Assembly: GCA_964017145.1 (NCBI GenBank)
Contig: OZ024841.1
Coordinates: 1,984,001 to 2,048,000, forward strand
Origin: Agrocybe praecox
Taxonomy: Eukaryota; Basidiomycota; Agaricomycetes; Agaricales; Agrocybaceae
Direction of reading: 5' to 3'
Length of the DNA stretch: 64,000 nucleotides
Shown here: positions 1 through 64,000 of the stretch, piece by piece
Layout: each line of letters begins with the position of its first letter
Position numbering within the stretch: position 1 is the first letter of the stretch
The notes under the pieces: generated by a model
The model's database searches: none
Seen by the model: the letters and a program-made list of their open reading frames with translations, nothing else
Told to the model about the DNA's origin: nothing
Made by a program: the position numbers and the translations under genes

Positions 1-3000
1 TGGCTTGTGGGAACCGAACGAGCGAGACCCTTCGAGTCCGTATATACGATTGGAATGCGAGGTTTTGGAGATTGTGAGTCGTCTCGAAATACTCTATTTC
101 AATAGATTATTGAACTAACGTTTCTGTCAGTACCTCTTTCAGAGACCACGAACATTGCTTTGCTGGAGGGCGTTATTGGGAATCAGACAGAAATTTTACA
201 ACAAGTTTACAACAAGTCCGACGTCTCTGACATTCCTCAGATCTGGGCACTCTGTAAGTCGAATGTCATGTATGCAATGTTATACTAACATGCGCTTTTC
301 CCTCATAGATAAAGAAGTCGAGGGGTACTACGACGATGGCATGCGAGTTCCGGATTATGTGACTTTGTTGTGGACTGATGATAAGTATGTATCAAATTAT
401 TCTCAAAGTAAAGTTCTCATACCTCTACTAGCTGGGGCAATGTTCGCCGATTCCCCACTCTTTCGGAAAGAAACAGGACAGGAGGTGCCGGTGTTTATTA
501 CCATGTGCGTTTCTCTTTAAACATACCAATTTCGATACTTTTCTAATAGTCCGAACTCATCCGTAGGTTGACTATGTAAGCTTGACCAGAACCATTTTGA
601 TTAGGGCAAGTTATCTTATATATAATGATAGGTTGGTGACCCGAGAGACTACAAATGGATCACAGTATGTTTTAATCTTCTTTGGCGGCTGCATCATAAT
701 GAATTAACCGTCAACTTTACCAGAGTACCCAAATCGAGAAGGTGATTTTATTAGCTTAGATGTCGAAATCTTTCCTGTCTAAAGTTTTTTGGGTCCTACC
801 CAGGTTCATCAACAAATGTCCCTTGCGATCCAACGCCAAGCCGATAGGCTCTGGATCCTCAATGTCGGAGATCTCAAACCTTATGAGCGAGAGACCGAGT
901 TCTTCCTCACTTATGCCTGGGACGCTGGAAAATGGACATCAGCCAACGTGTCGAGTTTCGTCAACCAATGGGCAGCCCGTGAATTCGACCTCAGCACTTC
1001 GGCTTCAGCCAACGTCGCGGAAATCGTCGCCAACCTCACGCGTTTCAATTCACGACGGAAGCCCGAGCTCTTGAACTCCACTACTTACAGCTTGATCAAC
1101 TACAGAGAGTAAGCAAAAATATTTATGAACCATCGTTGATGTCATGTTCTTATCTTTCTTTCTTCTTCCTAGATCGGACACTATTTTGGACAACTGGTCT
1201 ACCCTTTTAGCGGCTTCTACCAAGGTCTACAATAGCCTGTCTACTGCCATGCAGCCTGCCTTCTTCCAGCTCGTGCACCACCCAATTCTTGCTAGCAGTA
1301 ACATTGCACAAATGGTGAGAAATGTAATCTGACTCATATAAAGTTCGCGTTTTAACACTTCCCTTTTAATTTGCAGATGGTTGCTGCTGGTCAAAACAAT
1401 GTTCGCGCCTCCCAAGCCAGGGTATGTTTCTAGTACATTGACCATGATCGGCATAAACTGATTATGTGTAGTTGAGCACGAACCAACTTGCGGATACTGT
1501 GGAGGAATTATTTGAGAAGGACTTCGATTTCGAAACACAATACCACACTATGCTGGATGGAAAATGGGACCAGTGAGTTTTTTGCGTGTAATTCTGCTAT
1601 CTCGAGCTCAACCAAAATCTTAGCATGATGGATCAAACCCGTAAGCACAGTTAGGATCTGATCACCTTGAATTGTCTTTTAATATCGGTAATTCAGATTT
1701 GGGATACTTCTATTGGCAACAACCTATGACCAACAGGTATGACACCGAATTACCTACTTGCACCATAATTAATTTCTGATCCTTTTCGGTTCATAGCATG
1801 CCGTTGATTTCGCGTGTTCAGAAAAACAAAAACGCTTTGGCTGGTGTTATGAGGATTGTTCCTGAAGGAACCCTTGGTGCCTGGTGAGCTTTCGTGGTTC
1901 TCATCAGGCCCTCTCCATTGCTGAAGACTCTATACAGGCCAGGAGACAATTCCAATCAATGTGCACTGGGATATAACTGTCCACCACCCACTATAACCCT
2001 AGACAATTTCTCTCCTATCAGTGATCGCTTTGTCGACGTCGGTGCAGGCGGTCCCACACCGTTCACATTTACAGTCACAAGCAATAGCTCTTGGGTCAAA
2101 TTCTCCACAACCAAAGGGTCGATTTCTCCCACAAGCCCTGAGCAGCGAGTCTTCGTCAGTGTCTCAGATTGGAGTAAACTCAGCGAAGGCACCAACACTG
2201 CTCAACTTAACTTTGTCGCCACTGCGAAAGGCCAATCATCTCCTCTCTCGGTACCTGTATTTTTCGTCGCGGTGAAAAACACCCCTGCTAGCGGATTTAA
2301 GGGTGCGTCTCGATTATGATCGAGGTGTCGTCGAACTGACTGGAGAAATGTACATTATGATTAGGCTTCGTGGAAGGCACCGGAGTAATTTCGATCGAAG
2401 CTGCACATGCTTCCCGCAAGACGACTGTCCAAGGCATCTCATGGTCGGAATTAGCAGGTCTCGGTCGTACACTTTCTGCCGTTACACCTCTTCCATTGGG
2501 CGATGTAACCTTTGACCTTGGTGCTGGTCCCACGTTGTGAGTGTTTACTAGAGGCAATCTAATTGGCTATTTGACTAAGTGATGGTTCAGGGAATACGAC
2601 TTCCTCAACTTCAACACTCAATCAGGAGGAAATGTTACCGTGATTGTCCACATGACGCCTGCGTTAAACTTCAATACCGATCAAAACCCATTGGCGTACG
2701 GGGTTCAGATCGATTCTCAGCCAGCTGTGCAAGTCGTTCCTATCCCTGGTGAAGTGCCCGGAGGCTTACCCGATGGTTGGGATACTCCTGATGGTTGGGT
2801 CGCTAACTCAATCATAACTACACCAACAAGTTTCAGTGGAGTGAATCCTGGAGCACATACCTTGAAGGTTATTATTTCTACTAGGCTGTATTTTCCTTTC
2901 TTTACTGAATCTGCGTACAGATCTCGATGTTAACACCCGGTGTTGTTATCCAGAAAATTGTTATTGGTCGGTATCTTCTCTTTCACTTCTAAGTATCCAT

Positions 3001-3074
3001 ACTGATAGGTTCAAATAGACGCTGGTGGATTACTACCGAGTTATCTCGGGCCTCCAGAGAGTGTTTCTGTTTGA
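1..3074 (+). CDS. GH115 xylan alpha-1,2-glucuronidase, 5'-truncated by the window edge
   Basis: Glycoside hydrolase family 115 enzymes remove (4-O-methyl-)glucuronic acid side chains from glucuronoxylan, normally outside the cell. Reading starts in frame at base 1 (WLVGTERARPFESVYTIG...). Splicing short introns gives family landmarks in order: GYYDDGMRVPDYVTLLWTDD (about 320-385), then WGNVRRFP (about 430), VDYVGDPRDYKWI (about 625-660), RLWILNVGDLKPYE (about 845-890), and a C-terminal beta-rich region with SNSSWVKFS, ending PPESVSV at the TGA at 3072-3074. At least ten introns are evident. The N-terminal part, including any signal peptide, lies outside the window, so secretion is inferred from the family. 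The family call rests on several separate conserved blocks. Exact splice sites in the middle (500-780 and 1590-1800) are approximate. Confidence 0.88.
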
Positions 3075-3399
3075 TTCTGATTTTTCTTCATTTTTTGTAT
3101 GATGTTTTCTCGTGTATCTTTTGCAATCACCTGAATCGCGGATCCCCAAAATATACAAAACTTTCCATGTGTATAAAGAAGTCATCAAACTTTTTAGACG
3201 GCCGGGCGCAAGTCAAATGGTTTCTAACATTCACGTGTACGAGACGCGTGTTTTTGTCCCATTCATTTTCAAACATGAGGAACGCGCGCGTCAAGTGATC
3301 TAAAAATATCAAACCTTGTTGAACTGCACAAGGAAGCGTGGGAACAGAGGTACATACCTAATTCCTCTGATTTTCATTTTCTTACCATAGCTTTGACCC
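3075..3399. other. intergenic, GH115 3' end to PIG-X start
   Basis: No coding signal. Holds the 3' UTR of the GH115 gene and the upstream region of the next gene. The ORFs here are short and have no matching splice pattern. Confidence 0.5.
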
Positions 3400-4220
3400 A
3401 TGGCATACCTGTTCTCAAAACTAGCGCCCAAGAAAGGATCTCATCCGGTGTCCAGCACAACAATACATCTTCCGAGCCTATACACCTCCTACGAAGCGTG
3501 TTCGCTGCACATCTACTACGCCTTACCTCCTCTTCTGTTCGTGGACACCCACGAGCTCGCACAGAGAAGTGCGTCATACAGCTTCAAGCACTGGGGAACA
3601 AAAGACATTGAAAAGCCAGTGCATGCTCTTCCTGATGAGATCTCCGAGCTCTTGATCAATGTTCCAGCTGCTGCTGTTACCAAAGGCGTACCAGTGAAGA
3701 ACGCGGAAGAAGATGGGAAGGATATCAACATAGAGGTGCCTATGCACCTGCGGTATGGCTTACCAAGGCCAGCTTCGAGGATATCAGAGGACGATGATAT
3801 AGACGCGCGTTCTTACGAGCAATTACGCGTCGACTGGCCGAAAGCTTTCATGATGTGTCCTTATTCATGTACGTCCATTGCTCTGTTTAAGAACTGTGTA
3901 TACCCTGAGCTCATATTCTGAATTCACATATAGCCACAATAAGTTGGAGTAAATCATCATTAACGTTACCCACTCACATTTTGTCTGTCCTACCTGGATC
4001 ACAAGACGGAAATATCATCGTTCCAATCCCACCTCATCCTGACTTCACGTTCGACGCAAACGACACGCTCATTTTACCTGTCGGGGACAAGAATGATATA
4101 GCATTCGTCGAATCACTCACGGCACTGGTAATCCTTGCTTGCTTCGTCTGGCTACTACGAGCATCATGGAGAACGGCGAAGCGGCTCAACGCTGACGTTC
4201 AACGACCGAAAACTGACTGA
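3400..4220 (+). CDS. PIG-X / PBN1-type subunit of GPI mannosyltransferase I
   Basis: PIG-X (yeast Pbn1) is an ER membrane glycoprotein that stabilises the PIG-M/Gpi14 catalytic subunit, which adds the first mannose of the GPI anchor. Exons 3400-3868 and 3934-4220 (donor GTACGT, acceptor TATAG) join in frame to 251 residues. Visible family signs are the lumenal block LHIYYALPPLLFVDTHEL (about residues 30-50), IEVPMHLRYGLPRP (about 112-125), and one C-terminal transmembrane helix (about residues 215-235, ALVILACFVWLL) followed by a short basic tail. I see no clear signal peptide at this ATG. An upstream exon is possible, though the family is variable here. It lies convergent with UBP6, with 190 bp between the stop codons. 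Confidence 0.75.
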
Positions 4221-4410
4221 CGTATCCTCAAATTTCTTTATATAGTGCACCAGTAACTCAACATATTCTCAAATCACATGTATGAAAGACCGCTAGACCG
4301 AAGTCGGCAAGACACAATTGAATCTGGACCCTTTCAGCTCAGTATGTATGTACAAACAAATTACAAGCAAGAATCATGCATCCAATGACTCCAGGATGCT
4401 CTAATCGACC

Positions 4411-6756
4411 TCAATTCACGCTCTTGGTCCTGTAAAGCAAGACATACGCGCTCGCATCCTCGCCTCCTCCGTCAATAGTGGACAACTTCTCTTTAGGGAA
4501 GTCAGTCACTTTCTCATCATCGAATTTATACCAATCTTCGTCGCCTTCAATCGCATCGATCACTGCGACGGTTTTGCCTCCTGTGCTAGAACCAGCCTCG
4601 CCCTCGCCCACGGCAGGCTTCTTGTCTAGGTTCCTATAGGCTTCGAATACGCTCTTCTTGACGAAACCAATGTAGTGACCGGCGTCGGCAGCAGCCCCCT
4701 TGTGTGTAACGATGGCTGGAAAAAAATATAAGTTCAAGTAATTGATGGAAAGAATTGGGGGGGATTATAATAATTCAACGCACCGACAAGCTCGTACAGT
4801 CCTGTCGTGCTGCATCCGATATCTTTCCTCAAATCTTCATTGACCAGTTGAGCCAGTTCGGCAGCCTCCTTTGCGCGCACGCTCAATTCATCTTCGGGTT
4901 CGTTCGCCTGCGTTGCCTCACTAGTAGCGGTTGCTTCTGATGAGACGGCAGGAGCAGCATCGGTCATCTCAACGTCACCAGTGGCGGCGGGCGTAGTTGT
5001 CAAAGAAGGTCCCACTGGAGCAACAACGACGGCCTGCTTCGTCCTCTTCCTGACTTTCCTTCTCTCACCCCGTTCTTTCTCGATTTCCTTCAACTTCCGA
5101 CTGGCCGGCAAGAGCTTCTCTTTCAAGTCATCAGTGACCAGCTCGATCGCGTCAAATTCTTCAGGGAATTTAACACGACGCTACTCAATAAATAGCATCA
5201 GCCTATTGTGCACCTATTTTGTCAAGTAAATGTCGGAAACTGCGCACCATAATTTTAGCCTTCTTTTGGATATCAGCTCTCCACTGGAAGCGGACCATGT
5301 GTACAGTTAGGTAAGTAGGCAGTCTTGATAGGCGCGATTTCTGATTGTAGATAGCATCTCGGCCAAGTGTGGGCGAACGTTTTTCGACTGTAGTGTCGAA
5401 AGCCTTTAAGAAATATTTAGCTAGTCAAACAGGCAAAATATGTCTAAGACTCACGCTCAGAATGCCAGAAAGCATGAAGTTAGTCGACCCGCTGATGTTG
5501 CATTCGACTTTGAGGACTTGTTCAACTTGTACGGTCTTTGGTTCGTCCTTGGCCTCCTCGTCGCCACAGCTTAATCTAAATAACATGACTTAGTTAGTTG
5601 CAGTATCTTGCCAGAACTTTTCACAAGGACTAACTCTCTGCGCATTTCGCCCATCATATATTGCTGAACGAATCGAGGACGACCTGCAACAGCTTCTGCA
5701 CCTGTGCCAACAGATTTTCCATTCTCGTCTAAACCGGGAACGTTCCGTAGGCTATTAACGATCGCTTGGAAGCACTCCTCCGCATCTAGTCGCCGCAAGA
5801 GTTAATATCAAAATTCTGGCCAGACAAAACTAGGCGCTATACCTTGTTGAGCATATGCTTCTCTCCCCATCATGAGATCATTGGCTCGCCTTTCGCTGCG
5901 ATCCATCTCGGCAAATTGGGGGTTGACCTGTCGTAGTACTTGCAGGAATTGCATAGGCGTGATACTGTCAGTAGTTCGCGACATGTTATGGTACAGATCA
6001 CGCAGGGCTCCGGGAAGTGGTGTCGTCGATTGAAGGGAAGGACTATCTTTTGCATGAGAGAAATGTATACACGCATTGAGGATTGACCTACGCGTTCAGG
6101 GCGACTTGAAGTTCGGGAATTGCGCGAAGCGCTTGGACTGTTGCGTTCATGTAACAGGTATTTCCGAGACTAGTAATTCGGTTAGCGTTGGCGCATGAAG
6201 TAAAGCCTATGCGTTCTTACTTGGTCAATCCAACAGGTTTGGCAAGCTATTTGGGCCGTTAGAAGTGAGCACCGGCGAGGAATGCTACTACTTACGGCTT
6301 CTGCAAGCTCTGTGTCGTCCATGTCTATGTATTTGTTAAAATTTTTGCTTGATCAACGACTGGTGTTTATGACATACCCTCAAGGAAAACTATAGGCTTT
6401 GGAGGAGCCTTTGGTAGCTCTCCAGCAGTACCAATGACCATATAAGTTACACCCTACGATGCTTAGCACCTCCGACCAAACATATTGCAAACTTTGAAGA
6501 ACATACTTCTTTGGGGCCGATCTTTTTCCATGACGAATCGTCCTGGAGTACAAAATCATTCAGATCTCTAAAATTGTTCATCCTCATCTTAACTCACCTT
6601 CAAAACACCTCCTTTGACCATCACCTTCATCCGATCAGTTGGCACCCCTGTAACATTGTACACGGAGTCTTTGAACACCGCTGGTGGGAGATCGGGGTCC
6701 AGGGGGAGGTCGTAAGTCTTTCCTGCATGTTTAATATGCACTTGAATTGGTGCCAT
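4411..6756 (-). CDS. UBP6: ubiquitin carboxyl-terminal hydrolase UBP6/USP14 (proteasome-associated)
   Basis: Cysteine protease of the USP family that binds the proteasome base through an N-terminal ubiquitin-like domain and trims ubiquitin from substrates. The ATG at 6754-6756 starts MAPIQVHIKHAGKTYDL, the beginning of the ubiquitin-like domain (about residues 1-75). The Cys box GLTNLGNTCYMNATVQAL is split by an intron (about 6230-6140); the nucleophile TGT is near 6155. Then comes QDAEECFQAIVNSL, and the His box HKGAAADAGHYIGFVKK near 4700-4660. The last exons end YVLLYRTKSVN. Around ten short introns are needed. A charged, Ala/Thr/Glu-rich linker (about 4870-5100) separates the two catalytic halves, as usual in this family. 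All catalytic boxes are present, so it looks active. Exact small-exon borders between 5800 and 6500 are approximate. Confidence 0.9.
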
Positions 6757-7017
6757 TTCGTGAAATGGGGTGGTGGTGGTCCTAATGAAAGTTGTACCTG
6801 ATTACGCGGACAGACGCGCTTTACTTGATTTTTGATTTGACAATGATTACGAGTACAGGGACGCGCGTTACTGTCACGCGGATAATATTGAGCCGGCTTG
6901 CTTAAAGCACGTGAGCTTTCATTATTGAGGACCGGTTCGGCTCGGCTGTACCTGAAAGCACGTCAAAAGAGGAGAAGCGATGCAGTTCGGTTTGGGAGCG
7001 TCGTGTCGCCTGTCGTA

Positions 7018-7025
7018 TGACGTCA
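7018..7025. promoter_or_regulatory. palindromic bZIP/CRE site TGACGTCA
   Basis: Perfect 8-bp palindrome 31 bp upstream of the TATAAAT box of the BAP31 gene. Matches the CRE/ATF consensus. Binding is inferred. Confidence 0.5.
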
Positions 7026-7055
7026 GCAATCCAGTCTGTCGCGGCGTGGCTCTCG

Positions 7056-7062
7056 TATAAAT
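7056..7062 (+). promoter_or_regulatory. TATA box of the BAP31-like gene
   Basis: TATAAAT, 128 bp before the ATG at 7190; followed by a CT-rich leader. Confidence 0.5.
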
Positions 7063-7189
7063 CAGAGGCACTGGGCCGTGTTTTGGGCGTTCCCTTCATC
7101 TTTCTTCCACGTAACCAACCAACGCGCAGCAGCAGCTCTTACCTCTATAAACTCCCTCCTCTTTGAGATAACTTGACGTTGAGCCCACT

Positions 7190-8117
7190 ATGACGATCTA
7201 GTATGTGTTCTTCACTGTGCTTTATGTCTCGTACATGAATAATTTCTGCTCTAGTTATTCCCTAACTTTCTTGCTTTTGGCGGCAGAGGTGAACTCATAT
7301 GATCTTACCCAGAACTTTGTTGATGATTTTAACGTGAATGGTGATTTGATAGATGGTTACGTTCTGTCTCCTCGTTGCACCTTTGCCATATTCCCTCAAG
7401 AAGCGTCTGTTCTCATTCCTCTCGGAGTCCAAAATTGTCGCAAAGATAGCCTACGGCCTTAAAATCTCATTCATGTACAATTCTATTTGTCTATTTGTAA
7501 CGTTATTTGCTTACTACAACTTCACTCCTAGATTTGTCGCGATTCTTTTTGTTGATGCCCTCCAGCGCATGTTCCGCGTATCAGCCGAATCAGACATGGC
7601 CAAGAACGGCAGACATGGCCATGTACAGGATATCCGTACCGACACTGGTATCGCAGCGAGGAAGTTCTAGTAAGTTGGACCCCAGTACTTCAAAAGTTCG
7701 TGCATTAGACTGACGTCATTGGGTTGCAGTGCACAACGCAATACCTACTTGACGGGATTCTGCCTGTTCCTGTCCCTTGTTCTCACCCGTACCTTCTACA
7801 TAATCCTCGAACTTATCCACACTCAAGAGGAGTACGCCAAGCTCAAGAAACAATCCACTGGCACCACAGGCGGAACAACTACCGACCAATCCAAAGAGAT
7901 CACTTCTCTTAAGAAACAGTTGGAAGAAGCGAAGAACAAGACTCGTGACTACGGTAAGTTATGCTCAAGTTATAGTTATAATCAATATCAGATATCTAAC
8001 AAGTCCGGCTCAGATATTCTCAAGAAGCAGGCAGCCCAAAACAACGCCGAGTACGATAGACTCGCTACTGAGTTGAATGATCTCTCAGGGAAAAAATCGA
8101 ACAAACGCGTCGATTAA
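7190..8117 (+). CDS. BAP31/Yet-family endoplasmic reticulum transmembrane protein
   Basis: BAP31 (yeast Yet1/Yet3) proteins are ER membrane proteins with three N-terminal helices and a cytosolic coiled coil; they escort membrane proteins into export. Six exons (7190-7200, 7255-7288, 7353-7474, 7532-7669, 7730-7953, 8014-8117) join in frame to 210 residues, the usual family size. Helix 1 is YYSLTFLLLAAEMVTFCLLVAPLP, helix 2 contains SFIFVAILFVDALQRMFRV (the family signature), and helix 3 is TGFCLFLSLVLTRTFYIILELI. A coiled coil follows from about residue 135 (EEYAKLKKQ, SLKKQLEEAKNKTRDYDILKKQA). The C terminus GKKSNKRVD is basic and not a clear KKXX signal. The 11-nt first exon is supported by canonical GTATGT and CTAG borders. 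Confidence 0.92.
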
Positions 8118-8344
8118 GCATCCGGGTGGTACATTGAGGATTTTTGGGTATTCTACCCACTTTTGCTTCACTGTAATTTTCAATCCACTCAAACACCAAC
8201 CCGTGTTCGCACCGCACAATTGCAGCCTACTTTTTTCTCCTACCTGTATGCTTTGCTTAACCGAGTAATACTTATAACTGAAGGCCTTGCGCACAGAATG
8301 ACAGAACGACAGGGAAGAATAATAAGTAAGAGTTATATAATAGA

Positions 8345-9678
8345 TTACACAAGTTTTTCGACGAGTGCAGCGTAGTCTTCTCTGGGAAGGTTCCATCGTT
8401 CCAACACCCCTTTCTCTCCATCTCTCTCTTTCTCGGCCTGTATCCAAGTCTTTAGGCTGTTTTTCTGTACTGGAGACAGTTCTCCTTGGCAAGTTACTGC
8501 ATATGTGTAAAACAAACTAACGGCGAATGAGTTTTGGAAGAAAAAAACTGCAAAATAGTACACACTGGATGGCCTTCTCTTCGTAATCAGAATCGGAATC
8601 GACATTTTCACCATCTTCTCCGTATGGGATGGGCAACACGACTGATGAGATTATTGAATCCAAAAGATTGTACTCAGCAAATGCCTTTAACGTTGGCTTT
8701 GAAGTATCATTGCGAGACGGGTGCTGGAGTTGAACAGCGTGCGAGTTCGCATGAATTGGTTCATCCACAGGCGCTGGCCTGTTGTCGGGCGTTAGGATAT
8801 TAGGTGTCGGTCCTGTCGACGAAGATTCAGGAACATCCGCGATTCGTAGAACAGTAGGAGGGGCTGGTTGGTTGGTTGTATTTGAGCTGGGGAGAAGGAG
8901 AGTGCCGAGGAGGAAGACCACTTTTCTGCGCACAGATATAGCAGGATCTTGAGAACATTTATCAGGGTTTTTACTTTATGGATGGATATAAGTAAATTAA
9001 CTGACCTTGCAGCGATTCACGCAATCTGGTCCAGCCATCCTTACCCAAAGCTTCGACTGCAGGTGCATTGTGCTTCAGGAGTCCAGAGACGGTGTAAATT
9101 GCTTTAGCACGAATTGAGGCAGACGATGACTGAGAGGCATTGAGGAAGGACACCAAAGTAGGTAGAGGTTTATATGATAGATAAACATCTTGCGCTGATG
9201 GGTTATTCTGCAAAGCGGTCCCAATAACCCAAAGAGCTTGGGTTTTAATTTCGGCAGTCGAGGACTCTGCGGTTAAAAGAGATTCTAATGGCTCCCATAG
9301 TTTTAACTTCTCAAGATCTAAGAGGCGTTTCGTGAGATTTACTGGATGAAAGAAAGCACGGAAAACATACCGTTGGCATTGTCAATATGTTCAATCAACT
9401 AATTCAAAAGATCAATGAACTTTACACGAGCTTGCATGGCGATTAGCGAAAAGACCCACCATTTCCAGATGATCCAAAGCATCCACTCTTTCATCCTCGG
9501 TCTTGCTAGCATCAACGGCGACGGCCATGTCTTCTTTCATCTGCACTGAATCTGGCTTTCCTAGAATCATATCAATAATTGCAGGATCCAAATCCTTTTG
9601 TTCCGCAGGTGGACGATCGCTGGGAGCGCTATCCAGAGGCGTAGAGTTCTCGAGGGACCATCGTAGGATTGACTGCAT
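8345..9678 (-). CDS. FES1: Hsp70 nucleotide exchange factor FES1 (HspBP1-like)
   Basis: Cytosolic armadillo-repeat protein that releases ADP from Hsp70 and helps hand misfolded proteins to degradation. The ATG at 9676-9678 gives MQSILRWSLENSTPLDSAPS, the characteristic Fes1 N terminus. Next come armadillo-type helices: DERVDALDHLEM, LIEHIDNANDLEKLKLWEPL, AEIKTQALWVIGTALQNNPSAQDVYL, IRAKAIYTVSGLLKHN and ISVRRKVVFLLGTLLLP. A variable Pro/Ser/Asn-rich stretch (about 8900-8720) interrupts the C-terminal half before the last helices (GVLERWNLPREDYAALVEKLV). About five short introns. It is longer than yeast Fes1 because of the low-complexity insert. Convergent with the BAP31 gene, 227 bp between stops. 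Confidence 0.88.
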
Positions 9679-10626
9679 CGTAGATTGATTTTGTTAATAG
9701 GTGGGTTCGTTCTAAAAAATCTTTCGAGCTGATAAAGGATTCGATGAAAAGGATTGCAAAACACAAATCTATTGTCTTAAATCTAGAGAGTTCATGAATT
9801 AGAAAGAACCTGCTCGAAGAATTTGTTAATCAGTATCACGTGGACGCGTTTATTTTTGTTAGGATTGGAGGTTGTCTGAGTTTGAACCTTATCGTATATA
9901 GTTTTCTTCCCCGCGTTATCATAATTTTTTCTGTTGTTGCTCCTGACCGCTATGTGAAGATGCGGCTTTCTGTTTGCATGTGCGTAACCATTTCTCTTCA
10001 TATCTTACAGTGATGATCCAGATATTATACCATACTTTACCACATTCCGAATTCTATGTGGAATACTTTATCGATTTCAGCCTTGTCTGATCCTTTTCAC
10101 TTTTTTTAACTGTTTATCTCGCGTTTATTGACATTCTCTTGTTTTCTTTCCAGACTTCCAGACTTTCTTTTCCCTCTGTAGTCACGGAACATGTTAACGT
10201 GAGTTTGTTTTCTATCGTTGGCTTCTTTTCTGTCCTCCCTTGTTTGTTTGATGAATTTCTACTCGATGGGCGGACACGAATCTCTTGCCTATACCAAAGT
10301 CTCCCGGTGTACAAATGTGGAGATGGGCAAGGGGGCTGTTGATTTACATCGAAAACCTGACTTTTCTTCTTATCCTTATCAATTTCTCTGTATGAACGAA
10401 CTCGTTGCTAATATTTTTATCCTTAGGTTCTCTGCTGCCTTTGCTATAAACTGTCCTTCGTATACCCTTTATCGTTTACTTTCGTCAATTATGATTCATG
10501 TTACGTCTCTTTGCTTCCGGCGTTGGACGTAGTCTGAAGCGAGTTCGGAAATTAATCATTGCGCTACACTATGGGGTATCAATTAATAGGTATAAAGCAG
10601 AAGACCGCAGTCATTGGTCGTAAAGG
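9679..10626. other. intergenic, FES1 start to rhodopsin-like copy 1 stop
   Basis: About 950 bp without a gene I can support. Pyrimidine-rich + strand stretches (10080-10200) followed by an ATG and a GTGAGT at 10201 resemble a promoter and first exon, but no following exon could be found. It should hold the FES1 promoter and the 3' UTR of the next - strand gene. Confidence 0.4.
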
Positions 10627-11883
10627 TCATAAGGTCCTAGGATATGACGTTGTAATGTCCAGAGAAGTCATTGAGTGCAAATCGGATATGCGTCCTGTTG
10701 TTTTCACTAATTTTGGAGCGTTAATGGAACGGGGAGGAGTTGCGTCTGGCTTGCTTGGCTCCAAATTGAAGGTGCTTCCAAGCTGAGACAGACGGTATTC
10801 GTAACGCACACCTGAATTCGCATATACGATTGTCGTCTTGTAAGTTTTTCGAGGTTTTGCGTTGGAGTATCCATGTGGCGAATTGTCGTTGTCAGTGCTC
10901 AGACCACCACACATGCGCCAAATCCATGGCACGATGACGAGCATGTTGCAAAGGAACAGATAAACCGCCACCTATGCTCGGAAAAAACTCGTCCGTTAAG
11001 TTTATGTCCTGCTACGTCTGAGGGCTCGCTTACCTGAACATGTGCTGTTGCGCTCGTCAACAGTTTATTGTTTCTCAGAAGGTATACGAAGTGAACGATG
11101 CTGGAAACCAATCCAAGAAGGACAGTAGAAAAACAGGCTAGTAACAGCAGCCCATGTTTCGCGCGCAGTTTAATTTTCAGAATGGTGCGCGCAGGCCACA
11201 GCACCAGCCAGAGGTCTGCAATGATATCGGCTGAGGAAAAAAGGCTCGTGTTTAAAATATACACCATAAAAGTATCAGTTCACTCACTGACAACTTCGAG
11301 GATTCCGGTCAACAGCGTGTAGCGACAGATGGGGACTTGAATAGGTTTGCTTCCACAGATGAACAACTTTTGGATGACAACTGCTAACCATAGTGTTATA
11401 AACGCGACGCAGGTGGTTTTCGACATCAACTTCCGCCCTTCAGGCAAAATGCGGAAGATGGTCAATGCTATAGAGAGCCGTGCAGTCCTACATGCATAAA
11501 ATGGATTAACGACCGAACGTATGTAGGTACTGCGACTTGGACTCACCAGACGGCTGTGGTATGGGCCATTATCGTAAACCATGTCGAAATTGCCTGATGA
11601 AAAATCGGCATGGTCTCTTGGAATAGGCATCGGCTTCAGCATCAATAAATGTAGCATGATAGGACCACAATAACTCACTTATGGACTGGCTGTTCACAGG
11701 CAAGAGCACATAAAGCAAAAGAATCGCCAAAACCATGACCAAAGATAGAAATGCCAGGAAGTCATCGCACGAAAGTTGTCTCCGTCGCACGCGATAGCCT
11801 AGTCGAAGACTGGTGGTAGTGATTGCTATTGAATGACCCACTAGCAGACCGACTATAAATTTGACGGATGAGCCACCTATCAC
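10627..11883 (-). CDS. seven-helix fungal rhodopsin-domain protein, tandem copy 1 (5' end unresolved)
   Basis: Member of the fungal seven-transmembrane 'rhodopsin domain' group (Pth11-like); ligand and signalling role unknown. Splicing on the - strand gives GLLVGHSIAITTTSLRLGYRVRRRQLSCDDFLAFLSL, then HTTAVWTARLSIALTIFRILPEGRK, VAFITLWLAVVIQKLFICGS, LLTGILEVVSE, ADIIADLWLVLWPARTILKIKL, and a last exon AVYLFLCNMLVIVPWIWRM with a hydrophilic tail ending SYPRTL. Order, intron positions and motifs match copies 2 and 3. The usual WWDD motif is SCDD here. The start exon is not clear: the homologous intron would end at TATAG near 11850, but no short first exon like those of copies 2 and 3 (MISSPST..., MPPPTG...) was found upstream. 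11883 is therefore only the limit of the open frame. The gene may be decaying at its 5' end. Confidence 0.6.
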
Positions 11884-12939
11884 GCCAACTGATTTTTTTC
11901 AAAAAAAAAAAAGGACCCACTCTTCCACCTGACGATCGCGGTCACCATACTCACCCAATTACTTGGTTTCGTGGTCGAGTGCGATTTCTTAGCTCTAATG
12001 CTGGAAACCCCTCATTAATGACATGCACTGAGAAAGAGAGCGGGGAAGGGCGCCGGCCAAAACGGCTTTCCTGTGCTTGTTTATATCCATGCCTCTATCG
12101 GCCACGTGGGCAACCCTGGAGATCGTCGTGAGTCGGCTACTAGTGGATTTAATCGCTTCAAACTTATTTCCTACACAGGACTACACAGGACCTTGTCCTC
12201 TCGAGTCCGGTTGTGCCTGTGTGTTTGGAGAAATTAGCTATTGACGCGAGAAGGTCCATGACTCCCTCTATTCCTGCTTTTACAGCCAGCAGAGCTTTGA
12301 GGTTTACCCAAATTGCGGATCAATAGGTGTCCGTTCGGTCGATGGGCGTTCAACCCCCCTTTGAATGCGAATGGCGAAGCCTCATTTTGGACGCGATGGC
12401 GATAATCATGGAAAGTAAAGTTAAACGGAGCAATGAGCACCACTAAGCCCCAAAAGTAATGATACTGTAACTTTTCGGATGGAAGTTCTGCGCAGAGGAG
12501 TTAGAAAGGACAGATACTGGCGACGCTCACTGCCTTAGAACGTTGTTGACTGAGTTAAGGCCGTGGCAACACTAGTTGGCGGACATCATAATTCAAGCTC
12601 AGCTGAAGAGGTCGAGGGTTTGTTTCACATGGAGTGTACATAAAAGGAAAGGCATTGTACATATTTGGGCCCATCATCGTGGTTGTTACATGTGATGCAC
12701 TGAGGACTGCCAAAATTCTCGTCGAAACAAACAAAAATAGAGTTGCTATCATGAGCCTACTTTTTGCTTTTTCGATGAGGCTGCATATCCGATCTTTTTC
12801 TCGTAAATAGAAAACCCGTCCAACTCAATTAAACTTGCCAATGGCAACAATGATTCGTTTACATATTATATGTACTGATGCGTCGTTATTAGATCACACA
12901 AAAATGCAGTTAGAGTCATGATATTCGAAGAGAATACTG
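11884..12939. other. intergenic between rhodopsin-like copies 1 and 2
   Basis: About 1.05 kb. It should contain the missing first exon or promoter of copy 1 and the 3' UTR of copy 2. A run of 12 A at about 11901-11912 and a short tandem repeat of CTACACAGGA (about 12172-12191) are visible. No other gene is supported. Confidence 0.4.
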
Positions 12940-14323
12940 CTATCTCGTCCGGTATATTCTGCCCAACGAAGAACGCCTAGTAGCGGGGACGCTAATGTTC
13001 GTTTGTCCACTGGCAAAGGCAGATCCCGGGTACGAATTCTCCCCCTGGCTTGTTTGAACGTCCGTAAAAGTAATTTCCGTTGTATTCGAGGACGCTTCTG
13101 TCGTTGGTGCATTCCCAGATTGACTGGTCCGTGGGTCTGAAATATATGAGGTATTTGGACTCTGGTTCTGGTTCTGGCCAGGCAAGGACGGTTCAGCGCT
13201 TGAGGTTTCTTCCTCTGAATCGCTATCCGAGCCATGTCGAAAGACGCGATATATGTAGGTTACTACGACGAGTAAGTTACAAACCACAATAGAAACGCCG
13301 AGCTGTATAGACGTTGAACTGTCAGTATATGTGTTGTTGGAAACAAATTATGCTTCTAATACTCGCACTCACCTGTATGTGCCCTGTTACTCCGAGCCAT
13401 ACTGGAGATTTGGCAAGAATGAAGTATATATGTACTATACATGATGCAGTGGTGAAGATCCCGCAGCAAAAAATGGCTAAGATGAGGCGATAATGGCGCC
13501 GGTCGAGTTTAATTATCCAAAGCATGTATGCTGGCGCAAGGAGAAGCCATAAGTCTGCCAGAATATCAGCTGCCAGATGTGGAATGGCATTAACGTATAT
13601 GAGTTGATGTGCATAAAAATTACTTCTGCTGAACGTAATAACTCACTTGTAAGTTCAATGTATCCAGTAGATGGCGGTGTAGGGCAGACAGCGACCAGTT
13701 TCCAGTTTGTACCGCAAGCAAACAATTTTTGCACGACCAAGATAAGCCAAAATGCCCCAAAAATAGCTGTTGCCAATTTCGAAACAATGCGAAAACGTCC
13801 AGGATTTAGTAGCCGTACAATGGTAACCGCAACGGATGCTCGCGCGGCCCTTGAATTGATTTAATTGACAGCGGTCAGAAAACATCCATTTGTTCAAATT
13901 GAGAAAGACGTACATACCATAAGGCTGTGGTGTAAGGAAGGAGTGTTCCAAACTTGAAGAAGAGTTGAGCACTCAGAGAATTAGGAAGGTTTCTTACGAC
14001 GCCTGAAATAATTTTAGCAGCTTAAAATTTCATGACGTATTAGTACTCGCCGTGAGGAGTATTCACAGAAGAATTTACGATCACCATGTAGATTATCCAC
14101 ACAAAAATGTCGCTAAGAAGGGCAACGAATGCCCAGAAATCATCCCACCACAGACGACGGGTGTTGAGACGGTGAGACAAACGAAGACAAGTTGTAAGAA
14201 AAGCAATTGAATGAGAGGTGGTTAAAATCCCTATAGATCGTCAAGTTATATCAGTCAAGCTCCTTTCGTACTCTGAAAATAATAATAACCTAAAACGGTA
14301 GTAGTGGAAGGACTGGATATCAT
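12940..14323 (-). CDS. seven-helix fungal rhodopsin-domain protein, tandem copy 2
   Basis: Same family as its neighbours. A first exon from the ATG at 14321-14323 (MISSPSTTTVL, phase-1 intron) joins GILTTSHSIAFLTTCLRLSHRLNTRRLWWDDFWAFVALLSDIFVWIIYMVI. Later exons give AARASVAVTIVRLLNPGRFRIVSKLATAIF, FWLILVVQKLFACG, GYIELTSE, ADILADLWLLLAPAYMLWIIKLDRRHYRLILAIFCCGIFTTASCIVHIYFI, TGHIQ and LGVSIVVCNLLVVVTYIYRVF. A Ser/Gln/Thr-rich tail ends at the stop at 12940. Intron positions match copy 3. No frame breaks were seen. Plasma-membrane location and a receptor role are inference from topology only. Confidence 0.72.
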
Positions 14324-15038
14324 ATTGAACGTTGGTTAGATCGGCTGGCGGCTGAGTGCTGAAGGTGTGAAACTCAAACAGCACGAGGGATATTCTCAGC
14401 ACAACCTTCCAATGTGACGATCTAAAATTAATAAAGTGTAAGAGGATATGATCCTCAGTAGAGAACGTGGAGCAATGGAACGTGGGGAGAAGAAAACGAT
14501 CCGGGGTAGATCTCAAGGCGTCAGCTTTAAGCAAAAACCATAAGCCAACTTCCGTAAGTGTTCTTATAATGGCCTTGGATGGGCCTTTGAAGTTGACATG
14601 GACAAGGCGTAAATTTATCGCAGAGAGACATGGGGCCGAGGCGCGGCACAAGGGTTCAGATGATATCCCATGATGTTTGGTGAGAAAAAGTCACTTGAAA
14701 CGCGAAGTTTGAACCTATGCGCGGCTTAATCCGACGAATATATTGGTGGCACAATTGCTCACAGCTAGTACCCTAGTATTAAAACCTAAGGATTATTGAG
14801 TCCGAAAGCTCAAGATTTTTAGTTAATCAAAATCCAAGGATGAAAAGTCCAGTTGATCATTTATGTACACATGCTAAACACAACAAATCGAAAGCGATAA
14901 AATATTTTGTGAAGGGTAGACTCGTTCCGGTTGTTTGTCCGTCCAGTCATTGATTGGTCGAGTTCGAAAGCTCGGGGTTTTTCTTTCGAACCTACCATTA
15001 AATAAGGAAGATGAGGGATGCACGAGGTATTGTCCAAG
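14324..15038. other. intergenic between rhodopsin-like copies 2 and 3
   Basis: About 715 bp without a supported gene. Carries two copies of an imperfect 23-bp direct repeat (core GAGTYCGAAAGCTC followed by a T run) at about 14798-14820 and 14960-14982. Confidence 0.4.
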
Positions 15039-16378
15039 TTATCGTAATACAGCTTGGTCTTTTGAATTTGCTTCTGAAGATGAAAAGTTGAAAGACGAGA
15101 CTAGTTGTGAAGCTTCCAAATACGTGCTGAGTTGTAAACCACTGGGGGTGTTATTTGATACGTGAGGAGTATCGCCAAAGTTGGGATCGAGGTCGGTGAG
15201 GAAGACTTCAGTAGTGTCAGCGTTGCTATTGACGGCACTTCGTTGGGATTGTTCAGTGTCTCGAGTAGTCTGCAATGTTGACCCATCCCTTTTGTTTGAA
15301 ATTTGGCCTGTGGTAGTAGTGGTACTGCCATGCGCGTGATCGTTTATGTTTGAGAATACCCTGTATAAATACGTCGCTAGCACAAGAATATTGCAGACCA
15401 CGATAGATGTGCCAAGCTGAAGAAATATCAGATTCAAAGGATATATCCGGGAATACGTCCATACCTGAACATGAGCAGTCATACCAATCCATACAGGATC
15501 TGCCTTGAATAGGAATACAATGTGGGCAAGGCATGCTCCAGTAGTGAGAAGTCCGCAGGCAAAGATGGCAAGTAGCAGCCGCTTGTATTGCCCAGAAAGC
15601 TTCATGTTTAAAAGCATATAACATGGCGAAAATAGGAGCCAGGCATCACCAAGCACGTCCGCTTTTGATATATTGACATTATTATGGCTTACGTAGAGGG
15701 AGAAAGCCAAGCCAGGTACTCACTGATCAGTTCGATAAGGCCCGTCATGAGAGGTGGGAGTGGACAGAAGGGCAAGTTCTTTCCGTGTGTACTGCAAACC
15801 ACCATTTTATACACCACGACAAATGTGCAAAAGAAGCCAAAAATAATATTCATGATTATTGAGATCGTGCGGAATCGTCCTCTTGTCAAAAGCCTGGTGA
15901 TAGTGACACCAACTGACAAACGTGCCGACCTGTCAAAAGACGCGATTCTCTCATAAACGATCATATTTACTGAGCGGCCGGGATGAAGTCACACCATAGA
16001 GCCGTTGTTGAGCCTAACAAAATGCTCAACTTCGCAAATTGTTGTAGTGTATGTGGTTTGCCGACTATAGAATTTTTTGTATTGAGAAAAAAAAAATGAC
16101 ACAACGAAAGTGGCTGGAACATAAAATACGCACAGACATAGGGGGGTAAAACCAGAAATAAAGTCAAAACTATAGCGTCGAATATCAGAGCGATGAATGC
16201 CCATAAGTCGTCCCACCACAATTGGCGTGTTTGGATGCGATGAACCAGCCGCAGAACAGTAGTCACAAGTGCTGTAGAGTGCGAAATGACCAGAACCACT
16301 GATTTCAAATGTTTTAGTCCCGCAAAACAATTGGTGATATAGTGAAGTGCGCTTACATATTCCAGTTGGAGGCGGCAT
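15039..16378 (-). CDS. seven-helix fungal rhodopsin-domain protein, tandem copy 3
   Basis: Start ATG at 16376-16378. A short first exon MPPPTGI joins through a phase-1 intron to LVLVISHSTALVTTVLRLVHRIQTRQLWWDDLWAFIALIFDAIVLTLFLVLPP. Following exons give ERIASFDRSARLSVGVTITRLLTRGRFRTISIIMNIIFGFFCTFVVVYKMVVC, LMTGLIELI, ADVLGDAWLLFSPCYMLLNMKLSGQYKRLLLAIFACGLLTTGACLAHIVFLFKADPVWIGMTAHVQ and LGTSIVVCNILVLATYLYRVFSN. The tail is hydrophilic and Ser/Thr/Asn-rich (TTEVFLTDLDPNF...), ending at 15039. Seven hydrophobic segments can be counted. The TEVFLTD block is shared with copy 2 (TEITFTD), so the cytoplasmic tail keeps a conserved motif. Function unknown. Confidence 0.75.
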
Positions 16379-17371
16379 GCCGGTTGTATTAGAAACTCGA
16401 TTAAGTCAAAGACAGTAATGAGAAGATGTTAATGAAAAGTTGAAAGGTGAGGGAAAGGAATGGATGGCAATTCAGGCTGTTGCCACGCGCTGGAGTTTGG
16501 AGGTGAGAATTATAGCCTCAAAGGAACATTAGGGGTAATTTAGTATTTATTGACATGAGGACTTGGTGCCTTGCTGGTTTGTTTGGAAAGAGTTGATTAC
16601 TTCTCCGAAGAAATCATACTCTGAATCCGCCCAATGCCGAGTATTGGCCTACTAAAATTTAAACAGATCGGACTAAAATAGATTCGCACGGCGCTTACGC
16701 CCATTATTCATTATTTCCTACTTATGAGGGCAGGTTTAGAATATTACGCGGCAGGCCCGTCGAAACTGGTGATTCATCCACAAGTGCGTAAGGCCTAGGT
16801 TCTGCGGATTGATCCACTCGAAATATATGTAATGCCATACTATGCCGTCGACCCGGAGCATCGCAAGCTATTCAAATAAGTACTTGCTCGAAGCTGGCTC
16901 TATTCAAGATGTTGTTTACCATTCACTCGATTACGTGCGGATGGAAGAACTATGTCGCGAAGCTGCCAGGGTCCCGCCGGTGTATATCGACCCTTTGTAC
17001 GTTCACACTCAAAAAGAGGAAATCTCCGAGACCGAGCTAGATTGACACATTGGTTACCGGTAGAACGTTGGTAAAACTTGTGGGTCTCTTGAATAAAAAT
17101 AGAAGAATCGACCGAAAATTCAGGATCAAGAGGATAGTCATCTTTGCAAATCTGGAAGTTGAGAGTACACAAGACATGATAACTAGTTTCGTGTGTGTGG
17201 CGGATCCTTTTTGTCCCTGGAGAGTGGGGTCGCGTTTGAGGCGGGAGATATGGGGAGATTGTGTTTTAGGTGGAATTTGAATGCGAAAGTGTCTGGACTC
17301 TGAATCCTCGAAACAACGCAAACGATGGTCAGGGTCATGTAAAGGCGTCACCCCGCTGTTCGCACTGTTCG
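16379..17371. other. intergenic, rhodopsin-like copy 3 start to membrane-protein stop
   Basis: About 990 bp. A 67-codon ATG-started frame on the + strand (16842-17045) is the only sizeable one. It has no recognisable motif and no splice partner, so it is not called. Otherwise promoter and 3' UTR sequence. Confidence 0.35.
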
Positions 17372-19675
17372 TCATGTTAAAGCCTCCCAAACGCCTAAAC
17401 CGCTGAAAAATAGGCCCAACGAAGAAAGTAATTCCACATAGACGAAAGTATGAATCCCAATTCTAGGTAGAATCCACGGTGTGTGCATCATGGCCAAAAA
17501 GGTTTGAAGCACAAGAAGAGGGGGAATTGTCAAAGATAGAAGATAATTTGATGGTGTGAAGGGACGAATAAGGGTCATGAATATAGAGAAGTTGGCACCA
17601 GTGGGGAAGGGGTGATACGCTAGCGTGGAACGCATGTAAGCAGCTGTCAAAAGCAAATAAATTCCCAAAGACGATAGAATGGAGTTTATCCTGTGCAAAC
17701 ACGAGATGAAGACCGGTATGTGCTACAATTAAAGGAGAAAAAAAAAATCAAACCGGCTGCCTCCAGTATCTAAAGATAATCACTCACGATGACAGGCATT
17801 CCGTAAACTTCTTCAAGATCTTCACGGCTTTTCAGAGCCATAAGTTCATCCAGGTCTCTCTCGACTTCGTTTTCAGCCTCCAGTCTATTTGTATCTGAAG
17901 TTGACTGGGGGGCCAATCCTTGATCAAGCGGCGTCAGCCTCAACAAAGGTTGCCTTTCTCCTGTGTCGTTGTTCAAGGATGCGAAAGATGACAGCGAGTC
18001 TTGACGTTCTCTCATGCCTGGCGAAGCGACAGATTTTGTTACGGGTGCTCCTTGTCTATGAGTATTCACTGCAAGAGCTTCGGTACGGTCTTCCCAATCA
18101 CGTTGAGTAGGAGTGATGCTTGAGTCGACTTGTGACATTGAAGATAAAGGAGGTGTGAATGATCTTTGGGTTTCGGCATTGTTGCGAGCATTATTACCAG
18201 ATGCATGATTTTCCGTCGCCCTTGCTAAGAACTCCTGCTCGCTTTCAGGATTACCTTTGACATCAACCAAGACATCCTTATAGAGGGCGATGCTCTCATA
18301 GCCTTGTTTGATACCAACGACAGCCTCTGCAGCTGCCCAGCCAAGAGCAATCCACCATACCCGCCTAAATGCATCGTCCTGCCAAGAAGGAAATCGGTGT
18401 TTATGCAAACTCGACACGTCTGCTGTGGGTGGCGAGAAGAGCCCGAGGTGCTCTGTAGAGTACTGAGGTACCAGCAAAATGGGGATAGCAAGTTGTCGGA
18501 AAAACAAGCTCGATGCGCTTTGCAAAAACGCAGAGATAACGGCTGTAAGAGCCGGGATGAAAGAGGGGAATCTATGAGATGGAAATGGCACAAAACTAGT
18601 GCCTGAGAGGGATGTCGCATATAGAAAGTCACGAAGCAGATATGACAAGGACCATAACGCAGTGGCGGTAATTATTTCAGGCAGAGGAAAAGGAAGATAT
18701 GGAGGATATGGAAACGGTGATTTCGTGATATTGTGATATGCGAGTGTTGGAAGGAGACCCAATATTATAAATGCCAGTAGCGTCGACAGAGGGACTAGCG
18801 TATACAGGGTTAAGAGGCGTCTGTAGTTTCCTGTAAATATAACTAAGTGAACACACAAGGGGGGACAAAAAATGGGCGTGCATACCACGATACAAGCCTT
18901 CCTTGGCCAAAGCTTCATCCAAGATCCGCTCTTCTTCCTCTGAGCTTATGGAGCTCGTATCTTCCTCATCTCCAAGAGGTTCTTCCACATAACGAGCAGC
19001 GGATCCGCTGGCCTCGTGCGCATTTCTGGAGACAACGCCGAGAGACCCATAATAACGGTTTTCTCCCTGTCCACTATTACTCGCTGACGAGGTAGCATGT
19101 TGTGGCTGATCCGAGCTCGTAGCAGGGAATTCCATTTCTTCTGGAACTCTGCTCAACCACCGTCTGGTTGAACTTGATGTTGAGCGCTTGTGATCGTCTG
19201 GACTAGACGTCCGCGATTTTTCCAAGTATATTTGAGAACTCCTGCTGTTGGCTCCCACAACAACGCGCGGGGATGAGTAACCTTCAAGATTGAGGATACG
19301 TTGACGTCCTAGAGTGTTTCCCTCTGGTCGAGTGCCGGTCTGGCTTCGCCCACGGTGTTCGTCGTCGGTTGTGTCTGTGTTCGCGCTTGTAAACTCTGAA
19401 TGACCAAGATCACTTCTTTCGTTATGGATATACGCAGTTCCAGTGCTTGTCAAGTACCCAGGTGTGAATGGCTTCCCTTGAGATGCTTGAGTACGGTTGT
19501 TTAATTGCCTTGGATTAAGACGTGGTATTGATGTTAATGTCGACCCATGTTCGGCGTAATCGACATCATAAGGTTCGGCAATGTTCGGTCTATTTCCGTA
19601 ATCAGGGGGCACGGCGTCGTTCTGCGATACACCTTTCTTCATTATGATTGAGCCTGACGCAGGGACTGAAGTCAT
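17372..19675 (-). CDS. fungal multi-pass membrane protein of unknown function
   Basis: I do not recognise a named family. Three exons join in frame. Exon 1 starts at the ATG 19673-19675 and is about 260 residues of Ser/Thr/Arg-rich, probably disordered sequence, ending in an acidic helix (SSISSEEEERILDEALAKEGLYRG). Exon 2, to about 17790, has hydrophobic segments LLTLYTLVPLSTLLAFIILGLLP, FIPALTAVISAFLQSASSLFF and VWWIALGWAAAEAVVGIKQGYESI. A second disordered loop with QPLLRLTP and an acidic ELMALKSREDLEEVYGMPVI follows. Exon 3 has three more helices (SILSSLGIYLLLTAAYMRST, YLLSLTIPPLLVLQTFLAMM, THTFVYVELL-like) and ends at 17372. The splice sites are canonical and the frames agree, so the gene is real. 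The role, perhaps in an endomembrane, is unknown. Confidence 0.75.
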
Positions 19676-20542
19676 ATCGAGAATAATTGAATTTGTTGAT
19701 GCCTAGTCCAGAAATTGCGATCCATGCGAGGAGGGAAAAGTCGATTTGAATGACGAGAGAGCTTTATAACGTCAGGCTCTTGGGGTAACAAGCTAGGGCA
19801 ACAATTGTTTACCTTCAACACAGGTCTTATGGTACAGTCATGGGCACTCTGTATATATAGGTAAGGAACGGGAAGAACAGTAAAAAGAAGTCTCTCGGTT
19901 CTCAAAGTCGTCAAAGGCGCGTAATTCGCCGTTGCCGAATCAAGATCTGCCAAAAACCAGTGGCGACAAGATTCGTCATTATATACCACATATTAGTTAG
20001 AAATTCTAGATGCGCTCTGATCCCTGTATTGGGCCAGTTGTTCACATCCAACATATGAGCGTCGTACTACAGAAAACGCAAAACTGGCTGCAGAAAGCTT
20101 GTTACTGTGTACATTGACAGGCCGTCCCACCTGATCCAAGAAATGTACGCATCATCACTACGGAACTTGAAGTTCACACTTCACAGTCGTGGGGTCCCGA
20201 GGTGTCTTCAAAAATAAAATTGTTATTGGATACAGTAATGATGGAATAGCTAGTGATACAGTAAGTTAATGAGCGACGATTACTTTCATAACGAATAAAA
20301 TGCAAAGAGCAAAGACGACATGAGGGAGGCATAAAAGCAGACCTTGTTGCAATATATAATGTGGGTATGGAAAGAAAGTCTCATTGTCTTTGATATAGCC
20401 CGTGCCTGGGAGATGTGGTTTTTGAATGTTTTCCTCGGAATAACTGAAATGGAAAGGAAGGAAAGTGTGGGATCGTATCGTAGTCTGCAGTCGGTACCAA
20501 TACAGGTGGAGCGAGAACCCTGGGCTTGTTCCTATTCCAAGT
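19676..20542. other. intergenic between two - strand membrane-protein genes
   Basis: About 870 bp: promoter of the gene ending at 17372 and 3' UTR of the DUF7598 gene. No coding or RNA gene signal seen. Confidence 0.4.
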
Positions 20543-21507
20543 TTACTGAGATGTTGGTTTGGGCATGTATCGAGGAAGTGATTCCACTGGCTTGGAAATC
20601 AAATAGCCTTTGAGGGCAGCTGCTTTTTCGCCTTGCCTGCCGAATCCTAATGAAGAAAACTTTTCCTTGTCTGGGGTACCGCTACTCGAGCCCGTGTTCA
20701 AGTGGCTGACGAACGAAGGTGGAGCAGATGACAACACTGACGAAGTGATGGGCGATATATTGACACCTCCAACGTGGGTTGGGATTGCGCTTTTGGCTTG
20801 CTCTCTCCAAGAAGTTACGGAACGTTTGGACTTCGCAGATTCTCGGAAGATCAAGCCGGCAAGCATGTTCAAGCATCCAATTGAAAAGAGGAAGAAGGCC
20901 GAAACGAGAGTGAAAGTGTCAACTCGATGAGAAAGAATAGCAGCACCAATCCTAGTAAAAAGTGAGATTTCGTTGAGTGTTGACCAGCATAAACAACACT
21001 TACAGCATCTGTATGACTCCTAAGGCACCTAGACCAAAATCCTTTCCGAGGACAGGGAAGAACCGATCGAAGAACTTTGCCGGGAAACCGAATTCCGATA
21101 AAATGAGCACAATCGTCTGGAAGATGATGAACAGTCTGTTCAAGACTGCCCAAAACGCTCCAGCGGGTTGATTTGGCACTGTGCTACCCCTGCATTGTAG
21201 CATAAGTATGGCGAACAGATTAAATTGTAAGGAAACATACATGATATAGTCCATGTCCATCATTTCTGTTATTGTACTATTCGTAGTGGTAGAAGTTTGC
21301 GCCTGTTTTCCGGCCGCCATAAAGCGATTGACCGCTTTGATATCATTGGCAAGGGTCACAACATTACTGGAGAAAACCAAGAGCAGGGCAATGATGCTGA
21401 GAACGCGGATGGCATTGAGGGCAATAAAAGTGTCTGGAAACATAAAGATCAGACAACCAAATCAGAGAGCTGGCAAAGCGGCACGTACAGGCTCGAGGTG
21501 GAAGCAT
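20543..21507 (-). CDS. DUF7598-type tetraspanning membrane protein
   Basis: Basidiomycete integral membrane protein of unknown function, with the features I associate with DUF7598. Exons 21489-21507, 21241-21433, 21004-21189 and 20543-20951 join in frame to 268 residues. The order is MLPPRAYTFIALNAIRVLSIIALLLVFSSNVVTLANDI (helix 1), a polar loop, then GSTVPNQPAGAFWAVLNRLFIIFQTIVLILSE (helix 2). FFDRFFPVLGKDFGLGALGVIQMLIGAAILSHRVD (helix 3) and FTLVSAFFLFSIGCLNMLAGLIFRE (helix 4) follow. The cytoplasmic tail is Ser/Lys-rich and ends KPTSQ. The 19-nt first exon is supported by the conserved start MLPPRAY and canonical borders. Confidence 0.85.
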
Positions 21508-22916
21508 TTTGAGCGATATTAGTATGGCACTTCAAGCGAAAATTATAAAGACCGTGGGGTTCGTGAGCTCGTCGTGTATTCAGTCTAACTCAAAAGATTC
21601 AAGAAATCGCTGTCAAAGCGCAAGAAGACAATATGCAGTCGTGGTTTGTGTGTGGTGATAGTGAGTGTGGGGTGCACCAGGCACAAATGAACGTGAAGAA
21701 GAAAGCGGCCACAATCGAGCCTGTGATGCTCAGCTCGATGAACGTCAAGGGAAAAAGTCGGGTGTGAGTGTACATTGCAGGCTTTTGTTCTTATATATCG
21801 TTCGGCGTTACGGACACGTTTTGAGGCAAATGCATTTGAAGCTAACTTCCAAGCCGACGGAAGACAAAGAGCTCATTGTTCTGCATTTCATTGTCCTCGA
21901 GGGAAGGCCACACGCGAACCGTCACGTCACGTAATTGTCACGGTACAGAACAAAGCACTGTTGACATGACAACATGTGCACCACTGGCCCAGGTTTGCTC
22001 ATCTTGGCTTTCGGCGACGGCCTGGGGTGTTTTTTAGTCAGAATTTAGCAAGTGACGCACATACCTTGTCAAGTAATGTCGTGGTCTTTGGTAACTTTTA
22101 TGAATCACCGTAAGATTAGAATTTCATCATTTCTTTCGACAACAAAAACAAGGACTCAACCATTACGCGAATTTTGATGTCCCTTTGAGTAGAAGCTTGT
22201 GAGAAGATTTGCTCGTCCGTCCAAGTAATAATCTGGAGGTTTTCAAATAATTTCTACCAAGGATAGAGAAAATCCATATATCTGAGTGTGCGCAACACCT
22301 GGCAATAGTCTATGCAATGCTATCAGGTGTCCGTCGACCCTCGACCCAACTAGTATGGAGCGCGTCGTTGCGGTGTCCCAAGAAAAAAACGATGAATGAG
22401 CTGAGTCTGGGGACTTGAAAGCATCAGAAACAGGATCCCATAACGACAGCAGTGGGTATCGGAGTCTGTCCTATAAGCCAGAAGTCACCAAGATTGCGAA
22501 CCCAAACTTCAAAGATGATCATGATATTTACAGATCCAGAGTCCTGACGAAGAGGGCTTGCAACTTATGGCTTAAAATCTTCTGGGGGTGTCTTCCCGAT
22601 CTCCCGACATCGAGTGAAGAAATGTAGAATTTGCCTTTCAGTACTGTAGAAAAATCAAGATAGCGGAATGGCATATAGATAAGATATATCATATCTATAT
22701 GTTTCGACTTGCACTGCTCTGAAGTGCTCGTGTTTGGCATTGATTGTCAGAAACCGGCGATTTACACCGTTCAGCAGTGCTCACATCACATCATACCTGA
22801 GTTCTCTGGAGTTTCCTGCGGAAGGCATCTCCGTTCTCCTCCATTCTACTATTCAGGTAGACTTTGGTCCTGGGTATATATCTGTTCTGTCAGGAAAAGA
22901 ATTTCATCAAGACCTA
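21508..22916. other. divergent intergenic region, DUF7598 (-) / Munc13-like (+)
   Basis: About 1.4 kb between divergent start codons. Open frames here lack ATG starts or splice partners. It should hold both promoters. I see no repeat family or RNA gene. Confidence 0.4.
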
Positions 22917-25900
22917 ATGTCACGGCGGAGCTATGATGGCTTCGCCCACGAGAGGAGGTTGTCTAAATATCGTGTGTCCGACGATGACTTGTTTGAGTAC
23001 GTCCTGGAATCAGAAATCTAGTTGCATTCAGCTCATTTATATCCTCAGTTATGTACTACGCGTTGCGTATGTCTTCGCTTACAATGCTTGGTACGATTGA
23101 CACTGATAATATCTCAGTCTCTTGACGTACCTTGTGACGCCAAAGGTTACCGACTCGCCGAAGGTCCCCACTGTTTCCGATAATGTACGGGATCGTGAAC
23201 ATTCTTCTAGGCTTTCAGCTCTTTCGAATTTCTCGCTAGGAGATATGTTCCGGGATATCAAAGATGGCCCGAAGAGCGTTAAATTCCCGGAGAAGATGCT
23301 TAAAGTTTTAGAGCAGAAGTTGCAGGATATAGCGATGGGGAAGGAAGCTGCGTAAGCCGTAATGACTAGCTCATTCCTGGGCTATTAACCCGTCCTGTTT
23401 ATATGCAGGTACTCGGACCAATTCGTTCGACGGACTATGGCGAAGTTCTACGGCCAATTAATGGCGGATAGTTTCAAGCGTCAAATGAAGGAAAATAGGA
23501 AAATTGAAGAGCTGATCCTTATGTTTGCTACGCACGCTACATCAGTACTCAAGAAAGAACCTACGTTGGCAGGCGATGGATGGAAATTGGAGTTGAATAA
23601 TCAGATTGCGCAGTTCATCAAACTCCTGCGAGAATGTCTCCGAAATGTCAATCATGTATCGCCAGAGCTTATTGCACGTCTGGATACGTATACGGCCAAG
23701 CTAGCTCCAACGCTTGGTTCCAATCAAAGCGATTCAGGATATGATTCAGCCTCAACAAGAGGAGAAATTGCTGGACCTACCATTGTGTCAAATGTAGAGG
23801 AAATGCATCTAGTAAAGATAGTTGCCAACCTCTTCAAGCTCCCAGAACAAGCAGTGCAAGAGGAAGTGGACAAGATACGAGGGTCGCTCGTTTCTGAAAA
23901 GGTATGCAGCTCTTTTGTATGTTATTTTGCATACTGACAGTCACTTTCAAGGCTGCTATGACGGACTTGAAGGTAAGGATATACGACTAAACTGCAGACA
24001 CGACTTGACCCTTTCTGTAATTCAGACTTGTTTGAAGAACATCACAGCGGGAGCCTCTTTCCCTGGCCGGAGAGACGACTTTGACACAGAGGCAGCATGG
24101 CAACATTGGAAAACACAAGAAACTACCCAATTACAGCAACTCATGGTGCTTATGGTTCAGTTTAATCCTGAATTGGCCAAGTCTACTCCACCCGATATTC
24201 TTCCTGCTCTTCCAACCCCTACCGCAACCGGACGGCCTGGTTCGTTATATTCTCAGGCGGAGGTTCCTATAACTTCAAGAAGTCAATCGATAAGCAGCCG
24301 GCGGTCATTCTTCAGTGCTGATCTCAATATTAGTGCTTCTGAAGATCCCGAGCAAGACGACTTACCCGTTGGACATCACTTTACATTTATACCCCCTAAC
24401 CCAAAGAAGTTTTACAGACGGCTCGTTGAGTACTGTCTCATTGCAGATCTGGAGGTTATGATGTCTCCAGAAGTAGATGACAATGATGAAGTTTCTCTCG
24501 GAATTCTCTCGCCAAACCACATCGAATTAATCAATGAGTGTGCCTTGAGATGGAGAATTGGCCACCCATATCGTGTTGCTTGCTTCCTCGACCTCGTCAA
24601 ACAGTTTTATGAGCGTAATGATGTTCCGATGGAATGTATACCAGAAGCATTACAAAACGTTTCGAAAGTGATGTCTGATACGGAAGTGGAACTCTGGCCA
24701 AGGCAAGATGTATGTGTTCCTCTACATTCAAAGGAAAGTAACTATTCTGACGTCAGACTTACCCAAGGCGGATTATTTAGCATCGGTCTATGCATCGTTA
24801 TTCAATGTTTTCCTCTCATCATTGTACCACGCGATGGACGCAATACCTAACCTCAAGCCCGCCGAGCTGCAAGCATTTCTTGAAATTTTGCAACACATCC
24901 GGGATTCTACTTTGGTGGATAAGTTCGATATTGACATCGAAGCGCGTATACAGGATGTAAGAGCACGTATCCGGCAAGTATCCGAGGAGTGGTATCAAGC
25001 GTCTATTCGCGAAAAGCAGAGTGCACCTGGGGTAAACAGAGCTCTCCCATTGCTACTAATGTCGGACGATATCGAGAAGAGTGCCAAAGCTCTGGATAAG
25101 AGATTCCCGGAGCCTGTGCTAGGGTATGTTATTGTTTTGACGATATCTATGAGATGCTTACAGGAGAAACGCAGGAAAATAGATATCGTATCATTATACG
25201 TTGAAATTGTCGTGCCGCTGCTAGTGACAGAACTACGCAACTCACAGAAACGGTTATTCGAATCGTCAATGAACGGCCCGACGCCCGATGTACCCATTCA
25301 AGACATTTTTGCCTTGTATAGGCGGACAGCGATGCTGCTTGGGATGTATCGTGCTTTCGTGCCAGAGTAAGTATTCTTCCTCTCTCTCTTTCTAATGAGG
25401 GAAGGAACTGACTCTCTTACGTCTTTTAGGGGAGATTTTAGTTTCCAAATCACCGAATTCTTCCAGCCCTATGTTCTTCAATGGCTATTGAACACGGACA
25501 GCAAAACTCAGCAGTGGGTAGAAGCGGTTCGTTTTCTCTTTCCTTACCCTGTTTGGTGCCAATCTAATTCAATTTTTTCGTCATTAGGCTATTTCCCATG
25601 ATAAGGTACTATTTACAATCAGATCAGCTCGATGCAAATAATAACCTTCTAAATGTATCACAGTTTGAAGCAGAGGGCACAGAAGGACATAGTTCATCGA
25701 TCGTGGACTTATTTGATTCATTACGGAGTCCTATCAACTTCCTGCAGGAATTGGAATGGGAAGACGAATACCAAGAAGGCCGTTTCTTCACTAGCTTATC
25801 AAAGGTTTGTCCTTCTAACGCTTGAACTTCTATCAATCTTTTTATCCCCTTCGTTAGACAATCTCCAAGGCAATCGACCAATATTGCCGATCTGTTGAAA

Positions 25901-27793
25901 GCCTTTTCCTTGCAGAAATGTTCCCTCGCCCTTCCGATTATCTTCAACCACAAAAATCATCAGCCTGGCTCGAAAAGGCGCGTCAACTTGCCATCACAGG
26001 CGAGAAACGAGTCGAACCATTTAATTTCCGCCCCGAGTCCTGCGTCAAACTTAATAACGTTGAAGCTGCACGCAAACTGTTGGATAACATGTACAACCAA
26101 ATGCAGGCCGACAAGATCGCTGAAGTGCTACGGAATGCTGCTCCGCCTGTCCCTGAGAAGAAAGAAAGAGACACATTCTTGTTTTCTGTGAAAGTGACCA
26201 TCGCGGAGGGTCTCGTCCCGCTTGATAGCTCGCCGAGCTCCAAACTGGACACCTTTGTGACGCTGAGTGATGAGGCAGGAACGAGGTTAGCGAAGACGAG
26301 AACGATTTACGAGACTCTCAATCCTAGATGTATGTTCGATACCATGCGATCTATTTCTTTTTTTACTGACAAAATTATCTGCTAGGGGACGAAACATTCG
26401 ATTTATCGGTGGAGAAACCCCTCTGGATCATGGTGTCTGTTCGCGACCGCGCGCTTGTCGGCAAGCACGATATCGTTGGACGCGCATACCTTTGTCTTGA
26501 TCCACGTCGATTCAGCGATTGTCTTGCTCACGAGCTATGGATGGACCTAGATACCCAGGGAAGGATTTTAGTCCGTGTTAGTATGGAAGGAGAAAAAGAC
26601 GACATCCAATTCTACTTTGGTAGAGCGTTCAGAAGTTTAAAAAGAGCTGAGGCGGACATGCTTCGCATTTTCATTGACAAGGTGGGCTTCATATGCAAAC
26701 ATTTAGGTATCATGCACTGACACTGTTGTTTATTCTACGAAGATGTCCCCATTCATCCAGCAATGTTTGTCGCGAAGTGTGATCAAGTCCCTTTTCAAAT
26801 CTAAAGATGGGTTGGATTACAACAAGGCGTTAGGCAACGTTACCGCTCTCTATCGCTCTGCTCTAGGAGCCGCGTCTTCCGAACCTCAAATTCCATTACC
26901 TCAAGCCGAGAAGCCCCGAGTCCGCCCTGAGGAGTTGACCGATGTTGAAATTGAACAGGCTATCTTACCACTCTTTGACTATTTCGATGCTAATCTCCAA
27001 ACATTGAACACTTATCTAAGCGATAGTGCCAAAGAGATGGTAATGACCAGAGTGTGGAAGGAAATCTTAAACATCATCGAAGGCCTATTAATCCCACCTT
27101 TGAGCGATATCGCCAGTGACATGAAGCCGCTGAGCGATAAGGAAGTGGATATTGTTTTCAGATGGTTGAAGGTAAGTAGGTTGAAGTGCCATGTTCGTCA
27201 TTGTATTGACATTATCGTCTAGTTCCTACGCGACTATTTCTACGCCAATGGCGAGGGTCCTGTCTCTCAGGAAGTTTTGAATAGCCAGAAGCACCGAGAT
27301 GTTTTGTCAATAAGGCTGTATTACGACTGGCATACGTGCGTTCTTAACATAAAGAGAGCTAATGGGGAAAGTGTTAACAAACTTCCTAGTGATGCTTTAA
27401 TGGAGGAATGTGTCCGCATGATGCAGCAAAGTCTTCGAGTAGCGCCTTCAGTCAAGAAGCGCGCAAAGAGCGTCTATTCTCAACGAAATCTTGGCACTAT
27501 CAAGGAGCGAAAGAAGGAAAAGAAACAAGAGACTGAGACGGCCAGTGAACAAATCATTATGCGGATTCTTAGGATGCGGTATGCTTTTTCTGTTGGATTC
27601 TTTTCTCGTTGTTAACTTTTTTTTTTGTAGACCACGGACCCAAGAATTCATTGCTCAACAGATACAAATCATGCAGACCATGCAAGCTGAGCAAGAGCAA
27701 CGTGCCAGAGAGGCTGAAGAGAGAAAAAAGAAACGTCAACAACAACAGCGCGAACAGATTCCCGAAGTGCCTCCATTACCCCCACTGCCTTAA
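22917..27793 (+). CDS. Munc13/Git1-like C2 and MUN-domain protein
   Basis: Large fungal C2-domain protein with Munc13-homology (MHD) regions, the architecture of S. pombe Git1 (glucose/cAMP signalling) and Unc13-type vesicle-priming factors. The first in-frame ATG is 22917-22919 (MSRRSYDGFAHERRLSKYRVSDDDLF). Two introns then give the conserved DYVLRVAYVFAYNACLLTYLVTPK. Helical N-terminal and MHD1 regions run to about 25830 (HFTFIPPNPKKFYRRLVEYCL, HAMDAIPNLKPAELQAFLEIL, LYRRTAMLLGMYRAFVPE). A C2 domain follows at about 26170-26650 (FLFSVKVTIAEGL, KLDTFVTLSDE, LNPRWDETFDL, VRDRALVGKHDIVGRAYL) with several Asp residues at the calcium-loop positions. MHD2-like helices (26740-27500) and a Lys/Gln-rich coiled tail ending PPLPPLP complete it. 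At least ten introns. Likely role: membrane trafficking or signalling scaffold. An upstream exon cannot be excluded. Confidence 0.82.
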
Positions 27794-28273
27794 ACGGATA
27801 TTTTTCTTTCTTGTTGCATTTTTCTCGCACCTTTCTTGTATACCATCTTTTGGCGCCAATTTTCCATTCTATACATTCGTTGATACCATTTAAATACTTC
27901 TATACTGCTCTTCTTTTCCGTCGCCTAATTTTTTGCTATCACAGAATCTGGTTTTTGACAAGGACAAGGAACACTGTACATACCTACATAAACTGGTGAT
28001 ATCCTGCTTAGAATATGCTCTACATGATCTTCCCTCTACCTATTCGTATGGATGAGCACAAGTAACCACAGAACATGATCGCCGGGTGATCGGCCCGACT
28101 AGAGTGCTGGCAATATTAATGCCACGGAAATTACGTCACATGACGGCGAATTATTGACGTGTCCTGCCACGACGGCCTTGCAACTTCAAGTTAAGGATCC
28201 TGACTCTTTCTCCTTCTCCATTCTCAATGCTCGTTTAGACCTATCATTACTACCAGCACATAATAATTCTAAA
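27794..28273. promoter_or_regulatory. LHS1/HYOU1 upstream region with bZIP sites
   Basis: The 480 bp hold the 3' UTR of the Munc13-like gene and the LHS1 promoter. TTACGTCA at 28131-28138 and TGACGTGT at 28155-28162 lie 110-145 bp before the ATG. The TGACGTG core is the type bound by unfolded-protein-response bZIP factors (Hac1/XBP1). The sites are seen; UPR control is inferred from the gene's role. Confidence 0.45.
28131..28162 (+). promoter_or_regulatory. paired bZIP sites upstream of LHS1
   Basis: TTACGTCA (28131-28138) and TGACGTGT (28155-28162), 17 bp apart. The second carries the TGACGTG core of unfolded-protein-response elements. Confidence 0.45.
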
Positions 28274-31200
28274 ATGCGGCTACTGACCTTTTGGGGTCTA
28301 CTCTCGCTTTCTGCCTTAACATGGCTTCCACAATTCACTCTTGCCTCGGTTCTAGCGATCGACTATGGCAACGATTTCATCAAGGCGTCCCTAATGAAGC
28401 CTAGCGTTCCCTTCGATGTAATTCTGAATAAAGACTCAAAGAGAAAAATTAGCGCGGTAGTTTCATGGAAGAGAGATGATCGACTATTCGGACAGGATGC
28501 CTTTAATTTGGTGTGTATATCCATTGCTAATTATTGCTGGTCTAATGTCCCTGTAGGCTTCGAGGTTCCCAGCGGATACATTTTCCTCTTTGAAATTACT
28601 ACAGGCGGCGCCTTTTGATGCACCAATTACTTCCTATTATTCGAAAGTCGCTACAGCAGAAGTCCACGAAACAGACCGCAGGACCGTCTCACTGGTACGA
28701 TCTGACGGGACGGAATGGGCAGTGGAAGAATTAGTTGCGATGCAATTTGCGTATATCAAACACCTCGCCGAGTTGGTTGCGAATGAGAAGGTTACGGACG
28801 TCATTGTCACTGTCCCACCTTATTATTCACAATTCGAACGTGATGCCGTCGCCGACGCTATCGAGATCTCCGGCCTTAGGACTTTGGCGCTCATCAACGA
28901 TGGAACTGCTGTGGCAGTCAACTACGCCATGACAAGAACTTTTGCAACGCCAGAATACCATATTATCTATGACGCCGGTGCTTCTGCCGTGGTCGCAACG
29001 ATTGCTTCTTTCACGACAGCTGCCGACCCCAAGACGGGAGCTCAAGGAACACATATCTCGGTCGCTGGTGTAGGATACGACCGTCATACGGGAGGAATTG
29101 AGTTTGATCGTCGTCTTAGGGAAATCCTCATCGAGGCCTTCAATGCCAAGTACCATAAAGACATTCGACAAGACAAACGTGGCATGGCCAAGCTGTGGAG
29201 AGAAGCTCAGAGAGTCAAGGCGATTCTTAGTGCGAACACGGAGGTCAACACGAACATTGAAAGTCTGGCTTGGGATATTGATTTCAAGACAAAAACTACT
29301 CGTCAACAATTCGAGGGTGTTTGTCAGGACTTGAAGGCTGATTTCACTAAGCCTATTGACGATGCGTTGGCGAACGCCGGATTGACTTTGGTACGTTATC
29401 TAAATGGTGCACGCACGTAGCTTGAAACCATGGCTCACGCTATTTAACAACAGGACAACATTACCTCTGTAATCCTAACTGGCGGAAGCACTCGTATGCC
29501 AATGATTCAGGCAGCTCTTCGGGAGAAAGTTGGACAGTGAGTTTTGTTTTCCTTGTTCGCTTAACATGGACATTTCTGAATTACGTGTTGGATAGAGATA
29601 AGATTGCCACCAACGTCAACGCCGACGAGGCCGCTGTTCTTGGTAAGGATTTTTCTCGAATTTCTGTAGCTTTCTCAGTTAATGATTATGTTTTAGGTGC
29701 TGCTCTTCACGGTGCCAGTTTATCCAGGCAATTCAAGACGAAGCCTATCAAGGTCACCGACATCCATGTCCACGATATTCAGGTTTCCTACTTCGCCGCT
29801 GCGGCTTCAGCAAATGCGCGCCCCAGGAGCATCACTACTACCATCTTCCCAGCAGGTTCTAAAGTAGGAACCAAGAAAGTGCTCACCTTTAAGAGGAAAG
29901 AGGACTTTACCCTTTTCTTCGATTATAAGAACGAAATTGCTCCGTGAGTGTTTTGCCCAAATATACTCCGGTATGGACTGATTTCCAACTCTTCTTCAGT
30001 GGTTTCCCAACAAGGATGCTCGAAGTCGATCTTGGGGATGTCACTGAGGCTATTGCTAACTTGACGGAACGTGGTGCCATTGATCCTGTAGTGAAAGCTA
30101 CTCTCACTTTGTCAGAATCAGGCTTCGTGTCGGTATCCGATGCTTTCGCATATGGCGAGATCAAGGATGAAAGCATCACAGGTGAGATTGAAATTTGACC
30201 ATGCAAGTCCCGATATTGACAGTACGCCACGCTAGGTAAAATCAAAGGACTCTTCAGCGGAGGAAGTTCTTCTGATGACATTACCACTGAAACAACGGAT
30301 AATACACCTCCTCGAGATTCCGATACGGCTTCATCCTCGTCGACTGCATCCTCATCTACTGCCGCTGCCAAGGAGACAAAGGCAGCATCTCCCGTGGAGA
30401 ATAAGATCCCCTTGTCCATTGAGGTCAAGTTCACGACGATCCCACCTATGACTGTGGATCAGAAGAAAAAGTCGCGAAGCAGGTTCGTGACATTCCAGTC
30501 AATCTCATTGAGTTATGCAGTAGTGTATTAATTTTGGACCTTTTAGACTTCGCGCCATTGATGCTGAAGAGTCTGCCAAAAATCGACGCGAAGAAGCGAG
30601 AAACACCTTCGAAAGTTATCTTTATAGACTACGCGACCTTTTAGATGACGACAACACCGATACCCCTTTCAAGAAGTGCTCTCAGGCGTCTGAGAGAAAT
30701 GAGATTGCAGATAAATTACAGGACAGCTTCGCATGGCTTTCAGAGCGAGGCGAGTTGGCCGAGACTTCCCAGTTCTTAGACAAGAGAATTGCCTTAGAGT
30801 ATGTGTTACTATCACCGACCATTACCCTATTCGCTGACCGTTACTTATCAGGACTCTGGAGAGACCCATTATTCACCGTTATCAAGAAATTGAGGCATTC
30901 CCCCAAGCCCTTAACAACTCCCAAATGTGGAACTGGAGCACCAGACTTTTCCTCCAAGAAGCACGACAGAACCTCACTGCTGAAATCGCTGCGGACCTTC
31001 CGTCCAAGTGGACCAAGGAGGAACTCGATGGGCTAGAGAAGACTTTACGCGATCATGAATCTTGGCTAAGCGAGTGGGTGGAGAAACAAAAGTCGGTCAA
31101 GTCCTATCAGGATCCAGTTATTGAAACGACCGAGATGAAAGCACGCGCTAAGGTTCTTGAGAACCATTTGCATAGGCTTTGGAATAGGAAGATCCCTAAG

Positions 31201-31374
31201 GCCGTCAAGAAACCGAAAACCACTTCAACGACAGCGACCGACGAACCTAAGGAGACTGCTGTTGAGGGCGACAGCACTGAAGAAGGCCCCGAAGTAACTT
31301 TCGAGGAGGGTTCAAACGACGACCAAATACCTTTGCAAGAAGAAGAGTCCGCACAACCTCATGATGAGCTTTAA
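28274..31374 (+). CDS. LHS1: ER lumenal Hsp70-like chaperone LHS1/HYOU1 (Grp170 family)
   Basis: Grp170-type chaperone of the ER lumen; it acts as nucleotide exchange factor for BiP/Kar2 and helps protein import and folding. The ATG at 28274 opens a signal peptide (MRLLTFWGLLSLSALTWLPQFTLA). The ATPase domain follows: SVLAIDYGNDFIKASLMKP, VIVTVPPYYSQFERDAVADAIEISGLRTLALINDGTAVAVNY and VILTGGSTRMPMIQAAL. A beta domain comes next, then an acidic Ser/Thr-rich loop (SSSDDITTETTDNTPP...SSSSTASSS, about 30260-30400), an extended alpha-helical lid (RLRAIDAEESAKNRREEARNTFESYLY...), and a Lys/Glu-rich tail. The last four residues are HDEL, the fungal ER-retrieval signal, which fixes both location and the true C terminus. 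About seven introns with canonical borders. No frame breaks. Confidence 0.95.
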
Positions 31375-31669
31375 TACGATTGTTAAGTAGCATACGTATG
31401 TACATACTTTATTAACGGAAGCACCTATTTATACTACGATTTTCGATGACAAAGGATTGAAAATTGGAAGAGGCGTAAGCAAGACTCAAGTGTTACTCGG
31501 GGTTCCCGTCATCTGATTTTTATCACGTCCAATAACTTCCACCAAGTACAGCCATGTTATACTTTGGCGAACAGAGGCTATACAGGGTCCCGTGCATCAG
31601 CACAAGTACATATACACTGAACTGGTGTATCTGGATTACCACGAATCAACTTCCACCCTCGAAGCAAAG
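31375..31669. other. short intergenic region
   Basis: LHS1 3' UTR and promoter of the DUF6535 gene; nothing else seen. Confidence 0.4.
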
Positions 31670-34600
31670 ATGGACCCTACGATCCGAAGGGTACAAGGCA
31701 CAAATTCAAGCCATAGGCGTATCGCGAGCATGGTAAAAACGAACATAATCCGAACAGCCTACAAGTATTGATTAGTATGAATCGCTCAGACACCGGCGCA
31801 GAGGGAGAAACTAAAGCAAGCAGAGCAAAACTTGATTGCTGCCATAGGTTCACTATACCCTGGACCTCCTACTCCTCCCAACCGCATAGACTTTCAGAGG
31901 CGCGCATCTTCCTCCACAGCCCCCGCATATTCGCGCTCGCCGTCGGGTGCAGCCTTATTATCACCGGCCATAGTGGTACCAAGCAGTCCATTATCGACGC
32001 ATAGCTGCGACTTTAGTGATGGACAAACATTGGTAGACGAAGAAACGGACGACGGGGAATCACCGGGACCTGGGATTTCTAAGTATTTGAAGAATAAATA
32101 TTTTGCGGTGAGCATCTTTGACGCGATCTCTCTTACATACCCACATAATTTAATAATGATAATGAATAGACCAGCGGAGATGAAGAACCCTGGCAAGTCG
32201 GTGACGATTTCCAGTTTCCTATTGCGACGCCAAAAGGCGACCCTTGGGAGGTCGCGTACAATTTGACTAAAAAAGAAGATCAAGCTATGTGTGCGATCTG
32301 GAAGGAGGAAATCGATAAATTACTTGTCTTCGTATGTCTATTTATTTATTTCGAGGTCATTTACTGAAACTATCTTCGTTATTCGCAGGCAGGCCTTTTC
32401 GCTGCAACTGTAGTCGCCTTCCTGATTGTATCTTACCAGTTGCTCCAACCAACTGTGGCCGACATGCAGGACATTATGCAAACAACGTTAGTGGCTCTCG
32501 TGAGGGAATATCAGGCAGCAGGCAATATATCACCCGATAATCGTATTTTCCTGTCAGCGGATAAATTTCGACCTTCTCCCTCAGTCTTGCGAATGAACAT
32601 CACTTGGTTTTTGAGCATGACGCTCTCCTTGAGCACAGTACTCATCGGTACCATCTGTCTTCAATGGATTCGAGAATACCAACGAGAAACAAGGTTGGGT
32701 CCCAAGCAAGCTTTCGCAGTCCGTCAGATGCGTTATGATGGACTGGAGTACTGGAGGGTCCCCACTATCTGCTCCTTACTCTCTTTATTCCTACAAGCCG
32801 CCCTTTTATTATTTTTCTGGGGACTTATTGAATTCCTTCACAGCTTGAACACGACGGTGACCTTGATTAATGCCATCGTTATTGGAGTCGTCGCACTCTT
32901 TATGGTGGCTACGATCGTCATGCCGGCTTTTCAATGCATATTCAGCAACAACGACAGGCCACATGGGCATCAATGCGCGTACAAGTCTCCCCAAGCTCGA
33001 ATTTTCTCTGTGTTTGCATTTTGGATATCAATCCAAATAATCAAGGCCATCCGCTGGTGGAAGCGAGATCCTCTTTATCTAGAAAAGAAAAAGGCATTTC
33101 TGGTCAACTTGCTTGCGACTGAAGGGTGGAACTGGGTTTCCATAGACAATCAATGGCAACGCTCCAGAATGGTCGACCTCCCGACTAGGCACGGGTCGAT
33201 GACTCGAGAAAGTAGGGACATACCACACGGGTTAGCATGGTTGGGCAAGAATTTTTCAAATGATCGCGAAGCAATGGGCGTTTTATATCAATTGCTGCAA
33301 ACATTGCATCCTTCCACGAGCTTTCAGACCCTAAAGGCACTGGAAGGCGGCTATGAAGGCGTACTTGACTTCAAGCCATCGGCACACGAAGACGAAGTCT
33401 TATCAGACCTCCAAAGTGCATTTTTGCTACGACATTTGGTGGAGAAAAATCCAGAACTACAAACAGAATCCATCCTGTTCCATCGTATGGAGCTTTTGAT
33501 CCGCATAGCAAATCATACCGCTACAGATAGAGTGCACGAGATGTCGCCTGAAGTATGGGGCCTCATTGAGCAATGTCTGCAGGGGAAAAACTGCTCTGTA
33601 AATCCCTTCAAAGAAGGCCAGGACTATAGCGTCTTGCCGGACTGTAAGTATTCATAAAGTCAAAAAAAAAAAGTGAACTGAAATTTGTCGCTTTTAGATG
33701 TAGTTCGACAAACACTGTGAGCCCAGAACAGGGTTAAAATTACTCGGTAAATGTCACTGAAAAGGGTGCAAGTAGTCTAGAAGAACCGGACAAAAATACC
33801 GGATACACTGGACACAACCAGTTAAACGGGTAGGGACAAACGGGCAGAAAGTACGAGATTACATGGTAAAAAAAAGCATGGTTATGTCCGAATTGCCTAT
33901 GCGAACCGGGTGATTCTGTAACCAGGTTAGAGTAGAAATAGAACCGTTGTAACGAGTCATTAAAAAGCATAGAAAGGGTGGTGATTTTAAGTTGTTGTGA
34001 TAGGCAAAATAACCATTGAGAATCACTGGGTACAGGAAATACCAGGTAGACAAGGGAATCAAATAGGGATAAAGAGCCCATTTTTTGTGTAATAATTTCC
34101 ATCAGGAAAGGAGGGTATTAATCACCATAAAAGAACGAGTATATTTCAAGAGTATGTAAACAGGTAATTATGTCTATGTACGAGAAAGCTGTGTATTCGA
34201 CTGTTACAAATGACTTACGTTACCTGCAGCAGTTGCTGAGTGTAACTAGTGGGGGATATAATCAGTAAGTATATGTGACGACTCATATATGGAGGTGACT
34301 TATGGGCATGATTCCAAGTGCCGGGTGGGGGAAGCTGGTGGGATTGAGACGTCAGAGACACTTGATTTTGTTGTGATGGGGCATAAAAACATACATTGGT
34401 CAATGCTACTAGGCGAGACGTCTAAATGAGCAAAAAAGCAAGTGTAAGTCAGTGTATGTATTGGAAACTAAGCACAAGAGTACGTACCTTTCCAGAATTT
34501 GTACTGTTCGAGCGATTGGCACCCTGCTTTTGAGACTGACTCTGAGGGTTGACCATGATAGCGGCGGGGTAGGCAGCGCAAGAGGATATGATGCTGTGGT

Positions 34601-35762
34601 GTCGCAGAAGAGGGGAGAATGGAAAGGAAGAAAGAGTGATGATGTCGCGGATGTCGCGTTATATTTATAACCCAAGTGAACAAGCCACCTGACTCACTGG
34701 AACCTATGACGTGTCTTTGGACTTGTATAGATATTATCTAAATATTATCTTACTAGATATTCCCGCCGAGTCTATTATCATATATGACTGTATTGCAGGC
34801 ACATTTTACATGTACCACATTATTTTATATCAGTAACAACCTACATATTCGAATTTTGAAATCGCCTTGATACCTGAATCTCGGCCTTGATTTCCGTGGC
34901 TATTTCCCCCTCTGAGGGTTGGCCGGTAAACCGGTGTAAAATACCCTTCAACATATTGTCCCGATTTTCGTGGTTTTTTAGACCTGTTGTACTTAGTGTT
35001 TTTACCTTGATATTCCGGCAATAATATGACATGGTTTCCTTTCTATTTTGGATGGTTTTACGTGGTAAAATGCTCTGCTCCATAGGGTACTAAATACTCG
35101 ACGAAATGACCCGCTAAACGCAACTTCTCACCAGGTATTATTTTTACTAGAATTTCACCAGTTTTGAATGGGGTTATAATGTTTCGCCAAACTATGCATA
35201 TTACCCCTGGCGCGTTATCCGAGCTATTTTACTTAGTTTAACTTTCCACTGGTAAATTTATGGTATTAATACCTAGGTGTGCTACAAAATGAACGATTGC
35301 CATTTACGGCCCCGTTAACATGGTATTTTTCTTTTTTAACCCTATTACATAGTATATTTACCCGGGCCCGGGGTTCACAGTGAAATATTAATTGCTTTTC
35401 AAACACACCTTGGAACGATTAAAGCAGATACGAAATTCCCTCATGACTTATGGAGAGTTGTCGAACCTATGGTATACCAGGTGGTAAAGAAGAAGATCCG
35501 CCGGTTGGACTCGACTCATGAAGAAGATTTGGCTTCCTTCAATGGAAACCTGAAGAATTATGTCAGTCGCGTCGAGCACAGACGACTACCCAACCACATG
35601 TACCGCCGATTTCGCCTATACGTTAATCAGTTCAAAGACAATTTCGGTGTAAAAGATCATCGAGATATGCTTCACTTCTCGACCTTCTTTGACTCGCTAT
35701 GGTCCCTCGAGCGGAAGGTTAATAGCCGCCCCATCCTTGAGGCCCCACCTCACAGGCCATAG
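31670..35762 (+). CDS. DUF6535 membrane protein, tandem copy 1, last exon split by a CACTA element
   Basis: Agaricomycete DUF6535 protein of unknown function. Proposed exons are 31670-31732, 31790-32107, 32170-32331, 32389-33643, 33698-33716 and 35381-35762. Together they total 2199 nt, an intact 732-codon frame. The core reads KEEDQAMCAIWKEEIDKL, LFAATVVAFLIVSYQLLQP (helix), FLSMTLSLSTVLIGTICLQWIREYQRETRLGPKQAFAVRQMRY, LLSLFLQAALLLFFWGLIEFL and GVVALFMVATIVMPAF. A soluble half follows (WNWVSIDNQWQRSRM, GLAWLGKNFSNDREAM). The C-terminal exon resumes beyond the element with KFPHDLWRVVEPMVYQ, matching FPEALWRVVKHVV of copy 2. Without splicing at the element ends the frame stops at the TGA 33718-33720. 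Exon 1 is less certain than the rest. Confidence 0.65.
33710..33712 (+). repeat. 3-bp target site duplication (AAA), left
   Basis: AAA immediately before the left terminal repeat; the same triplet follows the right end at 35383-35385. A 3-bp duplication is the CACTA superfamily rule. AAA alone is weak, but deleting one copy plus the element restores the frame homologous to copy 2. Confidence 0.6.
34215..34556 (-). CDS. small two-exon ORF inside the CACTA element
   Basis: ATG at 34554-34556, exon 34488-34556 (23 codons, MVNPQSQSQKQGANRSNSTN...), donor GTACGT, acceptor TTTAG, exon 34215-34421. Together they give 91 residues rich in Gln, Ser and Pro (FYAPSQQNQVSLTSQSHQLPPPGTW) ending at the stop 34215. 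A TATAAATA box lies 106 bp upstream. A further GTAAGT near the stop suggests more exons are possible. No domain recognised. It may be a remnant of an element-encoded or captured gene. Confidence 0.3.
34662..34669 (-). promoter_or_regulatory. TATA box of the element's internal ORF
   Basis: TATAAATA on the - strand, 106 bp before the ATG at 34556. Spacing fits a fungal core promoter. Confidence 0.3.
35383..35385 (+). repeat. 3-bp target site duplication (AAA), right
   Basis: Triplet directly after the right CACTG end of the element, equal to 33710-33712. Confidence 0.6.
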
Positions 35763-36641
35763 CTCCAGATCACTCCGATTTCCCGTGCGTCCATCGATAA
35801 TTCCAGTCAAATTCCAGTCCTAGTAGTGCCCAAAGGCCGAGTCGAGTACAATTTGGGGCCTGGGCAATGTTGAATGTTGAATGGGCAATGGGAGGGTTCG
35901 CAATATTTAATCACGTGTATGTAAGTATAAGCGCGTCGCATCACGCGCACTGCGCCTTGGAGCTAATAGGAATATTTGAGGAATAATGATCAAGATAAGA
36001 TCAAAACCGGATGAAGCTCTATTGGAATTTGCATTGACTAAATTCTATCAATAAACTTGATATAAGTTTACGCAGTGTCTTATCGGTCCAAGTAGACCTA
36101 GCTGTCTACTTGTGGGAAGACTCGCATACAGGTAATGAAAGTATTATGACAGGTTCTGAATACCCGAGATACCGCCGCGTCAATGAGCACTACTTAAGCT
36201 GGTACTCCTTCATGCTCAAGTACCCTTACACTGAGGAGTACAGTGCGTCTGGGGCTTAGTATATATTCTATACTTTATTAACGGTAAGTGTGAGACAAGT
36301 CGTTTTCTTGCATGAAGTGGTAACGTGCGGCAAAAAATGAAGTGGCATTTTATCTTATTGAATCGTAAGAGTACAGCTCTCTGCGCTTCAGCATAGCTTA
36401 TTGCAAGGCTCTCCCTATTTTTCCATCAGAAGATGATCAAACAAAACCTATGACGGTCGCAAGTTCTTCTTTTAATTGTTGACCTGTCATATCGTATTAG
36501 AGCCGCATAGCCTGATATATCTAGGTCATTATAAAACGTACTTGAGAGTTTACCAGCATGAGTCAATAATATAAATAAGCGCCCTCGTCTATTGTCCTCA
36601 AGGCACTCACACCACATTTCGGAAGACTTTCTTCCGTTATA
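35763..36641. other. intergenic between the two DUF6535 genes
   Basis: About 880 bp, AT-rich, promoter of copy 2. No gene or repeat supported. Confidence 0.4.
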
Positions 36642-38958
36642 ATGCAACCAGAGTTCGAAAGCTTTTCTCTTGATAATTTGAACAATGTGGTAAGCTATGT
36701 ATAGCCTTACCAAATGCCAACACATTCACGTATCCATTTTTTCTGTCTTTCAGCTGCCTAATCAGGGATCAAGAAACCCTCAGCATTCACAAACACATCA
36801 ACCCTCTCCAAACTTGCTCCTGCCTCCTTCCAGAGGTGTAGCCCGCCCGTCTTCGTCTGCAGGGTCTTCTGTTGGGTCCTACTCACCAATAACACCTTTT
36901 TCCGAGCCAGAGGGGTATTTCCAGGGCAGTTCGGATGGTCATACAACACTTGAATCTGAGGGAGAAGACATCACGGACTCCTTAAAGCCTATACAGTTTA
37001 CTATCCCCCCTGAAGATGACGTCGCAAGTATATTATCAAGCAGACTTCAGGTAAATTTGGTTTGTTGCACATTGTAATCTATGATATAGAATTTTTTTTA
37101 AAAATCTTATAGGAACATTGCCGACGACAATCAAATTGGGAACCCGAAGATGAGCCCCGTTACCCTATCAGTCGTGAAGCAGAAATCTTGGGGAAGAAAG
37201 GGCCCTGGGACGTGGTATGCGAGCGACGGAGAAAAGACGATCAAGTAAAATGCGCGATTTGGAAAGAGGAGATTGACAAGCTCCTGGTAGTTGTATGTAT
37301 CAGTATAACTGGTCTGTTTCCAAGTATGAGGATCCTTTAACTTACTTTTTTATTTGTTTCCTCAATCAGGCAGGTCTTTTCGCGGCCACTGTAGTGGCAT
37401 TCATAATCGTGTCTTATCAACTACTTCTACCCACCCCAGAAGCTGTGATGAAGTCGATTCATGACATGGCCGTCTCGTTGGCCACAGAATATTTCCTGAA
37501 CGGCACCTGCGGAATCAAAACCGATGTTCCTCTTTCTTCTTCCCCAAACCCATTTCAACCTTCGGCCTCCGTTATAAGAATGAACACCACCTGGTTTTTG
37601 AGCATGACGCTGGCAATTGGCACAGTATTTATCGGCACTATATGTCTCCAGTGGATCAGGGAATACCAGCGCGATACTCGACTAGGACCTAAACAGGCTT
37701 TCGCGGTTGGACAAATGCGCCACGATGGATTCGAAGCATGGAAAATCCCTTTAATCTGTTCCTTATTATCCCTTTCCCTTCAGGCGTCCCTCCTTCTGTT
37801 TTTCTGGGGCTTGCTAGAGTTTCTGTGGACTCTCAATACGGCGGTTACGTTGATCATATCCGTCATTATTGCCATGGTGGTATTCTTCATGCTTGGCACC
37901 ATCGTCGCTCCAGCAATGCAATGCCTAGTAATCGATAGCGACAACCTGCACAAATACGAGCAGTGCGCTTTCAAATCTCCTCAAGCGCGTCTGTTCTCTG
38001 TCGCTGCTTTTACCGTTGCCATCTATGTCATTCGATTCCTGCGGTGGTTATTGTCGAAAGACAACAGTTACATGAAGAGCAAGGAGACGTTTTTGAAGGT
38101 TATGTTGACCGCAAAAGGATGGGATTGGGTTTCGTTCGATAATCACTGGCAACGTTACAGGATTCCAAAGGATGGTGATGGGCGCGTCGATAGCCACTAC
38201 GTCCCTCGCGCAGTTGCTTGGGTAGGGAAGAACTTCGTGCACGATCGGGAGGCAATATTTGCACTGTATCATCTGCTTCGCACTGCAGACCCATCGGATG
38301 CGACGGAAATAATGCGATTGATTCAAGAGGAATCTGATTCCATCCCAAATCCCGATGTTTCTTCAACGCTGGATGTACCATCCGACTTTCACGCCGCGTG
38401 TTTTTTGCAAATAATGGTGGCGAAAAATCCGGAACTGCACGACGCAGTATTACTCCAACGAATCAAGCTTTTTATCCGCATCATCGACCACCACCGTTAT
38501 CAACGATATAGCCCAAGTAATTGGGAGTCGCTGAGCCCGTTCAGCAAGGCACGCGATTATGACATGGTAGAAGACAGTATGTTTTCTCTACCATTTTGTG
38601 GTGAATAAGATACTGATTAGGATATCTAGAATTAGCAGTTCGATTTATAACGGCATTCATCGAATTCCTCAAAGAGAATATTTTCCCAGAAGCTCTTTGG
38701 AGAGTCGTCAAGCACGTAGTCCCCCGACTCACTAATCAGGCGAAGGATCATAGGTCGGGTCATCTGGCCCAAGAAATGGTGCGACTAAGCGAGGAGCTGA
38801 ATAGGTTTTTGAGGCACAATCGATACCAGAGTTTGAGCGATTACATTGGGGGTGTCTTTCGTCACGAGGAGAGTAGGAACTGCCAGGAGTTTTCAGAGGC
38901 TTTGAACTCTTTGAACGGGGGGATGAGTCGCGGAGAACAAGTGTCAATCATAGAATAG
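36642..38958 (+). CDS. DUF6535 membrane protein, tandem copy 2 (intact)
   Basis: Exons 36642-36689, 36754-37050, 37113-37292, 37370-38576 and 38630-38958 total 2061 nt, an intact 686-residue frame. The N terminus (MQPEFESFSLDNLNNVLPNQ) is disordered and Ser/Pro-rich. The DUF6535 block follows: CAIWKEEIDKLLVVAGLFAATVVAFIIVSYQLL, FLSMTLAIGTVFIGTICLQWIREYQRDTRLGPKQAFAVGQM, LLSLSLQASLLLFFWGLLEFLWTLNTAVTLIISVII and MVVFFMLGTIVAPAM. A soluble half includes WDWVSFDNHWQRYR and AVAWVGKNFVHDREAIFALYHLL. The last exon (LAVRFITAFIEFLKENIFPEALWRVVK) corresponds to the exon split in copy 1. Function unknown; the family is expanded in mushroom-forming fungi. Confidence 0.88.
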
Positions 38959-41255
38959 TTGAGATGTATAGATTTTAAACCTAAATGTACTGAATAATAT
39001 TAGTAAATAGAACAGTTTAGGACTGTATTAAAACACGGACTGATGTTCGAACCACTGGCGTAGGTGTTTGATGTGCCAGGAAGGTCGCGTACACGATTTC
39101 CTGCCTGATGAACAGGCAGCAGGTGATTCGCAATGCAGGTGATCATCAGGGAAATCAGATACATGTGCCATGGCAAGATTCTCTATGTTTGAGACAGGAG
39201 CCAGGCAGATACAACGATGACTGTAAAGAGCAATCAAGTTTGTGATGTAGATGGTGGAGAACGCAATTGTCAGTGGGGTTCACGACTGTCGTTGTTGTTG
39301 TGTGATGCATGAAGCTGAAGATGTATTGTATGTGGTATGATTAGAACTCGTTGAACTTGGGAAGTGGGATCGGGCACTGACCTGTTGGACCGTGCAGTCA
39401 TTGCATTATATGGAGGAGCATACGTATCATTGGAGCGAAACACCCCTCTTCACCGACATCGTTCTTGGATATATATTGCGTCTGTATCATTGTTGCAACT
39501 TGTCCTATCAGACCTCGAGAGAAACCAATCATGATCCAAGCACCAGGTCGCGAATTCGCCATTTTAACCGTTGGTTGTTGCTCATGAGTTGTTCAATGCG
39601 TTTACAAGCATGCGAGTTTCGTGACTCGTCCGTCGGCCAACCCAAGCTCCTAGTAACGTCGAGATACTAACGCAAACACCAGCAAGACATGGTTAAAATA
39701 TTCTGGCAAATTCTTGTAGCCAGAGATCACAGAGCAGCTGTGTTTGGTGTGGCGTATGTATGATGGTTGTGAACAAGGGGAGATTGAGTCCAGGTCATAC
39801 CCGGAGCGGACGCTGTGCCGCAGTGTGCGAATACTTACGTTGGAAATATTTTCTCACGTCCAACCCAGGTCATTTAGACGCGTAGGAATGACCTTCCAAG
39901 TTTAAGTACTGAGGTATGCGCACTCAATAACATCAGCGAAGATTTATTCGAAATTCACTTTTGTTACTTGAACGTTTGAACTTCCGGAAAGTCGAAAATA
40001 CGTACACGTTTTGCCGAAAGAACAAAAAGATCAGACGAGGTGGTATCTCACCCCGGAGCGTTTGGATGAGTACATGGTAACTTGTAAGTTCGAAAACGTC
40101 GCTCGTATTCCAACATTTTGCGCAAGGAATTTCTGTATTGCTCATCACTCGCTGGACTGCAGAAGTAACTCGAACCTCTGACTCGTCGAGCTCACAAAAA
40201 AAAAACTCTAGATTCGAATTTAAATTCAACGAGAAATTTGATTGGCCGAGGACTTGCTGCCAAGGATGGTATTATCGACCTCGTCCACTTGCAAACGACC
40301 GCCGGCACGTCATATAAGGTAGACCGGCTGCACGACATATGATTAAATTGATTGCTCAGAATATCAAAAAAGGACACCCTGGGACACCATTTTAGTCTCT
40401 TTTCGCACATAAGTAAGTAAGCGCCGCTGGTACGCGCAATCAATGGGATTAGTTATTGAGTTAGATTTAAATGTACAGACCTAACACAGCGGTTATTCAG
40501 CCGCAGCCGTATACTTCGTAAGCGGCGGCGGGTCAATCCTTCCCCCTCTCGAATCGATGTCTTGGTAGTGCAGCATGCTTGGGCCGGTCTGTACGAAAGA
40601 GAACTTACGAAGAGACGCGATAGGATTCGGCATACTCGGACATACCGCTGTACACCACTTATGCATGTATGTGGGTGGTGCACCGGTGCCGGTGAGTAGG
40701 AGCCACTACCCGTTCCTAGATTGAGTTGCAAATAAAATCTATTGAGATATGTATCAATCAGACTTCCGTAAACATTTGTGCAGAAATAAGCAGAGATAAA
40801 CAAAGATACCCGAGGATGAAGGAACAGCATGTTCCGTTTGATGTTCAACGTCTATACCCTCACCGTCGCTAACGGAGCCAAGGAATAACAGACGGATACG
40901 GGCGACCTGTTGGCGCCTATATTTTAACACATGACGCGAATTCTTGGAGAGAACGAGACCGGGGCCGACATGAAATATGTATGAGGAAGGGAGTGTAGAC
41001 ATGAGGTGGGAGAATGAGACTACGGAGGGCCTCGTGCATAAAAAGTGACAGAGCACGCTGCACCGGCAAGGCCGCTGTTTTGTTTGAGGTTTGCGTGCGC
41101 AGAGTACCGCCAAGTGTTGGAAATGAGAAAGGCCATAAATGGCAGTCAAGAAAAGGACAAATCGGTTATTACGATGACGATCATATTTAGTTTGCCGAGC
41201 CGAGAAACCGAATACAAGTCCTGATTCTCCTCCTCCTCTGCTCTCCCATGCAATC
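38959..41255. other. 2.3-kb gene-poor stretch
   Basis: No frame with convincing length, start and splice pattern on either strand. The longest (- strand, about 40754-41299) overlaps the next gene's start and looks incidental. Could contain untranslated RNA or decayed sequence. No tRNA or terminal repeat recognised. Confidence 0.4.
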
Positions 41256-44200
41256 ATGCTTTCCTCAATCGCCTCTTTCCTCCCCTCTGCTCTCAACATT
41301 GGTCACAACAACCACGACCTCCCTAGACCTGCCATAAACCCTGAAACAGACGACGAGGACGAGGATCCAGAGGGAACCGGCCCTCGTGATGTACCGCCGC
41401 AGGAGCCTGACGATCCCGAGACCCAGCGTCTGCCCAGAGTAAAAGACAAGGAGAAGGAAAAAGACGCAAAATTGGCTAATGAGGTCGGTCAATCTCTCTT
41501 TTCTTCTTCGCGGTAACTAGGCGCGCCAGGCAGGCAGCAGGTAATTATCGTTGAGCAACATAGGATGTTCTCGGTTCGTTCTCTCCATGGTAGACGTATG
41601 GCCCGACTTTTGTCTTTTCTTACAAGGCCGACCACCCTAAAGTGAGTCGATGAAAATATCGACTCACTTTGTTGATCAGAAGAGCGGGTATTATTTAAAT
41701 TTTGTATTTCTTTCAGGGAAATCATACGTTACTCCAGGGTCTTTTTTGCTGGCATTCTGCCGAGGAAGTGTCAGGATACCCTGCGATACACTTCGTATTG
41801 CGGTCTCCTCTTTCGTACACCTGCCTGCCTGCGTACAAAAATGCCTCGTTTTCCTTTCATGCCGGGCGCCTTTTCTTCATACATGCATAACGCGCTGACA
41901 TCTATCTCGTAGACCTTCATTTTTGTGCGGCCACCACCATCAAAGACTAACCATCCGCTAAACCTTCAAGTCCAACTTGTACCACCGAATGCAAAGCCCC
42001 CTACTGGAGTGGTTCCAAGCGGCGCAGGTTCTACAGCGACTACGCCAACGTCAGCCCGCTCCAATACAAGCACCAGCAGCGACGGCGCATCACTCGCCCG
42101 CACCACATCTAACCGCTCAACCGCTTCTTCCATAAATTACAACAACTCTACCGCTTCCTTCTCCTCCGTTGCTTCCTCCAGTGCATCATCCACTACGCGA
42201 CGTGCCATTATCCCCTTATACAATCTGCAAGCGCACAATGTGATGACCAACGTCATCGTTGATGCAGGCACGGATGCAAAAATCGCCAAGTTCCAGAAAA
42301 GAGGAATTGAGTTGATCGATCTCGCACTGCTAGAACCAGTGGAGGTCTGGGGGGAGAAAGATAAGCATGGGGAGAGAATAGCTAGGAGGGATAGCATGCG
42401 CATCAGTGTAGATGAAATGGGAGCAATGGTGGCACCTATTCTTCCAGTAAATGCGAGTGTGAAAGGCAGTGTAATGTCTTCCAGGGGTGCCACTTTTAAT
42501 TTACCTGGACGCTCTTCAAGGCCAGCAACGCCCTCCGCTGCATCTTCTTCCACGTCCCTGCATTCACAGTCTCGACGCAACTCATCCATTCTAACATCTG
42601 TCGCCAATAATGGAGGGAATGTCAATCACGACGATCCATACCCCATTTCTATGCCCGTGCCTATATCCATGCCCGTACCTCACCCCGCCCCTGCACCACA
42701 ACCACAACCCAAACGCACTCTCTTTAATAAGCTTTTCAACAAGAAAGCATCAGGAGAGAAGACGAGCAGCCCACTTGAATCTGGCTCCCCTACGCCCACC
42801 CAAAGCACAGTAGGTCAGACGCCATCATCGCCACCATTTGGCTCTTTTTCGTTACATCCTGCACCCATGACCAACAAACTATTAAATTCAATCTCTGGAA
42901 ATGATAAACGCGGAAGGCCACCAGCTCTTAATACATTGTCTCCTATTTCCCCAGCGTCACCTTCGTCTCAACAGACCACACCCACTGCTCCGCCAACACC
43001 CAGGCAAGCCGAACCTTATTCACCTACGCCAACTGTTGCTCCTTCGGCAAAAGACAAGGAGAGGGAGAAGAAAAGCCATGGCCGTAACCTTAGTTTGACG
43101 TCAGCGATCACGACGCCGTTTAAGACTACGCTGAAGAATAATCGCGATAGATTGTCAGCCGTGATTAGCAACACTGTTGGTTCGAGCTCGTCATCTATGG
43201 ATCTGAGAAGCGAAGCGCAGGCGCAGGCTGCTGCCGCCAATGCATCTACGAGTGGAGCGAACTTGATGGTGCCCGGCACACAGCGTTCCGAGAGGGAGAT
43301 CCAGCAGCAGCAGCAAAGAACAAGGGATGCATCTCCTAGCGGAAGTGGGTTGAGAAACAGTGGTAATATTACGATGCCCCAGCCGAGGACGAGTGGCAGT
43401 CATAGCCAATTGAGCTTGAACGCTGCGATGATGGCTGATCATGAACGTGAACAAAGCAATGGTCAGTATCAGCAACAACCGCAGCCATTTTACCCACTCG
43501 TACCTACCCAATCCCAAGTACGGGATGATCTTGTCCACCAAAAACAGCAACAGCTCCAATTACGACCGCCGGTGCTTGGGATACAGCCTACGTTTGTCTC
43601 TTCTTCTGGACCGACGCCACATATACCTCCTGCTGTTGCATCACCCTTGGTGGCTGCTCTGAGTCCGCGCATGTCCTCTGAGGTTCCGGAAAATCTGCTG
43701 CAAGGACAACGAGCTCTGATGTACGTCTGGCTCGTCAGAAGGTGGCTTAAGCGCCAGCCGTCGGCGTTTGCTGGTGGACATTCGAATGAGTCTGGGTTGT
43801 TTTCTGGTTTGGGTGTGTCGAGGGCGGGGAAGAGTGGTGGGGCTGGTTCACATAGTCAGGAAAATTCATCGTCGAATGGGCTGGCGTATGGTGGTGTTGA
43901 AGTGCGGTTTGAGTGGAAGAGGGCGAAAGGCAAGGATTCGAGCAAGGGATCGAAAGGGAAGAAGAGCAAGAGTAGGAGGGGGCGTACGATGACGACAACT
44001 GATACGGCGGGCAGCGATGGTGAGATTGAGAGAGAGCGCAGCGTACAGAGGAACAGGACGAGAGAGAGGGATAGCAGTGTGAACGACCCGAAGGAGAGGG
44101 TGAGGTCAGAGGAGAAGAAAAAGAAGAGGATGAGCACAGGGAGCTTTAGTACCACTACTGCGTCGACGGAAGAGGGCACTGGCAAGACGGAGTCTCCTGA

Positions 44201-44726
44201 AGATGATGGCGAGGAGAGTGATCCAGAAGACTCGGAGACCCCGTGGGTGTGTACCCTCAAAATTAGGCGCGCGGCTCCGCCTGGTGGTATGGCCATGCCT
44301 ATACCCATGTACCAGAGCGATCTGCTCAGTCCAGGCAGTGCGAGCAAACAATCGTACTTGGCCCCGGTGGTACCCACGCAAGTCCTCCGAGTGAAAGTGG
44401 GCACGTTGTCCCCGACGCCGCACCATCCAAAGGTCGTCGCCATGCTCAAGGTGCCATTCCCTCTACCAGACGTGGAGGTGGAGAGGATGGGGATCGTGAA
44501 GCGAAAAGCGTTCCCTGTTCCTGGCCAGCAGCAGCAATCAGGGGTTGAGGATCAGGATAGGGGCGATGATGTCCCGGAGAGAGAACCTTATCACGGGCTG
44601 ACTCTCACGGCTGAGGAGATCAAGGATATGGTTTGCAGTACTGGGCTGTGGTTGGTTGTCCGTGAGGGATTCGGAGGGGTCGGCAAGGTTAGCAGGAAGG
44701 GCGATGGTTGGCGTATACGGGCTTAA
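41256..44726 (+). CDS. Ser/Pro/Gln-rich low-complexity protein of unknown function
   Basis: Not recognised by family. The first exon from the ATG at 41256 is acidic (PETDDEDEDPEGTGPRD...DAKLANE). A long intron of about 430 nt then joins TFIFVRPPPSKTNHPLNLQVQLVPP, and one huge exon runs from about 41914 to the stop at 44726. Ordered islands are RRAIIPLYNLQAHNVMTNVIVDAGTDAKIAKFQKRGIELIDLALLEPVEVWG near the N terminus, ENLLQGQRALMYVWLVRRWLKR in the middle, and a C-terminal domain (WVCTLKIRRA, LRVKVGTLSPTPHHPKVVAMLKVPFPLPDVEV, LTAEEIKDMVCSTGLWLVVREGFGG). Between them lie Ser, Pro, Gln and Lys/Arg-Glu tracts, likely disordered. The donor GTCGGT of intron 1 is weak, so the first intron may contain another exon. 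A regulatory or scaffold role is only a guess. Confidence 0.72.
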
Positions 44727-46171
44727 GGCTTTTTTTTCGCATTTTCTTTTTCTTCTCTCTCTTCCAGATTTCATTTATTTTGCGTTCACTTCTGCTCTTT
44801 CTCTTCACTGTTTATATATTGGAATAGGGAGTCTATGCACACACACACACACACACACACACGTAGTCACGTCTTATGCATATTGTATGGTCTTAATGTC
44901 CTTTTTTCTTCTTTTTTTCTTTCCTTCAGGCTTTTGTGTCCACTTTGTTCCATACATATTACTATTTTACCCACTCTCAGTTATTTCTCCAATGCGCATT
45001 TTCAATCACTGCTCAACTTGATGACAATCTCCACGCTTCGAATAATCCTTGGAAACGTCAGGTGAAGTGAACATTGGCTAGGGTCATCCACCCCAATCAA
45101 AGTGTTAAATGCAATAATCATGTATTCGAAAAATGCATTGGCACAGGTCAGATATGGAGATTCAGCACTTGAAATGATGGAACTAAGATTTTTAAAGGGC
45201 TGGATGATAAATTCTTCGAAAATGGAACAAAAGGGAGTTCTACCCTACATTCTCTGACTCTCGTCAGAGAGTGGACACATCTCAACCTTTTTTCATTTGC
45301 ATTCATGTGCTCTTGAGAGTTTGACACCCAATTGCACCCGAAGGATGGATTGTTTCTTTTTTTAGGAGCATCGAGGATCAAACCTTGATCAAACCAGCGA
45401 GGTCTGCGAATTCATTTGTCCCACGCTTTAAGCATGGGCCAGGGCACGCTACACTGATAACCATTCCACTCTATTCCACTATACCCCCGTTAGAATCAAA
45501 GGTGTTTCACGAAACATATCACACCCGTGAGTATTTTTTTTACAGGCCTCAATATTCCCAAAATTTGGCCCTGCTATGATACAGATATACGGCCAGTGCA
45601 CAGCTCATAATTTTAAAAAAAATCCACGCGGTGGATAGATTGTATTTGAGGAAGAGCGTAATACATGTACAGGTCTCTAGCAAATGATAATTCAAGAATT
45701 GCATATTTGGGTGATTCGAAAGCCGACGTTCTTTTTTAATTGCCAGAGTGCTTCCACACTGTTGTTGAAATCCTAGCCCTTTCTGTGAGCAGCACAGTTA
45801 TCAGGAAATATCGTCGCGAAAGCCGGTTGATGGCTGCCACACTGTCAGGAATGAGCGGCTAATATCATGACATCCTTGATTAAAGCAACGGGTTTTCCGT
45901 GTCATTAGAATGTCAATGTGTAACAGTGTGTAACTTATCGAGCCTGGGATTGGTGGAGGTAGAGAGGAACGAGGAACGTTGTCGGGAAGACGGGTTCCAC
46001 TTGAAAACCGGAAACACGGATTTATCCATAATACATATCACGTGGATCTGGGGTAGGAACGTCGCCGCAATTGGACTCCGACTAATCCTCTCGGTCTGCG
46101 GTGATTCACTTCTCTTTCTTCCTTTACCATCTTCCTTTTTTCTTTTCTCTCTGTAAAGATAAATCTTCACT
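44727..46171. other. intergenic, includes a (CA)n microsatellite
   Basis: About 1.4 kb: 3' UTR of the low-complexity protein gene and promoter of the Lon gene. No further gene supported. Confidence 0.4.
44838..44862 (+). repeat. (CA)n microsatellite, about 12 units
   Basis: Uninterrupted CA dinucleotide run, about 110 bp downstream of the stop at 44726, so probably in the 3' UTR. Confidence 0.9.
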
Positions 46172-49100
46172 ATGGCTACCTCCAAATTGTCAGTACTAGC
46201 GCTATCTCATCCACTTATCCTCTTACCGGCTTCCCGGTTCACCATGCCGGTCTCGAGAGAGATAGGGGAGACTTTAATGTCTCTCATCGAGGAATCGGAT
46301 GCTCTGCCCATCGTGGCCGCTATTCCAATAACGAGCGCCACTACACAACCGAATGGTGACCCACCGCTATCAGAGTGGGGCACTGCGGCTCGTGTACTTC
46401 GCCTCGTTAAGCCACCGGCGCGGAATCCTCGTCAACCATATCTTGTCTCGCTTCATGGACTCACACGAGTCCGATTAATCAACCTGTCCACGAAGAAACT
46501 CACAGGAGAAGACATCCTACGTCTGCCAACACATGATGTCGAATATCCACCTGCCGAAAAGGTACCTTCGCCGGAAGCAGTTGAGAAGTTCAAGCAAAGT
46601 GCTTTGCGATTACTCGACCGGCTCGCAAAGGATTCCGTTCAACAAGCTAGGAAAGAAGGCTATAACAAGATCTCCAATATGTTGGATGATATTGCTGACT
46701 CGAGGACACCCTGGATGGCGGATGTTCTCATCGGAAGTGTTAACGGTGAATATGGCGATAAACTTGGTGAGTACAGCTTTACATGGGCATGTGGCCTCCA
46801 TTTGTTCCTTTTCGTTCTTCATTATCGGGCTACTCGGACTCTTCCAACTACTAACAGTTAGTTGCACATCGCAGCTATTTCTGGTGGTTAAGGACCGGGG
46901 AAACACGTTTAAGCAGATTCGGCGGAATTTTCTCCAGCGTATGTGTGGACACGCTAATTTAACTCAACTTCTCAGCTGTACTCGGTACCCCTGACGCGGA
47001 AGCTCGTCTTGCGCTGGCTACCGAAATTTTCATTAAGCAAGCATCAATTTCCGAAGTCACCAAGAAGATTGCCACTGCCGTCGATGAAAGTTTATCGAAA
47101 CAACAGAAGGAATTCTTCCTTCGTCAACAACTTGCTGCCATCCAACGAGAGCTCCAAACTCTCCAACGATCGAATGGCGCACTCACTCCAACACCTGTAG
47201 ACGCCGGTTCAGGAGGTTCAAGCGATTTAGACGACGACGAGCAACATGAAGCCGACGATATGGCAGATTTGAAGAGGAAAATCGAGCTGATGGAACCAGG
47301 TTCAGAAGAACGCAAGATGGGTGTTAGGGAATGGAGGAGACTGAAAAGAATACCTGCGGGCAGTGTTGAGAATGGGGTCATCCGGTCGTATGTGAGTGAC
47401 ATAGTTTCGTCCCCAATTACTACCTCTGATTTCTTTTTTATTACTAGCTCGAATGGTTAACATCTGTCCCATGGCCAAATTCCAGCCTTCCGGCAACGAA
47501 CGACAGTAACGCATTAACCCCCAATCTGAAAGATAAATCGTTCCTTACAGCTGCTCGTACGCAACTCGATGCAGACCACTTCGGATTGGAGAAAATCAAG
47601 AAACGTTTGATAGAGTATTTGGCGGTAGTTAGACTGAAAGAACTCAACGCGGAGAGGGAGCAGGAAGAACAACAACGTGCTCAGGCGACAGCCGCCGCCG
47701 CCGCCGAAGTTGAGGCTAAAGCCAAGTCACAAGCCGAGCAGCTTTCCGCCAATGCAGAGGACAAGGTGGACGCAAGCAAGGATGTTGTTGTATTTGACAA
47801 GGATCATGCCCAAAAGCAACAACAATTACAGAAACCCGTGGCGATTCCTGTCAAACCTAGAGGCGGAAAGAAGAATATCAGGGGACCTATCCTTTTGTGA
47901 GTATTTCTTCGGTCTTGCCTTGAAATTTCTAACAGGGCATGTATAGGTTTGTTGGTCCTCCTGGTACCGGAAAGACGTCTCTCGGACAATCAGTTGCCAA
48001 AGCTCTCAACCGACCTTTCCAACGCATATCCCTTGGTGGTGTTCGAGATGAAGCGGAGATTAGAGGACATCGCAGGACCTACGTTGCCAGTGGTCCGGGT
48101 CTCATTGTACAAGCTTTGAGAAAAGCCGGACGGAATGACCCTGTTTTACTCTTGTGAGCGTCAATTCCTTTGAACATGCTTGCACGAATTAACAAATCAA
48201 ATAACAGAGATGAAATTGACAAGATTGGGCAGAGCAACTTCCATGGAGACCCGGGAGCTGCTTTATTAGAGGTTTTGGACCCCGAGCAGAATCATACATT
48301 CAATGTAGGTCGACTTTTGACTATAACGAGCTCCGAAAACCGATTGCAAATTCTCTTTTTAGGACCATTACATTAACGTTCCAATAGACTTAAGTCAAGT
48401 CCTGTTCATATGCACTGCCAATTCTCTAGAGACGATTTCTGCCCCCCTCCTTGATCGTTGCGAAATTATTCAATTAAGCGGTGAGTATTAACTGCACGTC
48501 TCATCTCCCTCCTATTACTGACGTCTGCTCTCAATAAGGATATACATATGATGAGAAGATGCACATTGCAAGACGTTTTCTCCTTCCCAAGCAACTAAAG
48601 GCTAATGGCCTAGATGCATCACATGTCACCATCACCGAACCAGCTTTGCTACACATCGCTACAAGATACACAAGGGAAGCCGGCGTGCGTAGTCTGGAAC
48701 GAGCAATTGGAGGCGTGGTACGATACAAGGCCGTCGAATGGGCCGAGTATCTCGATTCTTCGTCTGGCAGCGCGAGTGGGAACAATGCGGTCCTGGTATC
48801 ATCGGACAATGTGTACGATAAAGTAGTGGAAGAGCATCATCTGGAAAAGATCCTAGGCATTGCGAGGTGGGACGGAGAAGAAAGAGAAAGGGAAGAAAGA
48901 CGTGGTGTCGTTTATGGTTTAGTGGTTATGGGACAGGGAGAAGGTGGAATATTACCTGTGGAAACTATTGCTCTTCCTGGCACTGGGAGGTTAAAGTTAA
49001 CGGGAAGCTTGGGTGATGTGAGTCCAATAACTTTTACTGCTCCATGGATTGTATATACTGAAGATTTACGGTAGGTGATCAAGGAAAGCGGAGAACTTGC

Positions 49101-49684
49101 TCTAAGCTGGGTCAAGACATACGCATATGACTTGTGCATTACGAATTCCCGCTCGGAAGACGCATTGAAAGTACCGGAGCCCATTGACATTCACCTGCAT
49201 CTTCCCGCTGGTGCACAGAAGAAGGATGGACCAAGTGCCGGTATAGCAATGGTGAGATTATGTCTGAATTTAACTGATTCCGGATTGCCCTAATGCCCGT
49301 GTAGACTTGCGCCTTCGTTTCATTGCTCACTGGCGCGTGCGTGCCTACGAACATCGCCATGACCGGAGAGGTGAGATACTGTTCTTTAAAAAGTGTTTGC
49401 CAAGCACTATACTGAGGCATTTTTTCTAGATCACCCTGAGAGGCCGCGTCACACCCGTGGGCGGAATCAAGGAGAAGGTTCTTGGAGCACACCGTGCACA
49501 AATCACAAAGGTTATCCTTCCTTGGGCAAATCGGAAGGATGTGGAACATGACGTTGCTCTGGAAATCCGCAACGAGATGGAATTCGTTTTTGTTCGTACT
49601 GTCCGTGAGGCATTAGAGGCGGCTTTTGGAAAGGGCGCCTTGGGATGGAGAAGAGACACGCTTTTGCTTGAGAGTCGGCTGTGA
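46172..49684 (+). CDS. peroxisomal Lon protease (LONP2/Pln type)
   Basis: ATP-dependent AAA+ serine protease for quality control of peroxisomal matrix proteins. The ATG at 46172 gives [27 protein letters not shown], the LON substrate-binding domain without a mitochondrial presequence. The helical region follows ([22 protein letters not shown]). The AAA+ module has Walker [10 protein letters not shown] (about 47955-47980), [26 protein letters not shown], Walker B LLLDEIDKIG, and sensor residues. The protease domain has the Ser motif [11 protein letters not shown] (Ser codon 49234-49236) and the Lys motif [12 protein letters not shown]. The protein ends SRL, a canonical type-1 peroxisomal targeting signal. 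A Lys/Gln/Ala-rich insert of about 70 residues (about 47640-47860) precedes Walker A. Around nine short introns. Everything needed for activity is present. Confidence 0.93.
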
Positions 49685-52075
49685 GATTCCTTATTTTTTT
49701 CAAGTGGTTTTCTATTGTTGTTTCTAGTATCTTTTTTCGGAATTCTTTTCTTTTTTCGTGTATTTCTAGTCGCTTTTATAATTGCTTTCTGCATTTCGAA
49801 CTGTTGTTGTACACATATATTTATCTCATTCTCATTCCTTTTTTTACTCACTTTCTCTGTAGATAGGAGTAGGTAAATCAATACACGGACCTGTCAAATT
49901 TTATCCGCATGAGAAGCCGATGCGTGTAGAATTGAGAAACAGGTTTGGATGTCAGATCATCACAATGTCGGCGTCCCGCACGATAGCAGAATCCCAGCGC
50001 TCATCAAAGCTTGCTCATTGGTCAAGTTGGACAACGCGTCGCGCGACGCCCTACACGTGATATGATCCGCGGTTTGAAGTTCCCGAATCCCGAAGTGCAG
50101 TTTCCAACCTCTCCTTCCATGGACCATCATGTGGATGACTGCCCTACTTTGTGTGTTATCAGAATCAATGACGGGCATCCAAAATGCTGCGAAGGATCGC
50201 GTTCGGTCGTTTGGCGTTCGGTCGTTTGGCAGACATACATAGATTCATTCTCTAGCATGCGTCAGCCTTGAAGGGATCGAGAAAAAATACAAGTTCCATA
50301 GGACGTCACTTTCTCAATCATGGCACATATTGGCGTATCGACAAGAGGCGACATAATTGACCATTTCCTGCTGGGATTCCATTTAACAGATACTTGTTGA
50401 TGACGGCTTGCATTGGTGCAATGTAGAAGTCACTAGAAGCACTTCATGAACGAAGTCATCACTCGTGGCATCTAGGCTACCGCCAACTTTCTCTTCTCTC
50501 TATCCCATACATGGCGTGGTATGCCTGCAAACCTCGCTTGTGATGCCTGGACAATGATCATGCGAAAGATTTACATTGCGTTTGGGTTGATATTGGATAC
50601 TTGTACTGGGCAATGCAAAGCAGTGCTTCTGTGAATATGCTTCCAAGAATCATATATCGATGGATTTCGCATCTTGATCGGTCGTTTTCTAGGGAAAGTA
50701 GGAAACCTGGTATGTAGTCTTCTTCGTATGAGTGCTATCTATGCTTCGAGTTTTCCGAGGATAAGATCCAGAGTAGCAGCGTAATTTCTTGACAAATGAA
50801 ACTCAGCATCGTTTCATATTTCCCCGTATTCGATGCAAGAGGCTGGCGCATAAATATGGCAGTACGCCTTATCCATGCTGACTCGTATATGTGGAGCAGG
50901 AAGGATAAGTATTACTCGTGTGCTCCATGTAGTTGGGGTCAGGGTTTGGTTAAGCTGAGTGCGAAGTCAGTCTTGGCATATCCATGCATAAGGACTTTCT
51001 CTAACTCCCTCGACTCGTGTCTTGAATTCTTTGAGCGGCTGTTTCAACTTGGTCAGTGCACGCATAAGCGAGTCGCTTCTCTGGCCTCTCTGTTATATTA
51101 GCCCGAAATTCGATGTGTGAGGATCCGTCTTTTATCATACTTTTCATGACACATTTCCGGTTTAGCATCTATGTGGGCGAATCACTGTGGCGGGTGTAGT
51201 ATAGTAATGATATTTGATAGATAGATGTGTACGCTCGAAGTCGTGGATGTATTCGTGTTCCAAGAACGGGGACCTCCGTCAAAGTCAAGTGATGGTGCTT
51301 TAATTCCCAGGAACTGTGCGTCTTGTCATTTGACCTTTGCTAGCCCATGTACTAGTAAGTATAGATGTCATACATCAACATGCAGGCGGACAGACATGTA
51401 TGATCGATATCGTTCGTTATTTTAAAACCAGAGGATATAAACCTTGCTGGCAAGCACAGAACCCTTTCTTCCCCGCCCACTGGTGTTCTGCTCGGAGGTC
51501 ACTATCCCACCGCCTAACAGCTTTTCTTCCTTCGTCCCTTAGCATAACTCAAGGAAGTGACTTTATCCTCGTGGTGTTTGCGTAGAAGGATATTTTCTCA
51601 CCACAAGAGCGACCTAATTCATCGGCCAAAGGCGATTCTTCAACACATAGTCGATTGACTATACCACTATTCGGACGATGGGGAACATTTATCTCGAGTT
51701 CATCTAGTGAGTCTGATGCTTTGGGTCTTTGCAAGATCCGTAAAATTGATCGCCCTATTATTTCATCTTATATCATAGTTGGGGTATGTGGTCAGGAACT
51801 TCAGGGTCATAATTTGGGGCTAATCGTTGTTCCTACTTTCGTGTTGCTCTTTCCGCATCTTAGGCTTCGTGGGACTTATAAATCTCGCGTGAGTATTTTC
51901 TCCACGATAGGTCTCGTCCTTGCGCAGAGTAATAATATTCGCTGCCAGCGCGTCAATTGTGGTATTTTACACAACGACGATCGAACGAAAGCATGCGCAG
52001 GCATCCAGGAATACTATACTTCGCTCCTCCCGCCCATCGCCACCCTCGTTTAAATCACCCTCAACCGGATACATA
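49685..52075. other. gene-poor stretch upstream of the 52-kb membrane protein
   Basis: About 2.4 kb. The last 400-500 bp probably hold 5' exons of the next gene: donor/acceptor-like sites occur at 51700-51925 and an open frame reaches back to 51920. A perfect 15-bp tandem duplication (GTTCGGTCGTTTGGC twice) lies at 50201-50230. No other gene is supported. Confidence 0.35.
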
Positions 52076-52522
52076 ATGCTCAGTCTATTTACCGGCCTCT
52101 TGAATTTTGGTGGAGGGTTTCTACGGCTCAGGCGTATTCACTTCCTCGAGTTGCCGAGAATAGAGTGGATTGTTGATCTCATTAGTGGAATCGATGGGGG
52201 AGACGAATTCCTGGAGCTCCTACAAGCCAAATGGCTTGTCGCGCTGAATGATTGGACGAGTTTGTTCTTGGCGTCTACTTTCATCCTTGCAGGTTTTTTC
52301 AATGTGGCGACCGTTAGGCAAATACGGCTGAACGATCGGGAGGCGGTGGACGATGAGGAGCAGGACATGAGGCTGCCCAGGTACAGCTATGGGCCATCAA
52401 CAGTTTTTGTCCTCGATGAAAAGATGAAGATGGACATCGCCACTCAAGGTTCCGTTATGAAAGGAGCACCAGCGCAAGATGCCCTATTGGAGGATAAAGC
52501 GGAGCTGATCGATGTATCATGA
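52076..52522 (+). CDS. unknown protein with membrane segments (3' part of a gene)
   Basis: Open frame MLSLFTGLLNFGGGFLRLRRIHFLELPRIEWIVDLISGIDGG... with a hydrophobic segment WTSLFLASTFILAGFFNVATV. A charged tail follows (QIRLNDREAVDDEEQDMRLPRYSYGPSTVFVLDEKMKMDIA), ending LIDVS at 52522. The frame is open upstream to 51920 and contains another hydrophobic run (VIIFAASASIVVFYTTT). The ATG at 52076 may therefore be internal and the gene may begin near 51680 (ATGGGGAACATTTATC) with small exons I could not join with certainty. No family recognised. Codon use and the absence of stops make it likely to be real. Confidence 0.5.
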   Translation: MLSLFTGLLNFGGGFLRLRRIHFLELPRIEWIVDLISGIDGGDEFLELLQAKWLVALNDWTSLFLASTFILAGFFNVATVRQIRLNDREAVDDEEQDMRLPRYSYGPSTVFVLDEKMKMDIATQGSVMKGAPAQDALLEDKAELIDVS

Positions 52523-53102
52523 AGAGCAGGAATAAAATTTTATTGTCATCGGGAGATGGTGTCAAGCCTCACCCTGCAATTAATCAGCGTTGTATGTATA
52601 TCTTTAGAGCATTGATTCGGTAACCTCTTTATATTATATTTATTATACTGCGCTTGGACAGCCACATGTATATACTTTACTACCCTTACTTTACTATACA
52701 CGATGGTCTCGTATATACTTTTATATCACATCATATTGGATTAGGGAAACGAATTTGTACCCCCGAAGTTGTCCCGTTTATCATGGCTTGCCTATTTTTG
52801 GAATAATCGTGATAGGCGCTCAAACTTGAAGCGAGACGGAGGAGAACAAGGATGTACACATTCTATCAAGGAATTTCATGACCACAGTATACGTCCGTGG
52901 ACATGTACCAAAAAGGAAGTTGCATATCCTTAACAGTACATGCCGATTAGTTTGAGACCCTATGATGACATTATGACCCCTACCCGCCAAAGAAACAGTG
53001 TCTTAGTTTATTTATAGGAGAGGATATGCGAGCCTGGTCATCCAGCGATTGAAAAACACCCCTCTTTCATCCCTCTACCACCCACTCAGTCTCATCAACA
53101 AC
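52523..53102. other. intergenic, gpd copy 1 promoter
   Basis: About 580 bp. Contains the weak TATA-like TTTATTTATAGG near 53007-53018 and a CT-rich leader just before the ATG at 53103. Nothing else seen. Confidence 0.4.
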
Positions 53103-54562
<1,460 letters not shown>

Positions 54563-55321
54563 ATTGTTTACGGTGTGCCCTCTAGTCATAGTCTAGGCGT
54601 GGCGTAATTTTTGCTTACCTCTGTAATATTGTACTATTATTAATTCTTTGTGTTAAATCCGCTACTCAGAACCTGAAACTGCAATAATCATCCGAGTCAG
54701 CGAGTGATTCCAATTTTCCGGGAGCGAGTTTTGAAAGGGGCATCATTGATCAATTTGGATTAGATCTGATAAGACCGAGCTGGCTTATCCGCAAAGTCTT
54801 CAAGAAATCCAGCGGTAAGTGCGGTACAGTTGGCGATTCACAATTCTTTGGGGTGTTAATCAAATAACTCATGTGTTCGTGTCGTGATGTCTAGATCGTC
54901 TAAATCGTACATACGGCTCTGTCGTTTTTCCCGACGCTTCCAATTTGATCGGTCGAAGATGGTCGAACCTGAAAGAAGGAAAGCATCCGACTTTACATAT
55001 CAACTGCACATTCAAGTTGTACAAGGCGAGCCTAGGCGAGCGTATTTATTACTGCAAATCATATATTTAAACTCTGTTGCAGGACGCCTGGTGTGGTCTA
55101 GAGCGGAGCGGGCGCAGTAAAAATGGGGATGATGTCAAAGACGAGCAATCATAAACATAAACCGAATAAATCCAGAGATGTCGTGATTGGCTGACGCAGC
55201 CTGCCATCGATAGATAATCTGGCGCGGAACTATAAGTAGTCCACTTCGGACGACGCAATCTTTCTTCTTTGACCCACATTTTTTTACATCCCTTACCCCT
55301 ACATACCCCATATAAGTCACC
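54563..55321. promoter_or_regulatory. gpd copy 2 promoter region
   Basis: About 760 bp between the tandem gpd genes. A TATAAGTA box is at 55231-55238, 84 bp before the gpd2 ATG, followed by a pyrimidine-rich leader (55255-55315), as usual for strong fungal promoters. The sites are seen; strength is inferred. Confidence 0.55.
55231..55238 (+). promoter_or_regulatory. TATA box of gpd copy 2
   Basis: TATAAGTA, 84 bp before the start codon, followed by a pyrimidine-rich leader. Confidence 0.6.
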
Positions 55322-56871
<1,550 letters not shown>

Positions 56872-57186
56872 ATGCCTAAAACTTTCTAAAAAATTTGGAA
56901 GCAAAGGATCTCGTTTCTTTTCTTACTCGTTTTTTTGGACGATATACAATCTAAAACAGATATCTCGTTGTAATTCTTTATAGACAAACCAATCAATCAA
57001 TTGTATAAATACATTCATGCGGTACATATTGAGTATAGGACGACCCCCGCAGAAGCTAATATAGGCTACCACGTCTACGCTAGCAAACGTTCGTTAGCGC
57101 ACAACTGTATAGGATGTAGGTAGATTTTTATACATATATCATGATGTTGCATATGCGAATCAACGTTGTTCGCTTTGAAAGATCTG
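56872..57186. other. convergent intergenic, gpd2 / amidohydrolase
   Basis: 315 bp of 3' UTR sequence of two convergent genes; nothing else seen. Confidence 0.4.
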
Positions 57187-59859
57187 TTACAATGTTCCAT
57201 ACATGACTTCTCCGTCGATTACGGTCGCCTTGACTTTGGCCGATAAAATTTCATCCACAGGAACAGTCATGATATTTTTGTCGAGGATAACAAAATCGGC
57301 CTTCTTTCCAGGAGTGAGTGACCCAAGAGTGTGTTCGGCAAAAGACGCGTAAGCAGCATCCAGAGTCATTCCTTTCAGTGCTTGTTCTCGAGTAAGCCTC
57401 TGTTCGGGAAACCTGAGGTACGGGTTAGTTGGGAATAATATCTTCGGAATAATCTGGGTGTGCTTACCATCCACCGGAACCATGGGGAGATGTTCCGTCT
57501 ACTGATAACCTAGAAACAGCGGCGTAGAAACCTAGGAGTGGATTTACCCCTTCGATGGGAAAGTCCGACCCGAGGGGGAGTACGCCATGGGGAGATGCTC
57601 TGCATTATCATTACCTGTCAGACGAATTTCCGATATCGTGATAATGACTCCAATGACTCACTGCAGAAGGGTTTGATACGCATACGCGCCTTTAATCCTA
57701 TCCGGACCCTATCGGAATGAGTTTACTAAGCTGCGAGGAATAGCGAAAATCCGACTCACCAATCGGATTTGCGCATACCACATGTCTGACGTTCTTTTGG
57801 GGTGCGAGGTGAGTCAGTGGAAAATGCAAATGAATCGTACAAGTGGGGAAGACTGACGCATGTGTGGGTTGGACACTTGGAATAACTGGAAGGGTGTAAA
57901 GTGTCATTATCAGGAAGATGGTAAAACAAATTGAAGAAAGAAAGAAGCACACCTCCCAATCGTCCGATACGCTTCAGATCTTCAGGAGAGAAGATTTGGG
58001 CGTGTTCTATCCTAGGACGCCATGTCGAGACGTTTCCTCCTCTTTTCTCTAATATTTCTTCATATATATCAAGAATGACATGGTTAGCACGATCTCCGAT
58101 ACAATGAATGTTCTAGCAGGAAATTCAACGATTGATATCATTTTCGCATGGAAATACAAAGGAAGACTGCATACAGTTTGCCATCCATCCTTCCAGAACT
58201 GTTCAACCAGCTTTTTGAGGTTCGCTGGACTGCTAAGCATTAGCCCACTTGTCTCAGGGTCATCTGAATATGGCTTGAGGAGTGCTGCTCCCCAAGAACC
58301 CAGGGCACCTGTAATCACCCGTCACAATGTATCTGACTTGAATAGCGTGCAACTGCTTACCATCTGCGAATAACTTGATACCTCGCAAGTTAAGTCTACC
58401 ATGTTTGCCGTAGTTGATCAAACGGGGGATTTTGTCACCCCAGTATTCGTCCGAAGCAATGTTGCCCATGAGATAGAGTCGGGCCTGCATTCATCCATGA
58501 GTTGTATGCTACTATAAAGTGACGAGCAAGCGGATAATCATACAGGTAGCTTTCCAGCATCTGCCATCCTATGCATGGAATTTGAGTATATAGAAAGTAT
58601 ACTTCAAGATGAACCCTCACTCTCGGAAGAATTTAATGTGTTCAGGTTTCGTGTCCGCGTCGTGGATAGAGGTTAAACCATAAGATAGAGCTTCCTTGAT
58701 CGTCACGTCAAAGAAATTCGACATCTGGTCATGGGTCCAGGGCGGGATTGGGATTAGGCTGACAGCGTTGTCTACGAAGATACCTGCGAGTAAAAGCAGT
58801 TTATTAAGTTATGTGTGAGTGATAGACATAAAGATTCGAGAATTACCTGTTGGCTTTCCTTCTTCGTCGCGTACTATCAACCCTCCATCCACTTTGTCTG
58901 GTAAATCAGGCATGAGCTCTAGGACGGCCGAAGATACCCATCGAGCATGTCCGTCCACACGACTAAGCGAGATGTAACGTCCTTTTAACAACGGGTCCTT
59001 GTCTAGATCACTCTGTTATGAGCATTGAGCATTTTAAGTGAGTATTAGATTTGTGTCCGAATGTAAACTGTGGTTGCGTACCGCGGTAGGGAACTTTGCA
59101 CCTTCCCATTTAGTTTGATCCCATCCCATTCCTTCGATCCAACGCGTCGAGATTTTCTCAACATCAGGGTGGGATAGAATATATGCTTTAATGCGATCGA
59201 TAACCTCTATACGCGTCGGTTAGAACGAAAGTTTGGTTTCCTGACTTCCAAGATACGATCATCAAGGACACGCACTTACCATCGACAGATTTACTGCCCA
59301 TCAGAGGCAATTGACGCATATACCCATTCTCAATAACGTGTGCGTGTGAGTCTATAAAGTTCAGCTAAAGTAGGCTGATAGGTAGGTCAAAGAGAGAGAA
59401 GTGGCTCACCCGTGAGCCCCGGTAGTACCACAGCACCCTCCTCTACTTCAATGACCTTCCTACCACGCGACTGTATTGTCTTCAACAACCAAACAGGGAG
59501 AACACTTTCAAGGCTATCCAGATACTTTGAAGTATACGTCAGATCCGCTACATAAGACATAATTATTCGACCGGGTCAACTGGGAGTTCAATGCCTGAAC
59601 GGAATTCGAACTTACCATAATACCCCACATCAACGATATTCGACCCTTGTACTGAAATACATTCCACACGAGGGTGTGCAGGGTCCACTGTGTATATTTC
59701 CCGAGACTTTGAGCAGACAATGTACGATTTCGCGTATTGCTGGTTGAGAAATACAACTCCAGACACGCTTAACGCAATTCCAAGAAGCCATCGTCGCGTG
59801 AAATGAGCTGCACCCGTACGAGGTTGCTCTTTTCGATGAGTTGTTTTCGCGGTCTTCAT
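57187..59859 (-). CDS. amidohydrolase family 3 protein (YtcJ-like), copy A
   Basis: Metal-dependent hydrolase of the amidohydrolase-3 group (bacterial YtcJ, plant LAF3); the natural substrate is unknown. The ATG at 59857-59859 gives MKTAKTTHRKEQPRTGAAHFTRRW, then a membrane anchor LLGIALSVSGVVFLNQ (about residues 25-41). The catalytic barrel follows: VVLPGLTDSHAHVIENG (metal-binding HxH, exon border inside), RWIEGMGWDQTKW, LSRVDGHARWVSSAVLEL, YGLTSIHDADTKPEHIKFFRELADAGKLPVRLYLMG, GIKLFADGALGSWGAALL, NIHCIGDRANHVILDIYE, RIEHAQIFSPEDLKRIGRLGVIPSVQPTHA and PLGSDFPVEGVNPLLGFYAAV. The last exon contains LTPGKKADFVILDKNIMTVP. More than ten short introns. All usual metal and active-site blocks are present. 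The N-terminal anchor suggests a membrane-bound enzyme (inference). Confidence 0.85.
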
Positions 59860-60148
59860 GACTGAGGGTGTGTTCTGCTACTCCTCTGAGGAGAGCGTAT
59901 ACAGAACGAGGGAGAAGGAAGGAAAGGAACTTGGGGATGCGCCACAAAAAAGGAACTTTGAAAATGACAGGACTGATGAACCGGCGGTTAGCCTAATTTG
60001 ATTAGCCGAGCGGCAATCACAGTCCGGAGAAACATCTCTATAAATAAATTTATGGACTTGGTCGTGCTCGTCAATTAATGAATCAAAAGTCGTATCTATG
60101 TATTTCGAATTTTAAGAGGGATATAAAATTAGTAGCATCTGAGTACTC
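59860..60148. other. intergenic, promoter of amidohydrolase A
   Basis: Under 300 bp between the alpha/beta hydrolase stop and the amidohydrolase start. AT-rich, nothing else seen. Confidence 0.4.
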
Positions 60149-61537
60149 TTATCCACTAATACACTCAATAATAGCATCCCAGGCTTTCTCAGGATCCTCC
60201 CACATCGGCTAATGAATCAAACAGCTGCATCAGAATAGACGAGTCAACAAAAAACGTCATCCAAATTGACACTCACAAAATGATTGGCTCCTTCTTGTAC
60301 ACAAGTCCGTATTATAAACTTTTCCTCGCCATCAGCTGATAGCTCTTTTGCTTTATCCTGAATATACCACGTCCCATAGATCACATTCCACACCGACTCG
60401 TCCCCATAGAGGTTGTAAAAACCTGTATCCTTCCACAGTCTTCTGATGTTCCTATCGAACAAAGCTTTCATCATCTGCCTGTTTGTCACCGGCAGAAATT
60501 CTGGGTCGAGCATCTTTGTCTCGGAGTGATCCCCTGCGGTGACTTCCATCATCGATGCCAGATCTTCGGGGGACATCGTTTCCAGCGTGCATTTCTTAGA
60601 TGGGTCGCATTCCCAGCGATAAAGAAGGGAGTCGAAATTGTGTGTTGGGTCAATTCCGTGCTTGAAGTAGCTAGATACCTGTATTGCATATATGAGTAAT
60701 AGTCAGCAGCGATCCTAGAGCTAAGCATGTTTGGAGGAGACAGTACGATAGTGTAGTACATACCCATTTCCCAAAAACTGTGCGTCTATCTTCTGGAGCA
60801 AGCGACTTATCCCATAATGGCATATACGACTTTGGAGGCTCTGGAGCTCCCACAGTCTGAGATGGGAGGTCTATTTAATCGGGCAAATAAGTGTCGAATA
60901 AGGATAAGTCGATGGATCAAGTACGGCACATACCCCACATAAAGAATCCAGTCACATATTTCTGCAACTTTGCCCTAACCTCATGCTCCAGAATATCAAC
61001 ACAAGCCACCAAAGAAAGCATGTAAATATTCCCGAGGGACCACCCGCCCACTGTGATCCCACCCTTCTTAGTCTTAGCCCCAAGTTCCCGCACCGGACTC
61101 GGCGCAGGTATAGCGCACTGCTCGATGACACCGCAGACAAACTTCGCAAGGCCAACTCCTTGATCCTGGAAGAGCCCAAACCTCTCTTCATCATTCCCAG
61201 AGATGATGATCTTATTCTCGAAATCAGAGAACGGCGTCGTTCCTGGGTATTCGCGTCGGTTTATACAGATCAACCGTATGTTCTTGGATGGTGCGATAGG
61301 TAGGAGGCGCTGGAACGTGCCTACAAAAATTTATGCGTTAATTATTAATATGTATGCATGAAATACCTGGCATAGAGCTATGACGCACTAGGAAAGCAGG
61401 TAATAATACTACTCACCACTATGAAACGAATGCCCATGAATCAAGATGAGGGTATGATAGTTCGACACTGCACCATGCGGGACGCCGCTGTCGGTGTAGA
61501 AATAATGCAATTGGTCGCTTACTGTGATGGTGGGCAT
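60149..61537 (-). CDS. alpha/beta-hydrolase-fold enzyme
   Basis: Start ATG at 61535-61537 (MPTITVSDQLHYFYTDSG). Next come the oxyanion strand HTLILIHGHSFHSG and RLICINRREYPGTTPF. The nucleophile elbow is GGITVGGWSLGNIYMLSLVA (GxSxG as GWSLG, about 61040). A long cap region follows (MPLWDKSLAPEDRRTVFGKWV, FLPVTNRQMMKALFDRNIRRLWK). The last exons read FIIRTCVQEGANHF then PMWEDPEKAWDAIIECISG and the TAA at 60149-60151, with the likely catalytic His in GANHF. About five introns. Epoxide-hydrolase/esterase-like; the substrate cannot be told. It sits between two copies of the amidohydrolase, same strand, so it may be part of a duplicated unit. Confidence 0.82.
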
Positions 61538-62337
61538 AGTACTCGAGTTATTCCTTAGTGGTTGGACAATGGGAACTTGATGAGGGGGAAAGAACGAAGC
61601 AGGACAATATATATAGTATGGCCGTGTATTATTAGTCAGAAAAATCAAAATTAGAATATATTAAAATGTACCGCAAGATCTGCACATATTAGACAGTCGC
61701 TTCTCCCGGGGGGGGGCTCATAAGTTTCTCATACACAGTGGATAGACCTGATCAGCTCGACAACGTGTGATCTCTTGGGTCGGTAATAAATTACACGTCC
61801 TCTGTTAATTGCTTCTTTTAACAGTGCGAACAGTGGCGCGGGCATCCCACATTTATGTATCTATTCGTGTCAGAAACAGATGAAAAGAAACACAAGACGC
61901 GTAACTTAATATATGTGCGCCAGCAGCGCGAGCGAGTTCTAAATATTACTTCTGATAACCCATATCAGATCATCAAACTGGTGGGGGGGCGGGGGACGTA
62001 CACTGGCTATCCACAGTACGGGCCACCGCCTGACCGCCACACAACTTAGTGATGAGAAGAACAACTATCGAAGCTCGCGCTCAAGGAAGAGTCAAATTAT
62101 CATCCATACTATTTCTTATTTCGCACGTAGATGGCTTACAAGAAGTTACAAAGACACATCACTTGTACTTTCACAAAGTTGAGTGACAATCTTCCAGGCT
62201 TCCAGAGTTCTACGCAAAAGGAACGCCAGCATACAGCAGTCAGAGATGATGAGATTGGTCTTTGCTGGTGCCTCAAGGTACAAATCAATTGACCCAAGGC
62301 GGCTTCATCCAACAAGGCAACTTACATGGAAGGTCTG
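61538..62337. other. intergenic between hydrolase and amidohydrolase copy B
   Basis: About 800 bp. Two G runs (about 61710-61717 and 61984-61990) are visible. Promoter of the alpha/beta hydrolase and 3' UTR of amidohydrolase B. No gene supported. Confidence 0.4.
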
Positions 62338-64000
62338 TTACAATGTTCCGTACATGACTTCTCCGTCGATTACAGTCGCCTTGACTTTGGCTGATAGAAT
62401 TTCATCCACAGGAACAGTCATGATATTTTTGTCGAGGATAACAAAATCGGCCTTCTTTCCAGCCGTGAGTGACCCGAGAGTATCTTCGGCAAAAGAAGCG
62501 TAAGCAGCGTCAAGAGTCATTCCTTTCAGTGCTTGTTCTCGAGTAAGTCTCTGTTCGGGGAACCTGAGGTACGGTTTAGTTGGGAGTAATTCTAGATAGC
62601 ATCATAGGAATAATCTGGGTGTGCTTACCATCCACCGGAACCATGGGGAGATGTTCCGTCTACTGATAACCTAGAAACAGCGGCGTAGAAACCTAGGAGT
62701 GGATTTACCCCTTCGACGGGAAAATCGGACCCGAGAGGGAGTACGCCATGGGGAGATGCTCTGCATTATCGTTACCTGTCAGACGAAACAAGTACTTTCC
62801 GATATCGTGATAATGACTCACTGGAGAAGGGTTTGATATACACACGTGCGTTTAATCCTATCCGGACCCTGTCGGAATGAGTTCACTAAGCTGCGAGGAA
62901 TAGCAAAGATGCGACTCACCAAACGGGTTCGCGCATACCACATGTCTGACGTTCTTTGGGGGTACGAGAAAGGAGTCAGTGGAAAAAAGTGAATGAATGT
63001 TAGAAGTGGGGAAGGAAGACTGACGCCTGTGTGGGTTGGACACTTGCAATAACTGGAAGGGTGTAGAGTCTCATTATCAGGAAGATGGAGAAACAGATTG
63101 AAGAAAGAAAAGAGCCCACCTCCCAATCGTCCGATACGCTTCAGATCTTCAGAAGCGAAGATTTGGGCGTGTTCTATCCTAGGACGCCATGTCGAGACGT
63201 TTCCTCCTCTTTTCTCCAGTATTTCTTCGTATATATCAAGAATGACATGGTTGGCACGATCTCCAACGCAATGGATGTTCTAGCAGGAAATTCAACGATT
63301 GGTATCATTTTCGTATGGAACTGGAAAAGAAGACCGCATACAGTTTGCCATCCATCCTTCCAGAACTGTTCAACCAGCTTTTTGAGGTTCTCTGGACTGC
63401 TGACCATGAGCCCACTTGTCTCAGGTTTATCTGAATATGGCTTAAGGAGTGCTGCTCCCCAAGAACCTAGAGAACCTGTAATCACCCGTCACAATTTATC
63501 TGACTCGAATAGCGTCCAATTGCTTACCATCTGCGAATATCTTGACACCTCGCAAGTTAAGTCTACCATGTTTGCCGTAGTCGATCAAACGAGGGATTTT
63601 ATCACCCCAATATTCGTCCGAGGCAATGTAGCCCATGAGATAGAATCGGCTCTGCACTTATCCAATGAGTTGTATGTTACTATAAAGTGACGAGCAAGCA
63701 TACAGGTAGCTTTCCAGCATCTGCCATCCTATGCATGAATTTTGAGTATATGGAACATGTATCTCGAAATAAACACGCACTCTCGGTAGAACTTGATGTA
63801 TTCAGGTTTGGTGTCCGCGTCGTGGATAGAGGTTAGACCATAAGATAGAGCTTCCTTGATCGTCACGTCAAAAAAATTGGACATTTGTTCATGTGTCCAG
63901 AGCGGAATTGGGATTAGGTTGACAGCGTTGTCTACGAAGATACCTGGAAGTAACGACAGTTAGCAAATTCTATGTTAGAGACGAGTATGACGATCCGACA
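62338..64000 (-). CDS. amidohydrolase family 3 protein (YtcJ-like), copy B, 5' end beyond the window
   Basis: Close paralogue of copy A on the same strand, about 5.15 kb away. Exons and introns align almost base for base, with small indels only in introns. Visible blocks: LTSIHDADTKPEYIKFYRE, the HGRLNLRGVKIFADG type block, GSLGSWGAALLKPYSDKPETSGLM, CVGDRANHVILDIYEEILEK, the IEHAQIFASEDLKRIGRLG type block, and the last exon MTLDAAYASFAEDTLGSLTAGKKADFVILDKNIMTVPVDEIL, with the stop at 62338. The N-terminal anchor and the HAH metal site lie outside the window. No frame breaks seen in the part present. Conservation of introns shows that the duplication is recent. Confidence 0.85.

Follow-up and report, generated by a model that had tools for sequence, protein, structure and literature searches.

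Insertions of En/Spm and dSpm elements into the maize A2 gene were reportedly found by Menssen et al. in 1990 to be spliced at the element termini, and this is said to have been shown in RNA. CACTA ends have been described as mimicking splice sites at times (PMC4219821), and an introner from Aureococcus is described as carrying both splice sites and as adding 12 nt (PMC9860276). In those parts of two reports that treat fungal introner-like elements, these elements have no target duplications and a DNA-transposon route is argued against (PMC9860276, PMC8469720), the lack of flanking duplications being taken by the authors of the latter report to exclude DNA transposition. The origin of new introns is an open question. 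In the literature searched, outside of which most subscription papers lie, no report of terminal splicing of a CACTA element in a basidiomycete was found.

The window, i.e. the whole stretch of 64,000 nt from Agrocybe praecox that was analysed (contig OZ024841.1, positions 1,984,001 to 2,048,000), contains a 1,670-bp element with the ends CACTGTGAGC...TTCACAGTG inside the coding sequence of a DUF6535 gene (Table 1; E-value of the match in exon 4, 8.4e-30). An earlier note on this DNA had described the element as a CACTA-type insertion whose terminal repeats form an intron, and the insertion itself is borne out by the termini, by the AAA duplication, by at least 16 elements of the same family in the genome and by a homologous protein that is contiguous at the insertion site. 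This homologue, a hypothetical protein from Agrocybe pediades (P0001), is the best of 82 protein homologues; across the full query its identity is 63%, and at the insertion site its residues run DYVVRQ-VLTAFQRYL, as against DYVVRQ, the element and ILIAFQTHL in the window. Nine of the 82 homologues were aligned, and the eight besides P0001 were too diverged, gapped or short at the insertion site. Named homologues come from Agaricomycetes, e.g. Agrocybe and Psilocybe. The next gene in the window is a diverged paralogue in which the insertion region is uninterrupted and without the element. An element-free allele in the assembly was ruled out because the 3' exon of the host gene matches once only.

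Table 1. Features of the DUF6535 gene and of the inserted element (positions in the window; exons and splice signals are predictions)
Feature	Position	Strand	Remark
Host exon 1, with start codon	31670..31732	+	N-terminus likeness to P0001
Host exon 2	31790..32107	+	
Host exon 3	32170..32331	+	
Host exon 4	32389..33643	+	ORF 32440-33657, most of exon, matches Pfam PF20153 (DUF6535)
Host exon 5	33698..33716	+	19 nt: 15 nt of host plus element CACT
Host exon 6	35381..35762	+	element TG, duplicated AAA, then host to stop
Non-autonomous CACTA/EnSpm-like element	33713..35382	+	1,670 bp
Target-site duplication AAA, left copy	33710..33712		
Target-site duplication AAA, right copy	35383..35385		
Left terminal repeat CACTGTGAGCCC	33713..33724	+	comparison of family ends
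Right terminal repeat GGGTTCACAGTG	35371..35382	+	comparison of family ends
Predicted 5' splice site GTGAGC	33717..33722	+	from element base 5 onward
Predicted 3' splice site CAG	35378..35380	+	TCACAG; ends 2 nt before right end of element
Branch-point candidate TTAAC, nearest	35336..35340	+	41 nt before terminal acceptor; consensus match only
Further branch-point candidates	35315, 35266, 35238	+	consensus match only
Competing acceptor TAG	35350..35352	+	13 nt past TTAAC; first YAG after it
TATAAATA	34662..34669	-	antisense, in 15/15 aligned copies

Splice sites within the terminal repeats, with the donor at 33717 and the acceptor ending at 35380, had also been proposed, and coordinates and sequence agree with this proposal. 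Joining the two would remove an intron of 1,664 nt and gives an open frame that is in phase, the six predicted exons summing to exactly 2,199 nt, i.e. the 733 codons (stop included) that had been claimed. The predicted splice would keep CACT, TG and one extra AAA, 9 nt that are read in the codons ACA CTT GAA and would add Thr-Leu-Glu to the protein. If unspliced, the host frame stops at 33718-33720, the same place as given previously when recomputed. The donor hexamer GTGAGC is common to the element and the predicted second intron of the gene (32108-32169). The prediction is thus that the element is spliced out, wholly or in part, as an intron of 1,664 nt that leaves three codons, an outcome to which we assign about even chances, and by analogy the locus would best be read as a variant, in a fungus, of the terminal splicing described for maize dSpm.

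Relatives of the element were surveyed in the 59-Mb genome (347 contigs), for which all element counts are lower bounds. Seventeen match places represent at least 16 elements, comprising 14 with both ends, one that is cut at the left (L042) and one right end close to where a contig stops. Each of the 14 left ends begins with CACTGTGAG and each of the 16 right ends closes with CACAGTG, and CAC...GTG terminal inverted repeats, as required of CACTA/EnSpm elements, are present in every one of them (14/14 and 16/16). Exact 3-bp target duplications, the second hallmark of this class, were found for 12 of the 14 complete copies, the remaining two having a 4-bp duplication (GTGC, L047) or an imperfect one (L050). 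A search of the genome with the left-end pattern gave 13 matches, all of them known copies, and missed L040 by one base, while the reversed control pattern gave 0 matches. As far as can be read from the sequence, the anatomy described in the earlier note is right, and it is better founded than was claimed since it is family-wide. Position 9 differs between the two ends, being G in 14/14 left ends and A in 14 of 15 right ends when read inward, so that, L051 excepted, a donor with G at +5 is offered only when the element lies in sense. The footprint of 4+2+3 = 9 nt would keep the frame in any phase for the whole family; hence the clean frame noted at this exon stands as far as phase is concerned, but is not specific to the site. 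A stop would arise in a spliced copy only with insertion in phase 2 together with a duplication beginning with A (TGA), and L049 is such a case.

The right end of the window copy (35376-35382) reads CACAGTG, which equals the heptamer consensus of V(D)J recombination. The inward-read end CACTGTG is one base off this heptamer. CACTA/EnSpm elements are classed together with Transib, the source of RAG1 (PMC12730594). On the antisense strand, the TATA sequence TATAAATA, with a pyrimidine-rich stretch after it, is conserved in 15/15 aligned copies and is perhaps what is left of a promoter whose gene the element has lost. The next ATG is missing in 10/15 aligned copies, and therefore a protein encoded by the short element is unlikely. 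On contig C11 (3559130-3571456; L055, L056), a fragment with the right end of the family was found at a distance of 12 kb from telomere-like AACCCT repeats that make up the end of the contig, and the frames adjoining this fragment are open and present twice.

Insertion into a host coding exon was confirmed by contiguous homologues for 3 of the 14 complete copies, namely the copy in the window gene, L046 and the copy on contig C3 (835643-849368). The L046 site, between PTYY and AY, is contiguous in P0085 (42% identical), one of four homologues aligned out of 11 matches, the other three not being conserved at the site; the C3 site, between SY and YATQ, is contiguous in P0083 and P0084, its only two matches. 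All three exon copies are inserted in sense and in phase 1, a sense bias that is not significant at n=3 (1 in 8), and predicted splicing of the L046 and C3 copies leaves no stop and would add Ala-Leu-Asp and Ser-Leu-Asp, respectively. L049 also lies in sense, within a frame of 841 codons that would have the TGA stop even when spliced and that presumably is retroelement-like, as it shows a protease-like motif. Further frames of at least 100 codons at L040, L042, L043 and L050 were not supported; a piece of the L040 frame had no Pfam match, the L042 frame extends into masked bases and that of L050 looks low-complexity. Open frames across the joined flanks were determined for 15 copies (the left junction of L042 is not the true one) and compared with those at 1,200 random flank positions, with masked bases read as open (median 117 codons, 90th percentile 578 codons). 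Six of the 15 empty-site spans exceeded the random median and two exceeded the 90th percentile, which speaks against an enrichment of the family in open frames.

It is probable that the likeness of the ends to splice sites is a by-product of the terminal repeat, with selection acting for transposition only, an origin that is compatible with splicing in the window gene. A CACTGT start implies an ACAGTG finish, and any such element therefore carries GT and AG at these places, one in each end, a general point for CACTA-like elements. In all copies the near-perfect inverted repeat is made up of these very bases, which as terminal repeats would be expected to be preserved by transposition, and open frames do not hold a disproportionate share of the copies; the suggestion that the ends are 'tailored for clean removal' thus finds no support. 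Against a by-product origin stand the position-9 asymmetry and the sense orientation of all three confirmed exon copies, although the numbers are small. It appears rather unlikely that the family is a low-copy intron maker, the terminal repeats of which double as splice sites and leave a 4+2+3 nt footprint in frame, so that sense copies would become introns in one step that could later shrink to normal size. Combining 3-bp duplications and a frame-neutral footprint with splice sites inside the terminal repeats, such a family would provide the DNA-transposon route to introns that is missing in fungi.

The C3 copy (13.7 kb; L052, L053) shares the ends of the family and holds KDZ and CxC2 matches, but as a candidate for the autonomous parent it was rejected. 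It consists of a 1,676-bp family element and a 12,043-bp insert that has CA..TG ends and a 7-bp CATATTT duplication on either side, and the CxC2 (E 7.1e-42) and KDZ (3.6e-40) matches lie between the CATATTT copies. A KDZ transposase as a property of the element family was equally ruled out, these frames being confined to the nested insert. The insert fits Kyakuja, for which 7-bp duplications with CA..TG ends are described (PMC12730594), and would thus be a Kyakuja-like KDZ element nested in a family copy. Relatives of its KDZ part were found elsewhere in the genome at 69-71%. Sequence near the ends of the nested element recurs at C1:895908, C12:159565-162012, C6:3471847-3474356 and C6:3546822-3549332, on opposite strands and about 2-2.5 kb apart, and these recurrences are perhaps short non-autonomous derivatives of the nested element. 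Plavaka was also rejected as the transposase; among 136 genome matches listed, none was inside the large C3 copy. With the C3 candidate removed, the class of the family therefore rests on ends and duplication length. Among the matches found, none longer than 1.73 kb had both ends except the C3 copy with its nested KDZ element, so that no autonomous relative was detected, and one further right end lacked a left counterpart as far as its contig extends.

The most serious alternative to terminal splicing, which we consider quite possible although at less than even chances, is a simple disruption of the host gene, in which the element would stay unspliced, a 606-residue truncated protein keeping DUF6535 would be formed or the message degraded, and the open 3' exon would reflect a recent insertion. 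The native introns of the gene are short, the other four predicted introns measuring 54-62 nt, and the predicted 1,664-nt intron is 27 to 31 times as long; neither this length nor the acceptor at 35352 is mentioned in the earlier note. Mean intron length is given as 63 bp for Cryptococcus neoformans and up to 469 bp for other fungi, and in the part of this source concerned with intron length mean values above 1 kb are not reached in fungi (PMC8476143). Identity between the window copy and the four copies nearest to it is 94-96%, and the private change of the window copy, a figure that varies with the method, amounts to 15/1,630 strictly unique positions (0.9%), 1.5% by tree or 48/1,607 versus one sister, the same three methods giving 2.4%, 4.6% and 5.9% for the C3 copy. 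Private changes may predate the present insertion, having been gathered at an earlier site. Private indels and substitutions number 4 to 48 in the window copy and 16 to 90 in the C3 copy. In a simulation of neutral decay (indel share 12%, transition weight 2), the 2,124-nt coding stretch survived with a frequency of 0.075 at 1.0% change and 0.019 at 1.5%, and under this model the intactness of the whole frame is mildly suggestive, as a weak hint, that the host gene may have stayed under selection. Survival of the 127-codon 3' exon was 0.64 at 1.0%, 51% at 1.5% and 0.26 at 3.0%; an intact 3' exon is therefore expected without selection and says little about splicing, and purifying selection as proof of splicing was ruled out by this simulation. 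Moreover, the C3 copy interrupts a reading frame for a membrane-type protein (942 codons, counted from its first likely ATG) that has stayed open on both sides despite 13.7 kb, and open flanks alone are therefore no proof of splicing. However, both ends of the window element fit the splice consensus, the frame closes exactly and terminal splicing of dSpm in maize offers a precedent, all of which argue against a simple disruption.

Signals near the right end bear on where the intron would finish. A join at 35352 would give TLIFTRARGSQ followed by TGA, the stop being the tenth codon after the joining codon, and seven further GTRNGY donors lie inside the element. In favour of terminal splicing, no YTRAY with a YAG 8-50 nt on was found in the first 400 nt past the donor on the sense strand. 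In 10 of 15 aligned copies, including L046, CATGG replaces CATAG and the AG of 35352 is absent. The distance from YTRAY to the terminal acceptor is 41 nt in four of the 15 copies (the window copy included) and at best 62 nt in ten, and in L045 no YTRAY was found within 110 nt of this acceptor; the ten CATGG copies are thus not clearly better introns, because their nearest branch-like motif is 62 nt off or missing. Judged by consensus matches, the family as a whole has poor branch signals towards its right end. Pairing of both element ends in the transcript (12 bp, computed at -22.2 kcal/mol) could mask both splice sites. As a 3' splice site, CAG is usually stronger than TAG. Splicing of 33717 to 35352 or to an internal site, which would yield a stop or a partly exonised element, is favoured by 35352 being the first YAG past the nearest branch candidate (13 nt as against 41 nt to the terminal AG) and by the TGA to which this join leads, but appears improbable given the stronger CAG and the fact that the 35352 AG is not fixed, although the copies with CATGG are also without the 41-nt branch candidate.

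For the predicted removal of the element as a terminal intron, the following course can be envisaged. A CACTA-type element inserted into the DUF6535 coding sequence with a 3-bp duplication, and the spliceosome would use the GT donor and the AG acceptor in its ends. Removal would be partial because of the intron length and the competing acceptor at 35352, so that the host gene would keep a reduced activity instead of losing it, much as dSpm alleles of maize do. Splicing function is thus predicted; plants and algae offer precedents for it, and the window copy presents specific obstacles to it.

As in maize dSpm, CACTA-type ends of the window element could supply the boundaries of an intron in a host gene, and donor and acceptor both lie within the termini; unlike dSpm splicing, which was reportedly shown in RNA, splicing here is predicted, the fungal gene has short introns and the donor is at base 5 of a CACTGT end. 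With introners the family shares, as read from sequence only, the location of both splice sites at the ends and a footprint divisible by three, which amounts to 4+8 = 12 nt in the Aureococcus introner (PMC9860276) and to 6+3 = 9 nt here. Introner families are described as having 5 to more than 2,000 copies with median lengths of 30-654 nt and as gene-enriched (PMC9860276), whereas the window family has at least 16 elements, mostly of 1.7 kb, of which 3 of the 14 complete ones are in confirmed host exons and 11 outside; judged by coding exons and open-frame spans, it is thus no gene-enriched introner. Fungal introner-like elements and symmetrical stwintrons have, as the window family does, inverted-repeat ends and new exon positions, but according to the portion of the report dealing with them show no flanking duplications and have splicing supported by RNA, while the window family has 3-bp duplications and splicing that is predicted from the sequence (PMC8469720). 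Membership in EnSpm, assigned by ends only, agrees with fungal EnSpm elements, which are described as carrying the same 5'-CAC..GTG-3' ends and 3-bp duplications (PMC12730594).
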